NCBI RefSeq assembly: GCF_009795715.1
Contig: NZ_WTCR01000006.1
Span: forward strand, 1-64,000
From: Labilibaculum euxinicum
Lineage (GTDB): Bacteria; Bacteroidota; Bacteroidia; Bacteroidales; Marinifilaceae
Length of the DNA stretch: 64,000 nt
Direction of reading: 5' to 3'
Part shown: one piece after another, positions 1 through 64,000 of the stretch
How positions within the stretch are numbered: the first letter of the stretch is position 1
Layout: the number at the start of each line of letters is the position of its first letter
Notes under the pieces: generated by a model
Database searches by the model: none
Told to the model about the DNA's origin: nothing
What the model saw: only the letters and a program-made list of their open reading frames with translations
Translations under genes and position numbers: made by a program

Positions 1-131
1 ATGAGTTTGTGTTCTGTCTTGTCCTTGCATAAATCTCATACCATAAGATAACAAAGTGTTGAAAACCTGCCAAATACAGCAATTATAACTTATCAACAAC
101 TTATCAAGGTTTTTAGACAGTCTGACGTTGA

Positions 132-239
132 GTATATGCAAAGTAGGCGATTGCGGGCTTCAAACCTATCAAACCGTGATGAAGTTGAAGCGGGCTACAA
201 ACGTTGAATTTACTACTATTTCGCCTATTTTGTATATAC
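132..239. repeat. Imperfect inverted repeat, attC-like shape
   Basis: A 19-bp arm at 132-150 (GTATATGCAAAGTAGGCGA) pairs with 221-239 at 17 of 19 positions, and both mismatches are compatible with G.U pairing. The 70-nt interior carries two short direct copies of GCGGGCT. This long-armed single-strand structure next to a lone reverse gene resembles an integron recombination site, but the canonical RYYYAAC/GTTRRRY core pair is not complete and no integrase lies in the window. The structure is seen directly; the integron reading is inference. Confidence 0.4.
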
Positions 240-242
240 ATT

Positions 243-256
243 GTTGTGTTTAGTAC
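243..256. repeat. Inverted repeat flanking the GIY-YIG gene, left copy
   Basis: GTTGTGTTTAGTAC lies immediately past the stop codon of the GIY-YIG gene. Its reverse complement with one mismatch lies at 1026-1039, 10 nt upstream of that gene's ATG (13 of 14 identical). The pair brackets one gene exactly. Confidence 0.5.
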
Positions 257-257
257 T

Positions 258-1016
258 TTATATTTCAAGCCTCTTATTTAAATATCCGTTTTCAATCATT
301 TGTCCGTATGTATCAATTATTGAGTCTCTTCTTAAAACTTCAATTGCTCTTTTTTCCCCATACAGAGGCGCAAGTATTCTTACAGCATGCAAAAAATTTT
401 CATAACGCTCTAAAGTTGGACTTTCAGCAAGTTCAAACAATGATGATTTGGATAGTAATATATTATCTTTTCTATTTGAAATTACCTTTATGGCCTCATA
501 ATTAATTGGTTTAACGGAGTTCTGTCCACTAATAGAACCATTCATTTTATTCCATTTAGGTATATTTCCATTTTTCTTCCTAAAAGCTTCAATTAGAACT
601 CCTTCTTGATGCTTTATCGCTTCCAAGCCTTCGTCTCCAATGTAGCTTTCTATAGGAGAAAATTGTTCGGTAAATTCTTTATTTAATTTAGATGTCACTG
701 GTTGAGAAAGTGGTGATTGAACAATAATTGAGAATCCTAATTTTTCATGATTCCTAAAATATTCTTCTATCTGCTCGTATTTGCAAGTATTTCTGTCGAT
801 GCTTGGATAGAACCCATTATGTTGTTTAAAACGTTCGGTTAAATCAACAGCTAAACCGATATATAGAACTTCATTTGTATAATAATTCCAGTAAACATAA
901 ATTCCTGCAGAAGCCCACCCGTAATTATCCTTTGGACTACATAATTCATCCAAAGCATTCACAACTTTTCTTCTTTCAGTTTTCTTGTATGGCTGTAATA
1001 TTATTGTTCTAAGCAT
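258..1016 (-). CDS. GIY-YIG domain protein
   Basis: A 252-residue cytoplasmic protein with a GIY-YIG nuclease-type fold in its first 80 residues: GIY at 38-40, YIG at 52-54, then the expected Arg (R62) and His (H66) in DLTERFKQH. The family cleaves DNA or acts in repair, restriction or homing. The C-terminal 170 residues are not recognised, so substrate and role are unknown. The start is an ATG with no in-frame alternative nearby. It stands alone, and a 14-bp near-perfect inverted repeat (243-256 and 1026-1039) sits just outside each end of the reading frame, which suggests it came in as a cassette-like unit. Confident on the domain, not on the function. Confidence 0.75.
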   Translation of the reverse strand: MLRTIILQPYKKTERRKVVNALDELCSPKDNYGWASAGIYVYWNYYTNEVLYIGLAVDLTERFKQHNGFYPSIDRNTCKYEQIEEYFRNHEKLGFSIIVQSPLSQPVTSKLNKEFTEQFSPIESYIGDEGLEAIKHQEGVLIEAFRKKNGNIPKWNKMNGSISGQNSVKPINYEAIKVISNRKDNILLSKSSLFELAESPTLERYENFLHAVRILAPLYGEKRAIEVLRRDSIIDTYGQMIENGYLNKRLEI

Positions 1017-1025
1017 CTTGTTTTT

Positions 1026-1039
1026 GTATTAAACACAAC
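1026..1039. repeat. Inverted repeat flanking the GIY-YIG gene, right copy
   Basis: GTATTAAACACAAC, the inverted partner of 243-256. On the minus strand it reads GTTGTGTTTAATAC just before the GIY-YIG start codon. Confidence 0.5.
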
Positions 1040-1048
1040 TTATTATAT

Positions 1049-1065
1049 GTGCACCATAGGTGCAC
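1049..1065. repeat. Short palindrome GTGCACC-ATA-GGTGCAC
   Basis: A perfect 7-bp inverted repeat with a 3-nt loop, 33 nt upstream of the GIY-YIG ATG on the minus strand. The same GGTGCAC arm recurs in the large hairpin at 1088-1134, giving four copies in 86 bp. It could be an operator or part of a folded recombination site. Confidence 0.5.
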
Positions 1066-1085
1066 TTATTTCTACTGTATCAAAT

Positions 1086-1134
1086 AAAAAAGGTGCACAA
1101 TACATACCCATATGGCATGTATTGTGCACCTTTT
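1086..1134 (-). terminator. Strong intrinsic terminator, minus strand
   Basis: An 18-bp perfect inverted repeat (1088-1105 with 1117-1134) with an 11-nt loop. On the minus strand it is followed by a T tract. Two bases before it ends a minus-strand reading frame that terminates RGDCEKLQNVNPLDELWNKT (stop at 1137-1139). That frame has no start codon and is open back to 1281. It may be the 3' end of a decayed gene that has kept its terminator. Confidence 0.6.
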
Positions 1135-1139
1135 GGTTA

Positions 1140-1714
1140 AGTCTTGTTCCATAGTTCATCAAGAGGATTCACATTCTGTAGTTTTTCACAGTCGCCTCTA
1201 AAAGTAAGCATAAAATATAAACAGAAAAGTAGCTTCGCTTATTAATTATCAATATAAATAGTGAAGAAAGGATTCGCAGTCAGGGGTTTGTGCCTTGTGT
1301 TGCCTGCTTGGCTTTATTAAGGAAAATTGATTTGTTTAGTATTTATTGTTGTTAGTCAGGAATAAATGTCTGTTTGTATGCTGTGAGCTGTTGTGTTGTA
1401 TTTTGGTGAATCTGATAAATTTAACATTTTTTACATTTTTCCTCAAAAGCCCTGCAAACAGAAAGTGTGCCGCGGGTTGAAGTATTTTATTAGCATAAAA
1501 ATGGATCTGTTTTACCAATTATGGTTTTGATATGTGGGGATAATTAAATAGTTTCAGTCTGTTTTTGTTACGTGGGGAGGGGGTTTGGCAACAAATAGCC
1601 GCCTTTTAACAATGCAAAAAAAAACAGGCAACCCATTGGCCGAGCATCTTCAACTTTTGCGGGTAGGAAATGCAGCCAACGGACCCTGTCCCTTTTATAT
1701 AATTTTTTCAAATT
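1140..1714. other. Intergenic stretch, no supported gene
   Basis: Apart from the start-less minus-strand frame noted at the 1086-1134 terminator, nothing here reads as a gene. A 60-codon minus-strand frame (1336-1518) has low-complexity composition and was not accepted. The last 100 bases form the leader of the HU-like gene and end in an AT-rich stretch directly before its ATG. Confidence 0.5.
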
Positions 1715-2416
1715 ATGACGTTAAGATACGGATTAATTCCGAATCATCTAACTGATGATCCAGATGATTACATGGGCATGGTAACCGATAACGAAACCAT
1801 TGGCACAGAGCAAATTGTTGAGCAAATGATTGGCAAAGGCTCTTCCGTAACCAAGGCTGAGGCCTTATCGGTAATCGAAGAATTTAATTACGCTGTGGTG
1901 CAGGCCGTGGCCAGTGGCAACAATGTAAACACCGAGCTGTTTAAGGTGTATCCGAGTATTTCGGGGGTGTTTGTTAACCAGAGCGATAGTTTCGATAAAA
2001 CACGCCATTCTATTCGTTTGAAGCTGAATGCCGGCCATCGTTTGTCCGAAGCGATCGGGAATATCGAATTGCGCAAGGTGGAAATATCTGTGGCGCAGCC
2101 AGTAATTCAACAATTTACCGATTTAAAAACCAAAGCCGTAAACGAGACCTTTAGTCCGGGTCAGATTGCTTCCCTAAAAGGATCACTTTTAAAATTTGAT
2201 GGGGAAGATGACGATCAGGGAATCTTTTTTATCGCGGGTGATGGTGCGGCAACCAAAGTAGTGAATGTGGTGAAAAACAAACCCTCTGAATTGTTGTTTT
2301 TTGTGCCTGAAGCCTTGAAAACAGGAAGTTTTCAGGTAGAGGTAAGAGCGGCAAAAAAGAATCGTAAAAATATTAAAGCAGGTCGTTTGCTAATTGATCT
2401 TGTACCTGTTAGTTAA
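1715..2416 (+). CDS. HU-like DNA-binding protein with DUF4469-type C-terminus
   Basis: A 233-residue protein of a Bacteroidota-specific class. The N-terminal 125 residues look like a divergent HU/IHF-type DNA-binding domain (helices around IVEQMIGKGSSVTKAEALSV, then a FKVYPSISGVF strand region). The C-terminal 100 residues form an all-beta domain of the DUF4469/immunoglobulin-like kind (FSPGQIASLKGSLLKFD onwards). Members are thought to be nucleoid-associated or accessory DNA-binding proteins. It is monocistronic, with a clear terminator 20 nt after the stop. The family assignment rests on overall pattern; the target is unknown. Confidence 0.7.
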   Translation: MTLRYGLIPNHLTDDPDDYMGMVTDNETIGTEQIVEQMIGKGSSVTKAEALSVIEEFNYAVVQAVASGNNVNTELFKVYPSISGVFVNQSDSFDKTRHSIRLKLNAGHRLSEAIGNIELRKVEISVAQPVIQQFTDLKTKAVNETFSPGQIASLKGSLLKFDGEDDDQGIFFIAGDGAATKVVNVVKNKPSELLFFVPEALKTGSFQVEVRAAKKNRKNIKAGRLLIDLVPVS

Positions 2417-2435
2417 TTGTTTTATTGATTGTTAT

Positions 2436-2470
2436 AAAAGCCAATTTTTTACGAATTGGCTTTTATTTTG
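2436..2470 (+). terminator. Terminator of the HU-like gene
   Basis: An 11-bp perfect stem (AAAAGCCAATT, 2436-2446, with 2454-2464) followed by TTTTATTTTG, 20 nt after the stop codon. Confidence 0.85.
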
Positions 2471-2502
2471 TCAGGATATTACCACTTATACCTGTTTTTA
2501 GA

Positions 2503-2594
2503 ATAAGACCAGTACTTGTCCGATGCCTGTACAAGTAGTGGTCCGATACCTGTACAAGTACTTGTCCGATACCTGGACTAGTAGTAGTCCGGCA
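2503..2594. repeat. Tandem repeat, 23-bp unit, about 3.7 copies
   Basis: Units start at 2526, 2549 and 2572 (CCTGTACAAGTAsttGTCCGATA type), preceded by a degenerate partial copy from 2503. The third unit is diverged but keeps its internal symmetry (GGACTAgtagTAGTCC). Each unit contains facing ACAAGTA/TACTTGT arms, and the second holds the perfect 12-bp palindrome ACAAGTACTTGT (2553-2564). This suggests phased protein-binding sites or a slipped-strand array. Confidence 0.8.
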
Positions 2595-2773
2595 ATCGAA
2601 CAGGGAATTCAAAAAATGCAGTACAAAAAAAAGACTCTTTCGGGTTCTTTCAGTGTTGATTCTAAAACCAGATAGTACAGGGGTGTAGTGTTCCCTTTAA
2701 GATGGGAAGATTTTGTTTGTGAACGATTCTCCCGTTTTAAGGGGAAATGTTCGAAGAGCGGAGGGGTGCTTAG
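2595..2773. other. Intergenic, hairpin-rich, repeat-like
   Basis: No gene is supported. It contains short G/C-run hairpins (TTCCC...GGGAA near 2690-2705; CCCG...GGGG near 2731-2745) followed by a purine-rich stretch. That look is typical of dispersed non-coding repeats in Bacteroidota intergenic DNA; whether it is repeated elsewhere cannot be seen here. Confidence 0.35.
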
Positions 2774-2782
2774 GTTTACAAT

Positions 2783-3115
2783 CAATATTGTCCTAATTGA
2801 TTTTAACAATTGGGCTTTCCGCCCAAACCCGACATCATTTCTTGTCTTGAAACAAGAAACGAAGCAAAGAAATTCAAGGCATCTTTTTAAAAAACTTCCT
2901 TATTTAATTCAAACCTAAGTGCGTACGGGCGATCTTCGAACAAGTTCTCAGCTTCCCGGTCTTACTAAAGGTTTGAACTAAAACGAAAGCTCTTTAAAAA
3001 AGATGCCAATCAAATACCTAACTTAAATTGTACCCCTTAAGATTATCACGAGCTGTAAGTTTTTATAAAAGAAGTAATTAATACTTATTCTCAAAAAACG
3101 TTTAGGACGCAATTG
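2783..3115. mobile_element. MITE copy 1, 333 bp, 9-bp target duplication
   Basis: A non-coding element that reads identical over 333 bp to 5320-5652. The ends are CAATATTGTCCTAA and the inverted CAATTGCGTCCTAA (11 of 14 match). It is flanked by GTTTACAAT (2774-2782) and GTTTACAGT (3116-3124), a 9-bp target duplication with one mismatch. Inside are three stem-loops: TTGGGC/GCCCAA (2810-2826), TTTCTTGT/ACAAGAAA (2838-2859), and a 39-nt imperfect stem (2878-2916 with 2969-3007, about 28 pairs) around a 52-nt loop. It holds no transposase, so it must be moved in trans. The 9-bp duplication fits several IS families (IS4, IS5, IS256 and others) and does not single one out. Confidence 0.9.
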
Positions 3116-3273
3116 GTTTACAGTCAAACACTTGCCTGGGAAAGCGAATATTTGGGTATAAAGAGTTGCTGATGGAGAAGGGCCGGGGATGAGGTACAGA
3201 AATATAGAGTGGAAAACCTTCCTTCAAAAACAAAGATACTGTCTGGTGTTTTGCAGGAATTCCAGTATAGAAT

Positions 3274-3301
3274 AAAAAAAAGGATACGCAAGTGCGCATC
3301 C
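3274..3301 (-). terminator. Terminator of the metallophosphoesterase gene
   Basis: Minus-strand stem GGATGCGC (3301-3294) with GCGTATCC (3289-3282), one G.U pair, followed by a run of T. It lies 33 nt beyond the stop of the 3334-4599 gene. Confidence 0.8.
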
Positions 3302-3333
3302 TCAATATACAAAATTTTAAAATCGGCGTTCAA

Positions 3334-4599
3334 TTAGGTCAGTTCCACAAAAGTAATTTCCGGAGGCATACCAATCCGGCCGGGGAATCCGATGTAACCA
3401 AAGCCACGATTCACATAAAGGTATTGATCCCTTTGCTGATACAATCCGCCCCAGCGAGGATATTTATATTGTACCGGACTCCATTTTATGCCAGCCCGTT
3501 CAAGTCCAAACTGCATGCCATGCGTATGACCCGAGAAGGTAAGGGCGATATCCGTATCCAGAACCTGCGCATCCCAATGCGAAGGATCGTGACTCATCAG
3601 AATTTTAAAGGGGATATTGGCTGATCCGTTGATTGCTTTTTGTAAATCGCCGTGCTGAGGGAAAGGAGGTTTGCCCCAATTTTCGACACCAACCAGTGCA
3701 ATTTCTTCCCCGTTTAATGATATGGTTTCCGATTCGTTTAAAAGCAGTTTAAAGCCCATATCTTTATGGAAATCCTTAATTGCCTGTAAATTTTCGGCTT
3801 TGTCGGCAGGAGATTTCCAGTACGAATAATCACCGTAGTCGTGATTTCCCATGATGGAATATTTTCCAATTTTAGCATTCATTTTGGATAGTATAGGAGC
3901 CCATCCTTCTGTTTCTTCGGCAAAGTTATTTACCAAATCGCCTGTGAATAGAATCAGGTCCGCTTCCTGTTCGTTGATCAGTTCAACAGCCTTGGCAATT
4001 TTCTCAAAATTCTTATTGAAACTGCCCAGATGCATGTCTGATATTTGAACGATTTTCAGTCCTTTAAATGATTTGGGAAGGTGATCGAAACCGATCTTTT
4101 CGCGCATTACCCTGTAGTTAAATTTCCCTTTGGTTACTCCATATAATATGGATGCAAACGGGATGGCTGCTAAAACCAATCCCATTTGATACAAAAACTC
4201 GGATCTCTCCATTTTTCTCTTCGAATTAAATTGTGGTACACTTTTTTTCTTTCTCTCCCCGAACCAATTAATGATTCCTGCAATCGCCCCTAGTATATCT
4301 TTTAATAGAACGAAAAGTATAAATACAAACTTTGGAATGTAAAACAATGAAAAACCAGCTACCAGGTATCCAACATAAACGTAGGTTTCAGATTGTTGTA
4401 CATGCTTAATCCCGAACATGAACAGGGTAAAACCGGCAAAAACTAAAACTGAAACAGCCCAAAACAAGATGGTTAATGATTGTCTTGCCAGCGAATATTT
4501 TATTCTGGCAATCAGAGGTTTTATGCCACGGTAGGTGTAAATATCTACCAACAGCATAAATAGTAACAGAGGAATCAATAAATATACACTTGCTTTCAT
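3334..4599 (-). CDS. Membrane-anchored calcineurin-like metallophosphoesterase (YkuE/YaeI type)
   Basis: A 421-residue protein with about four N-terminal membrane helices (first 110 residues) and a cytoplasm-proximal or periplasmic phosphoesterase domain. All metal-binding motifs are present: DMHLG at about 188, GDLVNN at 220, GNHD at 251, SHDP at 336 and GHTHG at 357. The family hydrolyses phosphodiesters or phosphomonoesters; YkuE/YaeI relatives act at membranes, YaeI being linked to lipid substrates. The frame is open to a TTG at 4662, but the ATG at 4599 gives a normal membrane start (MKASVYLLIPLLLF) and was preferred. It is divergent from the nitroreductase gene, with a terminator just after its stop. 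The exact substrate is unknown. Confidence 0.85.
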   Translation of the reverse strand: MKASVYLLIPLLLFMLLVDIYTYRGIKPLIARIKYSLARQSLTILFWAVSVLVFAGFTLFMFGIKHVQQSETYVYVGYLVAGFSLFYIPKFVFILFVLLKDILGAIAGIINWFGERKKKSVPQFNSKRKMERSEFLYQMGLVLAAIPFASILYGVTKGKFNYRVMREKIGFDHLPKSFKGLKIVQISDMHLGSFNKNFEKIAKAVELINEQEADLILFTGDLVNNFAEETEGWAPILSKMNAKIGKYSIMGNHDYGDYSYWKSPADKAENLQAIKDFHKDMGFKLLLNESETISLNGEEIALVGVENWGKPPFPQHGDLQKAINGSANIPFKILMSHDPSHWDAQVLDTDIALTFSGHTHGMQFGLERAGIKWSPVQYKYPRWGGLYQQRDQYLYVNRGFGYIGFPGRIGMPPEITFVELT

Positions 4600-4732
4600 C
4601 CAGATTTTTATAAGTGGTTCATTGATTATTAAATAGGCCCAAATATAGACAATAAAATACAAGCAAGTCCTTAATTTTTGTTAAAATATACTTATCTTCA
4701 GAGGAGTGTAACCCTTATAAACCTATAGAGAA

Positions 4733-5305
4733 ATGAGTGCGAAAATTCATGAATTGATAGACAAACGTTGGAGTCCAAGAGCCTTTTCGGATCAGGAAAT
4801 TGAACCAGACAAGATTGAAAAATTATTCGAGGCAGCATCATTTGCTGCGTCTTGTTTTAATGAACAACCATGGCGGTTTGTTTACGCAACAAAAGATTAC
4901 CCGGAACGGTACAATCAACTGATGTCTTGTTTGGTAGAGTTTAATCAGATGTGGGTAAAAACAGCACCTATGATTATTCTTACACTAGCTGCAAAAAAGT
5001 TTGCTCAGAATCAAAAAGAAAATCTTCATGCACGTCATGATTTAGGTCTGGCCATTGGAAATATGTCTGCCCAAGCAACAGATATGGGGTTATATATGCA
5101 TCAAATGGCTGGTTTTAGTGTTGAAAAGGCTCGTGAGATGTTCGAAATTCCTTCCGATTTTGATATTGTAACAATGATCGCTGTTGGTTATAGAGGCGAT
5201 CCAATGCAATTGCCCGAAAATATCAGGGAAATGGAATCGAGTAAAAGGGAGCGGCGCTCTTTGGATAAAATTCTGTTCGATGGCGATTGGGACGATATGA
5301 AATAA
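4733..5305 (+). CDS. Nitroreductase family protein
   Basis: A 190-residue FMN-dependent nitroreductase-fold protein, full length for the short subgroup. It has KRWSPRAFSDQEI near the N-terminus (the R-S-x-R-x-F type FMN phosphate site), ASFAASCFNEQPWRFV at 35-50, and a C-terminal VGYRGDP segment. Such enzymes reduce nitro, quinone or other acceptors with NAD(P)H; the true substrate is not predictable. It is divergent from the phosphoesterase. A MITE copy starts 14 nt after the stop and separates the coding region from its terminator at 5670-5696, so transcripts now probably carry the element in their 3' end. Confidence 0.88.
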   Translation: MSAKIHELIDKRWSPRAFSDQEIEPDKIEKLFEAASFAASCFNEQPWRFVYATKDYPERYNQLMSCLVEFNQMWVKTAPMIILTLAAKKFAQNQKENLHARHDLGLAIGNMSAQATDMGLYMHQMAGFSVEKAREMFEIPSDFDIVTMIAVGYRGDPMQLPENIREMESSKRERRSLDKILFDGDWDDMK

Positions 5306-5319
5306 AATGTATTTGGAAT

Positions 5320-5652
5320 CAATATTGTCCTAATTGATTTTAACAATTGGGCTTTCCGCCCAAACCCGACATCATTTCTTGTCTTGAAACAAGAAACGAA
5401 GCAAAGAAATTCAAGGCATCTTTTTAAAAAACTTCCTTATTTAATTCAAACCTAAGTGCGTACGGGCGATCTTCGAACAAGTTCTCAGCTTCCCGGTCTT
5501 ACTAAAGGTTTGAACTAAAACGAAAGCTCTTTAAAAAAGATGCCAATCAAATACCTAACTTAAATTGTACCCCTTAAGATTATCACGAGCTGTAAGTTTT
5601 TATAAAAGAAGTAATTAATACTTATTCTCAAAAAACGTTTAGGACGCAATTG
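5320..5652. mobile_element. MITE copy 2, 333 bp, perfect 9-bp target duplication
   Basis: Same element and same orientation as 2783-3115. It is flanked by a perfect 9-bp duplication, ATTTGGAAT, at 5311-5319 and 5653-5661. Removing the element and one duplicate restores an uninterrupted 3' region of the nitroreductase gene running into its terminator. Identity of both copies together with a perfect duplication points to a recent insertion. Confidence 0.92.
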
Positions 5653-5669
5653 ATTTGGAATATAGACTT

Positions 5670-5700
5670 GGCTTATCCTTAGGGGTAAGCCTTTTTATTT
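5670..5700 (+). terminator. Nitroreductase terminator displaced by the MITE
   Basis: Stem GGCTTATCC (5670-5678) with GGGTAAGCC (5683-5691), one G.U pair, followed by TTTTTATTTT. Without the MITE it would lie about 25 nt after the nitroreductase stop. Confidence 0.8.
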
Positions 5701-5783
5701 TGAAAATACAGGAAACTTGTTGTAACTTGATTTACGTACAAGAAATTCATTATGAGAGTCTTGGATCAGTAATCTTTTAGGAT

Positions 5784-5867
5784 ATGAAACAACCATGTAA
5801 AAAGTATTACACACAGGATATTGAGTGTAATTTGGGAGTTGCATCTGACAAAACCTTAAAATTATAA
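5784..5867 (+). CDS. Possible small upstream ORF (27 aa)
   Basis: ATG at 5784 opens a 27-codon frame (MKQPCKKYYTQDIECN... ending SDKTLKL) that stops 4 nt before the ATG of the dehydrogenase gene, a spacing suited to translational coupling. A related but frameshifted stretch lies before pheA leader 2 (8381-8485: MKRPCYRCFDKH, then a frame ending YDKNLKL), so this block occurs twice in the window. It may be a regulatory upstream ORF or a decayed repeat. Evidence for translation is weak. Confidence 0.25.
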   Translation: MKQPCKKYYTQDIECNLGVASDKTLKL

Positions 5868-5871
5868 ACAG

Positions 5872-6819
5872 ATGAAAGCGGTAGTAATGAAAAAATACGG
5901 GACGCCGGATGTTTTGGAGATTGCCAATCTTTCCCGCCCGCAGATAAATGACACACAGGTTTTGGTTGAGGTTTATGCTTCATCAGTAAATCCGGTCGAT
6001 TGGAAAATCCGTAAAGGCAGTTTGAAGCTATTCATGAGAAAGAAATTACCCTGTATTTTAGGAGGTGATATAGCCGGACGAGTGGTCGAAATAGGCAAAA
6101 AAGTACAGTTCTTTCGGGTTGGCGATGAGGTGTTTGGGAAAATTGATATTACAAAGAATGGTGCCTATGCTGAATATGTAGCTACCTCTGCAAGCCATCT
6201 GGCATTAAAACCGCAAAAAATGAATTTTGAAGAGGCGGCAACTTTGCCTTTGGCAGGATTAACAGCACTGCAGGCACTTCGGAACATGGGTAATATCCGC
6301 AAAGGAATGAATGTTTTGGTGAATGGTTGCTCGGGAGGTGTTGGGTCTTTTGCAGTTCAAATTGCAAAAGCTTACGGCTGCAAGGTTACAGGGGTGTGCA
6401 GTAACAGAAATGTGCAATTTGCAAAAGAGTTAGGTGCCGATCAGGTCGTTGACTATTCTGAACAAGATATTGTTTCGCTCCAGGAAGAGTATGACATTTT
6501 TTTCGATGTGGTAGGAAATCAGGAATATTCAAAAGTAAAACATATTTTGCAGCGGGGTGGGGTTTTTGTGACTACACTTCCATCTTTTAATATTCTCTTG
6601 CTCGGATCTATTCATAATCTGGTTAGTTCGAAAAAAATGAAGAAGATCTTTGTGCAGGAAAGTAAGGCAGATCTCGAATTATTGGCTGATTTTGTTGATG
6701 CAGGTCTTTTAAAAACTTACATCGATAAATCTTACGATTTAATGGATGTTGCCAAAGCTCATCAGTACAGTGAAACGGGCAGGGTGGTTGGAAAGCTCTC
6801 TTTAAAAATTGCCGAATAA
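5872..6819 (+). CDS. NAD(P)-dependent alcohol dehydrogenase / quinone oxidoreductase-like (MDR)
   Basis: A 315-residue medium-chain dehydrogenase/reductase of the zinc-free quinone-oxidoreductase type. The N-terminal GroES-like domain has YASSVNPVDWKIRKG near 38-50, and the Rossmann domain has a nucleotide loop NGCSGGVGSFAVQIAKAYG around 150-168. The structural zinc Cys cluster of classical alcohol dehydrogenases is absent. It would reduce quinones or enones with NAD(P)H; the substrate is unknown. The 38 bases around its start codon match those around pheA leader 2 at 35 positions. It converges on the redoxin gene with a shared terminator between them. Confidence 0.87.
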   Translation: MKAVVMKKYGTPDVLEIANLSRPQINDTQVLVEVYASSVNPVDWKIRKGSLKLFMRKKLPCILGGDIAGRVVEIGKKVQFFRVGDEVFGKIDITKNGAYAEYVATSASHLALKPQKMNFEEAATLPLAGLTALQALRNMGNIRKGMNVLVNGCSGGVGSFAVQIAKAYGCKVTGVCSNRNVQFAKELGADQVVDYSEQDIVSLQEEYDIFFDVVGNQEYSKVKHILQRGGVFVTTLPSFNILLLGSIHNLVSSKKMKKIFVQESKADLELLADFVDAGLLKTYIDKSYDLMDVAKAHQYSETGRVVGKLSLKIAE

Positions 6820-6862
6820 ACAGGAACCAATTCAGCAGGTTGGAATGCAATTGAATTTTAGT

Positions 6863-6898
6863 AAAGATCCGGGCATCATTTGATACCCGGATCTTTTT
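6863..6898. terminator. Bidirectional terminator
   Basis: An 11-bp perfect stem AAAGATCCGGG (6863-6873) with CCCGGATCTTT (6886-6896), followed by TTTCTT on the plus strand. It serves the converging dehydrogenase and redoxin genes. Confidence 0.85.
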
Positions 6899-6911
6899 CT
6901 TGATACTTTCT

Positions 6912-7511
6912 TTATCCTTTGGTTTTAATTCCACAACCAATTGCTTTTGTAGAAGTAGTTTCCGGTTTTTTATTTTGTAAGAGTGCATCCACAGCATCCT
7001 CAACATATGTGCTTGTAACCTGAGATGCGTCTTTGTAATTGTTATCGATCGCACCAATATATTCTACTGTGTATTCTCCGCTTTTATTGCTTAAGATAAA
7101 AACGTGAGGAGTTTTGGTTGCGCCAAATCTCTTAAATACATCCTGTGTTTCATCCATCAGATAAGGGAATGTAAATCCTTTTTCCTTTGCCCGTACAATC
7201 ATATTGTCGAAAGAATCGCTTTCGTACAATTCCGGATCGTTTGGATTGATCGCAATTACCGGGAATCCTTTTTCCTTGTATTTTTTGTCAATTTCGAGAA
7301 TCCGATCTTCATAAGCTACAGAATAAGGGCAATGATTGCATGTGAAAATCACAATGAATCCTTTGGCATCCTTGTAATCGGCGAGCGAAATCTGTTTTCC
7401 ATCAACATTTTTCAGTTTAAAGTCTTTCGCCTTGTCGCCTATCTGGTAGCCTTGAGCTTGTATTCCTATTGCGGCCACTATAAACAGACCCAAAATCAAT
7501 ACTTTCTTCAT
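6912..7511 (-). CDS. Exported thioredoxin-like / AhpC-TSA redoxin
   Basis: A 199-residue protein with a cleavable signal peptide (MKKVLILGLFIVAAIGIQAQ). A redoxin domain follows, with the active-site sequence FTCNHCPYS (CxxC at about 56-59). The subgroup is the 'thioredoxin family, CNHCP' kind common in Bacteroidota, thought to act as an exported disulfide or peroxide reductase. A C-terminal tail contains an extra Cys (AIGCGIKTKG). It lies 11 nt downstream of the TlpA-like gene on the same strand, so the two probably form an operon for extracytoplasmic redox work. Confidence 0.88.
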   Translation of the reverse strand: MKKVLILGLFIVAAIGIQAQGYQIGDKAKDFKLKNVDGKQISLADYKDAKGFIVIFTCNHCPYSVAYEDRILEIDKKYKEKGFPVIAINPNDPELYESDSFDNMIVRAKEKGFTFPYLMDETQDVFKRFGATKTPHVFILSNKSGEYTVEYIGAIDNNYKDASQVTSTYVEDAVDALLQNKKPETTSTKAIGCGIKTKG

Positions 7512-7522
7512 AATTATAAATT

Positions 7523-8017
7523 TTAATTCGGTTGATTATTTAATTTATCAATTGAGCCCGCCAATTCGTCGTACGAAATCTGACGGGTAAAAACTTTTCG
7601 AATCCCTTTTTTATAGATAAGAGTTGCAGGAAGAGCACCATCCCAGTTTTTATCCACTTTTCCAATCCAGCTGTTTGCATCCGGATCATCAAGCAAAACA
7701 ACTTCAGCATTTATATTCTTTTTCTTTAAAAAGCCGAGTAAGCGATCTTCTGTATTTTTTCCAAAATCGAGACTAATCAGTATTACTTTCACCTTTTTAT
7801 CTGTATAATCTTTACGGATATCTTCAAATTCGGGGAGTTCTTCAACGCATGGTTTGCACCACATCGCCCAAAAGTTAATCACGTAAGTGGTATCATTCTG
7901 ATAATGGAAAATAGGTTCCAATTCATTAAAATTGTAGGATTTTATTTCCTGAGCGCTCACTGATTTTATAGAAATAATAAGCAAGCTAAGTAGTAATAAT
8001 TGGTATTTAAATTTCAT
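7523..8017 (-). CDS. TlpA-like exported thioredoxin
   Basis: A 164-residue protein with an N-terminal signal peptide ending near SVSAQ. The thioredoxin domain has INFWAMWCKPCVEELPEF (CxxC with the KP dipeptide typical of TlpA/ResA) and a cis-Pro region GALPATLIYKKG. Such proteins reduce disulfides outside the cytoplasmic membrane, for example during cytochrome c maturation. It is the first gene of a two-gene minus-strand unit with the redoxin. The start is the only plausible ATG with a signal sequence. Confidence 0.88.
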   Translation of the reverse strand: MKFKYQLLLLSLLIISIKSVSAQEIKSYNFNELEPIFHYQNDTTYVINFWAMWCKPCVEELPEFEDIRKDYTDKKVKVILISLDFGKNTEDRLLGFLKKKNINAEVVLLDDPDANSWIGKVDKNWDGALPATLIYKKGIRKVFTRQISYDELAGSIDKLNNQPN

Positions 8018-8207
8018 TTTCTATATATAAAGATGTTGAGGTATTAAATATACTATTATTGATTGAGAAAGAACAGACCCGGTTGTTATTGATCTGTTAA
8101 AATTTACGGTTGCAAGAGGATTGTGCGGGTGTTGAGAAGAATTACTTAGCTGCTGTATGGTAAAATTGAGTGGTTTAACAGCACAACTTTGTGCATCAGA
8201 ATGATAA

Positions 8208-8241
8208 TTGTCAGGTTGTATGAAATATTTTTTTACCTTTG
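8208..8241 (+). promoter_or_regulatory. Promoter of the pheA leader region
   Basis: TACCTTTG at 8234-8241 matches the Bacteroidota -7 element TAnnTTTG. A TTG at 8208-8210 lies 23 nt upstream; a nearer TTG at 8216 is too close. Transcription would start around 8247, just before leader 1. Confidence 0.6.
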
Positions 8242-8262
8242 AAAAGAATTAGTACAGAAAGT

Positions 8263-8316
8263 ATGAATAACAATATCCATATCGGGCGATTTTTCTTTTT
8301 TAGCAACTGTTGTTAG
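8263..8316 (+). CDS. Phe leader peptide 1
   Basis: A 17-codon frame encoding MNNNIHIGRFFFFSNCC. Four successive Phe codons (8290-8301) sit just before a terminator hairpin (8348-8374) and upstream of prephenate dehydratase. This is the arrangement of a ribosome-mediated attenuator: scarcity of charged tRNA-Phe stalls the ribosome on the Phe run and favours an alternative fold. AGAGG at 8318-8322 can pair with CCTCT at 8351-8355, part of the terminator 5' arm. Leader and terminator are read directly; regulation is inference from the known class. Confidence 0.75.
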   Translation: MNNNIHIGRFFFFSNCC

Positions 8317-8345
8317 AAGAGGATTCACGTACTATTTAATTGATG

Positions 8346-8374
8346 ATGAGCCTCTGTAAGGGCTCTTTTTTTTT
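8346..8374 (+). terminator. Attenuator terminator 1 (pheA)
   Basis: Stem GAGCC (8348-8352) with GGCTC (8361-8365) followed by nine T. It lies 31 nt after leader peptide 1. Confidence 0.75.
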
Positions 8375-8441
8375 GACTATATGAAACGTCCATGTTATAG
8401 GTGTTTTGATAAACATTGAGATGACTATTCCAGCATGGTAA

Positions 8442-8459
8442 TCCCGAAAGCTTTCGGGA
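8442..8459. repeat. 18-bp perfect palindrome
   Basis: TCCCGAAAGCTTTCGGGA, between the two pheA leaders. It is absent from the related block upstream of the dehydrogenase gene, so it may be an inserted small palindromic repeat or an operator. Confidence 0.6.
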
Positions 8460-8490
8460 CCATATGACAAAAACTTAAAATTATAAACAG

Positions 8491-8571
8491 ATGAAAACAG
8501 TATTTTTTAATAGTTGGTTTTTTATTTTTTTCTTTTTTAGCGGAGAGAAGAACAGGATTCCAATGAAATAA
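8491..8571 (+). CDS. Phe leader peptide 2
   Basis: A 26-codon frame beginning MKTVFFNSWFFIFFFF and ending SGEKNRIPMK, with 8 Phe codons in the first 16. The stop is at 8569-8571 and a terminator follows at 8591-8619. CAGGATT (8553-8559) can pair with GGTCCTG (8593-8599) over 7 bp including two G.U pairs, so it can compete with the terminator stem as an antiterminator. The stretch from the Phe run to AGGATTC is similar to that of leader 1, so the two attenuators probably arose by duplication. Confidence 0.8.
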   Translation: MKTVFFNSWFFIFFFFSGEKNRIPMK

Positions 8572-8590
8572 AATGTAATATTATTCACAA

Positions 8591-8619
8591 AGGGTCCTGA
8601 TTATTTAGGACTCTTTTTT
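8591..8619 (+). terminator. Attenuator terminator 2 (pheA)
   Basis: Stem AGGGTCCT (8591-8598) with AGGACTCT (8607-8614), one G.U pair, followed by a T run. It ends 25 nt before the pheA start codon. Confidence 0.85.
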
Positions 8620-8643
8620 GTGATATAAAATCTAACTATAACC

Positions 8644-9483
8644 ATGGAGAAAAGAAAAATTGTAATTCAAGGAGTTGAGGGGTGTTTTCACCATTTGGCT
8701 GCCAATGCCTATTACGGAGAAGATGTTGAAATTATTCCTGCCGGTAATTTTGCCACACTTGTGGAATTAATACAGGATGAATCGGTATGCGATGGAGGAA
8801 TTATGGCGATTGAAAATTCTATTGCCGGAAGTATTCTGCAGAATTACGGGCTTCTTCAGGATTCCGGTCTTGTAATTGAAGGGGAGATATTTCTGAGAAT
8901 TAAGCAAAATTTAATGGCTTTGCCCGGGCAAAAAATTGAAGATTTAAAAGAAGTTCATTCGCATCCAATGGCAATTCATCAGTGTCGTGCTTTCTTTCAC
9001 GATTATCCAGATATTAAATTGGTGGAAATGGAGGATACGGCCTTAAGTGCGAAGAATGTAAGAGACAATCAATTGATGGGTGTGGGAGCTATTGCCGGTG
9101 ATTATCCGGCAGAATTGTATGGCTTGGAAATTATAGCTGAGGAAATTGAAAGCATAAAAGACAATCAAACCCGTTTTTTTCTTTTAAAGAGACAGAAAGA
9201 TGTTGTTCCAAACGGAGGATACAATAAGGCATCATTATATTTTAGTACCAGTCATAAACCGGGGAGCTTGTCTTATATTTTGGATTGTTTTGCCAAGGAA
9301 AATATTAATCTTTCGAAGATTCAATCTTTGCCCATTCCTGGTATCAACTGGCAATACTTTTTTCATGTCGATTTGGAATTTCAGGGACCCCGGCAGTTTA
9401 GGGATGCGCTGGATAAAATATCAGCTTACACGAAAGGAATGCAAGTATTGGGTACTTACAACAAAGGTCTTGTGATCACCTAA
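8644..9483 (+). CDS. pheA: Prephenate dehydratase
   Basis: A 279-residue monofunctional enzyme that converts prephenate to phenylpyruvate in phenylalanine synthesis. The N-terminal catalytic domain has GVEGCFHHLAA, AIENSIAGSILQNYGLL near 60 and the dehydratase signature NQTRFFLL at about 176-183. A C-terminal ACT domain (about 195-275: GSLSYILDCFAKENINLSKIQS..., then WQYFFHVDLEF) would bind Phe for feedback inhibition. There is no chorismate mutase domain. The gene is preceded by two Phe leader/terminator modules, so control is probably both transcriptional and allosteric. Its last 4 bases overlap the convergent pterin dehydratase gene. Confidence 0.93.
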   Translation: MEKRKIVIQGVEGCFHHLAANAYYGEDVEIIPAGNFATLVELIQDESVCDGGIMAIENSIAGSILQNYGLLQDSGLVIEGEIFLRIKQNLMALPGQKIEDLKEVHSHPMAIHQCRAFFHDYPDIKLVEMEDTALSAKNVRDNQLMGVGAIAGDYPAELYGLEIIAEEIESIKDNQTRFFLLKRQKDVVPNGGYNKASLYFSTSHKPGSLSYILDCFAKENINLSKIQSLPIPGINWQYFFHVDLEFQGPRQFRDALDKISAYTKGMQVLGTYNKGLVIT

Positions 9484-9749
9484 AAGATTTTCATCGAGTC
9501 AAAAACTTTGTCGATGCTTTTGGCAAGAATAATGTCTTTTTTTGTGATTTTACCCTTGGAGTGGGTGGTTAAAATTAGGCGTACATTTTTATAATTGTAC
9601 AGTTTGATATCTGGATGATGATCCATGTTTTCAGCTTCGGCAGCCACTAAATTTATAAAATTGATTGCTTCAATGAAGTTTGGCAACTCATAATTTTTAA
9701 CCAATTTACTGTCTATTTCACTCCAACCCTGATCCAATAATATATTCAT
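9480..9749 (-). CDS. Pterin-4a-carbinolamine dehydratase (PCD/DCoH)
   Basis: An 89-residue protein, full length for the family, with the conserved core: AEAENMDHHPDIKLYNYKNV (His44, His45, Pro46) and LTTHSKGKITKKDIILA (His63, Asp72). It dehydrates 4a-hydroxytetrahydropterin and so recycles pterin cofactors, classically for phenylalanine hydroxylase. It is convergent with pheA with a 4-bp overlap. No hydroxylase gene is in the window, so the link to Phe breakdown is only suggestive; other pterin-dependent steps are possible. Confidence 0.9.
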   Translation of the reverse strand: MNILLDQGWSEIDSKLVKNYELPNFIEAINFINLVAAEAENMDHHPDIKLYNYKNVRLILTTHSKGKITKKDIILAKSIDKVFDSMKIF

Positions 9750-9807
9750 GATATTTTCATTTAGTATTTAAAGATACATAAAGTCTAAACCAAAGTAAAT
9801 AGAAAAA

Positions 9808-9835
9808 ACGGGACAACTTAATTAAGTTGCCCCGT
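9808..9835 (-). terminator. Terminator of the lipoprotein peptidase gene
   Basis: A 12-bp stem (9808-9819 with 9824-9835, one G.U), followed on the minus strand by a T run. It lies 37 nt after the stop at 9872. Confidence 0.85.
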
Positions 9836-9871
9836 ATCTGATTTCTTAATTGAAAGTTTGATAAAGTGTTC

Positions 9872-10837
9872 TTATAATGCGAGCTCGCGATCCAGTTCTT
9901 CGCCCATTATCTGGGCGCCGCTGTAAAGCACTGATCTTTCTTCTGCCTCCATATAAATATCGAACGGTAAGGATATTTCATAGGCCGATTGAACTATCGC
10001 TGCAATATCATCTTTGGCGCCTAAGTGTGTTCTCCAGTTAGTTTCCGTTTTGTCAAGAAGGTATGCATAAACAGGTCCGGAAAAATAAGCGAAGCAGTTT
10101 ACAAAAGATGGAGATTCCCACATTGAGTGCAGCTTATTTTGCAAATATGTCTTTAAATCTTTATCGTTTCTGCATAATTTTTGAGCTGTATATTCCGCCA
10201 TGCCTTCGTGAATCTCAAATCGATTTTCACAGCCGTCACATTTGCCATACAAAGCTCTGCGGTAATGGCGAAAACAGAGCGCATCAGTAATCGCCTGTTT
10301 TTTATTTTCTCCTTCACTTTGCAGAGCCAGCTCAAGAGCTTTCCATTCAAGCTTCAACCAAAAACGGGCTTCCATTTCATCCATATGCTTGTTGTTATAA
10401 GGTTCTGGTTTTAAATCCATTTCAGGTTGAACACAATGAAAAGCTTCATGAAGAATAATACACTGTCTTTCAATTTTATCTTCAGGTAAGGGCAGTGGGA
10501 TAACGGCCCAAATTTGATTGCCGATTTTGGCTGGTCCTTTTATTACATCAACAAAATTTGGGAGAATACCGGTGTAAATTTCATTATAGGAGTTTAAACC
10601 TAACTTTTTGCTATTGTTATTTGAGTAGATTCGTCCATTTTCTTTATCAACCAAAAGAATTGGAACATCGAGAGTTCTTCCCCAAAGCATGCCATTGTCC
10701 TTAAGACATAACGCTTTGGTTTCCTTTAGGATAGTCTCAATATCTTTAAGATCATATGATTCTGCCATACTCAATGAACAAGACATTAATACTATGCCTG
10801 GAAACAGGAAAATCCATATAAAACTATATTTTTTCAT
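9872..10837 (-). CDS. Putative gluzincin-type metallopeptidase lipoprotein
   Basis: A 321-residue lipoprotein candidate: hydrophobic signal followed by the lipobox-like VLMSC (Cys20). HEAFH at 130-134 is a zinc-binding HExxH motif, and 80 residues later IHEGMAEYTAQ (EGMAEY, 211-216) supplies the third-ligand Glu pattern of gluzincin peptidases. Four Cys lie in LCFRHYRRALYGKCDGCENR. The family is not recognised by name; activity is inferred from the motifs. It is monocistronic with its own terminator and would act at the outer membrane or periplasm. Confidence 0.65.
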   Translation of the reverse strand: MKKYSFIWIFLFPGIVLMSCSLSMAESYDLKDIETILKETKALCLKDNGMLWGRTLDVPILLVDKENGRIYSNNNSKKLGLNSYNEIYTGILPNFVDVIKGPAKIGNQIWAVIPLPLPEDKIERQCIILHEAFHCVQPEMDLKPEPYNNKHMDEMEARFWLKLEWKALELALQSEGENKKQAITDALCFRHYRRALYGKCDGCENRFEIHEGMAEYTAQKLCRNDKDLKTYLQNKLHSMWESPSFVNCFAYFSGPVYAYLLDKTETNWRTHLGAKDDIAAIVQSAYEISLPFDIYMEAEERSVLYSGAQIMGEELDRELAL

Positions 10838-11320
10838 TCGAGTTGGTTAATTAGTTAATTGTCTGATTATTAACAGAGTTATGATTCGTATTGAATCACA
10901 GTGGCTTTGCACTTTTTATACATCAGTATTTGTGCCATCAACTCTAACTGTATGTTTGTCAGTGTGTAGTGAGGGTTTTAGCTATTTTTATTGAGTCTTA
11001 GTAGTGTTGGGTATCGTACAGTTGGTGTTCGGATATGAACAATTTAAATGTTTGTGAAATAGAACCAAAATAGTGAACCTGTTTTTATCATTAATCAGAA
11101 TTATTTGAATGAATTGGCATTCTGGTTTTTTTCCAAATAAATGGCTAATCAATTTACTGCGTTGCTTTGATTGATATAATTCTGTATCTTAAAAATGAAA
11201 ATTTGTGAAAATTTACTGAGTTCTAATTGGGATGAATCTTATTCTGAGTTTTGTAATTAAAGCACTGGTTGGAAGTGTAATAGATGAATGAAAGTATCTC
11301 TTTAACCTTAATCTGATTGA
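10838..11320. other. Long intergenic region, no gene seen
   Basis: A 483-bp AT-rich region between the divergent peptidase and antiporter genes. The only structure seen is a weak hairpin, CAGAAT...ATTCTG (about 11096-11125), followed by a T run. No consensus promoter was recognised. The length leaves room for an untranslated leader of the antiporter gene. Confidence 0.4.
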
Positions 11321-13339
11321 ATGAATAATTACCTTGAAATAATTGTATTTATTGCAGGATTCCTGATTGTTGCAACAGCGGCGAACCGGATTTCAAAATA
11401 TTTCCCAAAAGTAAAATTGCCGGTAATAACCGGTCTTTTATTTATCGGAATTGTTTCCGGGCCTTTTGTATTAAATCTAATTCCTAAACCGGCTATATCT
11501 AAACTGTATTTCATTAATGAAATTTCTCTTTCTTTTATCGCTTTTGTAGCTGGAGCTGAACTTTACTTAAAGGAGTTGAAGGGAAGAATGAAAAGTATTA
11601 AATGGATGACCTTTGGGCAATTGTTTTTCACCTTCGTACTGAGTGGTATTGTTGTTATGCTTTTGTCTGATCATATTCATTTTTTAAAGGATGCCGGTTT
11701 TAATATGAAATTGGCAATCGTGATGCTTATAGGAGTTATTTTTGTTGCAAGATCTCCCGTTTCTGCAATTGCAGTAATAAACGAAATGAGAGCCAAGGGG
11801 CCATTTACGCAAACAGCTATTGGTGTAACGGTAGTAAAAGATGTTTTAGTAATTATTTTATTTACCATTTGTTTCGCAGTTGCAGATGCCTTAATATCTG
11901 ATATTCCTTTTGATATTTGGTTGTTGATTATTTTATTTGGAGAGTTATGTCTTTCACTTTTACTGGGCTTTTTGCTTGGGTTACTTATGAATTTTGTTCT
12001 TGAGTTAAGATTGGCTAGATGGATGAAGTCATTTTTACTTCTACTGTCTGGTTACAGCGTTTATTTGTTCGCACATTTTGTGCATGAAAAAAGTCAGATA
12101 TATTTTGGATTTGATTTATATATTGAACCACTGTTAGTATGTATCATTGGAAGTTTTGTTGTTGTTAATTTTGGTAAGTTTCGCAGAGAATTCGTAAATA
12201 TAATTCAGATGGTCGTTCCTTTTGTTTATGTTGTTTTCTTTACACTTACAGGTGCTTCCATTTCAATAGATATTTTAAAAGATACATGGGCCATTGCGCT
12301 TTTATTTTTTACTATTCGTTTAATAAGCATGGCTATTGGAGCTTTTATCGGAGGTTCATTGGGCGGGGATCCGCCGCGTTTTAATCGTATTTCCTGGATG
12401 CCATATGTTACTCAGGCTGGTGTTGCTATCGGTTTGGTTGAAGTTGTTTCAGTTAAATACCCAGAATGGGGACCGGAGTTTTCTACGATCTTAATTGCAG
12501 TAATTGTATTGAATCAAATTTTGGGTCCACCACTTTTTAAGTGGTCAATATTGTTGGTAGGTGAAAGTCATAAGAGAAGAGACTTATTACACGAAAATAA
12601 AATTCAGAAAGCTATTATTTTCGGTTTGGAAGGACAATCGCTTGCTTTAGCACGGCAATTAAAGGAACATGACTGGGTGGTTAAATTAGTAACCCGTAAT
12701 GAGGAGAGAGCCAGGTTGGAATACCAGGGAGTGGATGTAACTCATGTGAAAGAATTAAGTTTGCCCGAATTAAAAAGGCTTGAAGCCGATAAAGCGGATG
12801 CGATAGTGCTGCTGAACCAGGATGAGGATAATCTTAAATTTTGTGAATTAGCTTATGAACATTTTGGCACACGGGATATTGTTGTTAGGGTAAATGAGAG
12901 GAGTTATATAAGTAAATTCCACGAGCTGGGAGCTCTGATCGTTGAACCTTCTACAGTAATGGTAAGCTTAATGGATCATCTGGTGCGATCACCAATTGCC
13001 ACCTCATTATTGCTTGGTATGGAAAAAGATCAGGATACTGTGGACATTGAAATGCAAAATAAAGAATTGCACGGCATCACTTTAAGGGATTTACAAATTC
13101 CTACCGATGTTATTATTTTGGCTACCAAACGTAATAATAACACCTTAATTTCTACCGGCTATACACGACTTCGGTTGGGTGATGTGTTAACCGTTGTTGG
13201 ATCTGTGGAAAGTCTGGAAAAGGTTCGTTTAAAAATGGAAGATACAGACCTGCCTGGTTATAACAAAGCTCGTTTTATGAGAAAATCAATTTCATTCAAA
13301 AGAAAGTCAATCAAGACAGATCTGGATTTACCAGGTTAA
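11321..13339 (+). CDS. CPA2-family cation:proton antiporter with TrkA domains
   Basis: A 672-residue integral membrane protein. Residues 1-415 hold about 12 helices of the sodium/hydrogen exchanger (KefB/CPA2) fold, including an ARSPVSAIAVINE segment near 145. A cytoplasmic TrkA-N Rossmann domain starts near 422 (KAIIFGLEGQSLALARQLKEH), and a TrkA-C domain follows near 560-645 (LHGITLRDLQIPTDVIILATKR, GDVLTVVGSVESL). TrkA-type domains bind NAD(H) or other nucleotides and gate transport. The substrate ion (K+ or Na+) is not decided by sequence. Its 3' end overlaps the convergent TPR gene by 12 bp. Confidence 0.88.
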   Translation: MNNYLEIIVFIAGFLIVATAANRISKYFPKVKLPVITGLLFIGIVSGPFVLNLIPKPAISKLYFINEISLSFIAFVAGAELYLKELKGRMKSIKWMTFGQLFFTFVLSGIVVMLLSDHIHFLKDAGFNMKLAIVMLIGVIFVARSPVSAIAVINEMRAKGPFTQTAIGVTVVKDVLVIILFTICFAVADALISDIPFDIWLLIILFGELCLSLLLGFLLGLLMNFVLELRLARWMKSFLLLLSGYSVYLFAHFVHEKSQIYFGFDLYIEPLLVCIIGSFVVVNFGKFRREFVNIIQMVVPFVYVVFFTLTGASISIDILKDTWAIALLFFTIRLISMAIGAFIGGSLGGDPPRFNRISWMPYVTQAGVAIGLVEVVSVKYPEWGPEFSTILIAVIVLNQILGPPLFKWSILLVGESHKRRDLLHENKIQKAIIFGLEGQSLALARQLKEHDWVVKLVTRNEERARLEYQGVDVTHVKELSLPELKRLEADKADAIVLLNQDEDNLKFCELAYEHFGTRDIVVRVNERSYISKFHELGALIVEPSTVMVSLMDHLVRSPIATSLLLGMEKDQDTVDIEMQNKELHGITLRDLQIPTDVIILATKRNNNTLISTGYTRLRLGDVLTVVGSVESLEKVRLKMEDTDLPGYNKARFMRKSISFKRKSIKTDLDLPG

Positions 13340-13906
13340 AAATACGGTAGTCCAGAATGCCAAAGGAACGACAGTATTCCAGATAACTTCTTCGCGATGG
13401 CGAGCCCGGTAAATTCGTTCATTTTCGACTTGAAACCGCATTGACTGCAACATCGCATCATAATTTTGTTGTGCTGTTATTTCCCGTTCCCTTTGAATGT
13501 TATCAAGATAAATAATTACCTCCCGGCTTTTATTTGGATTACTGTTTAAGACTTCTAGTAAGTCAGATTCAGATTCGTTTAAACGATTTAAATGGTAAAG
13601 TGCCATGCCTCTTTGCAGTCTTACTTCGGATAGGTAAGGTTTTTTACTCAGCACATGGTCAAAATCAAGAATTGCTTCGTCGTATTTTTTTAACTGCATT
13701 TTTGCGTATCCACGATCTTGAAAAATGGTGGAATAGTAAGGCATAATAGTAATGGCAGTGTCTAAGTAAAGGATGGCTTTTTCATATTCCCCCTGCAATA
13801 TAAGAGTTCTTCCATTGTCATGATATTCCATGTATCTTTCTACATTCTGTGAAAATACTCCGGAAAAACCAAAAACACCAATAAATAAAAACAGCAGATT
13901 TTTCAT
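13328..13906 (-). CDS. TPR-repeat exported protein
   Basis: A 192-residue protein with a signal peptide (ending FSGVFSQ), about three tetratricopeptide repeats (residues 24-130: YHDNGRTLILQGEYEKAILYL, DRGYAKMQLKKYDEAILDFD, QRGMALYHLNRLNESESDLLE), and a C-terminal hydrophobic segment (VIWNTVVPLAFWTTVFLTW) that may anchor it. TPRs mediate protein contacts; the partner is unknown. The Cys-rich gene lies upstream on the same strand but is closed by its own terminator. Confidence 0.8.
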   Translation of the reverse strand: MKNLLFLFIGVFGFSGVFSQNVERYMEYHDNGRTLILQGEYEKAILYLDTAITIMPYYSTIFQDRGYAKMQLKKYDEAILDFDHVLSKKPYLSEVRLQRGMALYHLNRLNESESDLLEVLNSNPNKSREVIIYLDNIQREREITAQQNYDAMLQSMRFQVENERIYRARHREEVIWNTVVPLAFWTTVFLTW

Positions 13907-13977
13907 TGTAAAACAGTTTACGTTCTATTGAATTAACTCTTAAAGTAAGAACATAAATTGTACCAAACTACATAAAA

Positions 13978-14004
13978 AAACCCTTCAATTTTATTGAAGG
14001 GTTT
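13978..14004 (-). terminator. Terminator of the Cys/Lys-rich protein gene
   Basis: A 12-bp perfect stem AAACCCTTCAAT (13978-13989) with 13993-14004. The minus strand continues into a run of T, 20 nt after the stop. Confidence 0.88.
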
Positions 14005-14023
14005 GCAGATATAGAAGATATCC

Positions 14024-14380
14024 TTATGATTTCTTACAACATTCTTTTTTGCAGTCTTTAGGACATTTAGTTTCTGCCTTGGCTTCTTTAGTACAACAAG
14101 CTTTTTTACAGTCTTTTTCACATTTTTCTGCTTTAGCTTCCTTTGTGCATTTTTTTGCTTTATCACATTTTTCAGCCTTAGCTTCTTTGGTACAGCAGGC
14201 TTTTGTACAGTCTTTGGAACATTTTTTCTTTTCAACTTTTTTCTTCTCCTGATCCTGTTTTTGATCTTGATCCTGAGATAGAGAAATTTGATTGTCAAAG
14301 ATTGAAATTACCGGTTGAGCAGCAAAACTTACTACATTTATCGCAAATACAAATAGGAGTCCAAATAATAACTTTTTCAT
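14024..14380 (-). CDS. Exported Cys/Lys-rich repeat protein, possible metal-binding
   Basis: A 118-residue protein with a signal peptide (first 21 residues), a Gln/Asp-rich spacer, and a tail of 65 residues holding 14 Cys. Three copies of C-x3-C-x3-CC occur (CSKDCTKACC, CEKDCKKACC, CPKDCKKECC), separated by TKEAKAE(K) linkers. Low complexity and dense Cys/Lys suggest a periplasmic metal (Cu, Zn) or redox sponge; this is inference. It is divergent from a two-component system whose sensor domain also carries Cys, and an 11-bp-phased direct repeat in the shared intergenic region suggests control by that system. Confidence 0.75.
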   Translation of the reverse strand: MKKLLFGLLFVFAINVVSFAAQPVISIFDNQISLSQDQDQKQDQEKKKVEKKKCSKDCTKACCTKEAKAEKCDKAKKCTKEAKAEKCEKDCKKACCTKEAKAETKCPKDCKKECCKKS

Positions 14381-14466
14381 GTTTTTTTTTATTTAAATGT
14401 TAATTAATCCGTTTTAGTCTAATTTTGAATTGAATACTACAAGAACGTAAAAGATCTTTTTATCTC

Positions 14467-14484
14467 TTGTTAATGAATTGTTAA
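14467..14484. promoter_or_regulatory. Direct repeat TTGTTAA-N4-TTGTTAA, candidate response-regulator site
   Basis: Two perfect TTGTTAA heptamers 11 bp apart (14467-14473 and 14478-14484), the phasing bound by tandem OmpR-family regulators. They lie between the Cys-rich gene and the divergent two-component genes. Confidence 0.5.
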
Positions 14485-14511
14485 AGCATCAAAAACTCTT
14501 AAAATTTACAC

Positions 14512-14519
14512 TAATTTTG
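14512..14519 (+). promoter_or_regulatory. Candidate -7 element of the two-component operon
   Basis: TAATTTTG matches TAnnTTTG, 50 nt upstream of the sensor kinase ATG. No well-placed -33 TTG is seen. Confidence 0.45.
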
Positions 14520-14568
14520 AGTCGTGAAAAAGATCATAAGATCTGGATGTTAAGGAAGTAATTAGTCT

Positions 14569-15837
14569 ATGAGTTTGTTGCTTAAAAATACAATGCGAAA
14601 ATTTAAAGTTTATAGAATCCAGACATTTATTGTTATTTCAATAATTGTTCTTCTTCTTCTTCTTTTAATTCAAATTAGATGGATAAGCAGAGCCAGAAGC
14701 TTAAACGAAGAGCAATTCAATCATCGTGTTGGCTTGGCCTTGCATGAGTCTGTCGATGAGTTTACAAAAGATCAGGAGAGTTGTGAGAAGATGCGGGAGT
14801 GCATGTCTAAATCGAAATACAACGCATCGGATAGTGAGCTTTTAAAGATGGAGGTGAGCCGCCTGGATTCAATTATTCATCAGCAATTTAAAAATTATCA
14901 GATTCAATCGCCATATACCATTGAAGTATTAAGTACTGCTGACGAGCAGCCTAAAAGTAAATGTTTTTACTATAGTTTGCGTAAAGCATTAAGTCACGAT
15001 AAGGCAATATTAAATGTCTATTTCCAAAAAAGAGAGAAAAATTTAATGGATAGTATGGGAAGTATGTTTATTTGCTCATTAATTCTTATTTTAATTCTTT
15101 GTACATTTTTTGGGATAACCGTTTTTTCATTGATAAATGATAAAAAGATTTTGGGTAGAACTACTGATCTGATTAATAATATAGCACACGAGTTTAAGAC
15201 ACCGATGGCAACAATTTCGCTGGCCAGTGGAATGTTAAAACGAAATAAGGTTTATGTCGATCCCAATCAAGTAGTTCATTATTCAAGCATGATTTTTTCA
15301 GAGAATAATCGCTTGAAAAGTCAAGTAGATCAGTTGTTGAAACTGGCTTGTATGGAACGCGGAGAATTGCAGTTAAATTCAGATCAAATAAATTTGCACT
15401 CCTTATTAAAAGAGTGTTCCGATTTTATTTCCGTGCAATTGGCAGAGCGGGAAGGAACCATTACGTACAAACTGAATGCGGAAAATGATATGGTTTGTGG
15501 TGATAAAGATTTACTGCAGAATGTATTGTTAAATCTTCTGGATAATGCAGTGAAGTATTCCGAATTTAAACCAGAAATAGAAGTTGAGACTAAAAACACG
15601 AATGGACATCTTTATATTGCGGTAACCGATAAGGGAATTGGAATGACTAAAGAGGAGCAGAAGCATGTATTCGATAGATATTACAGAGCTCCAACCGGCG
15701 ACTTGCATGATGTGAAAGGTTTTGGTATTGGCTTGTCCTATTCAAAAATGATCATTGATTCTCATAAAGGTTCAATAAATGTTTTGAGCAAAAGAAACTC
15801 TGGCAGTACCTTTACTATTGTTTTGCCATCAATCTAA
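14569..15837 (+). CDS. Sensor histidine kinase (RprX-like)
   Basis: A 422-residue membrane kinase: helix at about 18-38, a periplasmic sensor of about 125 residues, a second helix at 167-189, then HisKA with H207 in NNIAHEFKTPMATI and a HATPase domain with N box (NLLDNAVKYS), G1 (TDKGIGM) and G2 (GFGIGLSYSK). The periplasmic part has three Cys (72, 78, 132), notable next to the divergent Cys-rich exported gene. It probably phosphorylates the regulator encoded 10 nt downstream. The signal is unknown; metal or redox stress is a guess from context. Confidence 0.9.
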   Translation: MSLLLKNTMRKFKVYRIQTFIVISIIVLLLLLLIQIRWISRARSLNEEQFNHRVGLALHESVDEFTKDQESCEKMRECMSKSKYNASDSELLKMEVSRLDSIIHQQFKNYQIQSPYTIEVLSTADEQPKSKCFYYSLRKALSHDKAILNVYFQKREKNLMDSMGSMFICSLILILILCTFFGITVFSLINDKKILGRTTDLINNIAHEFKTPMATISLASGMLKRNKVYVDPNQVVHYSSMIFSENNRLKSQVDQLLKLACMERGELQLNSDQINLHSLLKECSDFISVQLAEREGTITYKLNAENDMVCGDKDLLQNVLLNLLDNAVKYSEFKPEIEVETKNTNGHLYIAVTDKGIGMTKEEQKHVFDRYYRAPTGDLHDVKGFGIGLSYSKMIIDSHKGSINVLSKRNSGSTFTIVLPSI

Positions 15838-15846
15838 AATTATTTT

Positions 15847-16539
15847 ATGACCAATTCTAAAAATATATTGCTAGTTGAGGATGATCCCAATTTAGGTCTT
15901 GTTTTAAATGAATTTCTAAAAATGGAGGGTTTTTCGGTAAGTTTAGCCCGAGATGGGGAGAAAGGATTCGAGTCTTTCTCTAATTCTAAGTTTGACCTTT
16001 GTTTATTGGATTGCATGATGCCAAAAATGGATGGTTTTACTTTGGGGAAAAAGATTCGTGAAATAAATCAAGAGATTCCCATTATCTTTTTAACTGCGAA
16101 ATCGCTGAAGGAGGATAAGTTAAAAGGTTTTGATTTGGGTGGAGATGATTATATCACGAAACCTTTTGATGAGGACGAGTTAGTCCGAAGAATTAATGCT
16201 GTGTTAAAGCGAGTAAATACAACTCCTGAAGTAAAAGAACAAATATTTAATGTGGGTAAATTTGTATACGATCATGCAAATCTTACTTTGACTTTAAATG
16301 GAGAAATTTTTCGGATTACTCAAAAAGAGGGGGATGTATTGTATCTCTTGCTTCAGAATAAAAATAATGTATTGCGAAGAGAAGATATACTGGTAAATGT
16401 GTGGGGCGAAAATGATTATTTTATGGGACGAAGCCTGGATGTCTTTATCACTAAATTAAGGAAGCACTTAAAATTGGATTCTACCATAAAGATTGAAAAT
16501 GTGCATGGAGTTGGTTTTATTTTATCAGAAAATAATTAA
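15847..16539 (+). CDS. OmpR-family response regulator (RprY-like)
   Basis: A 230-residue regulator: receiver domain with acidic pocket EDD (11-13), phospho-acceptor D55 in LLDCMMPKMDGF and the TAKSLK segment, then a winged-helix output domain (about 130-228, ending NVHGVGFIL). It forms an operon with the upstream kinase (9-nt gap). Likely targets are its own operon and the divergent Cys-rich gene through the TTGTTAA direct repeat at 14467-14484. Confidence 0.93.
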   Translation: MTNSKNILLVEDDPNLGLVLNEFLKMEGFSVSLARDGEKGFESFSNSKFDLCLLDCMMPKMDGFTLGKKIREINQEIPIIFLTAKSLKEDKLKGFDLGGDDYITKPFDEDELVRRINAVLKRVNTTPEVKEQIFNVGKFVYDHANLTLTLNGEIFRITQKEGDVLYLLLQNKNNVLRREDILVNVWGENDYFMGRSLDVFITKLRKHLKLDSTIKIENVHGVGFILSENN

Positions 16540-16574
16540 AATCCCAAACAACACATCAAAATCCATAAAAGTTG

Positions 16575-16582
16575 TAATTTTG
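16575..16582 (+). promoter_or_regulatory. Candidate -7 element for the YggS gene
   Basis: TAATTTTG (TAnnTTTG), 30 nt before the ATG. No clear -33 partner is seen. Confidence 0.35.
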
Positions 16583-16611
16583 AATCTGAAATTTAAAATC
16601 TGCAATTTGCC

Positions 16612-17277
16612 ATGAGCATACCTCAAATAATTAACACTATTCTAGCGAAAATTCCTGCTGACGTAAAATTGGTAGCAGTATCAAAAACCAAACCTAAAGA
16701 GGATATAATTGAAGCCTACGAAGGAGGATACCGGATTTTCGGTGAAAATAAACCACAGGAGCTGGCACAAAAATATAACGATCTTCCCAAGGATATAGAA
16801 TGGCATTTTATTGGTCATCTTCAAACCAATAAGGTGAAGTATATAGCGCCGTTCGTGCAGCTTATTCATGCTGTTGACAGTATTAAATTACTGAAAGAAA
16901 TTAACAAGCAGGCAGAGAAGAATAATAGAGTTATCAGTTGCTTGCTGCAATTTCATATCGCTTTGGAGGAAACTAAATTTGGTCTTACTATCGATGAGGC
17001 AAAAGAATTGCTTACTTCGGAAGATTTTAAATCATTAAAAGCGATTCAAATTGCCGGCGTAATGGGAATGGCCACATACACCAATAATGAAGTCCAGATC
17101 AGAAATGAGTTTGGTCATCTTAAATCCATATTTGAAAGTTTAAAATCAGATTTTTTTATTGACAGTCCTGAATTTAAAGAAATTTCAATGGGAATGTCGG
17201 GTGATTATATGCTGGCAATAAGTGAGGGCAGTACAATAATTAGAGTAGGAAGCACAATATTCGGATCGAGATATTAA
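16612..17277 (+). CDS. YggS-family pyridoxal-phosphate homeostasis protein
   Basis: A 221-residue cytoplasmic protein of the PLP-binding barrel (PLPBP/YggS) family, full length. It has the PLP lysine in KLVAVSKTKP near 28, FGENKPQELAQKY, WHFIGHLQTNKVKYI at about 62-76, and the C-terminal SMGMSGDYMLAISEGSTIIRVGSTIFG. It carries PLP and keeps free PLP and amino acid pools in balance, with no known catalytic reaction. It is probably transcribed separately from the two-component genes, given the 72-nt gap containing a promoter-like element. Confidence 0.94.
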   Translation: MSIPQIINTILAKIPADVKLVAVSKTKPKEDIIEAYEGGYRIFGENKPQELAQKYNDLPKDIEWHFIGHLQTNKVKYIAPFVQLIHAVDSIKLLKEINKQAEKNNRVISCLLQFHIALEETKFGLTIDEAKELLTSEDFKSLKAIQIAGVMGMATYTNNEVQIRNEFGHLKSIFESLKSDFFIDSPEFKEISMGMSGDYMLAISEGSTIIRVGSTIFGSRY

Positions 17278-17338
17278 ATTCCGGGTTTTTTATAGTCTAA
17301 GTCAGTACTAAGGATGTAAATATCTCTTTTGAATTTAC

Positions 17339-17346
17339 TATATTTG
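17339..17346 (+). promoter_or_regulatory. Candidate -7 element for the DHODH-like gene
   Basis: TATATTTG (TAnnTTTG), 38 nt before the chosen ATG at 17385. No convincing -33 element. Confidence 0.35.
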
Positions 17347-17384
17347 TTCGTTATCGATTGAAAAATATTAAAAAATCAAATAGC

Positions 17385-18389
17385 ATGATTAATCTTGAAA
17401 CCACCTATATGGGATTGCAGTTAAAGAATCCTTTAATTGTCAGCAGTTCCGGGCTTACAAATTCTGTAAGAAAAATTAAAATCATTGAAGAAAAAGGGGC
17501 AGGAGCTGTTGTTTTAAAGTCTTTATTCGAAGAACAAATTCGCAACGAAGCTAAAAATTTGATTGGTAAAGATCCTTCAAATACAAGTTATCCTGAAGCT
17601 GAAGATTATATTCAGACCTACATCAAAGGAAATTCCGTTTCGAATTATTTGACACTTATTAAGGAAGCTAAGAAGGCTGTTTCTATTCCTGTAATTGCAA
17701 GTATTAATTGTGTTTCTTCATCGGATTGGACTTCTTTTGCTAAAGAAATTGAAAAAGCCGGGGCCGATGCTATTGAGCTAAATGTGTTTATCGTTCCAAA
17801 CGACAGAAACATGAGTTCTGCGCAATACGAAAATTTATACTACGACATATTTAACGCCGTTAAAAAGGAAGTAAATATTCCAATATCAATGAAAATTGGA
17901 ATATACTTTACCAATTTATTTTCAGTTGCTAATCGTTTAAATGCCGATGGAGCCGATGCGTTGGTGTTGTTTAATCGTTTTTACGAGCCGGATATCGATA
18001 TTGAGAAAATGAAAATTACCAGTGCCGAAGTGTTGAGTTCAGCAAGTGATATTCGTAAATCTCTTCGTTGGGTTGGTATGTTGTCCGATAAAATTAAAGG
18101 AATTGATATTTCGGCTTCAACAGGTATTCATAATGGTGAGGCTGCAATAAAGCAATTGTTGGCAGGAGCTAAAACAGTACAGATTTGTTCTACTGTATAT
18201 GAGCATGGTTTCGATCAAATTACCAATATATTGGAAGATTTAATTAATTGGATGACCAAAAAAGGATTTAAAACTATTGATGAATTTCGTGGCAGTCTTA
18301 ATTATGGCAGTATTCAAGATCCTGGTCTGTATGAAAGAGCGCAGTTTATGAAATATTTTTCAAATAATGAAAAGGACGTTTTAATATAA
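17385..18389 (+). CDS. Dihydroorotate dehydrogenase-like protein (FMN TIM barrel)
   Basis: A 334-residue protein opening LETTYMGLQLKNPLIVSSSGLT, as in the class I dihydroorotate dehydrogenase/PreA group. SINCVSSSDWTSFAKEIEKAGADAIELNVF near 110-140 and VQICSTVYEHGF near 265 are further FMN-barrel features. In Bacteroidota this 'DHODH-like' paralogue exists beside the true pyrimidine enzyme, and its substrate is not established. An in-frame TTG lies at 17358, but ATG 17385 matches the family N-terminus and was chosen. It ends at a terminator shared with the converging HEAT-like gene. Confidence 0.82.
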   Translation: MINLETTYMGLQLKNPLIVSSSGLTNSVRKIKIIEEKGAGAVVLKSLFEEQIRNEAKNLIGKDPSNTSYPEAEDYIQTYIKGNSVSNYLTLIKEAKKAVSIPVIASINCVSSSDWTSFAKEIEKAGADAIELNVFIVPNDRNMSSAQYENLYYDIFNAVKKEVNIPISMKIGIYFTNLFSVANRLNADGADALVLFNRFYEPDIDIEKMKITSAEVLSSASDIRKSLRWVGMLSDKIKGIDISASTGIHNGEAAIKQLLAGAKTVQICSTVYEHGFDQITNILEDLINWMTKKGFKTIDEFRGSLNYGSIQDPGLYERAQFMKYFSNNEKDVLI

Positions 18390-18395
18390 AAAACA

Positions 18396-18420
18396 AAAGC
18401 CGCTTTTAAGCGGCTTTCTC
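18396..18420. terminator. Bidirectional terminator
   Basis: A 10-bp perfect stem AAAGCCGCTT (18396-18405) with AAGCGGCTTT (18408-18417), between converging genes. Confidence 0.85.
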
Positions 18421-18425
18421 TTTTA

Positions 18426-18947
18426 TTATAGTTGATCTATTATATGAATGGCTTCGTGAAGAATTCCCTTTTTTTCGGGAGATGCTCCTGAAATGGCATC
18501 TTTAAGTTTCGCCATCTCCACAGGCTTACTTTCTTCTGATATTTTTTCGGTAAGATTTTCTATTACTGTAAATGCTTCAAAGGAAATTTCAAAATCCGAC
18601 ACAATTAACAAATCAACAAAAGTTGAGATGTATTTTGAAAAATCAATACTGGTTTCCCAGCAAATTGAAATTAAAATTTTTCTAATTGTCAGATACTTTT
18701 CATCAGCGATTGCTTCTATAATAATTTTATCCGAATCCTGATTTTTTAGATCAGCAAGAAAATTATGGATTGCTGATTGTATTTCCTTATTGGAATTAGA
18801 AATCATCAGATCTAACAGAGGAGTAATATCTTCTGGTTTTCCTTCTTCGCGTAATTGATTGATTGAATCAAGTACCACTTTATTATCCAAAGAACTAAGT
18901 CCTAAGATTATGGAGTTGTGTAAATCCTTTTTACTAATATTGCTCAT
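18426..18947 (-). CDS. HEAT-repeat-like protein
   Basis: A 173-residue acidic, all-helical cytoplasmic protein without signal or membrane segment. Paired helices such as NKVVLDSINQLREEGKPEDITPLLDLMIS and NKEIQSAIHNFLADLKNQDSDKIII have the spacing of HEAT/ARM-like repeats. These act as protein scaffolds; no catalytic motif is seen and no specific function can be given. It is monocistronic and converges on the DHODH-like gene. Confidence 0.6.
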   Translation of the reverse strand: MSNISKKDLHNSIILGLSSLDNKVVLDSINQLREEGKPEDITPLLDLMISNSNKEIQSAIHNFLADLKNQDSDKIIIEAIADEKYLTIRKILISICWETSIDFSKYISTFVDLLIVSDFEISFEAFTVIENLTEKISEESKPVEMAKLKDAISGASPEKKGILHEAIHIIDQL

Positions 18948-19333
18948 TAAATTGTTCTTTTTATTCGATGCAAAACTAGTAATTTTTATTTGTTTTACCC
19001 CCTCTCAATATCATCTGTTTACTAATTGCATTTTCGTTAATTTGAGTTTGATTTAAGACCAATTGATTGGAACTTACTAATTGAAAGGATAGCTTTGAAT
19101 TGCTTTTTTTTTACAAAGACTCAAAAGTTGTATATCTGCATATGCTGATTTTGATTGCAAGAAATTAAGGAATAATTTTATGTTGAATGATTGGAGATGG
19201 ATAGTTTTGTGTGGAGAACATTCATTTTAACAGCAAAATGATCTTTTCCCATTTCATTTTGTATTGTGAAATATTCTTGAAAAAAAGATGTTGTTTTCTT
19301 GAAAAATTGTAATTTAAGTTCGTTGAAAGATAG
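18948..19333. other. Intergenic region with one good promoter
   Basis: No gene is supported. A 16-codon frame (19181-19231, MLNDWRWIVLCGEHSF) lies in the long leader of the next gene, with nothing to show it is translated. The promoter at 19066-19097 would give that gene an untranslated leader of roughly 240 nt. Confidence 0.4.
19066..19097 (+). promoter_or_regulatory. Bacteroidota-type promoter
   Basis: ATTG (19066-19069), 20-nt spacer, TAGCTTTG (19090-19097): a close match to TTG-N(19-21)-TAnnTTTG. Confidence 0.55.
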
Positions 19334-19348
19334 ATGTTAATCTTCAGA

Positions 19349-20218
19349 ATGAGTTCAATGAGAAAAATTATTTGGAGTTTAGGAATTATACTACTGTTCA
19401 ATTCATGCAATTTGTTTTCATCAAAAAAAAATAAAGAGCAGGTTTCTGAGGGAGAATTGCTGGAGTATCAGTTGATGAAGGAAAATGCGGATAAGATGAA
19501 GAGAATTTTCTTTGTACTTCCCAGCCCAATTGAAATTTCATTATTAATTAAAAAATCAGGAGTTCATTTTAGGGAAGATTTGTTGAATAGCATGGAAAAT
19601 TTACCGGGATATTCGACAAGCTCGTCAAGAGCGATAGCGCTGGGGGTTTATTGTGCAGATTTAAGCTATGCAAGCTTGAATGAACAATATCAGATCTCAA
19701 TTGAGTATATGAATGTGTCCAGAAGTCTCGCAGAATCGTTAGGGATTCTTAGAACAGTTGGACAGGACAAGGTTCGTTTGCTTGAAAGCAATGTGACAAA
19801 TAAGGAGTTGATTGTTGATATAGTATCGGAGATTTATATGGAATCGAATCAACAATTACAAGAGCAGGACAGGTATTCACTGTCTGCTTTGATGCTGATT
19901 GGAGGATGGGTGGAGTGTATGTATATAGCAACTCAAAGTGTTAACCTCAATAAGAAATCACATGAGGAGTTAATCAAACAAATTTTAGATCAGAAATTGT
20001 CTCTTGAAAGTATAAAAACGGTGTTGCGGGACAATCAGGCTGATCCAATTATTAAACCCATTTACCAGAACGTATTGCAGCTTGAGAAATTATTTGAAAT
20101 GAGTATTAAAACTTCAGATATGAAAGAGGGGGCTGATTTTATTGATTCTGTTGATGAATTGATATTTGTACAATTAGTTGCGAAAATAGGTGATATGAGG
20201 GATTATTTAGTTCATTAG
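19349..20218 (+). CDS. Putative lipoprotein of unknown function
   Basis: About 290 residues. A lipoprotein signal (MRKIIWSLGIILLFNSC, lipobox Cys followed by N) leads into a helical, signal-free body with no recognised catalytic motif (YSTSSSRAIALGVYCADLSYASLNEQYQ; ALMLIGGWVECMYIATQSV). ATG codons at 19334, 19349 and 19358 are in frame; 19349 or 19358 gives the best signal peptide. It is followed after 40 nt by another exported protein, and the two may form an operon ending at the 20694-20722 terminator. Function unknown. Confidence 0.7.
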   Translation: MSSMRKIIWSLGIILLFNSCNLFSSKKNKEQVSEGELLEYQLMKENADKMKRIFFVLPSPIEISLLIKKSGVHFREDLLNSMENLPGYSTSSSRAIALGVYCADLSYASLNEQYQISIEYMNVSRSLAESLGILRTVGQDKVRLLESNVTNKELIVDIVSEIYMESNQQLQEQDRYSLSALMLIGGWVECMYIATQSVNLNKKSHEELIKQILDQKLSLESIKTVLRDNQADPIIKPIYQNVLQLEKLFEMSIKTSDMKEGADFIDSVDELIFVQLVAKIGDMRDYLVH

Positions 20219-20258
20219 TGTGAAAATAATTTAAGAATACACATACAGCATTTTTAAT

Positions 20259-20690
20259 ATGAAATATTATCTATTGTCAGTCTTACTTGCATTCTTTTTT
20301 TCTGTTAATCTTGTATTTTCTCAATGTCTGGATTTTGCAAAAGAACATTGTAAACCTAAACTTGAAAATTATATTCATGATGGTAATTACAACGGAGTAG
20401 TACTAAATAAAGACGAGGAAGTCGAATTGCATAAAGCCTTTTTTAGCGGACAAAAATATCGTGTAGTAGTTGGCTGTGAAGATGAGATGCCAACAATACA
20501 TTTTAAAATTATCGATTCAGATCTGAATCTGATTTTTGATAACGAAGATAGTAATTACACTGATTTTTTTGATTTTGAATTGGATGAGGCTAAAACACTA
20601 ATCATATCTTTAGATTTTGTCAAAAATGAAGATACTGAATCTGAACAGAAAAGCGGATGTGTCTCTATTTTGTTTGGCTTGAAATTATAA
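20259..20690 (+). CDS. Small exported protein of unknown function
   Basis: A 143-residue protein with a signal peptide (cleavage after VFSQ) and a compact beta-rich domain. Three Cys lie early in the mature part (CLDFAKEHCKPK..., VVGCEDE) and one near the end (SGCVSILF), possibly forming disulfides. The family is not recognised. It lies 40 nt after the upstream lipoprotein gene on the same strand, which suggests a shared envelope-related role. Confidence 0.65.
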   Translation: MKYYLLSVLLAFFFSVNLVFSQCLDFAKEHCKPKLENYIHDGNYNGVVLNKDEEVELHKAFFSGQKYRVVVGCEDEMPTIHFKIIDSDLNLIFDNEDSNYTDFFDFELDEAKTLIISLDFVKNEDTESEQKSGCVSILFGLKL

Positions 20691-20693
20691 GTA

Positions 20694-20722
20694 AAAAAAG
20701 GTTCCTTTTAGGAACCTTTTTT
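20694..20722. terminator. Bidirectional terminator
   Basis: Stem AAAGGTTCC (20697-20705) with GGAACCTTT (20711-20719), with A and T tracts on either side. The uvrA stop codon lies within it. Confidence 0.85.
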
Positions 20723-23512
20723 ATCTATTTTTTCATTTAAATATCGTCCTGTATAGGAAGCTGAACAATGAACAGCATCTTCGGGAACTCCCTCAAAAAC
20801 AATCTGTCCTCCATTAATTCCACCTTCAGGACCTAAATCAATTAGCCAATCTGCACATTTAATTATTTCCATATTGTGTTCAATAATAATTAGCGTATGT
20901 CCTCTTGATATTAGGGCATTAAATGCATCCATTAATTTATTGATATCATGAAAATGCAATCCTGTTGTTGGTTCATCAAAAACAAACAGGCAAGGTTCTG
21001 CTTTTTCTTTCGCCAAAAAGGAAGCTAGTTTTACCCTTTGACTTTCACCACCACTTAAGGTGCTTGATGATTGCCCTAATTTTACGTAACCTAATCCTAC
21101 ATCAACCAGTGGTTGTAATCGTTGAACAATTTTCTTTTCTGTTGTGCTTTTACCCTGAGAAAAGAATTCAACCGATTCGTTTACAGTCATTTCCAATACG
21201 TCATGAATGTTTTTTTGATTGTATCTAATTTGCAGGATATCATCTTTAAATCTTTTTCCCTTACAACTTTCGCATTGCAGGTAAATATCAGCCATAAACT
21301 GCATTTCAACCTTAATTATTCCTTCCCCCTGACATTCATCACATCTGCCTCCGTCAATATTAAAGGAAAAATGTGAAGGTTTAAAACCACTATACTGTGA
21401 TGCTTTTTGATTGGCGAATAGTTTTCGGATTTCATCGTATGCCTTTAAGTAGGTAACAGGATTCGATCGTGATGATTTCCCAATTGGATTCTGATCGACA
21501 AATTCGATATCTTTAATAAGATGAAGATCTCCTTTAAGAGCATCGAAATGACCACTTTTATCGGAGTACCCGCCGTAATGTTTCTTTAAGGCCGGATACA
21601 GGATCGTTTTCACAAGAGAAGATTTTCCGGAGCCACTCACACCAGTGATAACTGACATGATATTTAATGGGAATTTAATGTTTAAGCCTTTTAGATTATT
21701 CTCCCTTGCACCAATTATTTCAATGAAATTATTCCATTTTTTTCGTGTGACGGGCACAGGGATCATCATTTTTCCGGAAATGTATTGAGAAGTTAAACTT
21801 TCCGATGACTTTTTTAACTGATCAATATTTCCTTGGAATACGACTTCACCGCCAAGCCGGCCGGCATATGGCCCTATATCGATAAGTTCATCAGCAGCTA
21901 AAATTATATCTTCATCGTGCTCAACAACAATAACCGTATTTCCCAAATCGCGCAATTCCCTCAAAACTTTTATGAGCAATTCTGTGTCCCGCGAATGAAG
22001 TCCAATACTTGGTTCATCCAGAATGTAAAGCGAACCAACAAGACTGCTTCCTAATGAGGTTGCTAAATTGATTCGTTGCGATTCTCCACCGGACAAACTG
22101 CTGGATAACCGATTAAGGGTTAGGTAACCCAATCCGACATCAGATAGGAAATTGATGCGGTTTTTAATATCAACAAGTAAACGACTGGCAATTTTTTCAT
22201 CCGTTTTATCCAAATGTAAATTTTGAAAAAAATCGTTGAGCTCATTCAATGGCATTAACACCAAATCCTGAATGTTTTTATCATTCACTTTTACATAGCC
22301 GGCCTCTTTTTTTAACCGGGTTCCTCTACAGTCCGGGCAAACTGTTTTTCCTCTGTAGCGGGATAACATAACCCGGTATTGAATCTTATATTGTTTTGCT
22401 TCCAGATATTTAAAAAAATCATTTAAGCCTTTAAAGTGCTTATTTCCAGTCCACAGTAAAAGTTTTTCTTCTTCACTCAATTCAAAATAGGAGCGATGTA
22501 TAGGAAAATCAAACTTATCAGCAGAATAGATTAATTTATTTTTCCATTCCTGCATTTTCTCACCCTTCCAGCAAACAACTGCATCGTCGTAGATGCTTAG
22601 TGTTTTGTTTGGGATAACCAGATCTTCATCAATACCAATTACCTTTCCAAAGCCTTCGCAGGTTGGACATGCACCAAGTGGATTGTTAAAGCTGAATGTG
22701 TGAACATTTGGATCTTCAAATACAATTCCATCGGCCTCGAAACGATTTGAGAAAGCTTGGTAATCTGTACTTCCATTAATAGAAAGCAGGCATTCACCTT
22801 TTCCTTCGTAAAATGCAGTTTGCAGGGAATCAGCTATTCTATTTTGAGTATCTTCATCAGAAGAAACTCTTATTCGATCAATTACGATATGAATTGGCTC
22901 ATCATCTTGAAGAAGACCAGGATTCTCAATTGCTTCAAAAATCTTATGGATTTCTCCTTTATTTTCTACTCTTGAAAATCCTTGTTGAGATAAAACTTCC
23001 AGCTGCTCTTTTTTACTTCGGTCGCCATTGTGCATTTCCGCTAAAATCATTACCGGAACGCCTTCTTCCTGACTAAGGATATACTTTACAACATCAGTAA
23101 TGGAGTGCCTCTTTACGAGGGTATTTGAAATGGGCGAGTAGGTTCTCCCTATTCTTGCGAAAAGAAGTTTAAGATAATCGTAAATCTCTGTTGATGTGCC
23201 AACAGTTGAGCGTGGATTACGGGTATTTACCTTCTGCTCAATTGCGATGGCAGGAGGTATCCCCTTAATAAAATCAACCTCAGGCTTGTCAATTCGTCCT
23301 AAAAATTGTCTTGCATAGGAAGATAAACTTTCCACATACCTTCGTTGTCCTTCAGCATAAAGGGTGTCAAATGCCAATGATGATTTCCCTGATCCTGAAA
23401 GCCCTGTGATTACAATAAACTTATTTCTGGGAATCTTGAGGTCGATGTTCTTTAGATTATGAACTTTTGCCCCTTTTATATAAATGTATTTCTCTGAATT
23501 CTTGTCCGCCAT
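20708..23512 (-). CDS. uvrA: Excinuclease ABC subunit A
   Basis: A 934-residue, full-length UvrA, the damage-recognition ATPase of nucleotide excision repair. Two ABC ATPase modules have Walker [10 protein letters not shown] (near 35) and GVSGSGKSS (near 635), and signatures [12 protein letters not shown] and [12 protein letters not shown]. Zinc-binding CxxC pairs include [15 protein letters not shown] and CDECQGEG...CESCKGKRF. It acts as a dimer with UvrB in the cytoplasm. It is monocistronic and divergent from the sigma-factor gene. Assignment is certain. Confidence 0.98.
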
Positions 23513-23707
23513 ATTTATTATTCGACCCTGAATTAGGTTTCTTATAAGTTTACTAAAATCGAATCTACAAAGATATTTAACTTCTAAACATTTTCAAATC
23601 TCATTAAAAATTAGTTTATTGCATCTTGTTAAAGATATTTATTAACCATCAATAATAAAGGAGACATTGCTTATAGAATAATTTTTACACTGTTTTATTA
23701 AATAGCT

Positions 23708-24301
23708 GTGAAATTGAGAAAGACTAATCCTACCGATTATGATCTCGTTAAGCAATTCATTGATGGTAATCATGATAGTATTGACACTCTTGTAACCCGA
23801 CATAGGGACAGAGTATATACGTATATCTATCTAATTGTAAAAAATCATCAGCTTTCCGAGGACTTATTTCAGGATACCTTTATTAAGGTAATCCGATCGC
23901 TCCGTATGGGGAAATATCAAGACAATGGGAAATTTTTGGCCTGGGTGCTGCGAATAGCTCATAATTTAATTATAGATCATTTTAGAAAAGAGAAACAGAA
24001 CAATACCTTTTCTAAAGATGATTATGAATTGGATATTTTCAATTCGTCTAAATATTGTGAAGGCAACTATGAAGATGAACTTATTCAAAATCAGATTCAT
24101 GATGATGTTCGTAAATTGGTTGATGAACTACCTGAGGATCAGAGGGAAGTTGTTATTTTGCGGCATTATAAAGGTTTAAGTTTTAAGGAGATTGCCGAAC
24201 ATACTGATGTTAGTATCAACACCGCTCTGGGGCGTATGAGATATGCCTTAATTAATATGCGGAAAACAATTGAAGAAAAAAACATGAGTCTAACTCTTTA
24301 G
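23708..24301 (+). CDS. ECF-type RNA polymerase sigma factor
   Basis: A 197-residue sigma-70 family factor of the extracytoplasmic-function class. Region 2 (about 22-92) includes RHRDRVYTYIYLIVKNHQLSEDLFQDTFIKV and FLAWVLRIAHNLIIDHFRK; region 4 (about 138-185) includes LPEDQREVVILRHYKGLSFKEIAEHTDVSINTALGRMRYAL. The frame starts at a GTG (23708) with no in-frame ATG before region 2. A terminator follows directly and then a small protein gene. No anti-sigma factor with a membrane helix is adjacent, so the signal input is unknown. Confidence 0.92.
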   Translation: MKLRKTNPTDYDLVKQFIDGNHDSIDTLVTRHRDRVYTYIYLIVKNHQLSEDLFQDTFIKVIRSLRMGKYQDNGKFLAWVLRIAHNLIIDHFRKEKQNNTFSKDDYELDIFNSSKYCEGNYEDELIQNQIHDDVRKLVDELPEDQREVVILRHYKGLSFKEIAEHTDVSINTALGRMRYALINMRKTIEEKNMSLTL

Positions 24302-24328
24302 TAAGAATATATCATTTAAGAATAAATT

Positions 24329-24360
24329 GACTGGAAGATGTGCGTTTTCCAGTCTTTTTT
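24329..24360 (+). terminator. Terminator after the sigma-factor gene
   Basis: An 8-bp stem GACTGGAA (24329-24336) with TTCCAGTC (24347-24354) and a T run. Confidence 0.85.
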
Positions 24361-24422
24361 GATTCCGGATACTAAAAGGAAATTTTAATCGTTAATAGGA
24401 AAATAGAAATAATTATTTGCCT

Positions 24423-24662
24423 ATGAATGATGTTTATACTCTTTTAAATTTTGCCCGTAAAAATACAGGACAAGAAATGATTTCACTTATGGATCGGATT
24501 GCAAATTCTGATGTTTTCGAATCTGTTGAACTCGTTGAATATCTGGACAGATTCAAAGTGAAGTCTCAATCAAATCTTCTTCATCGTGTTTTAGGATTTC
24601 GTCAGTCCACGAAAAATGTGAATCTGAAATTGCCAGATATTGCAGAAATAGCATTAAACTAA
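24423..24662 (+). CDS. Small protein of unknown function
   Basis: A 79-residue soluble, mainly helical protein (NDVYTLLNFARKNTGQEMISLMDRIANSDVFESVELVEYL), starting at ATG 24423; a TTG lies 6 nt earlier in frame. No family is recognised. It follows the ECF sigma gene on the same strand but is separated by a terminator, so a regulatory link is possible but unproven. It is closed by its own terminator. Confidence 0.55.
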   Translation: MNDVYTLLNFARKNTGQEMISLMDRIANSDVFESVELVEYLDRFKVKSQSNLLHRVLGFRQSTKNVNLKLPDIAEIALN

Positions 24663-24669
24663 GAAATAG

Positions 24670-24698
24670 CCGGAGTATTTGTACTCCGGTTTTTTTTT
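24670..24698 (+). terminator. Terminator after the 79-residue protein gene
   Basis: Perfect stem CCGGAGTA (24670-24677) with TACTCCGG (24682-24689), followed by nine T. Confidence 0.88.
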
Positions 24699-24730
24699 GT
24701 TCTAATATTTTCAATTTTAAAATAAAGATG

Positions 24731-24757
24731 TATATTTGATATCAAAATGATATCAAA
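24731..24757 (+). promoter_or_regulatory. Promoter -7 element overlapped by a palindromic operator
   Basis: TATATTTG (24731-24738) fits TAnnTTTG. Starting inside it is a perfect 10-bp inverted repeat, TTTGATATCA (24735-24744), 3-nt spacer, TGATATCAAA (24748-24757), which ends 10 nt before the ATG of the SPFH gene. A dimeric repressor bound here would block both the promoter and the transcription start. The ribbon-helix-helix protein encoded second in the operon is the obvious candidate. Confidence 0.65.
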
Positions 24758-24767
24758 CTAAATTATT

Positions 24768-25622
24768 ATGAGAGAAGAAAAGAGTTATTCTGGAAAGTCA
24801 GGATTTTTAATGGTTTTCATTGTTCTGGCTATGCTGGTAATTGGCATAGTGGGATTGGTAATGGTAAGGAACCCGTTTTTCGTTATTTTTATTCCTTTGG
24901 TAATAGCTTTTATTCCGGGGTTTACAATCGTTAATCCAAACGAAACTTCAGTTTTAGTGCTGTTTGGTGCATATAAAGGAACCATAATGACTAATGGATT
25001 CTTTTGGGTAAATCCATTTATGGTAAAAAAGAAAGTGAGTTTGAGAGCCCGGAATCTGGATAGTGATCCTATAAAGGTGAATGACAAAATTGGAAATCCG
25101 ATTATGATTGGGGTTGTTTTGGTATGGAGGGTAAGAGATACCTACAAAGCTGCTTTTGATGTAGATAACTTCGAACATTTTGTGAATATTCAGTCTGAGG
25201 CTGCTATTCGACATATGGCTGGTTCGTATCCGTATGATAATTTTGAGGATGAACAGGCTGAGATTACCTTGCGTTCGGGAGGAAATAATGTAAGTGAATT
25301 ATTGGAAAGAGAGTTGACTGAACGATTGGAAATTGCCGGAATTGAAGTGATGGAAGCAAGAATTAACTATCTTGCGTACGCCTCTGAAATTGCAGGTGCA
25401 ATGTTGCGCCGTCAGCAGGCAACGGCGGTGGTTGCTGCACGGTTTAAAATTGTTGAAGGTGCTGTTAGTATGGTTGATATGGCATTGGAGCAATTGGCAC
25501 AAAAAAACATTGTTGATCTTGATGAGGATAAAAAAGCAACAATGGTTAGTAATTTGATGGTAGTGCTTTGTTCCGATAAAGATGTAACTCCTGTTGTAAA
25601 TACCGGAACTTTGTATCAATAA
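24768..25622 (+). CDS. SPFH/Band 7 domain membrane protein
   Basis: A 284-residue protein with two N-terminal hydrophobic segments (about 13-33 and 36-50), then an SPFH domain (about 55-220) opening VNPNETSVLVLFGAYKGTI and containing VWRVRDTYKAAFDVDNFEHFVN and the coiled-coil-prone EIAGAMLRRQQATAVVAARFKIVEGAV. SPFH proteins oligomerise and organise membrane microdomains or regulate proteases. It is followed after 10 nt by a ribbon-helix-helix gene, a pairing I have seen repeatedly in Bacteroidota, with a palindromic operator upstream. Confidence 0.9.
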   Translation: MREEKSYSGKSGFLMVFIVLAMLVIGIVGLVMVRNPFFVIFIPLVIAFIPGFTIVNPNETSVLVLFGAYKGTIMTNGFFWVNPFMVKKKVSLRARNLDSDPIKVNDKIGNPIMIGVVLVWRVRDTYKAAFDVDNFEHFVNIQSEAAIRHMAGSYPYDNFEDEQAEITLRSGGNNVSELLERELTERLEIAGIEVMEARINYLAYASEIAGAMLRRQQATAVVAARFKIVEGAVSMVDMALEQLAQKNIVDLDEDKKATMVSNLMVVLCSDKDVTPVVNTGTLYQ

Positions 25623-25632
25623 TTAATTAACT

Positions 25633-25818
25633 ATGGCAAAAAAGAAATCATTTGTTCTGCGTCTTGATCCTGAGATGTACAAAAAGTTGGAAAGGTGGGC
25701 TGTTGATGAATTTCGTAGTACGAATGGACAAATTGAATGGATTTTGAATAAAGCCTTGAATGAAGCAGGACGGAAAAAAGATAATGGCACCGAAGATGCC
25801 GGCAAATTAGAAGAATAA
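25633..25818 (+). CDS. Ribbon-helix-helix (Arc-like) DNA-binding protein
   Basis: A 61-residue protein. Residues 5-45 fit the Arc/MetJ ribbon-helix-helix fold: the beta strand KSFVLRLDP followed by two helices (EMYKKLERWAVDEF, STNGQIEWILNKALNEAG). It is basic at the N-terminus with an acidic tail. Its place behind the SPFH gene and the palindrome across the operon promoter suggest autoregulation. Alternatively it may regulate other loci. There is no toxin-like partner gene, so a toxin-antitoxin role is unlikely. Confidence 0.82.
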   Translation: MAKKKSFVLRLDPEMYKKLERWAVDEFRSTNGQIEWILNKALNEAGRKKDNGTEDAGKLEE

Positions 25819-25821
25819 AAA

Positions 25822-25854
25822 AAGCCCAAATGTTAAAATGTAACATTTGGGCTT
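25822..25854. terminator. Bidirectional terminator
   Basis: A 14-bp perfect stem AAGCCCAAATGTTA (25822-25835) with 25841-25854, between the RHH gene and the converging membrane acetyltransferase-like gene. Confidence 0.88.
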
Positions 25855-25860
25855 AAGTTA

Positions 25861-26505
25861 TTAAGAGGATTTTTTTAGTGATTTTTGCATGATGGAATTG
25901 CCATCTTTATCGGATGCTTCAAATCCCATTTTCTCCATATATTTTAGATTCATTCCCGTGTCGAAATAAACGGAATTGATATCGTGTTTCTGTAAAATAT
26001 CACTTAATTGATTGTACAAATAAGCACCAACTTTAAAGTCGCGGTACTGAGGTAATGCATAATCCAATTCAATTCTTAGTTCTGTTTGATCTTTAGATCC
26101 GATAAAAATTCCTGCAACTGCCATATCTCTTAGTACAAACATTCCCAATTGGCCTTTTCCCATTTTATAATCCGGAAAGAAACTCTTAATGTCCTTTTTA
26201 TAAAAGTCAAGAAAATGTGTTAACAGCTCGTCATTTTCTTTTATCTCAATGATTTTAAAGTCTTCTTTTCGCTTATACATTTTCTGCAGATTGTATAGGT
26301 TTGCGCAAACAATAAGAAAATTCATGATTCCAACAGGTAAGGAGCCAATTAGAAATCCGTAAGCAGAAAAAAGAACAGCTCCAGTCAAATTGTACCATCT
26401 TAATTTTACAATTGAAGTCATTGTTAAAGAAATCAAAACCAATACCGAGGCTGCATAGCCAATCCATTCAAGTAATTGAATGCCTAAGATGTTATATTCC
26501 AGCAT
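25861..26505 (-). CDS. Membrane protein with C-terminal acetyltransferase-like domain
   Basis: A 214-residue protein. Residues 8-75 hold three hydrophobic segments resembling a YgjV-type inner-membrane module (WIGYAASVLVLISLTMTSIVKLRWYNL...). Residues 85-205 look like a GNAT acetyltransferase fold (QLGMFVLRDMAVAGIFIGSKD; ELDYALPQYRDFKVGAYLYNQL; NSVYFDTGMNLKYMEKMGFE), with the acetyl-CoA loop only loosely conserved. The substrate is unknown. It is downstream of the phosphofructokinase gene but separated by a terminator. Confidence 0.65.
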   Translation of the reverse strand: MLEYNILGIQLLEWIGYAASVLVLISLTMTSIVKLRWYNLTGAVLFSAYGFLIGSLPVGIMNFLIVCANLYNLQKMYKRKEDFKIIEIKENDELLTHFLDFYKKDIKSFFPDYKMGKGQLGMFVLRDMAVAGIFIGSKDQTELRIELDYALPQYRDFKVGAYLYNQLSDILQKHDINSVYFDTGMNLKYMEKMGFEASDKDGNSIMQKSLKKSS

Positions 26506-26577
26506 AATAAATTTAATAGTGAAAAAATAAATTCTGAAGAGGGTTCAAAAATGGTTTGGATATTCTGATAAAAGCAG

Positions 26578-26601
26578 AAACCTTTCGTTACCGAAAGGTT
26601 T
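26578..26601 (-). terminator. Terminator of the phosphofructokinase gene
   Basis: A 10-bp perfect stem AAACCTTTCG (26578-26587) with CGAAAGGTTT (26592-26601), 26 nt after the stop. Confidence 0.8.
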
Positions 26602-26626
26602 CTCAAATATACTAAACATTTTTTTC

Positions 26627-27823
26627 TTACAATCCGGTCATTAAAAATAATGGCTGCATTTCGAAGCTGTTGTATTTTGGTCTTAACCGATCGGTATTAT
26701 AATATCGGTCAACATCCACCAATTTTTTAGAGCTGGTAACAATATCTATCGGAGCATTATCATATCTTCCATTTCGGAGTGTTATTAATCTGCCATGAAC
26801 TCCTTTAATGATTAAATCCAATGCCAGATTTCCAAATGCCATAGGAACTATGGAATCAATAGCATCCGGATCGCCGCAACGAACCATATAACCTAACTTT
26901 TGATTGATAACATTAATAGGTTTTGAATTGTTGTATTTTGGAGATAATTGTTTCAGATGTTCAGATACGCGGTCACCAATGCCACCTAATTTTCTATGTC
27001 CGTAATCATCTCTGACATCATCCTGAAAAATCATATCCTCTCCCGAGAAACTAGCACCTTCAGAAATTAGCACAACGGAATAATGACTGGGATTTGAGAA
27101 TCGATCTTGTATCATTAGCTCGGTTAAGCGTTCTATGTCAAAATTGTATTCTGGAATTACACATCTATTTGCTGCACCGGCCAGCGTTGGTAAAATTGCT
27201 GTAAATCCCGCATAACGACCAAAAACTTCCAATACCAGTAATCTTTCATGCGAACCAGCTGATGTTCTTAGGCTGTGTGTTAATGAAATGGTACGTGTGA
27301 TACATGTACTAAATCCGATACAGTAGTCAGTTCCGGGAACATCGTTATCCATGGTTTTAGGTATGGCAATAACTTTAAATCCTTCTTTGTACAATCGCAC
27401 ACCATAGCTAAGAGTGTCGTCACCTCCAATCGGAATTAAATAGTCAATGTTCAGAAAAGCCAGATTGGCAAGAACCTCTTCCGTTAAATCATTAACCTCT
27501 TCATTGTATTTTTCTTTTAGATGAGTTGGAATTCTATCTTTTGAGGTTTTTGAAGGATTTACTCTGGAAGTGTGAAGAAATGTGCCGCCGGTTCTACCAA
27601 CTTTGTTTACCAGTTCTTCACTTAATGAAATATAGTTCTCGCTGTTATCTGCTTTTTTATCACGGATAATATCAATTAAACCTCTCCAGCCTTTGCGAAT
27701 GCCGATTACTTGATAACCTTCCCTTATTGCTCTAATTGTGACAGCACGAATAGCGGGATTTAACCCGGGAACATCACCACCACCAGTTAGAATTCCAATA
27801 ATTCCTTTCGTCGATTTTGCCAT
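26627..27823 (-). CDS. 6-phosphofructokinase, probably pyrophosphate-dependent type
   Basis: A 398-residue glycolytic enzyme. It has the phosphoryl-donor loop GILTGGGDVPGLNPAIRAV near 11-29, GGDDT near 113, PKTMDNDVPGTDYCIGF near 136-152 (catalytic TxDND) and GRYAGFTA near 188. In this superfamily Asp in GGDD and Lys in PKTxDND mark PPi users, whereas ATP enzymes have Gly at both places, so PPi as donor is likely though not certain. Length and the N-terminal extension over bacterial PfkA fit the long clade. Monocistronic. Confidence 0.88.
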   Translation of the reverse strand: MAKSTKGIIGILTGGGDVPGLNPAIRAVTIRAIREGYQVIGIRKGWRGLIDIIRDKKADNSENYISLSEELVNKVGRTGGTFLHTSRVNPSKTSKDRIPTHLKEKYNEEVNDLTEEVLANLAFLNIDYLIPIGGDDTLSYGVRLYKEGFKVIAIPKTMDNDVPGTDYCIGFSTCITRTISLTHSLRTSAGSHERLLVLEVFGRYAGFTAILPTLAGAANRCVIPEYNFDIERLTELMIQDRFSNPSHYSVVLISEGASFSGEDMIFQDDVRDDYGHRKLGGIGDRVSEHLKQLSPKYNNSKPINVINQKLGYMVRCGDPDAIDSIVPMAFGNLALDLIIKGVHGRLITLRNGRYDNAPIDIVTSSKKLVDVDRYYNTDRLRPKYNSFEMQPLFLMTGL

Positions 27824-27951
27824 AGTAAATATCTTAAGTAACTGAAAACAATGTAATATCAGTTTAAGATATCATTTTGTTAAGGGAAATTCAAGCCAAA
27901 ATAAGATGAAGATTCATTTATGGGAAGAGAATAAGGTAATTAAGAATAATT

Positions 27952-28608
27952 CTAATTACTGAACGAGTAAGAAATAATATTTGCACCCATCTTTAGTGCT
28001 TTTTGATGATTAATTTCTGTATCGTTGTGAACAGAAGTATCTTCCCAGCCATCGCCCAAATCCGTTTCGTAAGTGTAAAAACAAACCAATCTTCCTTTGT
28101 GAAAAATACCAAAGCCCTGAGGAGGTTTCCCATCGTGTTCATGTATTTTAGGAAGTCCGTTTGGGAATTCGTACACTTGATGATAAATTGGATGAGAAAA
28201 GGGTAACTCAATCAGTTCTTCGTTCGGAAACACTTTTTTTATCTCGCGTCTGAAATAGGCATTCAAACCATAATTGTCATCAACATGAAGAAAGCCACCA
28301 CCTTCAAGATACTTCCTTAAATTTGTAACTTCCTGATTGTTCAAAACAATATTTCCGTGCCCGGTTAGGTGAACAAATGGATAGGAGAATAGCTCAGGAC
28401 TTCCCACTTCAACAATATTGGCATCTTTATAGATGTTTGCAATGTTGTTGCGATTGCAAAATTCGATGAGATTGGGTAATGATCCTGGATTTGCATACCA
28501 GTCACCACCGCCATTGTATTTAAGTAAACCGATTCGAACCGTTGTGTTTTGTGAAAAGGAGCACAAACTAATGAGCAAAAAAAGCGCGATATGAATTATT
28601 TTACTCAT
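27952..28608 (-). CDS. DUF4159 exported protein
   Basis: A 218-residue protein with a signal peptide (ending SLCSFSQ) and one DUF4159 domain: RIGLLKYNGGGDWYANPGSLPNL, VHLTGHGNIVLNNQEVTNLRKYLEGGGFLHVDDNYG near 80-115, and ELPFSHPIYHQVYEF. The domain has a class I glutamine-amidotransferase/ThuA-like look; biochemical function is not known. ATG 28608 is used because the frame base before it is a TTG. It lies 7 nt downstream of the rsmE stop, probably in one operon. Confidence 0.85.
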   Translation of the reverse strand: MSKIIHIALFLLISLCSFSQNTTVRIGLLKYNGGGDWYANPGSLPNLIEFCNRNNIANIYKDANIVEVGSPELFSYPFVHLTGHGNIVLNNQEVTNLRKYLEGGGFLHVDDNYGLNAYFRREIKKVFPNEELIELPFSHPIYHQVYEFPNGLPKIHEHDGKPPQGFGIFHKGRLVCFYTYETDLGDGWEDTSVHNDTEINHQKALKMGANIISYSFSN

Positions 28609-28615
28609 CAAATGA

Positions 28616-29317
28616 TTATTGGTTTTCTAAACTAATGATATTACATGCAACAACTCCGGCTGTTTCTGTTCTCAAACGGCTTTCTCCCAGACTAATTTCT
28701 TTAAAGCCATTTTCTTTAGCCAGATTTACTTCTTCAATACTAAAATCTCCTTCAGGGCCAATCAATATTAATGCATTTTGTTTTGCCTGATAAAGATTTT
28801 TCAGATGCGTTTTTTCACCTTCGTTGCAATGAGCTATGTATTTTTCTCCATCGAATGGGGAAGTTACCAAATCGGAAAATTTGGTTTGTTCATTTAAAAT
28901 TGGATGGTAAGCTTTAAGAGATTGTTTAACTGCAGAGGTAATTACTTTAAACAAACGCTCATGTTTTACTACTTTCCTCTCGGAGTGCTGACATAGAAGA
29001 GGAGTGAATTCATGAATACCAATTTCAGTACATTTTTCCATGAACCATTCTGTTCTATCCATATTTTTTGTAGGAGCCAGAGCAATGTGTAACTTGTAAT
29101 TCAGTTTCCCAAATTCCGTTTGAGTCTCGATACACTCAACAGTGCATCTTTTAGGATGAGCGTCAATTATTTTTGCTTTGTAAAGAGAGCCTTTACCATC
29201 AATCAGATGAATAATATCTTCCTCTTTTAAGCGAAGTACTCTAATGCAATGTTTTGATTCAATCTCATTTAATTGATAAAATTGATTCTGGATATCTGGT
29301 GTATAAAATAAGTTCAT
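28616..29317 (-). CDS. rsmE: 16S rRNA (uracil-1498-N3)-methyltransferase
   Basis: A 233-residue SPOUT methyltransferase that N3-methylates U1498 of 16S rRNA. It has the N-terminal PUA-like part (HCIRVLRLKEEDIIHLIDGKGSLYKAKI) and the SPOUT knot with LALAPTKNMDRTEWFMEKCTEIGI near 72-97, LILIGPEGDFSIEEV near 178-192 and ISLGESRLRTETA near 203-215. It is the first gene of a two-gene unit with the DUF4159 gene. Confidence 0.95.
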   Translation of the reverse strand: MNLFYTPDIQNQFYQLNEIESKHCIRVLRLKEEDIIHLIDGKGSLYKAKIIDAHPKRCTVECIETQTEFGKLNYKLHIALAPTKNMDRTEWFMEKCTEIGIHEFTPLLCQHSERKVVKHERLFKVITSAVKQSLKAYHPILNEQTKFSDLVTSPFDGEKYIAHCNEGEKTHLKNLYQAKQNALILIGPEGDFSIEEVNLAKENGFKEISLGESRLRTETAGVVACNIISLENQ

Positions 29318-29399
29318 AAGCTTTCACAAGTAAAAAAAACATGATGTTGCAAAGTTAGCTTATGTATTTCTTTTCAGGGATTAATTTGAAATAAAAATT

Positions 29400-30593
29400 T
29401 CACCAAACCATAGGCTGGTAAATTGCAGCCAGAATAAATGTTAGAACTGAAAAGATGAGGCCAAACATAAATATAGTATAAGAAATTCGTAAAAATCGAT
29501 ATTTTCTACCCAGAACTTTTCCAAGAAAATACTGATCTCTAATTAAACTGTCATACAATTCATCGTAGTCCGACATCATTCCTTTTAATGCGTCTGAATA
29601 ATCGGCAAGAGCCATTTTATGGAAATTTCCGAAAAACATTAAATTTACTCTCTTCTTTTTGATGTCTTCCTGCGAGAATGTTCCTGACGTAACAATAGGC
29701 CGGGTTGCCAATACGGAATACGTAATGGTGAACAAACAGACTATCAAAAGAATAACACAAGGGATAATGAAATGAGGAACATCCATTATATTTTTGAAAA
29801 TAAAGAAGATGGCCGAGATGATGATTGAATTGACAGAGATCATTAAGTTGGCTTTTTTATCGGCAATGGAACTTAAATTAATCTGATTCCTTGAAGTTAC
29901 TTTAAACATGGTTTCAATGCCACGCTGCGGAGTTTTTAGCTTTGTGTTTTGTTGCTCCAGTTTACTTACCATTTCGGTAAGTTTCTTTATTTCTTTAGTC
30001 TGAAAACCAGCCACTTTATCAACTACTTTTTGATAATTCACCTCTTTCTTTTTAGCCAAAGTTTTTTTACCGTAATTGGTATGGTAATGATGATCTTTTA
30101 AAAAACGCAAGGTTTCTTCCCAATACAATTTGGGGTGAATGTCATGATGAAGAATTCCACTTCTTTCTTCTCTCAGCTTTTCGGATATTTTTATGTAATC
30201 CTTTGTTGATAAGTGGTGCAGATCTGCATCGCATAGCACATTACATACTTTTTCATCACAAGGAAGGTGTGGCATCTTTGTGTGTAGAATGGCTTCAGTT
30301 ATTTGTTGTATTTTTTCCTCAGGGTAATTTTTTTCTTCGAGAAATTTTCTGGCATGTGCGGCACTTATTTCTTCATGTTTAGCAAAGTTTTCATAGTAAC
30401 CGGTGTCATGAAACCAGGCTGCCAGAATGAGATTTTCCATTTCGTCGGGAGACAATCCTGTTTCCAAACCAATTTTTTTTGCTTGTTTAACCACATTTTG
30501 AGTGTGTTCCAAATTGTGATAGGTAAAGATTGGCTGGTGGGTACTTTCGATTAAATTAGTAACAAATGTTTCCGCTTCATGGATGATATTCAT
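29400..30593 (-). CDS. HD-domain protein fused to a PycTM (Pycsar effector-like) membrane domain
   Basis: A 397-residue two-part protein. Residues 1-150 are an HD phosphohydrolase-type domain with H25/H29 (YHNLEHTQ), AAWFHDTGYYENFAKHEEISA (HD near 62-63), and D124 in LCDADLHHL. A linker coiled coil (about 205-225) is followed by a PycTM/DUF5706-like region (about 235-397) with SSIADKKANLMISVNSIIISAIFF and three or four membrane helices. PycTM is the pore-forming effector domain of Pycsar anti-phage systems, but no pyrimidine cyclase gene is adjacent. A housekeeping nucleotide phosphohydrolase at the membrane is equally possible. Confidence 0.82.
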   Translation of the reverse strand: MNIIHEAETFVTNLIESTHQPIFTYHNLEHTQNVVKQAKKIGLETGLSPDEMENLILAAWFHDTGYYENFAKHEEISAAHARKFLEEKNYPEEKIQQITEAILHTKMPHLPCDEKVCNVLCDADLHHLSTKDYIKISEKLREERSGILHHDIHPKLYWEETLRFLKDHHYHTNYGKKTLAKKKEVNYQKVVDKVAGFQTKEIKKLTEMVSKLEQQNTKLKTPQRGIETMFKVTSRNQINLSSIADKKANLMISVNSIIISAIFFIFKNIMDVPHFIIPCVILLIVCLFTITYSVLATRPIVTSGTFSQEDIKKKRVNLMFFGNFHKMALADYSDALKGMMSDYDELYDSLIRDQYFLGKVLGRKYRFLRISYTIFMFGLIFSVLTFILAAIYQPMVW

Positions 30594-30773
30594 TTCTCTT
30601 TTTTTTTCTAATGTTGACTAAATGAAATTGTAATGAATAAATATAGTCATTATAGTGGAAAACGATTTGAAAATTCCATAATAATGCCTTGGCTCCCTCT
30701 TTTTTGTTGGGAATTGAGCCTTATTTATGTAATTTTAAATTCCTAATTAAATTCGCAAAAGATACTTCATATA

Positions 30774-31706
30774 ATGAACAGATTTTTAATTTCCTATATT
30801 GTTCTTCTAAGTTTTCTTGTCTTTTTTGAATCGTGTAAGCAGAAATCATCTGATACCAAGTTGGTATATGAATTGGATTCTACCTACCAATTTCCTTACT
30901 CCATATTGGAGGCTGATGAAAAATATAATTTGAAAGATGAGTTAAGAGAGATTTCCGGATTATCTTATTATAATGATCACAGTTTGCTTTGTGTGAACGA
31001 TGAGAAAGGAATTATTTACAAATTCAGTTTAAAGAAGAAAGAGATTACAAAAAAATATGTGTTTGATAAATCGGGAGATTATGAAGGCATTGAAGTAGTA
31101 GGTGATCAGGTTTTTGTACTCCGGTCAGATGGAAATATTTTTGCAGTTGATCATATGAAAAATGAGGATATTTTATCTGTGAAAACCAAAACACAATTGA
31201 ATGCAGGAAACAATACGGAAGGTTTAGGTTATGATTTCCAAAGCAATAGTCTTCTTGTTGCATGCAAAGGAAATCCGGGCATTAATAATAATTTTAAAGG
31301 GAAAAGAGCAATTTATAAGTATTCTCTCAAAACGAATAAATTGTCTGATTCTCCTGCTTTTTTAATCGATCAGGAACAAATAAGGAGAATTCTTGATTTT
31401 GACGGATATACAAGTTTTTCTGTGACCTTGGTGGAAAGCATTAATCCATCACAAGGAGATTTTACATTTCAACCATCGGCGGTGGCAATGCATCCTATTA
31501 CTAATAACTTATATGTATTAGGATCCGTTGGTAAATTATTACTGGTGCTCAATCCGGAAGGCGATGTTTTGGCTATTGTGAAATTGAAACGAAAGATGTT
31601 CAGACAGCCGGAGGGAATCTGTTTTTCTCCTGACGGGACTATGTATATTTCTAATGAAGGAAAAGGAAGAGCTGCTAATATTTACAAGTTCAGCTACCAC
31701 AAATAA
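30774..31706 (+). CDS. SdiA-regulated-like beta-propeller lipoprotein
   Basis: A 310-residue lipoprotein (signal with lipobox FFESC, Cys about 21) and a propeller of the SdiA-regulated/YjiK type: LREISGLSYYNDHSLLCVNDEKGIIYKF, GDYEGIEVVGDQVFVLRSDGNIFAVD, NAGNNTEGLGYDFQSNSLLVACKG, QPEGICFSPDGTMYISNEG. Function is not established; propellers of this kind resemble esterases or scaffold proteins. It is 14 nt upstream of the phosphoesterase/Omp85 fusion frame and probably co-transcribed, which suggests an outer-membrane role. Confidence 0.82.
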   Translation: MNRFLISYIVLLSFLVFFESCKQKSSDTKLVYELDSTYQFPYSILEADEKYNLKDELREISGLSYYNDHSLLCVNDEKGIIYKFSLKKKEITKKYVFDKSGDYEGIEVVGDQVFVLRSDGNIFAVDHMKNEDILSVKTKTQLNAGNNTEGLGYDFQSNSLLVACKGNPGINNNFKGKRAIYKYSLKTNKLSDSPAFLIDQEQIRRILDFDGYTSFSVTLVESINPSQGDFTFQPSAVAMHPITNNLYVLGSVGKLLLVLNPEGDVLAIVKLKRKMFRQPEGICFSPDGTMYISNEGKGRAANIYKFSYHK

Positions 31707-31750
31707 ATTGAAATTGACGAATGTTATTGTATTTTAATTTTGATAATACG

Positions 31751-34700
31751 ATGAAGGGGATTTTACTATATATCGGTGTTTTTATTTCAATAAATACTGT
31801 ATTTGCTCAAAATACAAAGTTGCCGGAAGCTCCTGCATCAACATTGCTCGATCATTCCATTTTTTTTATTGGTGATATTGGTGAATCGGCAATTGTTGAT
31901 TCAAATATCGACATGCTAAAAGGTCAAATGAATGAAGTTGGGCAGAAAGGGACACTCGTATTTTTAGGCAACACTTTCCCGAAAGGATATTTAGAGGATG
32001 AATTAGAGGATATAGACGCAGAGAATCCTGATTTAATGAAACTTTTACATTCGATAAAGGATTTTAAGGGTGAACTTATTTTTATTCCTGGCGAAAAAGA
32101 ATGGAACGAGGGGCGACGTCATGGATGGGAAACTTTACTGAATACTGAGACATTTATAGAGGATTATTTGGATCGGGGAGATGTTTTTCTTCCTTCGGGA
32201 GGTTGTCCCGGCCCAGTTGAGATAGACTTAACGGATGAAGTGGTTTTACTGATTGCAGATTCACAATGGTGGCTTCATTTGGGAGATAAACCGGAAACGG
32301 AATGTGATCTGGAAAGCAATGATGATTTTTTAATTCTATTAAATGATGCCATAAAGAGGAATAAGAATAAGAAAATTGTTTTTGCCACACATCATCCTAT
32401 TTATAGTGCAGGAAAGCATGGCGGAAATTTTGCTTTTCCGGGTCCTGTAGAGTTGTATCGGAAACTTTTTGGCACACCGCAGGATTTCGCTTACCCTTTT
32501 TACAAGCAAATGAGGTATATGTCCCGAAAAGTAGGAGTGGGATACGATAACATTATTGTTGTTGCGGCTCACGATAATAGCTTACAGTTTACTAAAAAGG
32601 ATAATTCATTTTTTGTTGTTTCGGGATCGGGGAGCAAGAGCGACTATGTGTCAAAAAATAAAATGGATGTTGCTATGCGTGAGGTTGGTTTCTCGAGAAT
32701 CAATTTTTACTCGAATGATGAGGTTTGGCTCGAATTTTGGTCGGTGGGAGCTGAAGGAGTGGATGAGCCTCATTTGGCATTTCGGGAAAAACTTTATACT
32801 AAGCAAGTTCCTTCTAAGGAAGATTTAATTAGCAAATACAAAGAGATCAATTATTCGGATAGTACCATTTCAGTTGCTGCAAGCACATTTTATGAAACAG
32901 ATGGAAAATTAAAAACGAAAATTTTAGGGCAGAACTACCGAAAAGATTGGGCTACTCCTATCACAGTTCCGGTTTTTGATATCGCAACGGAAAAAGGCGG
33001 ACTAAAAATTCTGAAAAGAGGAGGAGGACAGCAAACCAGATCATTGCGGCTAGAGGCCAAAGATGGAAAACAATATGTGTTGCGGTCGGTAGAAAAGTAT
33101 ACTGAAAAAGCAATTCCTCCAGGGTTGGAAGGAAGCTTTGCTGCCAAAATTGTACAGGATGGAATTTCAGAATCCCACCCGTATGCCGCTTTAGCCATTC
33201 CCAAAATGGCAAAAGCAGTGGGTATTTATCATACCAATCCAAAAATTGTTTACGTTCCCGATGATCCTCGCTTTGGAATTTATCAGGATGGTTTTAAGAA
33301 TGAATTGTTTCTTTTCGAAGAGCGTCCCAACGGCGATGTATCTGATATGGATAATTTTGGGAATTCCCATGATATTTTAGGAACAGATAAGTTGCTTAAA
33401 AAGAGATTCAAAAATTCAGACCTTCAGATTGATGAAACTGCTGTGCTGCGTGCCCGTTTATTCGATATTTTCTTAAATGACTGGGATCGGCACGATGATC
33501 AGTGGAGGTGGGCAACCTTCAAAAAAGATGGCAAAACAATTGCGAGGCCGATTCCAAGAGACCGCGATCAGGCTTTTTTCTTTAGCGATGGAGCAATTCC
33601 CTGGTTGATTCGAAGAAAATGGGCTATGCCTAAATTTCAATCATTCGATTCAATTGTCGAAAATGTAGTAGGACTTGGTTTTAATGCCCGTTATTTTGAT
33701 CGAAACTTTTTACAATCCAAGGACAGAAATGATTGGATTGAAATGGCAAAGGAACTTCAAAGCAAGTTAAGCGATAGTATTATTCAAGAATCAGTGAAAG
33801 CTTTGCCAAGGGAAGTCTATGCAATTTCGGGTGACGAAATTACACAAAAACTAAAGGCTCGAAGAGATCAGCTACCAGCATTGGCAGAGGAGTTTTATGA
33901 ATTTTTGGCGAAAGAAGTTGATGTTGTAGGCACGAATGATAACGAGAGTTTCGATATCAACTGGATTGAAAATGGAAAATTAATTGTTGAAAGCCATCGG
34001 TTAAGCAGTAAAGCGAATAAAAAAGAACTATTGTATCGCAGAACTTTTAGTAAGGATGAAACCAATGAGGTGAGAATTTTTGGACTGGATGGAAAAGATA
34101 AGTTTGAGGTAAATGGAAATAGCAAAAATGGAATAAAGCTTCGAATTATTGGAGGAAAAGGAAAAGATAAGTTTAAACTGGCAGATACAGGGAAACAAAA
34201 TCTGCTTATTTACGATAAATCGAAAACCAGAATTAAGGGCGATGGAGCTTACAAAAAGAGATTTGGGAAAAGTTCTGAAGTAAATTCATACGATAGAAAA
34301 GCATTTAAGTATAATGTTGTAAGCCCTGGTGCGAACCTTAATTTTGTTAGTGATGATGGTCTGATTTTAGGTGCAGGTGTAAATGTTAAAACCCAAGGAT
34401 TTAGGAAAGAACCATACGGATCATTTCATAAATTCATTGTTAATTATGCATTTGCATATCCATCGGTAGAGTTAAAATATTCCGGTGAGTTCAAGCAGGT
34501 GTTTCGAAAAACTGATTTTCTAACAGATATTCATTACAATACACCTAATTTTCAGGGCTACTTTTACGGATTGGGAAATGAAACAGAAAATTCAAAAATC
34601 GATGATGATGCTTACAACAGGATTCGAATGGCTCAGTTTTTTATTCATCCGCAATTAAGACAACAAGTTGGGGAGAAACATTTTATTTCAATTGGTTCAT

Positions 34701-35365
34701 TTTATCAGCAGCTGGAGTTGAAAGCTACACCGGATCGTTTTGTAACCGATTTTACCAATCCTGACAATGATTTAAATCCTTTAACCGATTTTAATACCAG
34801 AAGATATTTAGGACTTAGTATTAATTACTTGTGGGATTCACGGGATAATACGGTACTCCCTTCAAGAGGAATTTATTGGTCATCTAGTTGGAAGTACTAT
34901 AAGGGATTGGAGAGGAATGATAATAATTTTCATAAAATGGAAACTGATATGCGAATGTATCTTAGTTTTGGCAGACCTCAAAGAACAATATTGGCATTGC
35001 GTGCGGGTGCCAGTCATAACAGCAGTGGATATTCATTTTTTCAAGCGAATAAATTAGGTTTAAAATCAAATTTAAGAGGATATCGTCAGGATCGATTCGC
35101 AGGAGATGATATTGTATTTCAAAATACTGATTTGAGACTTAGGATTGCTCGTTTTAAATCTTATTTTTTGGGGGGAGAAGTGGGTATTTTGGGTTTTAAT
35201 GATTTCGGCAAGGTCTGGGTTGATAATGAGAGTTCTAGCAAATGGCACCATGGATATGGAGGCGGAATTTGGCTCGCACCTTATAAATTAATGGTAATTA
35301 CTGCTAATTTTAGCCATTCAATAGAAGATGATATTCTTTCTATCGAATTTAAATACTTGTTTTAG
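31751..35365 (+). CDS. Metallophosphoesterase fused to an outer-membrane beta-barrel (Omp85/BamA-like)
   Basis: About 1204 residues. Signal peptide (MKGILLYIGVFISINTVFAQ), an exported calcineurin-like phosphoesterase (about 35-330: FFIGDIGES, LVFLGNTFPKGY, IPGEKEW, FATHHPIYSAGKHGG), an uncharacterised middle (about 400-830), and a C-terminal 16-strand-type barrel (about 850-1204) ending in aromatic Phe (IEFKYLF). The middle includes DWDRHDDQWRWATFKKDGKT. The usual GNHD motif is replaced by GEKEW, typical of this subgroup. An upstream ATG at 31721 is in frame, but the signal starts at 31751. The barrel suggests insertion by or relation to the Omp85 family; substrate unknown. Confidence 0.85.
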   Translation: MKGILLYIGVFISINTVFAQNTKLPEAPASTLLDHSIFFIGDIGESAIVDSNIDMLKGQMNEVGQKGTLVFLGNTFPKGYLEDELEDIDAENPDLMKLLHSIKDFKGELIFIPGEKEWNEGRRHGWETLLNTETFIEDYLDRGDVFLPSGGCPGPVEIDLTDEVVLLIADSQWWLHLGDKPETECDLESNDDFLILLNDAIKRNKNKKIVFATHHPIYSAGKHGGNFAFPGPVELYRKLFGTPQDFAYPFYKQMRYMSRKVGVGYDNIIVVAAHDNSLQFTKKDNSFFVVSGSGSKSDYVSKNKMDVAMREVGFSRINFYSNDEVWLEFWSVGAEGVDEPHLAFREKLYTKQVPSKEDLISKYKEINYSDSTISVAASTFYETDGKLKTKILGQNYRKDWATPITVPVFDIATEKGGLKILKRGGGQQTRSLRLEAKDGKQYVLRSVEKYTEKAIPPGLEGSFAAKIVQDGISESHPYAALAIPKMAKAVGIYHTNPKIVYVPDDPRFGIYQDGFKNELFLFEERPNGDVSDMDNFGNSHDILGTDKLLKKRFKNSDLQIDETAVLRARLFDIFLNDWDRHDDQWRWATFKKDGKTIARPIPRDRDQAFFFSDGAIPWLIRRKWAMPKFQSFDSIVENVVGLGFNARYFDRNFLQSKDRNDWIEMAKELQSKLSDSIIQESVKALPREVYAISGDEITQKLKARRDQLPALAEEFYEFLAKEVDVVGTNDNESFDINWIENGKLIVESHRLSSKANKKELLYRRTFSKDETNEVRIFGLDGKDKFEVNGNSKNGIKLRIIGGKGKDKFKLADTGKQNLLIYDKSKTRIKGDGAYKKRFGKSSEVNSYDRKAFKYNVVSPGANLNFVSDDGLILGAGVNVKTQGFRKEPYGSFHKFIVNYAFAYPSVELKYSGEFKQVFRKTDFLTDIHYNTPNFQGYFYGLGNETENSKIDDDAYNRIRMAQFFIHPQLRQQVGEKHFISIGSFYQQLELKATPDRFVTDFTNPDNDLNPLTDFNTRRYLGLSINYLWDSRDNTVLPSRGIYWSSSWKYYKGLERNDNNFHKMETDMRMYLSFGRPQRTILALRAGASHNSSGYSFFQANKLGLKSNLRGYRQDRFAGDDIVFQNTDLRLRIARFKSYFLGGEVGILGFNDFGKVWVDNESSSKWHHGYGGGIWLAPYKLMVITANFSHSIEDDILSIEFKYLF

Positions 35366-35430
35366 CGATTGAATATGATAATTGGATAAAACAATACATA
35401 TTTTACATTGAAAATTAAAAAATCAAAATA

Positions 35431-35835
35431 ATGGACGAAGAAAAGCCTGTGTTTGGGAATGGGAGAATACTGTTGGCAGAGGACGATTTTGTGAATGGGA
35501 AAATTATATCCCGTCTGTTGGAAATGGATAATATTCCTACCCATTGGGTGAAAAATGGCAGGGAAGCTCTCGATTTTTATCAGAAAAATAAAGAATCTGT
35601 TTTGATGGTGTTTATGGATTTGCAAATGCCTATTGTAGATGGTTATCAGGCAACCGCAGCATTGCGGGAGAATGGATTTGACAGACCGATTATTGCTATG
35701 ACAGCAAATGCTTTTTCGGATGACCATGTGAAATCTGCTGAAGCAGGTATGGACGATTTTATTATGAAACCAGTTTCAAAAATGGAATTGTTCATGATGG
35801 TTGAAAAGTGGATGAAGCGGGAAAGAAAGAAATAA
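35431..35835 (+). CDS. Single-domain response regulator (receiver only)
   Basis: A 134-residue CheY-like receiver with no output domain. It has the acidic pocket AEDD (about 15-18), phospho-acceptor Asp in VFMDLQMPIVDGY (about 71), Thr in AMTANAF and Lys in IMKPVSK. It resembles the receiver modules that sit at the C-terminus of hybrid kinases. No kinase is adjacent, so it probably works with a distant partner. It lies 66 nt after the barrel fusion gene. Confidence 0.88.
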   Translation: MDEEKPVFGNGRILLAEDDFVNGKIISRLLEMDNIPTHWVKNGREALDFYQKNKESVLMVFMDLQMPIVDGYQATAALRENGFDRPIIAMTANAFSDDHVKSAEAGMDDFIMKPVSKMELFMMVEKWMKRERKK

Positions 35836-35873
35836 AAATTATATTACAGAATAAAAGGTTTGGTTCCTTAGCA

Positions 35874-35892
35874 TCAGGAATCTGATTTTTTG
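35874..35892 (+). terminator. Weak terminator
   Basis: Short stem ATCAG/CTGAT followed by TTTTTTG, between the receiver gene and topB. Confidence 0.45.
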
Positions 35893-35938
35893 TGAAATAT
35901 TCAAAAATATATTGCCTTAAAAACAAGAGGAGTAAAGC

Positions 35939-38296
35939 ATGATAGTTTGTATAGCTGAGAAACCAAGTGTAGCACGTGAAATTGCCCTGATACTAGGTGC
36001 CAAAAGTAAAAAAGATGGATATTACGAAGGAAACGGATATCAAATATCGTGGACTTTTGGTCATCTGTGCGGCTTGAAAGAACCTCATGAATACGATCTT
36101 AATTGGAAATACTGGCATTTAAATGATTTGCCAATTATTCCTCCGCGTTTTGGAATTCGGGTAATTCCCGATAAAGGAGTTCAGAAACAATTTGATATTC
36201 TTGAAAAGCTAATTGCCAATGCCACCGAAGTGATAAACTGCGGTGATGCCGGAATAGAAGGGGAAGTGATTCAACGATGGGTTTTGCACAAAGCTAAGTG
36301 TAAGGTTCCCGTTAAACGACTTTGGATTTCATCTCTAACGGAAGAGGCTATTCGTGACGGCTTTAATAATTTACGTGATAGTAAGGAGTTTGATAAATTA
36401 TATGCTGCAGGATCATCAAGATCGATTGGAGACTGGCTGTTGGGAATTAATGCAACACGACTTTACACACTAAAATACGCAAACGGTAAGTCGGTACTTT
36501 CCATAGGTCGGGTGCAAACGCCTACTTTGGCTTTAATTGTAAATCGTCAAAAAGAGATTGATAATTTTATTCCTCAAACTTATTGGGAATTAAAAACCAC
36601 TTATCGTGATGTGAGTTTTGCTGCAACTCATGGGCGGTTTGAACAAAAAGAGCAAGGAATTGAGTTTCTTGATAAAATTAATTCGGAGCCATTCGAAATT
36701 GTTTCTGTTGAGAAAAAGAGTGGAACAGAATTACCTCCCAGATTATATGATTTAACTTCGCTGCAGGTAGATTGTAACCGGAAACTGGGTTTTTCGGCAG
36801 AAGATACACTGCGAATGATTCAAAGTTTATACGAGAAGAAATTAACCACTTACCCAAGAGTTGATACGACTTACCTTACCGATGATTTGTATAAAAAGAT
36901 CCCGGGGATTCTTCAAAAGCTAACATCATTTAGTGAATTTACCGAGCCGCTTTTAAAAGCAAAAATTAAAAAATCGAAGAAGGTTTTTGATGATAAAAAG
37001 GTGACCGATCACCATGCCATTATTCCAACAGGTGTTGTGCCTGGGACTTTGTCGTATGATGAGAAACAGGTTTACGATATTGTAACCCGACGGTTTATTT
37101 CGGTATTCTATCCGGATTGTAAAGTGAGTAATACCACCGTTTTGGGAAAGGTGACCACCATAGATTTTAAAGCAACAGGGAAACAGATTTTGGAACCAGG
37201 ATGGCGTGTTTTATATGCTAAAGACGGTAATATTGGCGATGGAGTTATTCTTCCTGATTTTGTGAAAGGGGAGAGTGGAGAACATACGCCCGATTTGGCC
37301 GAGAAACAGACGCAGGCTCCTAAATATTATTCGGAAGCAACTTTGCTTCGTGCCATGGAAACCGCCGGCAAACAGGTCGATGATGATGAGTTAAGGGATT
37401 TAATGAAAGAGAACGGAATTGGCCGTCCTTCCACCCGGGCGAATATTATTGAGACTCTATTTAAAAGAAAGTACATTAAAAGAGACAAGAAACGACTTGA
37501 GGCAACAGTTACGGGCACTCAGCTAATTGATACCATACAAAATGAACTGTTAAAATCGGCAGAACTTACCGGACAATGGGAAAAAAAGCTTCGGGAAATT
37601 GAGCTGGGCAACTACGAAGTAAATCAGTTTATGGCCGAATTGAAGAATATGGTTGTAGGAATTGTTTGGGACGTAAAATCGCGGAAAAATATCAGTCAAA
37701 TTGAAGTGATTGATGAGGAGAAGGAAAAAGAAAAGAAAAAAGCAAAGGCAAAACCAGCAACCAAGAAGGAATTAACTTGCCCTAAATGCGGAGAAGGGAA
37801 GATTTTAAAAGGCAATAATGCCTGGGGATGCTCCAATTGGGGAAATGGATGTAAAATTCTTATTCCTTTTGAATTTGAAGGAAAGAAATTAACCGATAAG
37901 CAGGTTGAGGCATTGGTGCTGAAAAAAATAACGCCCAAAATTAAAGGATTCGAAATTGATGGGAAAAAGCAAAATGGACAATTAGGCTTAACACCCGATT
38001 TTAGTATTGAATTTATAGCCGAGGAAGCAGAAGCATGGACTTGCCCGCTTTGCAAAACGGGCACACTCTTAAAGGGGAATGCTGCCTATGGTTGCTCCAA
38101 TTACCGAAATGGCTGCAAGTTTATTGTTCCTTTTGTTTTTATGGAGAAAAAATTGAGCGAAGCCCAAATAAAATCGTTGGCTACTAAAGGAAAAACATCA
38201 TTAATTAAAGGTTTTAAAGATCCACAATCGCAGGAAACTGTTGATGGCAAATTAATCTTGGATAATCAGGGACAGATTATTTTTGGGAAGCAGTAA
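35939..38296 (+). CDS. topB: DNA topoisomerase III
   Basis: A 785-residue type IA topoisomerase that decatenates single-stranded DNA. TOPRIM domain at the N-terminus (IVCIAEKPSVAREIALILGA, later NCGDAGIEGE with the metal-binding acid residues near 100), the catalytic Tyr in KLTTYPRVDTTYL near 305, and TopB-specific SIGRVQTPTLALIVNRQ. The C-terminal part has two zinc-finger-like repeats, CPKCGEGKILKGNNAWGCSNWGNGC (about 620-645) and CPLCKTGTLLKGNAAYGCSNYRNGC (about 702-726), each followed by a short conserved helix module. Monocistronic. Confidence 0.95.
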   Translation: MIVCIAEKPSVAREIALILGAKSKKDGYYEGNGYQISWTFGHLCGLKEPHEYDLNWKYWHLNDLPIIPPRFGIRVIPDKGVQKQFDILEKLIANATEVINCGDAGIEGEVIQRWVLHKAKCKVPVKRLWISSLTEEAIRDGFNNLRDSKEFDKLYAAGSSRSIGDWLLGINATRLYTLKYANGKSVLSIGRVQTPTLALIVNRQKEIDNFIPQTYWELKTTYRDVSFAATHGRFEQKEQGIEFLDKINSEPFEIVSVEKKSGTELPPRLYDLTSLQVDCNRKLGFSAEDTLRMIQSLYEKKLTTYPRVDTTYLTDDLYKKIPGILQKLTSFSEFTEPLLKAKIKKSKKVFDDKKVTDHHAIIPTGVVPGTLSYDEKQVYDIVTRRFISVFYPDCKVSNTTVLGKVTTIDFKATGKQILEPGWRVLYAKDGNIGDGVILPDFVKGESGEHTPDLAEKQTQAPKYYSEATLLRAMETAGKQVDDDELRDLMKENGIGRPSTRANIIETLFKRKYIKRDKKRLEATVTGTQLIDTIQNELLKSAELTGQWEKKLREIELGNYEVNQFMAELKNMVVGIVWDVKSRKNISQIEVIDEEKEKEKKKAKAKPATKKELTCPKCGEGKILKGNNAWGCSNWGNGCKILIPFEFEGKKLTDKQVEALVLKKITPKIKGFEIDGKKQNGQLGLTPDFSIEFIAEEAEAWTCPLCKTGTLLKGNAAYGCSNYRNGCKFIVPFVFMEKKLSEAQIKSLATKGKTSLIKGFKDPQSQETVDGKLILDNQGQIIFGKQ

Positions 38297-38377
38297 TATT
38301 AAATGAGTTATAGGTGGTTGTTTTTGCTAATTGGAGAATTAATAAATAATGATTAGTTAATTAGAATCATTTAAAAA

Positions 38378-38848
38378 TTATATTTCAAATAGCTTACAGA
38401 AGTCACCAATCATTTTTTTCTTCTTACGGGATACAATCAAAACAGGTAGAAACATTAGTAGGAGAAATAAATTCACAATAACAAAAATCTCTGTTTTGAT
38501 ATTATTTCCTTGCATTAGTAAAAGGCTGTTAATTAATCCTAAAGCTAAGACTGGTAAAATCCTTATCCACAAATATCCAAACCAAATGATCTTGATTTTG
38601 AAAGAAATTTCTGTTGTTGATTTGCTTTTGGATTTATAAGTTCCATCAATTATGTATGGTATTGGCAATAGTGTTGTATTTTCTGTTAAATTAAAACTTA
38701 CCGAATTAATCTCTCCAATATATTTTTTTCTGGATTTTGAGAATATTGATAGAATGCTAAATGGTGTTCCAAAGCTTTTCGGATTTCCATTCTGTGTATT
38801 GGCTTTTAATCTATTTTTAAATTCTAAATAGTTAAGTTTTGAAACCAT
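38378..38848 (-). CDS. Small membrane protein of unknown function
   Basis: A 156-residue protein: polar N-terminal 85 residues, then two closely spaced membrane helices (about 93-113 and 119-140) and a basic tail (SRKKKKMIGDF). No motif is recognised. It lies 49 nt downstream of the sixA-like gene and may be the last gene of the ppk1-sixA unit. Another small two-helix protein (41688-42155) lies just upstream of ppk1; the two do not align convincingly. Confidence 0.55.
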   Translation of the reverse strand: MVSKLNYLEFKNRLKANTQNGNPKSFGTPFSILSIFSKSRKKYIGEINSVSFNLTENTTLLPIPYIIDGTYKSKSKSTTEISFKIKIIWFGYLWIRILPVLALGLINSLLLMQGNNIKTEIFVIVNLFLLLMFLPVLIVSRKKKKMIGDFCKLFEI

Positions 38849-38897
38849 AAGGTTAGAGCAAAATTGTTCATATACTATTTGAGCTTAAGATTTATTC

Positions 38898-39404
38898 CTA
38901 CTTTACCTCCTTATATTTCTTTGGATACTCGTAAAAAGCCAGTTTTCCTGTTCTTACTTCAATGTCAGCCCACTCATCAACCTGAAAATCGATACCGATA
39001 ACTGTGCATGTTGGAACAGCCTTATAAAACTCTTCGGTTAGGTTAAAGGCTAAATATTCAATGCTGGGGTTGTGTCCAACCACCATAACTGTTTCATTTT
39101 CTTTTCCCAATTTATCGAGTAAGCCTAGAAATTCGTGAGTGGTGAAACCATCGTATAAATCGTCATTCTGTTCAATTTTATCAATTGGGTATTGCAGCAC
39201 ATCTGCAAACAGCAAAGTAGTCTCAATAGCCCTGTTAGCCGGACTCGAAATCATCAAATCAGGAATGATATTCTTTAAAAACAGCTTGTTGGCAATCAAT
39301 TTGGAATCATTTATTCCTCTGTTAACCAAGCTGCGCTGATAGTCTGAAATGTCGTATCGAATAACTTCTGTTTTAGCATGTCTTACAAGAATAAGTCGTT
39401 TCAT
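38898..39404 (-). CDS. SixA-like histidine phosphatase
   Basis: A 168-residue member of the phosphohistidine phosphatase branch of the histidine phosphatase superfamily. It has the catalytic RHA motif in LILVRHAKTE (residues 8-10) and DLMISSPANRAIETTLLFADVL near 47-70. The second catalytic His is in VMVVGHNPSIEYLAF (about 107). Such enzymes dephosphorylate phosphohistidine or small phospho-substrates in the cytoplasm. It follows ppk1 by 32 nt on the same strand, a common pairing (SixA-type phosphatase with polyphosphate kinase), so a role in polyphosphate or phosphate signalling is plausible. Confidence 0.88.
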   Translation of the reverse strand: MKRLILVRHAKTEVIRYDISDYQRSLVNRGINDSKLIANKLFLKNIIPDLMISSPANRAIETTLLFADVLQYPIDKIEQNDDLYDGFTTHEFLGLLDKLGKENETVMVVGHNPSIEYLAFNLTEEFYKAVPTCTVIGIDFQVDEWADIEVRTGKLAFYEYPKKYKEVK

Positions 39405-39436
39405 TGGGCTTTAGTTTGGGTTAAAACAATACAAAT

Positions 39437-41548
39437 TTACACGGAATCTTTTGCTGTTCGGTTTTTTCTTAATTTACTCGCTGTTTCTTTTTTGTTTAAA
39501 TAAGCGAAAATTTCCTTTTGCGATTGAATTTTCTTTACTTTTCCATTGATTGGAATGGGCAGGTTATTCAACTTTCCGTCTAATATTCGGGCACTAACAT
39601 TATCATTAAGCTGTATGTTTAAGATATCAATCAATTCTTTTTTTATTTTCTTATCCTGAATCGGGAAAGCACATTCAATTCGTCGGTGCAAATTCCGATT
39701 CATCCAATCGGCCGAAGACAGGTACAGAAGTTCTTCTCCTAAATTGTGAAAATAAAAGATTCTTCCGTGCTCCAGAAATTGATCGACAATACGAATAATC
39801 CGAATGTTTTTTGCGTATGTTTTGTTTGGTTTCAGACAACAAATTCCGCGAATAATAAGGTCAATTTTCACCCCTTTTTCACTGGCTTCATATAATTTAG
39901 TGATCATGTCACGTTCCTGGAGGCCATTCATTTTCAGAATAATATAGCCTTTGTGTCCATTCTTTACATTCTGAATTTCCTGATCAATTAATTCAATTAA
40001 GCTTCTTCTCAAATTAAATCGTCCAACCAAAAGTTTTCTGAACTCATATCCTTCAGTTTGGTTTTCAAGATAATCGAAGAGTTGTTTCAACTCAGTAATA
40101 ATTACTTCATTTGAAGTTAGTAAACCATGGTCGGAATAAATTTTGGCTGTTTTCTCATTGAAATTTCCAGTACTTAAAAAGGCATAATCTTTTTTATCTC
40201 CTTTACGCAATACCAAAGCTAGTTTTGCATGAACTTTTAGACCGGGAATACTGTCAATAATCTTTACGCCGGCTTTTCGCATTTCATTTGCCGATCTAAG
40301 ATTGGCTTCTTCATCAAAGCGCGCTTTTACTTCAACAAATACAGTCACTTTTTTACCGTTTAATGCTGCGTTAATTAATGCATTTACAACGGCCGAATTA
40401 TCAGCAACCCGATATTGAGTCGCTTTAATTTCTACAACTTTCGGGTCAACTGCTGCTTCGTTTAAAAAGCGAATTACATATTCGTACGACTGATAAGGAA
40501 AATGAAGAATCTGATCTTTTAGCCGAATGGTTTTAAAAACAGATTTATTACCCTGCAAATCATCCACCTTTAAGGGGTGAAACGATTCCGGTTCCAGTTC
40601 AGGATATTTTGGATTTGGAAAACAGAAAAAATCCTGAAAATTATGATATCGGGCTCCTTTCACCATGTCATTGTTTTGCAGGTTAAAAGAGTCTTTTAAA
40701 AATTTCAGAAAATCCTTAGGAATCGATGCATCATATAAAAAACGCGAAGGAGAACCTGTTTCCCGTTTTTTTAAACTGTTCTCGATCATTTTAATTAAAT
40801 CGCCCGAATACTCATCTTCAATCAGTAAATCCGCATCGCGGCTAAGCTTAAAACTGTAGCTGGAATCGATCTTGTAACCGGGAAACAACAGTTTCATCCG
40901 CAATTTAATGATGTCGTCTAAAAACATGATGAAGTGCTTGTCATCCCTATCAGGCAATTCAATAAAGCGAGGGAAACGATGACTCGGAACTTTTATAATC
41001 GCATATCTGGAGCGACGAGATTTGGGAGCACCTTCTTCCTCTTCTTTTTTTCTTTTTTTAAACAATTTAACCGCAATATAAATCACGTTATTTTGAAGAA
41101 AAGGCTGAATCTGCTTTTTTAATAATAGTATGGGTTGAACGTGAGGCAACAAATTATCAAGAAAAAAATCTTTCACGAACTGATGATGTTCTTCGCATAG
41201 AGATTGGTCCCGAATCAGAATAATATCCTCCTCTTCCAATGCCGGAATAATTTCCTGCGTAAAAATGTTCCCAAATTCATTCTGCTGACGATCAACTTCA
41301 GCATTGATATTTTTTAATATTGCATCAGGATTCTCTCTCAAAATACCTTTATCTTCGGCAGGCAATTCGGTAAACCGTTTGTAGGTGCCCAAGCGTACCC
41401 TATAAAATTCATCGAGGTTTGAAGAATATATAGCTAAAAATTTAATTCTCTCGTATAGTGGCAATCTTGTATTCGAAGCCTCTTGCAGTACTCTTTTATT
41501 GAAGGATAACCAACTTAAATCTCTATTTAAGAACTGATATTTTTGCAT
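39437..41548 (-). CDS. ppk1: Polyphosphate kinase 1
   Basis: A 703-residue enzyme that makes polyphosphate from ATP. It opens MQKYQFLNRDLSWLSFNKRVLQEA as the family does; an upstream in-frame ATG at 41596 would add 16 atypical residues. Conserved parts include FPYQSYEYVIRFLNEAAVDPKVVEIKATQYRV (about 360-395), KARFDEEANLRSANEM, the catalytic-His segment GLKVHAKLALVLRK (about 440) and STGNFNEKTAKIYSDHGLLT. A basic, non-family stretch (KKRKKEEEEGAPKSRRSR) near 185 is unusual. It is first in an operon with the SixA-like phosphatase. Confidence 0.95.
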   Translation of the reverse strand: MQKYQFLNRDLSWLSFNKRVLQEASNTRLPLYERIKFLAIYSSNLDEFYRVRLGTYKRFTELPAEDKGILRENPDAILKNINAEVDRQQNEFGNIFTQEIIPALEEEDIILIRDQSLCEEHHQFVKDFFLDNLLPHVQPILLLKKQIQPFLQNNVIYIAVKLFKKRKKEEEEGAPKSRRSRYAIIKVPSHRFPRFIELPDRDDKHFIMFLDDIIKLRMKLLFPGYKIDSSYSFKLSRDADLLIEDEYSGDLIKMIENSLKKRETGSPSRFLYDASIPKDFLKFLKDSFNLQNNDMVKGARYHNFQDFFCFPNPKYPELEPESFHPLKVDDLQGNKSVFKTIRLKDQILHFPYQSYEYVIRFLNEAAVDPKVVEIKATQYRVADNSAVVNALINAALNGKKVTVFVEVKARFDEEANLRSANEMRKAGVKIIDSIPGLKVHAKLALVLRKGDKKDYAFLSTGNFNEKTAKIYSDHGLLTSNEVIITELKQLFDYLENQTEGYEFRKLLVGRFNLRRSLIELIDQEIQNVKNGHKGYIILKMNGLQERDMITKLYEASEKGVKIDLIIRGICCLKPNKTYAKNIRIIRIVDQFLEHGRIFYFHNLGEELLYLSSADWMNRNLHRRIECAFPIQDKKIKKELIDILNIQLNDNVSARILDGKLNNLPIPINGKVKKIQSQKEIFAYLNKKETASKLRKNRTAKDSV

Positions 41549-41687
41549 ATGATGATTGACTATGGACTGTTTAACTAGTAAGATAAAATTAATCAATTTT
41601 TTGTTTCCACAGCAATCAATCTCAGCTAATACAAGGAGATTTTGGAGAATTAGGTGCTTTTTGTAAGCTAAAGGTAGTTCAGGGTTA

Positions 41688-42155
41688 CTAACTTTTAGTT
41701 GTTGAAATTTTTACGTTGGCATAGCTTAGGTTCTTGAAGAAATCGGAATAGGCATCGTCCTTTTTAATCGACATTTTATGCTTTACACCATTTGTAAATT
41801 CAAAGGCTAATTTGGCATTCGTTCTCGATTCTCTAATGCGGATCATTTTTATCTCTCGGAATGTGAACTCCTTACCATCCATTGTTTTAAGCTCTTTATA
41901 TTTGAAAATTGTGACAATCGTAAGACCTAGGCTGATTATTAGGATCGATAAGAAAAAAATCATTTCGTAATTTGCTTCATCTCTGTATGCACTGTAAAGA
42001 TTTAGCGAATTTGATACAATTAATATTGGAATAAGAATAACAGGTACAGCAAAACTAAAAAGATTCTTTTGGAAACTTAGTTTGGTGTAAGAGAAAAAAA
42101 TATGACCGTTAAATGAAAACTTTGCTTTTACGGACTGATAATTAGTGGTGTTCAT
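41688..42155 (-). CDS. Two-helix membrane protein of unknown function
   Basis: A 155-residue protein: two membrane helices at about 32-52 and 64-86, flanked by a short N-terminal and a longer C-terminal soluble part (about 90-155) with alternating beta strands (MDGKEFTFREIKMIRIRESRTNAKLAFEFTNGVKHKMSI), resembling a bacterial PH-like domain. The layout is that of small PH-domain membrane proteins. No specific function can be given. It lies upstream of ppk1 on the same strand, with a 139-nt gap. Confidence 0.6.
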   Translation of the reverse strand: MNTTNYQSVKAKFSFNGHIFFSYTKLSFQKNLFSFAVPVILIPILIVSNSLNLYSAYRDEANYEMIFFLSILIISLGLTIVTIFKYKELKTMDGKEFTFREIKMIRIRESRTNAKLAFEFTNGVKHKMSIKKDDAYSDFFKNLSYANVKISTTKS

Positions 42156-42527
42156 TCTTTTGCCTAATTATGAAACGTATTTGATTTTTGTGTTATGTTC
42201 ATGTAAATATATGAAAATTTTACAATATGGAATTAGTTATATTTAGTTTTGTATTTATTTCTGATTGTTTGGTTTTTTTAATATTACACGCGAAATGTCT
42301 GATTGTTAGAAAATACATTTTTTTTGTAGGCTTTCTAAAACTAAATTTTGTGGAGAAGAGTGAGGGATCCTCTTTAGGTTGATTGTAATAATGGTGTTGA
42401 ATTTTGATTGGAATGATACTTAAATAAAACAGGTCTTGTTTGTCTAACCAATGATTTACTTAATTAAGAATACAAAATCCCCAAAAGCCTGTATATTTGT
42501 AGTAAGGATAAATCAAAAAAAAAAGAA
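42156..42527. other. AT-rich intergenic region
   Basis: A 372-bp stretch between divergent genes with no supported gene. The only signal is TATATTTG (42492-42499), a TAnnTTTG -7 element 28 nt before the YwbE ATG, without a clear -33 partner. Confidence 0.4.
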
Positions 42528-42725
42528 ATGAAAGACGGAACAAAGAGGGCAGATATTCATCCAGGACTTGAGGTTCGAATTGTGCTGAAAGCAGATCAGC
42601 GATCAGGAAAGTTGACAGAGGGGGTTGTAAAAAAGTTATTAACCAATTCGCATTTACATCCGCATGGCATAAAGGTAATGCTTGAAGATGGACAGGTTGG
42701 TCGTGTAAAGGAAATAATAGAATAG
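42528..42725 (+). CDS. YwbE family protein
   Basis: A 65-residue small basic protein of the YwbE/DUF2196 family, full length: RADIHPGLEVRIVLKADQRSGKLTEGVVKKLLTNSHLHPHGIKVMLEDGQVGRVKEI. The sequence has the look of a small beta-barrel; molecular function is not known. It stands alone, with a TAnnTTTG element upstream and a 14-bp hairpin (42738-42767, one mismatch) after the stop. Confidence 0.9.
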   Translation: MKDGTKRADIHPGLEVRIVLKADQRSGKLTEGVVKKLLTNSHLHPHGIKVMLEDGQVGRVKEIIE

Positions 42726-42737
42726 CAATATTATAAT

Positions 42738-42767
42738 ATTAGAGGTGCAGCATGCTGTACCTCTAAT
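42738..42767. terminator. Hairpin between ywbE and the converging large gene
   Basis: ATTAGAGGTGCAGC (42738-42751) pairs with 42754-42767 at 13 of 14 positions. No clear T tract on either strand, so it is an RNA-end structure or a weak bidirectional terminator. Confidence 0.5.
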
Positions 42768-42778
42768 GAATTTAAGTT

Positions 42779-45700
42779 CTACAAATTAAATCGTTTCAGG
42801 AACTTGGTTTTCTGAGATCGCGGACAGATAATATATGAATAAGGATTTTTCTTTAACGGATCTTTAAATTCACGTTTATCTTCTTTGGTTTCGTGCAATA
42901 TGGTATTAAATTCCTCGTCCGATGATCTTACAAACATCACTCCATGGTGATATTCGAAAAAGAACCATGTAGATTTATCAATTTCAAGATACATAGTAAG
43001 ACGGTTACCACTTCGTTTTTTGTCCAGTTCAATTTTACCTTTTATGCTTTTATTGATTTGTTTGCCGTTAATATTTCCAATTCCAATCTCTCCAATTGAT
43101 TGATATGCCTTGGCTTCTTTGTCCCAGATAAAATCGAGATTATTGAAATACAGGGTATGCAAAAGTTCATTGGGCAAGGTTTTAAAAGTGCCGTTGAGAT
43201 CCATTTCCCGCACGGCTAATTCGGCTCTTTTGCGCCCCATTATTTCAGCCAGTTTTCTGGTGTAGTTCTGTTTGTTGATGTTTGTGCGTTTTAAATTTGC
43301 CTGCGTAAATGCTGTTTCCATAATCTTCATGGCCTGATCATTCATAAAGAAATCAACACCAAATATCAAGTCCAGAGTCACAAGATCACTCGATAAATCG
43401 TGTTCGATAGCTCCGGCTGAAATCTGTTTTATTTGTCCTAATTCGGCACCTAAATTAATTAAACCTTCTCCTCTCATATTACAATTGCCTGGATAGAAAG
43501 AAAGGATATTTCCGGTTGCGTCCATATCTTGTAATTTGTCTTTCGGTGCAATTTGATAGGCCTGCAAATTCGGCTTATAGGTAAGAAATCCTCTGGCTTC
43601 CAATAGCACGTTATCCGTGTAAAATATTCTGCGTGATAAAAACGAAGAATAGATATGAATGGAATCATTCGTTAAGAAAAAACTATTGTAAAGCATCAGG
43701 CTTTCATCATCGGTTACGTGCAAATCAACAGGGATGTAAATTTCTTTCGGATCAATCTGTGAATTGAAATCAAGCCATTTGTCGCCAATACTTTCGCATT
43801 TGTTATGAATTTTGGTCTGACCATGAAAGAAAAGTGATTTCTCGCGTGCTTCTAACCTAACTTTTCCTTTGTAATCAAAATCGGGACTTAAGCTAAACGA
43901 TTTTTCTTCCGGCAAATTCCCCATGGCAATGGTTTGTCCGAGACTGTCCACATCTATCACATCAAAAAACAGTTCCTGCTCATTTTCTTCGGCATCTAAA
44001 TAAGTGTAACTACCCGATCCGGAATAGGAAGTTTTGCTGTGAACATTTATGGTAGCATTAAAAATATTGTGATATGAATTCAGGGTGTCGGCAAGTATTT
44101 TCGAGTTTCGAAGTGTTTGCATTAGTCCTTCTTTTTCAATGTTTACATCTCCCATGTCGGGATATATTTTTGCATCAGCAACAGCCAGATCTCTTACAAA
44201 TTTTGCTTTAATTGTATGGTCTATAGAACTGTATTTGGCCAATGGGGTGAGAAAGCTCAGGGAATCCTGTTTTAAACTTGTCGAAATAAATTCGTTATAG
44301 GCTGTTTTAGGTAAGCTTTCCATTTTATCCTGATCCCACAAAGAGGCCAGTGTATTTTCATCCTCGTTTCCGAATAAAAGCTCCTGTTGATCCATTTCCC
44401 AACCAAAACTATTGATGTAGGCCATGTATTTGTTCGATGGAAACTCACTGTTGCTTCCTCCTGTTGTGCTTGTAAATTGACCTGTTCTGTTGATAAAGTC
44501 GATATGTGCTCTAACATCTTTACTTTCGAAGGCATATCCTTCCGAATCTGTATTTTTCAGCTTAAAAACAGCTGTATCTGCAACAATGGTTTTATGTGTG
44601 TAGGTAAAATAATCCGATTGAAGTTCGGCATTAACCAATTCCATGTCACCAACTCCTGTAATTTCTGTTGGAGTAATTTTCAGCGTTCCGGCAAGGGTTG
44701 CCAGCTTTTTATACATGTCGATAGGTAAGGCCGTACTCTTCACGTAAAGTTCTTCTTTGTACGGATACCATGTTGCAAAAATTTTCTCGCCGTTTACCTC
44801 AGGATTGTTCATATGCGAAGCCAGTTCCTTTAATTCGAAACTTTCGGCCTGAGTGGTCATAATTTCCGGTCTGAATACTAATTTTTCAGATTTTGTAATA
44901 GAGGTAAGGTAGTTTAGTGTTCCATCACCAATTAATCCTTCGTTAGAAAGGTGTATGCTATCAGTAAAAGTTCCTTTCCCGTAAACAGGCAATCCTTCTT
45001 TAGGCGTTACGTGGTAGAATCCCAGCGAATTATCATCATTAATACTTAGAGTTTCTCTAAATGTTGGGAATATGCTGTCGGAAACAAAAGTTCCTTTTAA
45101 CGAAATGTCTTCCTTTTTAAAGTCGTTTATATTGTTGATTGTGTAGGGATCAACCTTGAAATAGAATTCTTCCTTTTTATAAGCTCCATCCTGTATTTTT
45201 TTGCTGTCGTAGTAAACAAAACAAGAATCAGAACTATTAAAAATCGGATATTCCGCGTAGTTTTTTAATCCCGACTTGTTATTGGGATCATCAATTAATA
45301 AATTTCCTGTTATTTTTTCCAATACACTTCCCAATTGTGTTGTGTATCTTCTGCCATAGTTAGAAAGTGAATCAGTTACAATGTTTATTTGCAGAGAGTC
45401 AATCAGGTCGAGGTCAATTTTGAACTTTTCGTAAGAGAAATTAAAATCCTTCCCGTACATATCCAGTAATCCGGCCATTATTTTTCCATCGAACTGGAAA
45501 TCACGATTCTTTTTAAGGGTTATTTTCTGATGCTTCGGAAAGATCACCACATTTTGAGAATCACTTACAGCAATGTGTTTAACACCGTTAATATCCAAAT
45601 TGTAACTTCCCATTCGAAGAGTAGCATCATCTTCATTATTTTCTGTTTGCGTAGTGAAACGAATTACGTCATAATCCTGTCGTCCCATTCCCGATTTAAT

Positions 45701-47251
45701 GTAATCGGTAAGTCGTTGTTGTAATGTAATTTCATCGGTGTTTCTATTGTAGATTACGAAGCCTTGAAACGATAAGCCAATAATTTGCTGGCGCACATGG
45801 TTAACCGGTTTTTTAATGAAGTTGGCGTATTCCATTGCAGTAAATGTTTCTACGTAAGAATAATTGGCATATTTACGCAGTAAAACCAGCGGATTCTCCT
45901 GATCCATGCCCTGAATTTTCATGAATCGGTTGAGACTAAAATAATTCATCGACTCGAAATGAGCCTGACGACTGGTAGCGCCTTTCATACTTCCAAAGTG
46001 CATTAAATTTTCATCCATATTCCATACCAACATTCCAAAATCCATAATCAGATTGTGATAGGTGTTGAAGTAGGGACTCAAGGCAATTCCTTCTCCTTCT
46101 CGGATTAAATTAACTTCTTTTTTGTCTGGGTAGTATTGAAACAACAGTCCGGGGTGATAAATTTGACAGGTGTCGATCAGGATTTCAATTTCGGTATCTT
46201 TTCCAACAACACGATTGTTGTTAAATGAGAAGTGTTCCGATCGTGCCCGTAAAAATAAGGTATCATGTCTGGATAACTCTATTACAGATGGGATTTCGGG
46301 ACTTCCTTTTCCCAAAAATTTTGCCCCGTGAATGGCAACACCTCCCTTGTAATTAAGATTTTCGAATAGATTTTTAATTTCGATTTCTTTTTCGAAGGAT
46401 TCAAAACGAGGGTAGATTGCCAAAGATGGATCTTTCACTGAGTTCATCTTCTCAGAGAGACTGCCCTCAATTTTATCATTAAAAAGTTCTTTGTTGTAAT
46501 AGCTGACAGTATCAACCTGGAAAGATGTTTTTTGGGTGTCAACAGTGTAAGAATCAAATACAGCGTATTCTTCTGTATCGCTTTTCCCGGCTCTGGCCCA
46601 TGTTACTTTTCCTTTGTTTCCATTCCAGATTTTTTCAAACGGATGATATATTCCGCTTGTATTGTATATGCAGGAACTGTCGCGTTGTGCGATGCAATAT
46701 AGGTCGGCCTGATCGAACTGGATACTTAGTACTTTATCGAAGAGAAACTTGAATTTTGCATTCTCACATTTCCATTTGGCAGCGTACGATTCATTTATTA
46801 TTGTATCCTTTAAAAGGTTTTGTGTTTGAATTAGAAAGTCTTGTGTTGCACTTAACTTATTCTTTTTATCACTGATCTGATGGATTAAACCCTTCTCCCA
46901 ATTGGAATAATCCTTTTTGTCACGATTTTGTTGCTGAAACAACATCAGTGTTTCGAAATAGTTGTAAAAATCAGGAAACGATCTTGCTTTTCTCGACAGG
47001 AAAATATCACATATCTGGTAGATGTTCTGTCGTCTGTCTTTTGTCATTTCCGGCGAAAACCAGAAGGTGGGGAATTGCTCTTTAAACTCTTTGCTTTCTT
47101 TTTTTTTGGTTGGATGATCCATGAATTTCAAAAATTCATCTTGAAAGATGATTGAGTCATGGGAAAATGAATTGATACTTTGTGCTAAAACGGATTGGGT
47201 TGAAATTATTATTCCCAAAAAAAGAATAGCGGAGAAGAGAAGCTTATTCAT
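42779..47251 (-). CDS. Very large exported protein of unknown function (1490 aa)
   Basis: Signal peptide (MNKLLFSAILFLGIIISTQSVLAQ) and about 1465 mature residues without membrane helices, Cys clusters or a T9SS C-terminal domain. The first 200 residues are helical; the rest is rich in short beta strands with recurring patterns (GKGTFTDSIHLSNEGLIGDGTLNYL; GSYTYLDAEENEQELFFDVI; GKVRLEAREKSLFFHGQTKIHN). This suggests a long beta-solenoid or repetitive beta scaffold. The C-terminus ends in basic residues (KTKFLKRFNL). No family is recognised. A periplasmic or surface structural role is inference. It stands alone, upstream of ywbE in convergent orientation. Confidence 0.75.
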   Translation of the reverse strand: MNKLLFSAILFLGIIISTQSVLAQSINSFSHDSIIFQDEFLKFMDHPTKKKESKEFKEQFPTFWFSPEMTKDRRQNIYQICDIFLSRKARSFPDFYNYFETLMLFQQQNRDKKDYSNWEKGLIHQISDKKNKLSATQDFLIQTQNLLKDTIINESYAAKWKCENAKFKFLFDKVLSIQFDQADLYCIAQRDSSCIYNTSGIYHPFEKIWNGNKGKVTWARAGKSDTEEYAVFDSYTVDTQKTSFQVDTVSYYNKELFNDKIEGSLSEKMNSVKDPSLAIYPRFESFEKEIEIKNLFENLNYKGGVAIHGAKFLGKGSPEIPSVIELSRHDTLFLRARSEHFSFNNNRVVGKDTEIEILIDTCQIYHPGLLFQYYPDKKEVNLIREGEGIALSPYFNTYHNLIMDFGMLVWNMDENLMHFGSMKGATSRQAHFESMNYFSLNRFMKIQGMDQENPLVLLRKYANYSYVETFTAMEYANFIKKPVNHVRQQIIGLSFQGFVIYNRNTDEITLQQRLTDYIKSGMGRQDYDVIRFTTQTENNEDDATLRMGSYNLDINGVKHIAVSDSQNVVIFPKHQKITLKKNRDFQFDGKIMAGLLDMYGKDFNFSYEKFKIDLDLIDSLQINIVTDSLSNYGRRYTTQLGSVLEKITGNLLIDDPNNKSGLKNYAEYPIFNSSDSCFVYYDSKKIQDGAYKKEEFYFKVDPYTINNINDFKKEDISLKGTFVSDSIFPTFRETLSINDDNSLGFYHVTPKEGLPVYGKGTFTDSIHLSNEGLIGDGTLNYLTSITKSEKLVFRPEIMTTQAESFELKELASHMNNPEVNGEKIFATWYPYKEELYVKSTALPIDMYKKLATLAGTLKITPTEITGVGDMELVNAELQSDYFTYTHKTIVADTAVFKLKNTDSEGYAFESKDVRAHIDFINRTGQFTSTTGGSNSEFPSNKYMAYINSFGWEMDQQELLFGNEDENTLASLWDQDKMESLPKTAYNEFISTSLKQDSLSFLTPLAKYSSIDHTIKAKFVRDLAVADAKIYPDMGDVNIEKEGLMQTLRNSKILADTLNSYHNIFNATINVHSKTSYSGSGSYTYLDAEENEQELFFDVIDVDSLGQTIAMGNLPEEKSFSLSPDFDYKGKVRLEAREKSLFFHGQTKIHNKCESIGDKWLDFNSQIDPKEIYIPVDLHVTDDESLMLYNSFFLTNDSIHIYSSFLSRRIFYTDNVLLEARGFLTYKPNLQAYQIAPKDKLQDMDATGNILSFYPGNCNMRGEGLINLGAELGQIKQISAGAIEHDLSSDLVTLDLIFGVDFFMNDQAMKIMETAFTQANLKRTNINKQNYTRKLAEIMGRKRAELAVREMDLNGTFKTLPNELLHTLYFNNLDFIWDKEAKAYQSIGEIGIGNINGKQINKSIKGKIELDKKRSGNRLTMYLEIDKSTWFFFEYHHGVMFVRSSDEEFNTILHETKEDKREFKDPLKKNPYSYIICPRSQKTKFLKRFNL

Positions 47252-47326
47252 TGTAAATGAAGTTTCGGGTATGGATATATTTGCAAAGGCAATTTAACAA
47301 ATTTGATGGGATCTGAAAAGTAAAAC

Positions 47327-47366
47327 GCCGGTTCTCTGTCTTCTTTATAGAATAACAGATACCGGC
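47327..47366 (-). terminator. Terminator of prmA
   Basis: Stem GCCGGT/ACCGGC (47327-47332 with 47361-47366) with further internal pairing (CTGT/ACAG). The minus strand continues GTTTTAC. Confidence 0.6.
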
Positions 47367-47379
47367 AAAATATTGCATT

Positions 47380-48222
47380 TTACTTTTTTGAGAAACGAAC
47401 AGCAACCCAATTTAAATCAACTTTGTGGCTGATGTATTCTAAATTGTTTTTTTCAGCTTCCTCTTTAATGTGCTTTAAATCTTCAGTATAAAATCCACTC
47501 ATCACCAATTCTCCGTTTTGCGGAAGACAGGTAACGTAATGTTTCATGTCATTAAGCAATATGTTTCTGTTGATGTTGGCCAAAACAACATCATATTGTT
47601 TTCCTTCCAATAAAGCAGCATCACCCAAAAAAACGGATACATTATCAGCCTTATTGTTTTTGATATTTTCCAGTGAGTTGGTATAAGGCCATTCGTCAAT
47701 ATCAATCGCATCTACTTTTTCAGCGTTTCGTTTCGATGCCAAAATTGCAAGCAGACTGGTGCCACAGCCCATATCCAAGACTGATTTCCCTTCCAGATCC
47801 AATTCAAGAATGCTCTGAACCATTAACGAAGTGGTAGAGTGGTGTCCTGTTCCAAACGACATTTTTGGATCAATTACGATATCGTAAGGAACTTTTGGAG
47901 TGTCGGTATGGAAAGAGGCTCTGATCACTACCTGATCTGAGATGATAACCGGACTGAAATTGGATTCCCAAAGCGCGTTCCAATCCTGAGATGCAATTGT
48001 TTTGTTCGAGTAGCTCAATTTAAAAGGAGCATTCGGCAACTGATTAATGCTAAGTTGCTCTACCTCTTTCATATCAAACAGAGGCGCCTGTATGTATGCT
48101 TCAACAGCATCTTCACTTTGTGTAAAACTCTCGTAATCCAACTCGCCAAGTTCTGCAATTAATATTTCTGCGATTTCTTCCGAGAAAGGTTGGATCTGAC
48201 ATTTCAGTTCGATATAATCCAT
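47380..48222 (-). CDS. prmA: Ribosomal protein L11 methyltransferase
   Basis: A 280-residue protein. The N-terminal L11-recognition domain (residues 1-100) leads into a class I SAM methyltransferase with DPKMSFGTGHHSTTSLM near 122-138, the SAM loop VLDMGCGTSLLAILASKR near 149-166, and DVVLANINRNILL near 214-226 (post-I motif). It trimethylates L11 at several sites in the cytoplasm. It follows tpiA, but an intrinsic terminator lies in the 101-nt gap, so it is at least partly independent. Confidence 0.94.
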   Translation of the reverse strand: MDYIELKCQIQPFSEEIAEILIAELGELDYESFTQSEDAVEAYIQAPLFDMKEVEQLSINQLPNAPFKLSYSNKTIASQDWNALWESNFSPVIISDQVVIRASFHTDTPKVPYDIVIDPKMSFGTGHHSTTSLMVQSILELDLEGKSVLDMGCGTSLLAILASKRNAEKVDAIDIDEWPYTNSLENIKNNKADNVSVFLGDAALLEGKQYDVVLANINRNILLNDMKHYVTCLPQNGELVMSGFYTEDLKHIKEEAEKNNLEYISHKVDLNWVAVRFSKK

Positions 48223-48277
48223 TTTATTTGTCTAATAATATAAGGCAACAAGTTAATTTAATCCTGATCAAAAAACA

Positions 48278-48303
48278 AAAGCCGACACAAGTGTATCGGC
48301 TTT
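48278..48303 (-). terminator. Terminator of the tpiA unit
   Basis: Stem GCCGACACA (48281-48289) with TGTATCGGC (48292-48300), extended by A/T pairs, with a T-rich tract following on the minus strand. Confidence 0.8.
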
Positions 48304-48323
48304 AATTATATGTGTTTACGCTA

Positions 48324-49079
48324 TTAAAAAGCGGTAATAATTCCCATGAAATCTTCTGCATTAAGAGAAGCTCCGCCAATTAAACCTCCGTCTACATCAG
48401 GGTTTTCGAATAATTCTTTAGCATTGGAAGGTTTACAACTTCCTCCGTAAAGGATAGATGTATTGTCTGCAACTTCTTGTCCGTATTGAGTAACCAAAGT
48501 CTTACGGATAAATGCATGCATTTCCTGTGCCTGAGCTGAAGAAGCAGTTACACCAGTTCCAATAGCCCAAACTGGTTCGTAAGCCAAAACAATTTTTCCA
48601 AATTCTTCTGCCGATAAATGGAATAATCCTTCTGCAATCTGGCTTTTTACAACATCAAAATGCTTTTCTGACTGACGTTCTTCCAAAACCTCACCAAAAC
48701 AGAAAATTGGAGTTAAACCGTTAGCAAGACTTAGTGCTACTTTTTTAACTAACTTCTCACTGGTTTCGCCATAGTATTCTCTGCGTTCCGAGTGACCTAG
48801 AATTACGTATTTGCTGCCGGTTGATTTAATCATCGAAGCCGAAATCTCTCCGGTATAAGCTCCGCTAACTTCATCTGCACAGTTTTGAGCAGCAACACCA
48901 ATTTTACCGCCAACAAGTTTATTTACTTCAGTCAGGTGAATAAAAGGAGTACCAATAACAACATCTACACCATTAAGCTCAGTCTTTTCAACTAAATCAT
49001 TGATTTGTCCCGCCAATACAATACCTTCTTCAAGTGTATTGTTCATTTTCCAGTTTCCTGCAACAATTTTCTTTCTCAT
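48324..49079 (-). CDS. tpiA: Triosephosphate isomerase
   Basis: A 251-residue TIM barrel, full length. [14 protein letters not shown] has the active-site Asn and Lys (N11, K13), the catalytic His is in ILGHSERR near 95, the catalytic Glu is in [12 protein letters not shown] near 167, and the C-terminal phosphate loop is [10 protein letters not shown]. It interconverts dihydroxyacetone phosphate and glyceraldehyde 3-phosphate. Its ATG overlaps the stop of the upstream DoxX-type gene by 4 bp, so the two are translationally coupled. Confidence 0.98.
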
Positions 49080-50329
49080 AATCGTAATCTGTTTTTTGCT
49101 TCTGCAAATTGAATTCTTATCAAACTGAAAAGAACAAGAAGCAATAGCAAAGTTGATGTAATACTAATAATTAATAGATTGATATTTAGTGTTTGATGTT
49201 TTGTAATAGAGTAGGCCACAAGATCGCCTTGAAGTTGATTTGCTTCGGGAAAATCTCTAAAATGCCATTTGTCAAGAATAGTTCCTTTTTTTAGTAAAAG
49301 CAAACCTGGATTCGAACGAATGATTGTTTTTAATTGAATTTCATCGGTATTGTAAAATTCAAAAGGCAATTCATTAGTAGTTTTAAAACTTTGCATAGCA
49401 TCTTCACCCGAAGCAGTCAGTCCAATAAACTGTATGTTGTTTTCAAGAGAGTAAAATGCAAGTTCTTTAATTTTTAGTAAAGCACTTTCGTTGATTTCAC
49501 TAAGATTTTTCGAAACCAAAAGGAAAGTATATCCATTGTCGGATAAAACCATATTGGTAATGTCTCCTTCTGTCTCATTCGAGATTGAAAAATCATGAAT
49601 CGGAGGAGTGTATCCTTCTTTTATTTTTATTTGTTCCGAATCTACATATTTCCAGGTTGTATCCTGCCAGGGATAATTGGTTTCGTCAAATTCTTTTACC
49701 ACGCCATCTTTTTGATACTTAAAAAGACTTCGGTATTCATCAGCAGGTGCTCCATCCGGAATTTTCATTCCATCAGAAATATTGGCGCCGATATGGTACG
49801 GTCTAAAATCGATAAGAGGCAAATGACGATATGAGTAGGTTGAGATCCATATAGAAACAACAAGGGCGAATCCAACCAGTAAATTTTGTTCCCAAACCGG
49901 ATGCTGATTTTTATCTTTTTTTCTCCTCGAAAAGATCACTAAAGTGAAAGCAAGAATTACAATGTTTTTCCAGAAAGTTTCCCAATTGCTAAGAACCAAT
50001 GCATCTCCAAAACATCCGCAGTCGGTTACCGGATTACTAATTGCTAAAACGAATGTAAGAGGTGTGAAAAAAAGCATAAACAGGAGAGCCAACCAAGCAG
50101 TAATATTTTTTCTGCTGTTGAAAATCAATGCCATTCCAACGGTAAATTCGAGAGTAGATAATAGAATTGCAAGAGGAAAGGCAGTCTCCTTTAAAGCATC
50201 CATACCAAAGGCCAGAAAATAATCTGTGAATTTGAAGGTTGATCCCATTGGGTCAACAGCTTTTACAAATCCGGAAAAGATAAAAATAAGACCAACAAAA
50301 AGGCGACTTACAAATTGTAATATTCTCAT
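49076..50329 (-). CDS. BT_3928-family DoxX/thioredoxin-like membrane protein
   Basis: A 417-residue membrane protein. The N-terminal MauE/DoxX-like module (about 1-150) has four helices ([22 protein letters not shown]...; [24 protein letters not shown] with a CGC centre). An extracytoplasmic thioredoxin-like domain follows (about 240-370: [52 protein letters not shown]), but without a CxxC active site. A last helix lies near 385-405. The family is widespread in Bacteroidota next to tpiA. A quinone or redox role is likely but unproven. Stop overlaps the tpiA start. Confidence 0.88.
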
Positions 50330-50345
50330 AATTCAGCGAATCTTA

Positions 50346-50888
50346 TCAGGCGTTTTCGAACTCAATTTTAATTAAACCAAAAACTGCGTAGTTAATCATA
50401 TCAAAATAGTTGGCATCAATACCTTCCGATATTAATGTTTTTCCCTGCAGATCTTCAATTTGTTTGGTTCTGTTAATTTTCATCAGAATTAAGTCGGTAT
50501 AAGAGCTCACCCTCATACTTCGCCATGCTTCATCATAATCGTGATTTTTGGCTTCCATTAATTCTTTAGCCTCAGCAAAATATTTTGAATACAACTCAAG
50601 AGCTTTTTCATTAGGGAGCTCATTTTCAGAGGGGCCAAGTTCCAGCTGTATAATACCCATAACGGCATAGTTTACAATTCCGATAAACTCATCCCGAATG
50701 TTATCCTCGATTTTGCTCACTCCTTTGGTCTCAAGACTTCTTATTCGCTGTGCTTTAATGTATATTTGATCGGTTATGGAACTTGGACGAAGAATTCTCC
50801 AAGCGGTTCCGTAATCGTGCATTTTTTTTGTGAAGATATCCGTACAGATTTTAATAATCGAATTGTACTGTTGGTCTGTTTTATTCAT
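50346..50888 (-). CDS. DUF1599 protein, two tandem repeats
   Basis: A 180-residue cytoplasmic protein made of two similar halves, each with an H-x-Y/A-W-R-x-x-R core: KKMHDYGTAWRILRPSSITDQIYIKAQRIRSLE near 19-51 and KNHDYDEAWRSMRVSSYTDLILMKINRTKQIED near 115-147. It resembles nucleotide-binding/MazG-like helical bundles; the precise function is unknown. It lies 16 nt before the DoxX-type gene and is first in the DUF1599-DoxX-tpiA unit, an order typical of Bacteroidota. Confidence 0.88.
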   Translation of the reverse strand: MNKTDQQYNSIIKICTDIFTKKMHDYGTAWRILRPSSITDQIYIKAQRIRSLETKGVSKIEDNIRDEFIGIVNYAVMGIIQLELGPSENELPNEKALELYSKYFAEAKELMEAKNHDYDEAWRSMRVSSYTDLILMKINRTKQIEDLQGKTLISEGIDANYFDMINYAVFGLIKIEFENA

Positions 50889-50951
50889 AATTAGTGTTAG
50901 AAATTTCCTTTGTAAAAGTAAGAAAATAGCTTAAGACATGGTATTTTATTT

Positions 50952-50959
50952 TACTTTTG
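50952..50959 (+). promoter_or_regulatory. Candidate -7 element for folP
   Basis: TACTTTTG (TAnnTTTG), 28 nt before the folP ATG; no well-spaced -33 TTG is seen. Confidence 0.4.
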
Positions 50960-50987
50960 CTTCGAAATTTGTTCAAAAAAAACGGTG

Positions 50988-51863
50988 ATGCAAAATTACA
51001 AAACAAATTGTTTTAACAGCGATAATCTTTCTATTAAGTGCGGGGATCGGTCAATAAATTTTGAAAAGCCTTTGGTTATGGGGATTCTGAATCTCACTCC
51101 CGACTCATTTTATGATGGAGGTTCTTATCTTAACAAAACAGCCATTTTGAAACGAAGCGAGCAAATTCTGTCCGAAGGAGCTGAAATTATTGATCTTGGG
51201 GCTTACTCTACTCGTCCTGGTGCTGCAGAGGTTTCAGCTGAGGAGGAAATTCTCAGAATGATTCCGGCAGTAGAATGTATTCGAAAGGAATTCCCCAATG
51301 TGATATTATCTATCGATACATTTAGAGCAGAAGTAGCTAAAAGAACTGTCACCGATTTTGGAGCCTGCATTATTAATGATATCTCAGGAGGAACCATGGA
51401 TGATAAAATGTTCTCTGTTATTGGAGAACTAAAAGTTCCATATATCATGATGCATATCAAGGGAACGCCCCAAACAATGCAGCAAAATCCGGTTTATCAT
51501 CATTTAGTGAATGACATGCTTGCTTTTTTTCGATCGCAGATTAAAAGCCTGAATGAATTTGGAGCCAAAGACATTATTATTGATCCCGGATTTGGATTTG
51601 GGAAAACATTGGATCACAATTATGAAATTATAGCTAATTTACAGGAATTTAATCAGCTGAACTTGCCGATATTGATTGGAGTGTCGCGTAAGTCGATGAT
51701 TTATAAATTTTTAGGTGGGGATCCGTCTACGAGTTTGAATGGCACTACCGCGTTGAATATGATGGCATTGGATCAGGGAGCGGATATTCTGAGAGTACAC
51801 GATGTAAAAGAAGCTGTTGAATGCGTAAAGCTGTATTCAAAGATCAAATCCTCATTGCAGTAA
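50988..51863 (+). CDS. folP: Dihydropteroate synthase
   Basis: A 291-residue folate-pathway enzyme that joins p-aminobenzoate to the pterin pyrophosphate. Signature segments: MGILNLTPDSFYDGGSYL near 31-48, IIDLGAYSTRPGA near 68-80, LSIDTFRAEVA, IINDISGG near 122, IIDPGFGFGKTLDHNYEI and IGVSRKSMI. ATG 50988 is preferred over a GTG three bases upstream. It lies 52 nt upstream of cdaA, a common gene order in this phylum. A promoter in that gap may also give cdaA its own transcript. Confidence 0.96.
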   Translation: MQNYKTNCFNSDNLSIKCGDRSINFEKPLVMGILNLTPDSFYDGGSYLNKTAILKRSEQILSEGAEIIDLGAYSTRPGAAEVSAEEEILRMIPAVECIRKEFPNVILSIDTFRAEVAKRTVTDFGACIINDISGGTMDDKMFSVIGELKVPYIMMHIKGTPQTMQQNPVYHHLVNDMLAFFRSQIKSLNEFGAKDIIIDPGFGFGKTLDHNYEIIANLQEFNQLNLPILIGVSRKSMIYKFLGGDPSTSLNGTTALNMMALDQGADILRVHDVKEAVECVKLYSKIKSSLQ

Positions 51864-51888
51864 TATGTCCAATAAAATTGTAATTTTG
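51855..51888 (+). promoter_or_regulatory. Promoter of cdaA
   Basis: TTG (51855-51857), 23-nt spacer, TAATTTTG (51881-51888), 27 nt before the cdaA ATG; it starts inside the folP 3' end. Confidence 0.5.
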
Positions 51889-51915
51889 TTAACATACTGA
51901 ATTTAATAGAAAAGA

Positions 51916-52707
51916 ATGATCACAGCATTTATTACACTTGGACTTTTTGATATTCTTGATATATTACTTGTAGCCTTTCTGCTTTACCAGATTTACATGT
52001 TAATTAAGGGGACTGTTGCCATCAACATATTTGTTGGGTTGTCTCTTTTTTACCTAATGTGGTTGTTGGTTCGGGCACTTAATATGGAATTGCTAAGTGG
52101 TATTCTTGGTCAGTTTATGGGGGTTGGTGTAATTGCATTAATTGTTGTATTTCAACCCGAAATCAGGAGATTTTTTCTTTTGCTTGGAACTAAATACAAC
52201 TTAAGTCAAAAATTCACATTGAATAATTGGTTTGCTCTTGATGAAAGAGGAATTCCGGATATCGAAATCAGATCGGTCGTTAGCGCATGCGAACACATGT
52301 CAAAAACGAAAACGGGAGCTCTCATTGTAATCGCAAAAAACATGGATTTACAAAATTATGCGGATACAGGACAAATTATAAAAGCAAGAGTATCTAAAAA
52401 CCTCTTGGAAACCATATTTTTTAAGAATTCACCTCTTCACGATGGTGCTGTGATTTGGTCAAATAGTAGAATACTAGCAGCTCGCTGTATATTGCCTGTT
52501 ACAGATGATACGAATATTCCGGGCAGCCTCGGATTAAGACATAGGGCGGCGATTGGAATGACTCAGGCGACCGATTCTCATGTAATTACTGTTTCTGAGG
52601 AAACTGGAAATATTTCCTATGTTATGGGAGGAAATATTAAGGTGAGGATTACCGCAAACGAATTACGAACATTTTTGGAAGGAGATTTTTCAAGTTTTAT
52701 CATTTAA
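51916..52707 (+). CDS. cdaA: Diadenylate cyclase (c-di-AMP synthase)
   Basis: A 263-residue protein. Three N-terminal membrane helices (about 8-80) are followed by a DAC domain (about 115-230) with KTGALIVIAKNMDLQNY, the catalytic DGA in SPLHDGAVIWSNSRILAARCILPV (about 176-178), and RHRAAIGMTQATDSHVITVSEETG near 208-233, the ATP-binding RHR motif. It condenses two ATP to c-di-AMP at the membrane, a messenger for potassium and osmotic balance. No CdaR-like YbbR protein follows; an epimerase gene does, 10 nt later. Confidence 0.95.
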   Translation: MITAFITLGLFDILDILLVAFLLYQIYMLIKGTVAINIFVGLSLFYLMWLLVRALNMELLSGILGQFMGVGVIALIVVFQPEIRRFFLLLGTKYNLSQKFTLNNWFALDERGIPDIEIRSVVSACEHMSKTKTGALIVIAKNMDLQNYADTGQIIKARVSKNLLETIFFKNSPLHDGAVIWSNSRILAARCILPVTDDTNIPGSLGLRHRAAIGMTQATDSHVITVSEETGNISYVMGGNIKVRITANELRTFLEGDFSSFII

Positions 52708-52717
52708 ATCCAAAGAA

Positions 52718-53596
52718 ATGAAAATTGGAATTACCGGAGGATCTGGTTTGATTGGTTCTCATCTAACAGAAAAATTGGCAGGAGATCTAAATGCTGATAT
52801 TCTTTTGATTCCAAGAAAACTTCTTTATGGTAATGTTCAGGATCTTTCAGAATTTATTAAGTATTGTGAAGTCATAATTCACCTTTCGGGCGCCTCTGTA
52901 ATTTGCAGGTGGAATTCCAAAAATAAACAGGTTCTGCGCAATAGCCGGATTACTACAACTAAAAATCTTAATAGTGCTATTGCTTTGATGGAGATTAAAC
53001 CAAAGCTATTCATTTCAACTTCAGCAGTTGGTATTTACGACAACAAACATACACACAACGAGTATAGTAAAAATTTTTCGGATGATTTCTTGGGTGAACT
53101 TTGTATTGATTGGGAAAATGCTGCTAATGAGATAAAAAGGCAAGGTGTTCGAACTGTTATTTTTAGATTAGGTGTTGTTTTGAGTGACAAAGGAGGAGCT
53201 TTGGCAAAAGCTCTGCCCGTTTTTCGCTATGCCTTAGGCGGTAAATTGGGAAATGGAAGTCAGGCATTTCCGTTTATTCATATAAAAGATCTTATTAATG
53301 CCTATTCTTATGTTATTTTAAATAAGGAAATGGAAGGGACTTACAATCTAATTGCACCTGAATTAATTACGAATCGGGACTATACCAAAGCACTTAGTTC
53401 TTTTTTAAATAGACCTGCATTTTTCCATGTTCCTGCATTAATTCTCAGAGTCCTTTTTGGGGAAGGTGCAAATGTTCTTCTTTCGGGCCAGCGAGTTGTG
53501 CCTGAACGTCTTTTAAATTCTGGGTTTCTGTTCGGCTTTCCAACTTTACGTGCGACTCTTAATTCATTTTCAAGTCATAAATTATCAAATTCTTAA
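52718..53596 (+). CDS. TIGR01777-family epimerase-like protein (YfcH type)
   Basis: A 292-residue extended short-chain dehydrogenase: nucleotide loop MKIGITGGSGLIGSHLTEKLA, IIHLSGASVICRWNSKNKQVLRNSRITTTKNL near 50-85, FISTSAVGIYD near 98-108, and a C-terminal DUF1731-like segment (VPALILRVLFGEGANVLLSGQRVVPERLLNSGFLFGFP). The reaction is unknown; in plants a relative acts in plastid division. It lies 10 nt after cdaA and is likely co-transcribed. Confidence 0.9.
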   Translation: MKIGITGGSGLIGSHLTEKLAGDLNADILLIPRKLLYGNVQDLSEFIKYCEVIIHLSGASVICRWNSKNKQVLRNSRITTTKNLNSAIALMEIKPKLFISTSAVGIYDNKHTHNEYSKNFSDDFLGELCIDWENAANEIKRQGVRTVIFRLGVVLSDKGGALAKALPVFRYALGGKLGNGSQAFPFIHIKDLINAYSYVILNKEMEGTYNLIAPELITNRDYTKALSSFLNRPAFFHVPALILRVLFGEGANVLLSGQRVVPERLLNSGFLFGFPTLRATLNSFSSHKLSNS

Positions 53597-53670
53597 TAGC
53601 CGTTTTCGGATAGTTAGTCGCTGTTATATGTATTCCTAAGGAAATTAAGTTACCTTTAATCATAAAGGGG

Positions 53671-53701
53671 TTGATTTTGTGATGCATTAGTTTTAATTTT
53701 G
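53671..53701 (+). promoter_or_regulatory. Promoter of the signalling cluster
   Basis: TTG (53671-53673), 20-nt spacer, TAATTTTG (53694-53701): a full Bacteroidota-type promoter. A small hairpin CCCTGTAAGGG (53733-53743) followed by a T-rich tract sits between the expected start site and the kinase ATG, so early termination is possible. Confidence 0.6.
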
Positions 53702-53787
53702 ATTAAACAACCTTAGTATGAAATAATTAGTGCCCTGTAAGGGTATTTTTTTTCTTTTAAAGTGTGTAAACCACTAACTCAAAACCT

Positions 53788-56256
53788 ATGAAATTGGATT
53801 TTACTCCCCAATTATTGATTGTTGATGACCGCGCTGAAAACTTGGAATTACTAAAAGCCTTGTTAGGGAAGTTACATGTTGGTTTAGAGTTAATTCAATC
53901 ACCAATAAAAGCTTTACAGGATATCGAGAATAAGGAGTATGCTCTTATCATTCTCGACGTTCAAATGCCACAGATGGATGGGTTTTTACTTGCTCAAAAA
54001 ATTAGAAGTGGTTACGTGAATAAATCAACTCCGATTATTTTTTTAACAGCAATATTTTTGGATAAACAAAGTGAATCAAAGGCATATGAATGCGGTGGTG
54101 TTGATTTTATTATGAAACCATTTGATAATACGATCTTAATTAATAAGATCAATATCTTTTTGGAACTATATAAAAACCGGAGATTGATTGAATCTCAGAA
54201 CAAGAAGTTAACTACCGCTCTTAACGAGAAGGATTTATTGGAGGGACGTTTACGAAATCTTGCATCCAATTACCGATCTATTTTGGAGGGACAATCGGAA
54301 CTCATTTTGAAAATGGACAGTCTCCATAGGGTGGAATTTGCGAACAAGGCATTTACAGATTTTTTCAATTATATTTTAGATGGTATTTCCAGAGATTCTT
54401 TGGCTTCTGTTAATTTAGTTTTGCAGGAACAATTGATTCAGGGAATTGAGAAGCTGAATGGCAAGAATAAATTCACAACTTTTGAAGGTCATATCATCAA
54501 TTCTGCTAGAAATAATGTTTGTTTGGAATGGACTGTTTTTAAGGAGATAGAATTCGATGATACCCACTATTTGGCAATTGGCCGTGATGTTTCGGAACGG
54601 AAACAATTAAAAGATACATTAGTTAAAAAAGAAAGTGTTTTAAGAAAGCTTCAAAAGAAAGCCAAAATAGGAAGTTTTGAATGGGATTCCTATTCTAAGA
54701 TTATTCGTGGTTCAGATGAATTTTTACGACTCTATGATATTTCTTCAATTGATAAAGAAAATATTTTTGAGGAAATTAAGTTGAAAACCCATATTGATGA
54801 TAAGGAGGCAATTGAACGCATGCTTTTAAATCTTCCTGAAAAAAATCAAAAAATTGAATTTGAACATCGATATATTTATAACAGCGGAGAGGTTAAACAT
54901 TTCAAAATTGAGATGTACAGTGAGTACCGTGAAGCAGAGGACATATTTCATCTGTATGGTCTTGTTTCGGATATTTCTCAGAAGAAAGCTTTGGAGTTGA
55001 CATTTAAAGAGAGTTTAAGTCTTGAAAATGATGCGTACAGTGACAAGGCCATTTTTGAGTTGAATGCAAAAAATCAAATCAGCTATTTGAATGATTACGC
55101 ATGTAAATTTCTGGAGTGTAAATCGCTAAAAGACTCTAAGGGAATGGAATTTATACAGTTTTTTAAGGGCGAGGACACTAAGAAAATTAAGAAGATATTG
55201 AATCTGTCCAGTTCTAAAAAAGGCTTTGTGTTTGAATTATTGTCGATTGTTACCAAAAAACATGCACTGAAACGAATTGTTTTAGCAGCCCATTCAACCT
55301 TGGTAAATAATGAAAAAGGTGTGCGTGGCATAATGATGGAAATAGTTACGAATGGTGAAGTTGAAAATAATTCTGTTGAGTATAAGGATATTATAACCGG
55401 TTTGAAGCGGCAGGAGCAGGAATTTGAAGATAAAACCAACAAGCTAAAAGAGAAAGTTGAACAAGAACTTAGAATCAATGATTTTCATCGTCAGTTATTA
55501 TTGAAGAAATCGGAGCTTGAATCCCTTGGGAAAATGGCAGGCTCAATGGTGAATGAGATCAATCAGCCCTTAACTGGAATTTCGATGATTATGGATAACA
55601 TTCTTTTGCGTTTATCGACGAATAATATTGACGAGGACTACATCCGGGAAAAATGTTTGCAGGTATTTGCCGACATCGACCGCATCAAGAAGTACTTGTC
55701 TCAAATTGGCATTTATAACTCTTCTCAAAAGGAAAATATGCAGGAGCTAATTGATGTGAAAAGTCTTGTTCATGATTCTTTAAACCTGATTAATAAACAG
55801 TATAAGACACGAACTGTTGAGGTTTCGTTTGATGCATGTTCTGATGATTTATACGTAACAGGTAACAAGTATAAGTTTCAGAAGGTTATTGTGGATATAT
55901 TAAACAATGCTTACGAATCTATTGAGTACAGACAACAATCTTCAGATGCAAAGAAAAAAGTTGAATGGATAAAAATTACTGCTGAATTAGTGGATGAAAA
56001 TGTAGTAATAGCAATTAAAGATAATGGCAGTGGAATTGATCCGGATAACCTCAAGTATATTTTTGAACCATTTTTTACGACCAAACAATCAGGTATTGGC
56101 TCAGGACTAGGGTTGTATATTAGTAAAGGAATTGTGCAGAAGATGAATGGGCAAATTACAGTTAGTAGTGAAAAGAACGAATTCACGGAAATGAAATTGA
56201 TATTGCCTTTTGAATTCGATAATTCAAAAAAAGCAATCAAATTTGAAAATAATTAA
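53788..56256 (+). CDS. Hybrid sensor kinase with receiver and PAS domains; H-box His replaced by Asn
   Basis: An 822-residue soluble protein. The N-terminal receiver domain is intact (VDD at 12-14, D57 in LIILDVQMPQMDGF, K in FIMKPFD). Two to three PAS-like domains follow (about 165-275, 285-400, 415-515), then a coiled coil (about 530-575). The kinase region has MAGSMVNEINQPLTGISM: where the HEINQPL-type kinases have the phospho-acceptor His, this one has Asn589. The HATPase is intact (DILNNAYES, IKDNGSGID, GSGLGLYIS). So it may bind ATP but cannot phosphorylate itself at the usual place. It is 22 nt upstream of the NtrC-type regulator and probably its partner. Confidence 0.88.
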   Translation: MKLDFTPQLLIVDDRAENLELLKALLGKLHVGLELIQSPIKALQDIENKEYALIILDVQMPQMDGFLLAQKIRSGYVNKSTPIIFLTAIFLDKQSESKAYECGGVDFIMKPFDNTILINKINIFLELYKNRRLIESQNKKLTTALNEKDLLEGRLRNLASNYRSILEGQSELILKMDSLHRVEFANKAFTDFFNYILDGISRDSLASVNLVLQEQLIQGIEKLNGKNKFTTFEGHIINSARNNVCLEWTVFKEIEFDDTHYLAIGRDVSERKQLKDTLVKKESVLRKLQKKAKIGSFEWDSYSKIIRGSDEFLRLYDISSIDKENIFEEIKLKTHIDDKEAIERMLLNLPEKNQKIEFEHRYIYNSGEVKHFKIEMYSEYREAEDIFHLYGLVSDISQKKALELTFKESLSLENDAYSDKAIFELNAKNQISYLNDYACKFLECKSLKDSKGMEFIQFFKGEDTKKIKKILNLSSSKKGFVFELLSIVTKKHALKRIVLAAHSTLVNNEKGVRGIMMEIVTNGEVENNSVEYKDIITGLKRQEQEFEDKTNKLKEKVEQELRINDFHRQLLLKKSELESLGKMAGSMVNEINQPLTGISMIMDNILLRLSTNNIDEDYIREKCLQVFADIDRIKKYLSQIGIYNSSQKENMQELIDVKSLVHDSLNLINKQYKTRTVEVSFDACSDDLYVTGNKYKFQKVIVDILNNAYESIEYRQQSSDAKKKVEWIKITAELVDENVVIAIKDNGSGIDPDNLKYIFEPFFTTKQSGIGSGLGLYISKGIVQKMNGQITVSSEKNEFTEMKLILPFEFDNSKKAIKFENN

Positions 56257-56278
56257 TCATCAGTAAAGTCTGCTTAAT

Positions 56279-57664
56279 ATGGTGTCTATAAGTAATTTAA
56301 GAATATTGATTTTAGATGATGAGAAGCTGGTTCGTGATGAATTGGAAGAATTTTTAATTGATCCCAATTTTAGAATATTTAAAGCAGGAAGCCCTTCTGA
56401 AGCTTTCGATATTATGGATAAGAACGAGATCCATATAGCCATTATTGATGTTAATTTGCCTGAGATGAATGGCTTGGATGTTCTGGAGAAAGTGAAGCAC
56501 GATTTTCCTGAAATTGAAGTGATTATGATTAGCGGATACAGTGAGATGGATTCTGTTATTCATTCGATGCGTTTGGGAGCCTCAGATTTTTTCACAAAAC
56601 CTTTTCGCCTTCGTGATGTCGAAAGTGCAATCGAACGAACCAAAAAGTTTGTTCACCTAAAGAAAAGTTTAATAGAAGTTAAACGAAACTACTCTATAAT
56701 TTCAGAAGAGTTTCAAAAAGCAATGGGGTATGAAATCATCGGGGATAGTCCTCAAATGAAGAATTTGATTAATCTTATTGGAAAAGTTGCTAAAACTGAG
56801 AATACTTCGGTGCTCATAACAGGTGAAAGTGGAACGGGTAAGGAGTTGGTTGCCAGAGCTATTCATTATCTGAGCAGTAGAAAGGAAAATTATTTTTATG
56901 CCGTAAACTGCAGTGCTATTCCAGAGTCACTTTTTGAAAGTGAATTTTTCGGGCACACCAAAGGAGCATTTACCGGAGCTTCCGCATCTAAAGTAGGATG
57001 GTTTGAAGCGGCTAATAAAGGAACTCTTTTTTTGGATGAAATTGGTGATTTGCAACTTAATCTTCAAACCAAATTTTTAAGGGTTTTAGAAGATCGGAAA
57101 ATCATGAAAGTTGGTTCTAATATCGAAATTCCATTTGATACAAGAATTATTGCTGCCACGAATCAAAACATTGAAGGACTTCATTCCGAAAAAGGATTTC
57201 GTTTGGATCTATATCACCGAATCAGTTCTTTTATTATCCATTTGGAGCCTTTGCGAAACAGAAAAGAAGATATTCCCTTACTTCTGGATTATTTTGTGAA
57301 ATACTTTAATCGTGTAATGGGGAAAAACATTAGTGAGATTGATGGTGCCGTTATTAGGCGATTACTGACTTATGAATTTCCCGGCAACGTGCGGGAGTTA
57401 AAAAACATGGTGGAACGAGCTGTTATTATTTGTGATGTGAATCGATTAAGCTTATCGCATTTCCAACTTACCCACCCGAAAGAAGAAAAACGAAGAATTG
57501 ATTTTTCTACTGATGAAAATCTGGATCTGGAATTGGTTGAAATGGATTGTATTCGTAAAGCACTGGAAAGGTCCAATAATAATAAATCTAAAGCTGCCGA
57601 CCTCCTAAATATTACCTGGCAATCTCTCGATAGGCGAATAAAAAAATATAAAATTGAAGTTTAA
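56279..57664 (+). CDS. NtrC-family sigma-54-dependent response regulator
   Basis: A 461-residue regulator. Receiver 1-120 (DDE 13-15, D57 in IIDVNLPEMNGLDVL, K107), AAA+ domain about 150-390 with Walker A GESGTGKE (182-189), GAFTGA (229-234, the sigma-54 contact loop), Walker B FLDEIGD (251-257) and the arginine-finger region, and a Fis-type HTH at 425-461 (NNNKSKAADLLNITWQSLDRRIKKY). It activates sigma-54 promoters. It is co-transcribed with the degenerate kinase upstream; a terminator follows directly. Targets are unknown; the T9SS cargo genes 1.3 kb downstream are candidates. Confidence 0.94.
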   Translation: MVSISNLRILILDDEKLVRDELEEFLIDPNFRIFKAGSPSEAFDIMDKNEIHIAIIDVNLPEMNGLDVLEKVKHDFPEIEVIMISGYSEMDSVIHSMRLGASDFFTKPFRLRDVESAIERTKKFVHLKKSLIEVKRNYSIISEEFQKAMGYEIIGDSPQMKNLINLIGKVAKTENTSVLITGESGTGKELVARAIHYLSSRKENYFYAVNCSAIPESLFESEFFGHTKGAFTGASASKVGWFEAANKGTLFLDEIGDLQLNLQTKFLRVLEDRKIMKVGSNIEIPFDTRIIAATNQNIEGLHSEKGFRLDLYHRISSFIIHLEPLRNRKEDIPLLLDYFVKYFNRVMGKNISEIDGAVIRRLLTYEFPGNVRELKNMVERAVIICDVNRLSLSHFQLTHPKEEKRRIDFSTDENLDLELVEMDCIRKALERSNNNKSKAADLLNITWQSLDRRIKKYKIEV

Positions 57665-57691
57665 TATCTGGTTCCGATCAGATATTTTTTT
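57663..57691 (+). terminator. Terminator of the kinase-regulator operon
   Basis: Stem AATATCTG (57663-57670) with CAGATATT (57679-57686), followed by a T run. It begins at the stop codon of the regulator gene. Confidence 0.85.
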
Positions 57692-58012
57692 CTCCAAAAT
57701 TGGTGAATTGCATTTACGATTAGCTCTATTTTTAGTAAAAGCATATAGAATCAAGATTTTCCAAGTTTCCCATTGTATCCGTTTTTTATTGTATCCGATA
57801 ATGGATAAAACATTGAAAAATGACTTGTTTGTAAGTAGATCAGGCAGTTAAGGTTATGGTTTTAGTTTCCTTAAACATACATATCCGTAAACGGATAATT
57901 TTTTCAATACAGATCAATAGTTGTAATTGCTTTAACTGACTGCATTACAGACATATATGTTTTGTGGTATGTCGATTGATATAGGAAGTATGTTATTATC
58001 AATTATTAGTGT
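57692..58012. other. Intergenic region with repeated TATCCG motifs
   Basis: No gene accepted (a 65-codon frame at 57654-57851 overlaps the regulator stop and looks random). It holds ATTGTATCCG twice (57772-57781 and 57788-57797, 16 bp apart), an inverted pair TATCCGT-AA-ACGGATA (57882-57897) with a T tract behind it, and an ATGGATA nearby. It looks like a binding region for one regulator. Confidence 0.5.
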
Positions 58013-58438
58013 ATGGATTTGTTAATATTGGAAGGCAACTTATTGAAAATTATTCCTTCATCAGATGAACCTATGAATATCCTGTTTGTTAAAGAAAATA
58101 GATCACTTATTGATGAGCTGAAAGAATACATTCAGAGCTTAGACGCCAGAGCATATTTTGCTGATGATCCGGTCGAGATGGAAATTATTTTAAATCAGAC
58201 GACAATTGATTTGGTGATTTTGCCATTGAAGGCTTTATCCAATTTAGATATGCTAAAATACATTAATGATAATTTTAAGGAAACCAAAGTTGTGATTACG
58301 GTTGACCGTGAGGAACAGAATTCCAAATTGGAAAACCGAAAAGCACTCTATATGAATTACGAACTGCTGCAGAAGCAACTTCGTTTATTCGACTTAAAAA
58401 AAGCTATTGGTTCCGGTCTTGATTATAGTCCGAACTGA
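58013..58438 (+). CDS. Degenerate receiver-domain protein (pseudo-receiver)
   Basis: A 141-residue protein whose residues 21-130 fit the CheY fold (MNILFVKENRSLIDELKEYIQSL; TTIDLVILPLKALSNLDMLKYI; KVVITVDREE). The acidic pair is reduced to KE, and the phospho-acceptor Asp position is Pro71 (LVILPLKAL rather than LVILDLKMP). It therefore cannot be phosphorylated normally and may act as a constitutive or binding-only regulator. ATG 58013 gives a 20-residue lead; ATG 58073 (MNILFVKEN) is an equally good start. It lies between the sigma-54 activator and a small HTH gene. Confidence 0.72.
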   Translation: MDLLILEGNLLKIIPSSDEPMNILFVKENRSLIDELKEYIQSLDARAYFADDPVEMEIILNQTTIDLVILPLKALSNLDMLKYINDNFKETKVVITVDREEQNSKLENRKALYMNYELLQKQLRLFDLKKAIGSGLDYSPN

Positions 58439-58499
58439 TGTTTTGCTCTATTCACTTTTCAACCAACCATGTAGATTGATTAAAAATTTACAAAAATTG

Positions 58500-58550
58500 A
58501 ATTTGAATCTCGGAAGCAAATGAAACAATCATTTGTTTCCGGTTCAAATT
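58500..58550. promoter_or_regulatory. Large hairpin / possible operator upstream of the HTH gene
   Basis: Two-part stem: AATTTGAA (58500-58507) with TTCAAATT (58543-58550), and CGGAAGCAAATGA (58511-58523) with TCATTTGTTTCCG (58529-58541, one G.U). No T tract follows on the plus strand, so it is not an ordinary terminator. It ends 47 nt before the HTH gene ATG and could be an operator or an untranslated-leader structure. Confidence 0.55.
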
Positions 58551-58597
58551 AAAAAAAGAAACCTTAATCTCAATTGTTAAATTATAAAACTGAAGTT

Positions 58598-58786
58598 ATG
58601 AAGCAGGAAGTTCAGGATGATTTAGTTAGAATTAAAGACAGACTCAGAATCCTTGATGACAAGAAGAAGAAAGTTGCCAAGATTATTGGTGTAACAGATG
58701 TGTATTTGTCTTATATTCTTAATGGAAAACGACCATTGACTACAACAGTTAAGTCAAAACTCTTTGATTACTTAGGCCTTAGTTAA
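58598..58786 (+). CDS. Small helix-turn-helix protein
   Basis: A 62-residue protein with a Cro/XRE-like helix-turn-helix: KKKVAKIIGVTDVYLSYILNGKRPLTTTVKSKLFDYLGL. Start ATG 58598 (MKQEVQ) is preferred over ATG 58574, which adds 8 residues. It has no effector domain and resembles small phage-repressor-like regulators. A large hairpin lies just upstream and a strong terminator after it. Target unknown; neighbours are the signalling cluster and the T9SS cargo gene. Confidence 0.7.
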   Translation: MKQEVQDDLVRIKDRLRILDDKKKKVAKIIGVTDVYLSYILNGKRPLTTTVKSKLFDYLGLS

Positions 58787-58820
58787 TTTTTTTGACCAAT
58801 GCCGTTTAACTAATATTAAT

Positions 58821-58866
58821 AATCAGGTAATTATTCATGACTCATGGAAGGATTACCTGATTTTTA
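58821..58866 (+). terminator. Terminator of the HTH gene
   Basis: An 11-bp perfect stem AATCAGGTAAT (58821-58831) with ATTACCTGATT (58852-58862), followed by TTTATTT. Confidence 0.88.
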
Positions 58867-58995
58867 TTTAATTACAATCAGCATCTGATTAATTGATTGG
58901 ATATATTTTGTAAATTACATGTAAGTGGTAGAAGGTCAAGGTTTAATCAATCTTAAACAGCTTATTTGCTTTCCATTTTTTAATATGTGTCAAGT

Positions 58996-61900
58996 ATGAA
59001 ATCTGTATTTCGAATAGTACTTTTTTATCTCTTTTTGTCTTCAAATTTAGCATTTGGTCAGGGGCAGGCTGGGATATGGTATTTTGGTGAGAATGCAGGT
59101 TTGGATTTTAATGTAACCCCTTCCGTTGCGTTAACTGATGGTAGTTTAAATACAGAGGAAGGTTGTTCAACTGTTTGTACAGTGCAAGGAGACCTGTTAT
59201 TTTATACAGATGGAGTTACTGTGTATAATAAAAACCATGCAGTAATGGCTAATGGAACAGGTTTGGATGGCAATTCTTCAGCAACCCAATCTTCAATAAT
59301 TGTACAGCAGCCGGGAAGTGCGATACTCTATTATATTTTTACTGTTGATGCTCATCAAAATGCTCTTCGAAATGGTTTAAATTACTCGATTGTTGATTTG
59401 TCACAAAATGGAGGACTTGGAGCTGTAACAGTTAAAAATACGGTATTGTATGGAAGTGAAGTTTGTGAAAAAGTAACCGCGGTGAAACATGCTAATGGTA
59501 CTGATTTTTGGGTTCTTATGCATCCATGGGACAGTCGGGATTTTTATGCTTATCAATTTACAGCTACAGGTATTTCAACTCCTGTAATCAGCACGGTTGG
59601 AGTACGGCATAATAGTGATCGGAAATCTGCTATTGGATATATGAAAACTTCTCCGGGCGGATCGAAATTGGCTGTTGCTATTTATACTCAGGATCGGGCT
59701 GAGTTATTCGATTTTAATACTGCCTCAGGAGTTGTTTCAAATCCAATTCAGCTGAATAATTACAGCACTCCCTATGGTATTGAATTTTCTCCTTCGGGGG
59801 AATTTTTATATCTAAGTTCATTTTTAGGTGGCAATTTGTATCAGTTTAATATTTCATCTAATAATCAGACTACTATAAATGGATCTGCTCAAATTATCGG
59901 AAACGGATCGTGGTTGTACGGGGCATTGCAATTAGCTCCGGATAATAGAATTTACATGGCCAAAACCAATACGGACGGAACAACCGGAAGTCTTAATCTT
60001 GATGTGATTAATAATCCGGATGTAGCTGGGGCTGGAGCTAATTTCGTTGCTGATTCGAAAAATTTATCTGGAAGAAGATGTCGGTTAGGTTTACCAAATT
60101 TTGTGACTAGTATTTTCACTCTTGAGTTTGCCTATCAGTTTGACTGCACGGGAGACAATACTGAGTTTACAATCAGTTCCGATCTGGCAAATATTTCAAG
60201 TGCAACCTGGAATTTTGGTGATGGAACTGTATTAACTTCTAATACCAGTCCTTTCACAGTAAATCATATTTACGGAACAGCAAACATCTACAATGTTAAT
60301 TTAGAAGTTAGTTTGATTTCAGGAGGAACAGATAATGTTACTCAAGCTGTAACAATACGTTCTTTGCCAATAGTTAATGATCAATCGCAATCTGTTTGGG
60401 AAGATGTTCAAGGCACGGGAATAGCAACAGGTGTAGATTTGACTATTTTGGAAGCTGCTGTAAATAGTACGGCAGGATCAACTTTTACATGGTATTCTGA
60501 TGCCACTCTAACATCGGTAGTGACTGATGCCACCAATGTAACAGTTACCAACGGACAACAATTCTGGGTTGAGGTGAATGATGGTTTTTGCAGTAATGTT
60601 GCTGTGGTAACTTATACGGTGAACACTTTGCCGAAAGCTTTGGATCAAAATATTACTCTATGTGAGGACAATTATAATACGGGTATTGTTTCCAATATCG
60701 ACTTAACATTGCTCGAAGCAGCAATCACAAATAATAATGGTTTCACAGTAACATGGTTCCACGATCTTGCTTTAACACAACCGGTAATAAATCCTAACAA
60801 TAGGATAGTTTCCAATGGAGAAGTGTTTTATGCTCAGGTATCAACAGGTACCGAGACAAGTGTTGCTACTGTTACTTACACCATCGAAACACTTCCTGTG
60901 GGGAATGATATTTCAGTTCAAATCTGGGAGGATAGTTTTGGTTCAGGAACAGCTTCGGGTGTTGATTTAACATCCTATAATATACAGGTTGCGGGATCAA
61001 ATAATATCGTATGGTATTTTGATGCAGCATTAACAAATCCAATTGTAAATACAACTAACCTTGTTGTGAATGATCAGGATGTTTTTTACGCATATATTGA
61101 CAATGGATCATGTTTAAATCGTGGAAGTATCAAGTTCACATTACGATCATCGCCAATTGCAAATGATTTAAATATAGACGTGTGCGAGGATGTGTTTGGA
61201 GGTGGAATAGCATCTGATATTGATTTATTGTTGCTTAATGGTGCCATTAATGGGGGAACAACCAGTAGTGTCAGTTGGTTTACTGATGCAGCATTTTTAA
61301 CTCCTGTGGCAACCCCTTCAAATGTAAGTGTAACCAACGGACAGGTGTTTTATGTTTTGGTTCAAAGTGCCGGCGAGTCGAATACGGCCACAGTTATCTA
61401 TAAGGTTCTTTCCTCACCAATTGCAAATAACCAAAGTGTTGTTGAATTTGAAGATGTGTCCGGATCTATGACTTCTCTTGGTGTAGATTTAAGTTTTTAC
61501 AATAATATGATACTTGGCGGGCAATCAAACTCAATTGATTGGTACTTGGATGCTGGTCTTACAAATTTGGTTCCTGATCCAACAAATCAAGATGTTGCGG
61601 ATGGTGATGTTTTTTATGTCCTTGTATCAAACGGAGTTTGTTCGAATGTTGCAACTGTTGATTTTTCAGTGGTTAACACACCAATTGCAAGGGATGTATT
61701 TCCTGTTGTTTGTGAAGATGTTGCGGGAACAGGCAATGCCTTGGTTGATTTAAGTTTGCTTGAAAATCAGATTAATGAAGGGAATGGAGATGCTTTTGCA
61801 TGGTATAGTGATTGGCCAACAGAACCTAACGGATTACCCACGAATGCAATTCCTGACCCGGCAAATGTAATTGCTGCAAATGGCGATCGTTTTTTTGCAT

Positions 61901-63759
61901 CAGTAAGCGATGCCTTTAATACGAATGTTGCCGCCGTTACTTATACCGTTAATTCATTACCCGGAGCTGTCAATCAAACTGTTGAGGTTTGGGAAGATAC
62001 TTTTGGAACAGGTCTGGCAACAGGGATAAATTTATTGGCTTATACTTCAATTATTTCAAGCAATTCAATATCGTGGTATGAAGATGCTTTGCATACAATT
62101 TCTGTATTAACTCCTGATAATGTAAGTGTAACAACAGGAGACAATTATTATGCCTTGGTAGATGATGGCAGTTGTCAAAACTCTGCAGTTTTAACATTTA
62201 CTGTTCGAAATCTGCCCGAAGCAAATGATTTGCTGGTTGAGTTATGTGAAGATCTATCGGGAAGTGGTTCATTGACATCCTACGATCTTTCAAAATTAGA
62301 GCCGGCAGTAAACAATGATCCGGGAACAGTTAAAGAATGGTTTTTTGATATGGCCTTGAGTTTGCCGGTTCCAAATCCTATGAATGCAGCCATTTCTAAC
62401 GGAGATAGTTTTTTTGTTCGCGTAAGTTTTGGCGCGGAGAGTAATGTTGGAAGAATTGATTTTACAATCAACTCCTTGCCTGATGCTCAAAACCATCAGG
62501 TCTTGTTATGCGAGGATGGTTTCAATTCCGGGCAGGTAAGAGGTGAAAATTTGAATAATTACTATTCTGATATTACAACATCAGTATCCAGTACTATTAT
62601 TTGGTATTATGAAGCAACTTATTCCAATCCTGTTTTAAATACACGAAATGTTCTTGTTTCAGACGGAGATGTATATTACGCCAGAGTTTGGGATGGTGTC
62701 TGCGAGAATTTTGCAGAGCTGTCATTTGATATTTTATCATTACCTCAAACCTCAACAGTAAACGAGGTAGTTTGTGAAGAGAGCTTTGGATCGTCCTCAT
62801 TGTCAGGAATAAACCTTACCGATTATAATTTGCAGGTGAGTAACGATCCTGCTGCAAATGTGCAATGGTTCGAAGATGACCAATTGAATATTCCTGTAGC
62901 GAATCCTGCGGGTGTAACTGTCTTTAATCAAAGCTCATATTATGCCCTTGCCACTAATGCGAGTTCTTGTGAAAATACCGGACGATTAAATTTCTTAGTC
63001 GACCCACTGCCGGAAGCAAATGATCTAAGTATAGAATTGTGTGAGGATGTTTTGGGAACAGGAGAGGTTGTGAATTATGACCTGACTGCGCTTAATAATC
63101 AGGTAACACCTGATGCCTCTGTTACAGTGGGTTGGTATGAAGATGTTGATTTACTCATTCCTGTATTGAATCCGCTTAAAATTTCACTTCGTTCCGGTGA
63201 AAGTTATTTCGCTAAAATAGAAAATGGATGTGTTAATTCCTCGGTGATTGATTTTACCGTTCATGATAGGCCATTTTTTGATTTAGGAATGGATACAACA
63301 ATATTTTACACCGAATCAAAAATATTATCTCCTTCAATAGATATTCGGTTTTTACCAGGCAATTATCTGTGGCAGGACGGTACAACGGCTTCAACCTATA
63401 CGGTTACTGAAGAAGGAAAGTACTTTTTGGAATATACAGATATGAACGGTTGTGTTGGGATGGATTCCATTCTGGTTTATGTCGATAGGTATCGGATATT
63501 TGTTCCAAATGCTTTTACCCCTGACGGAAATGGTGTTAATGATACTTTTGGACCATCAATCACAGGTGATATTGCAGGTGAAGATATTGAGATGTATATA
63601 TATAACCGTTGGGGTGAACTAATCTATACATTTACTGATTTGGGGCAGGGCTGGGATGGTACCTATAAAGGGAAGAAAGCAAATGTGGGAGTATATGTTT
63701 GGATCCTGATTGTTAATGGGAAAGCCCGCCAGGATGGCAATGTTTCTTTAATTCGATAA
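58996..63759 (+). CDS. Giant secreted repeat protein with gliding-motility type B C-terminal domain (T9SS cargo)
   Basis: A 1587-residue protein. Signal peptide (MKSVFRIVLFYLFLSSNLAFGQ), a propeller-like region (about 25-380), a PKD domain (about 385-457, WNFGDGTVL), 11 tandem modules of about 88 residues (459-1426) with the core (W/C)EDxxGxG...DL...W(Y/F)xD...V.NGxxFYV.V, and a type B sorting domain (about 1497-1587: VPNAFTPDGNGVNDTF, YNRWGELIYTF, GWDGTYKGK). Cys use alternates between modules. It is exported by the type IX system and likely surface-bound; adhesion or gliding is inferred. The frame opens at a GTG 9 nt upstream; ATG 58996 matches the signal. It is followed by porP/sprF after 1 nt. 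Confidence 0.92.
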   Translation: MKSVFRIVLFYLFLSSNLAFGQGQAGIWYFGENAGLDFNVTPSVALTDGSLNTEEGCSTVCTVQGDLLFYTDGVTVYNKNHAVMANGTGLDGNSSATQSSIIVQQPGSAILYYIFTVDAHQNALRNGLNYSIVDLSQNGGLGAVTVKNTVLYGSEVCEKVTAVKHANGTDFWVLMHPWDSRDFYAYQFTATGISTPVISTVGVRHNSDRKSAIGYMKTSPGGSKLAVAIYTQDRAELFDFNTASGVVSNPIQLNNYSTPYGIEFSPSGEFLYLSSFLGGNLYQFNISSNNQTTINGSAQIIGNGSWLYGALQLAPDNRIYMAKTNTDGTTGSLNLDVINNPDVAGAGANFVADSKNLSGRRCRLGLPNFVTSIFTLEFAYQFDCTGDNTEFTISSDLANISSATWNFGDGTVLTSNTSPFTVNHIYGTANIYNVNLEVSLISGGTDNVTQAVTIRSLPIVNDQSQSVWEDVQGTGIATGVDLTILEAAVNSTAGSTFTWYSDATLTSVVTDATNVTVTNGQQFWVEVNDGFCSNVAVVTYTVNTLPKALDQNITLCEDNYNTGIVSNIDLTLLEAAITNNNGFTVTWFHDLALTQPVINPNNRIVSNGEVFYAQVSTGTETSVATVTYTIETLPVGNDISVQIWEDSFGSGTASGVDLTSYNIQVAGSNNIVWYFDAALTNPIVNTTNLVVNDQDVFYAYIDNGSCLNRGSIKFTLRSSPIANDLNIDVCEDVFGGGIASDIDLLLLNGAINGGTTSSVSWFTDAAFLTPVATPSNVSVTNGQVFYVLVQSAGESNTATVIYKVLSSPIANNQSVVEFEDVSGSMTSLGVDLSFYNNMILGGQSNSIDWYLDAGLTNLVPDPTNQDVADGDVFYVLVSNGVCSNVATVDFSVVNTPIARDVFPVVCEDVAGTGNALVDLSLLENQINEGNGDAFAWYSDWPTEPNGLPTNAIPDPANVIAANGDRFFASVSDAFNTNVAAVTYTVNSLPGAVNQTVEVWEDTFGTGLATGINLLAYTSIISSNSISWYEDALHTISVLTPDNVSVTTGDNYYALVDDGSCQNSAVLTFTVRNLPEANDLLVELCEDLSGSGSLTSYDLSKLEPAVNNDPGTVKEWFFDMALSLPVPNPMNAAISNGDSFFVRVSFGAESNVGRIDFTINSLPDAQNHQVLLCEDGFNSGQVRGENLNNYYSDITTSVSSTIIWYYEATYSNPVLNTRNVLVSDGDVYYARVWDGVCENFAELSFDILSLPQTSTVNEVVCEESFGSSSLSGINLTDYNLQVSNDPAANVQWFEDDQLNIPVANPAGVTVFNQSSYYALATNASSCENTGRLNFLVDPLPEANDLSIELCEDVLGTGEVVNYDLTALNNQVTPDASVTVGWYEDVDLLIPVLNPLKISLRSGESYFAKIENGCVNSSVIDFTVHDRPFFDLGMDTTIFYTESKILSPSIDIRFLPGNYLWQDGTTASTYTVTEEGKYFLEYTDMNGCVGMDSILVYVDRYRIFVPNAFTPDGNGVNDTFGPSITGDIAGEDIEMYIYNRWGELIYTFTDLGQGWDGTYKGKKANVGVYVWILIVNGKARQDGNVSLIR
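60370..63273 (+). repeat. Eleven tandem about-88-codon modules inside the secreted protein gene
   Basis: Modules begin at 60370, 60634, 60898, 61156, 61420, 61684, 61963, 62218, 62482, 62746 and 63013, each ending in a (S/T)LP or S/T-P/R-P junction. They are diverged at DNA level, so the array is old or under diversifying selection rather than freshly amplified. Confidence 0.85.
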
Positions 63760-63760
63760 A

Positions 63761-64000
63761 ATGGTAAAATGGAGATTTATTTGTATTGTCTGTTGTTTGC
63801 TTTGGACTTCATTGGTCAAGGCTCAGGACGTTGAGTTCTCTCAGTTTTACGCAAACCGGCTTTATCTTAATCCTGCGTTTGCCGGATCAGAGTACGTTCC
63901 GACTTTAGGAATGTCTTATCGAAATCAGTGGCCTCAGAATAATCGTCCTTTTGTCACTTATAGTGCTTCTTACGATCAATTCGTTGATTTGATGAATGGT
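63761..64000 (+). CDS. PorP/SprF-family type IX secretion outer-membrane protein (5' part)
   Basis: Only the first 80 codons are in the window. Signal peptide (ending SLVKAQ), then the family hallmark DVEFSQFYANRLYLNPAFAGS, and YRNQWPQNNRPFVTYSASYDQFVD. PorP/SprF proteins are outer-membrane barrels that partner type B-domain cargo of the T9SS, as SprF does for SprB. It starts 1 nt after the stop of the giant cargo gene and clearly forms an operon with it. Truncated by the window edge. Confidence 0.93.
   Translation, partial: MVKWRFICIVCCLLWTSLVKAQDVEFSQFYANRLYLNPAFAGSEYVPTLGMSYRNQWPQNNRPFVTYSASYDQFVDLMNG

Follow-up and report, generated by a model that had tools for sequence, protein, structure and literature searches.

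Upstream of the prephenate dehydratase gene pheA of Labilibaculum euxinicum lie two leader modules, each made up of a Phe-rich open reading frame (ORF), an antiterminator arm, and an intrinsic terminator. They are very probably a pair of ribosome-mediated transcription attenuators that both respond to charged tRNA-Phe and are placed in series on one transcript that begins near position 8247 of the window, i.e., the 64,000-nucleotide stretch of contig NZ_WTCR01000006.1 analyzed here. The first-pass annotation had reported two Phe-rich frames with terminators upstream of pheA, and every coordinate it gave was confirmed. The features of the locus, with their occurrence in a set of 16 closely related loci defined below, are as follows.

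8234-8241, + strand: TACCTTTG, a match to the -7 promoter box TAnnTTTG, present in 16/16 close loci
8263-8316, + strand: leader ORF 1, MNNNIHIGRFFFFSNCC, from ATG 8263 to TAG 8316, with four consecutive Phe codons; frame kept in 16/16 close loci
8293-8323, + strand: predicted protector hairpin of module 1, predicted in 16/16 module-1 sequences at -7.8 to -11.6 kcal/mol
8318-8322, + strand: putative antiterminator arm AGAGG of module 1, directly after the leader 1 stop codon and complementary to CCTCT at 8351-8355
8348-8374, + strand: predicted intrinsic terminator 1 (hairpin 8348-8365, T run 8366-8374), in 16/16 close loci; hairpin -9.3 kcal/mol
8379-8490, + strand: dispersed repeat element that includes the CCCGAAAGCTTTCGGG hairpin, matched fully or in part at 44 places in the genome, its own included
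8491-8571, + strand: leader ORF 2, MKTVFFNSWFFIFFFFSGEKNRIPMK, from ATG 8491 to TAA 8571, with eight Phe codons; Phe-rich frame in 16/16 close loci
8553-8560, + strand: putative antiterminator arm CAGGATTC of module 2, within leader ORF 2, pairing with GGGTCCTG at 8592-8599
8592-8619, + strand: predicted intrinsic terminator 2 (hairpin 8592-8613, T run 8614-8619), an RNAalifold consensus with two-sided changes
8644-9483, + strand: pheA, prephenate dehydratase (Pfam PDT PF00800, E 3.3e-50)

The genome carrying this pheA locus is 5.06 Mb in size. The nearest ORF past pheA lies on the opposite strand (9480-9749), and no co-directional gene is found close downstream. For comparison, a close set of 16 distinct loci was assembled from the window's own locus (L001) and 15 relatives whose PheA is at least 79% identical and whose upstream sequence is sufficient; they belong to Labilibaculum, Marinifilum, and neighbouring genera. 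PheA of two Labilibaculum records (L002 and L013) is 99% identical to that of the window, and one locus (L005) was excluded as having only 74 nt of upstream sequence. Both leader modules were found in all 16 loci, leader 2 of one of them (L004) being without an ATG. Relatives that lack the Phe-rich frames or the terminators, which the first-pass annotation had named as the observation that would speak against it, were absent from the close set.

Modules were also sought with a detector, devised after a first look at the data, for short aromatic-rich ORFs with an intrinsic terminator behind them. In the 64-kb window it reported two modules on the + strand, both upstream of pheA, and none on the - strand. 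Dinucleotide shuffling of 8208-8643 gave two modules in 0 of 2000 shuffles and one module in four. Among the loci of the wider survey described below, no module was detected in 783,750 nt downstream of pheA (both strands counted) vs 179 in 132,304 nt upstream, and none of the 192 reverse complements of the upstream regions contained a module. Paired leader modules ahead of pheA exceed chance.

In module 1, the block TTT TTC TTT TTT AGC of the leader is invariant across the 16 close loci, and six of them have one additional in-frame Phe codon ahead of it. In the predicted protector hairpin, the Phe codons themselves form the 5' arm and are paired with a purine-rich stretch containing the antiterminator arm. 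One pair of antiterminator 1 varies among the close loci, being G-C in eight, A-U in three, and G-U in five. As a side observation, the 5' part of leader 1 could also pair with the sequence after the stop codon; judged by eye, this possible other 1:2 pairing is good in Marinifilum and poor in the window.

In module 2, CAGGATT (8553-8559) is complementary to GGTCCTG (8593-8599). The partner of CAGGATTC across the close loci is GAGTCCTG, of which GGGTCCTG is the window's version. In the locus L028, arm 2, its partner, and the other arm of the terminator are all altered together with both alternative helices preserved, and the codon change in arm 2 (AGG to AGA) is synonymous for Arg. When the antiterminator 2 helix was laid over the close loci, 99.2% of cells were paired vs 20-50% after sliding by 1-3 columns; strict covariation yielded one two-sided pair, a count also reached by 63 of 500 shuffles. 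RNAalifold also gave a hairpin between the Phe run and a purine-rich stretch, and some hairpin was predicted in the protector position in each of the six module 2 sequences inspected out of 16. The exceptional L004 has ATA in place of the leader 2 ATG, so that an in-frame GTG would need to serve as the start, and its terminator 2 is weak (-7.6 kcal/mol).

The first-pass annotation had also drawn competing pairings in both modules (AGAGG with CCTCT, CAGGATT with GGTCCTG). Their coordinates proved accurate, and alternative hairpins could be drawn in 32/32 close-set modules: the antiterminator folds in each of them once the last arm is omitted, and the terminator hairpins are drawable in all 32. 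Tested against dinucleotide shuffles, with leader starts set by hand where the detector had taken a wrong ORF farther upstream, the window's two modules each reached p = 0.078 for antiterminator complementarity, and p <= 0.05 was reached by module 1 in 8/16 and by module 2 in 14/16 close loci. The same threshold was reached by 132 of the 179 survey modules, a count that includes a mis-picked leader 1 in five close loci (L001, L002, L003, L006, and L013). Paired changes were seen in both antiterminators and in terminator 2. RNA folding, which the annotation had put forward as a check, bore out one module of the window: whole module 2 folded better than shuffles (z -3.82, 0/200 as good), and whole module 1 no better than shuffles (z -1.33, 18/200 as good). 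The protector hairpin was tried as a survey-wide signal and was unconvincing, as protector pairing reached p <= 0.05 vs shuffles in just 30 of 179 modules. From the distances between these elements we infer that the antiterminator would be freed by ribosome stalling. Anatomy and conservation support the view that each module is a case of classical ribosome-mediated attenuation.

The two terminators differ in predicted strength. Terminator 2 was stronger than terminator 1 in 15/15 close loci scored (means -15.0 vs -10.0 kcal/mol; terminator 1 range -8.6 to -10.9 kcal/mol), and the reverse order was found in L004, which stands outside the 15 scored. A general rule that terminator 2 is the stronger was rejected, since it held in 14/21 among the other tandem loci.

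The arrangement of the locus suggests that the two modules are transcribed together. TACCTTTG matches TAnnTTTG, which we take to be the consensus of the Bacteroidota -7 promoter box, and a transcript start is expected near 8247. No further TAnnTTTG occurs between leader 1 and pheA in any of the 16 close loci; an additional match in one of them (L025) lies farther upstream. Among 37 tandem loci, 26 have the box at most 70 nt ahead of leader 1 and 11 lack it there; it precedes the leader in 67 of 106 single-module loci, and 70-nt tiles gave a chance level of 79 in 1700. None of the 37 tandem loci has it in the interval from terminator 1 to leader 2, whose median length is only 20 nt. T run 1 and the leader 2 start codon (ATA in L004) are 5-8 nt apart in 12/16 close loci, which therefore have no space for a promoter between the modules. 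In the four others, the window among them, the gap is 94 to 215 nt; the window's spacer of 116 nt is occupied by the dispersed repeat and could hide a promoter of another type. Since the sole promoter-like box lies before leader 1 and the spacing is tight, the modules should act in series, and polymerase most likely arrives at leader 2 only after passing terminator 1. Serial Phe attenuators, as the first-pass annotation had proposed, are hence the best reading of a locus that combines both modules in 16/16 close loci with a sole promoter-like box before leader 1.

On this anatomy, we propose the following model. At each module, a ribosome would translate the short Phe-rich ORF. When Phe is plentiful, it would reach the stop codon and mask the antiterminator arm, the terminator hairpin would form, and RNA polymerase would halt at approximately 8374 or, after escape, at approximately 8619. 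When Phe is scarce, the ribosome would stall on the Phe codons, disrupt the protector hairpin, and release the antiterminator arm; the released arm would then pair with the 5' side of the terminator and let the polymerase pass. Because pheA would be made only when both terminators are passed, read-through would be multiplicative, i.e., the product of two Phe-dependent probabilities, which would reduce basal expression and steepen the response. Sequence and comparison show the elements themselves, how they are conserved, which alternative pairings are possible, and where the sole promoter-like box lies. Translation of the leaders, ribosome stalling, termination, and multiplicative read-through are predictions of the model, and the presumed purpose of the doubling is a steeper and tighter response to Phe.

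Other explanations of the paired modules were weighed. A single module may do the work, the other being a relic in decay or a terminator that is always active and simply reduces expression. The missing ATG and weak terminator 2 of L004 would fit such decay, as would the weak terminator 1 (-8.6 to -10.9 kcal/mol), antiterminator complementarity above shuffles in only 8/16 copies of module 1, and the inserts between the modules in 4/16 close loci, a dispersed repeat in the case of the window. However, both modules have kept their frame, arm, and terminator across genera in 16/16 loci (bar the L004 ATG), paired changes occur in both antiterminators, and the tandem recurs in 10/59 family codes, and we consider a single working module unlikely. 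Two alternative promoters, each with its own attenuator for different conditions, appear less probable still. The 116-nt spacer that parts the modules in the window would accommodate such a design, but 12/16 close loci, in which leader 2 begins 5-8 nt past T run 1, would not, and TAnnTTTG is missing between the modules in all 37 tandem loci, whose spacers are mostly short.

With a very small probability, module 1 could instead be the source of a regulator, its short transcript or peptide working in trans, and cis control of pheA would be left to module 2 alone. Termination at 8374 would yield a free RNA about 130 nt long, and the trans-acting trp leader peptide of Sinorhizobium offers a precedent in the available part of PMC7298713; judged by eye, however, module 1 shows no conserved element beyond what attenuation needs. 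We give hardly any credence to chance, i.e., U-rich DNA that yields Phe codons and terminators without function. T-rich DNA does readily yield Phe runs, because Phe codons are T-rich, but the reverse complements (0/192) and the flanks (0 modules in 783,750 nt vs 179 in 132,304 nt upstream) are empty, and Tyr codons are mixed in at most loci with a gene after pheA. Attenuation doubled in series for one signal is a well-supported reading of the locus.

The survey was extended beyond the close relatives. Relatives of pheA were found in 35/56 family genomes, 179/393 genomes of an order sample, and 78/295 of a class sample, the samples overlapping. The 204 loci surveyed, 192 of them distinct, are a subset of all matches in which higher-scoring pheA loci were favoured, and the survey frequencies are therefore not population estimates. 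Within 700 nt upstream of pheA, 36 of the 192 distinct loci had two modules, 107 had one, and 49 had none. After L004 had been added and short upstream regions dropped, 37 were tandem, 106 single, and 44 without modules; L004 was assigned to the tandem class by hand in the tree, promoter, and family counts, since its leader 2 has no ATG, and loci with less than 350 nt upstream were removed from the tree and family-code counts. On a FastTree tree of PheA, the tandem state changed at least 14 times. The tandem arrangement is not peculiar to the window's genome, as it recurs in 10 of 59 family codes, two of which (f168 and f181) lie outside the order, and at least one module occurs in 51/59; loci from named records are not counted in these 59 codes. 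The survey indicates that leader-peptide attenuation of pheA is probably widespread among these relatives.

The codons of the leaders were compared with the genes that follow pheA, a downstream gene being defined by a crude rule as an ORF that is 250 aa or longer and lies no more than 150 nt away. Solitary pheA genes have leaders with Phe and scant or no Tyr, and pheA genes with a following gene mostly have leaders with Phe and Tyr mixed, occasionally with Trp. In 19 loci, 16 of which belong to the close clade, a Tyr share below 0.2 coincided with the lack of a nearby downstream gene, and in 115 a share of at least 0.2 coincided with such a gene no more than 150 nt away. This leaves 6 and 3 loci off the diagonal; in one of these (L067), a 371-aa ORF sits 215 nt away. 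Leader codons agreed with gene content in 134/143 loci (Fisher p = 0.0045 without the close clade), and the association fell short of significance when tested on six phylogenetically independent pairs (median p 0.625). By eye from their protein starts, the genes after pheA look like aminotransferase or DAHP synthase.

Other leaders were also noted. The window's genome has one His leader module (MKFTAIHHHHHYTYQPVS) before hisG and one Trp leader module (MIGMNSKYWWWHIYKLSKPEQR) before trpE. No aromatic leader with a terminator was seen in the fetched loci around DAHP synthase and pheS domains. Short ORFs rich in Ile, Leu, and Val stand ahead of a terminator in L218, a LeuA-type locus, and in L227.

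The likeness of the two modules had been taken in the first-pass annotation as suggesting duplication. The likeness itself is real, as module 1 and module 2 of the window are more similar than shuffles (p = 0.010), but it does not exceed that to modules of distant loci (37 vs a distant-locus maximum of 76). The two modules were above shuffles (p <= 0.05) in 26/36 tandem loci and above all distant-locus comparisons in two (L145 and L181). The proposal that one module was copied from the other in the window's lineage was set aside as weakly supported, the similarity being no higher than that with distant loci; local duplication is plausible in L145 and L181.

We give about even odds to a broader proposal, namely that same-signal serial attenuators are a recurrent design in Bacteroidota. 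A second module would have been gained or lost repeatedly and would make a steep, low-leak switch. The weak first and strong second terminator of the window's clade would set two thresholds, and the leader codons would have been retuned between Phe only and Phe/Tyr(/Trp) along with operon content.

The enterobacterial pheA (pheL) and trp attenuators have a leader peptide rich in the regulated amino acid and protector, antiterminator, and terminator hairpins. The leader peptide and the antiterminator and terminator hairpins are shared with the modules described here, a protector hairpin being predicted for module 1, but there are two modules here and one there; to our knowledge, the classical examples of attenuation have one module per operon. 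The Rfam model Phe_leader (RF01859) scored 19.4 bits (E 1.1), below its gathering cut-off of 55 bits. No Rfam family, T-box models included, matched at gathering score in the whole 64-kb window, and a search of eight loci against Rfam likewise gave no match at gathering score. Tandem T boxes occur in Firmicutes; there, tandem T boxes and riboswitches exert the same serial control of terminators, but the signal is read by RNA and not by a translating ribosome. Tandem riboswitches of B. clausii metE are recounted in the accessible portion of PMC3641672.

Within Bacteroidota, the available text on Flavobacterium psychrophilum gives strong indications that amino-acid operons there are preceded by leader-peptide attenuators, and lists a pheA 5' element that is found in other Flavobacteriaceae genera and has no Rfam hits (PMC9723704). 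A tandem arrangement of this element is not mentioned in that text, whereas two modules are present here. The Bacteroid-trp motif (RF01692), named in the excerpt of PMC2864571, is a Bacteroidetes cis-regulatory candidate, by its name of trp genes, and its operon differs from pheA. The available portion of PMC7366714 describes short ORFs in Bacteroides thetaiotaomicron that resemble leader peptides and does not mention pheA.

Doubled leaders of other kinds are also on record. In Salmonella mgtCBR, two short-ORF attenuators likewise share one leader, where mgtM and mgtP sense ATP and proline and the stem-loops are unlike intrinsic terminators; the pheA modules differ in having the same amino acid twice and intrinsic terminators in both (PMC3641672, in part). 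Among the literature matches listed, this is the sole tandem leader-peptide transcription-attenuator case, and according to the same partial text it senses two different signals. The rimP-leader of some Gammaproteobacteria has a second terminator in tandem with a potential antiterminator but, unlike the pheA modules, no amino-acid leader peptide is described for it in the available section of PMC2965389. Two leader peptides take part in translational control of ermB, as given in an excerpt of PMC8274638. A same-signal tandem attenuator pair was not found among the literature matches listed on tandem attenuators and Bacteroidota attenuation, a scope that lies outside comparative attenuator surveys and could miss a described case.

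A natural pair of attenuators for the same signal would offer a clean test of whether serial termination yields ultrasensitivity and low leak, and natural relatives with a single module or a double module could serve as controls. The setting is a phylum with less studied gene regulation, and the doubled switch ahead of pheA suggests a way in which a classic control circuit may be sharpened.

The spacer separating the two attenuator modules upstream of pheA was found to be filled by one element:

8379-8490, + strand: dispersed repeat of approximately 110 bp, between pheA modules 1 and 2

In the genome carrying the window, this repeat had 44 full or partial matches, itself included. The inserts occupying the same inter-module site differed among related Labilibaculum loci.

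In the close relative Labilibaculum filiforme (L004), the start codon of leader 2 was ATA and terminator 2 was weak; module 2 is perhaps being lost there. Two loci, L006 and L007, have a leader 2 frame that is already open farther upstream, within terminator 1, and the hairpin of terminator 1 could therefore mask an alternative start of leader 2. Such masking could couple both modules in these two loci.

Outside the window, the same genome contained one candidate leader-peptide attenuator upstream of hisG (leader MKFTAIHHHHHYTYQPVS) and one upstream of trpE (leader MIGMNSKYWWWHIYKLSKPEQR), at loci L213 and L214; neither leader candidate matched Rfam at the gathering score. In a LeuA-type locus of this genome (L218), short ORFs rich in Ile, Leu, and Val, including MIVSLLVLT, preceded a weak terminator-like hairpin, and these ORFs are perhaps a branched-chain amino acid leader.

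The pheA locus L016 possessed a Phe/Tyr leader (MICQITTIRFSYFYFYFFAPNYRGIRRCVAA) and a terminator similar to those surveyed. Because its record is labelled Calditrichota, either the pheA attenuator system extends beyond Bacteroidota or the L016 bin is mixed. Some leaders (L044, L047, L048, L165, and others; e.g., MTVLNSYFWFYFYFIN) contained Phe, Tyr, and Trp codons together. These mixed leaders perhaps sense all aromatic amino acids simultaneously.
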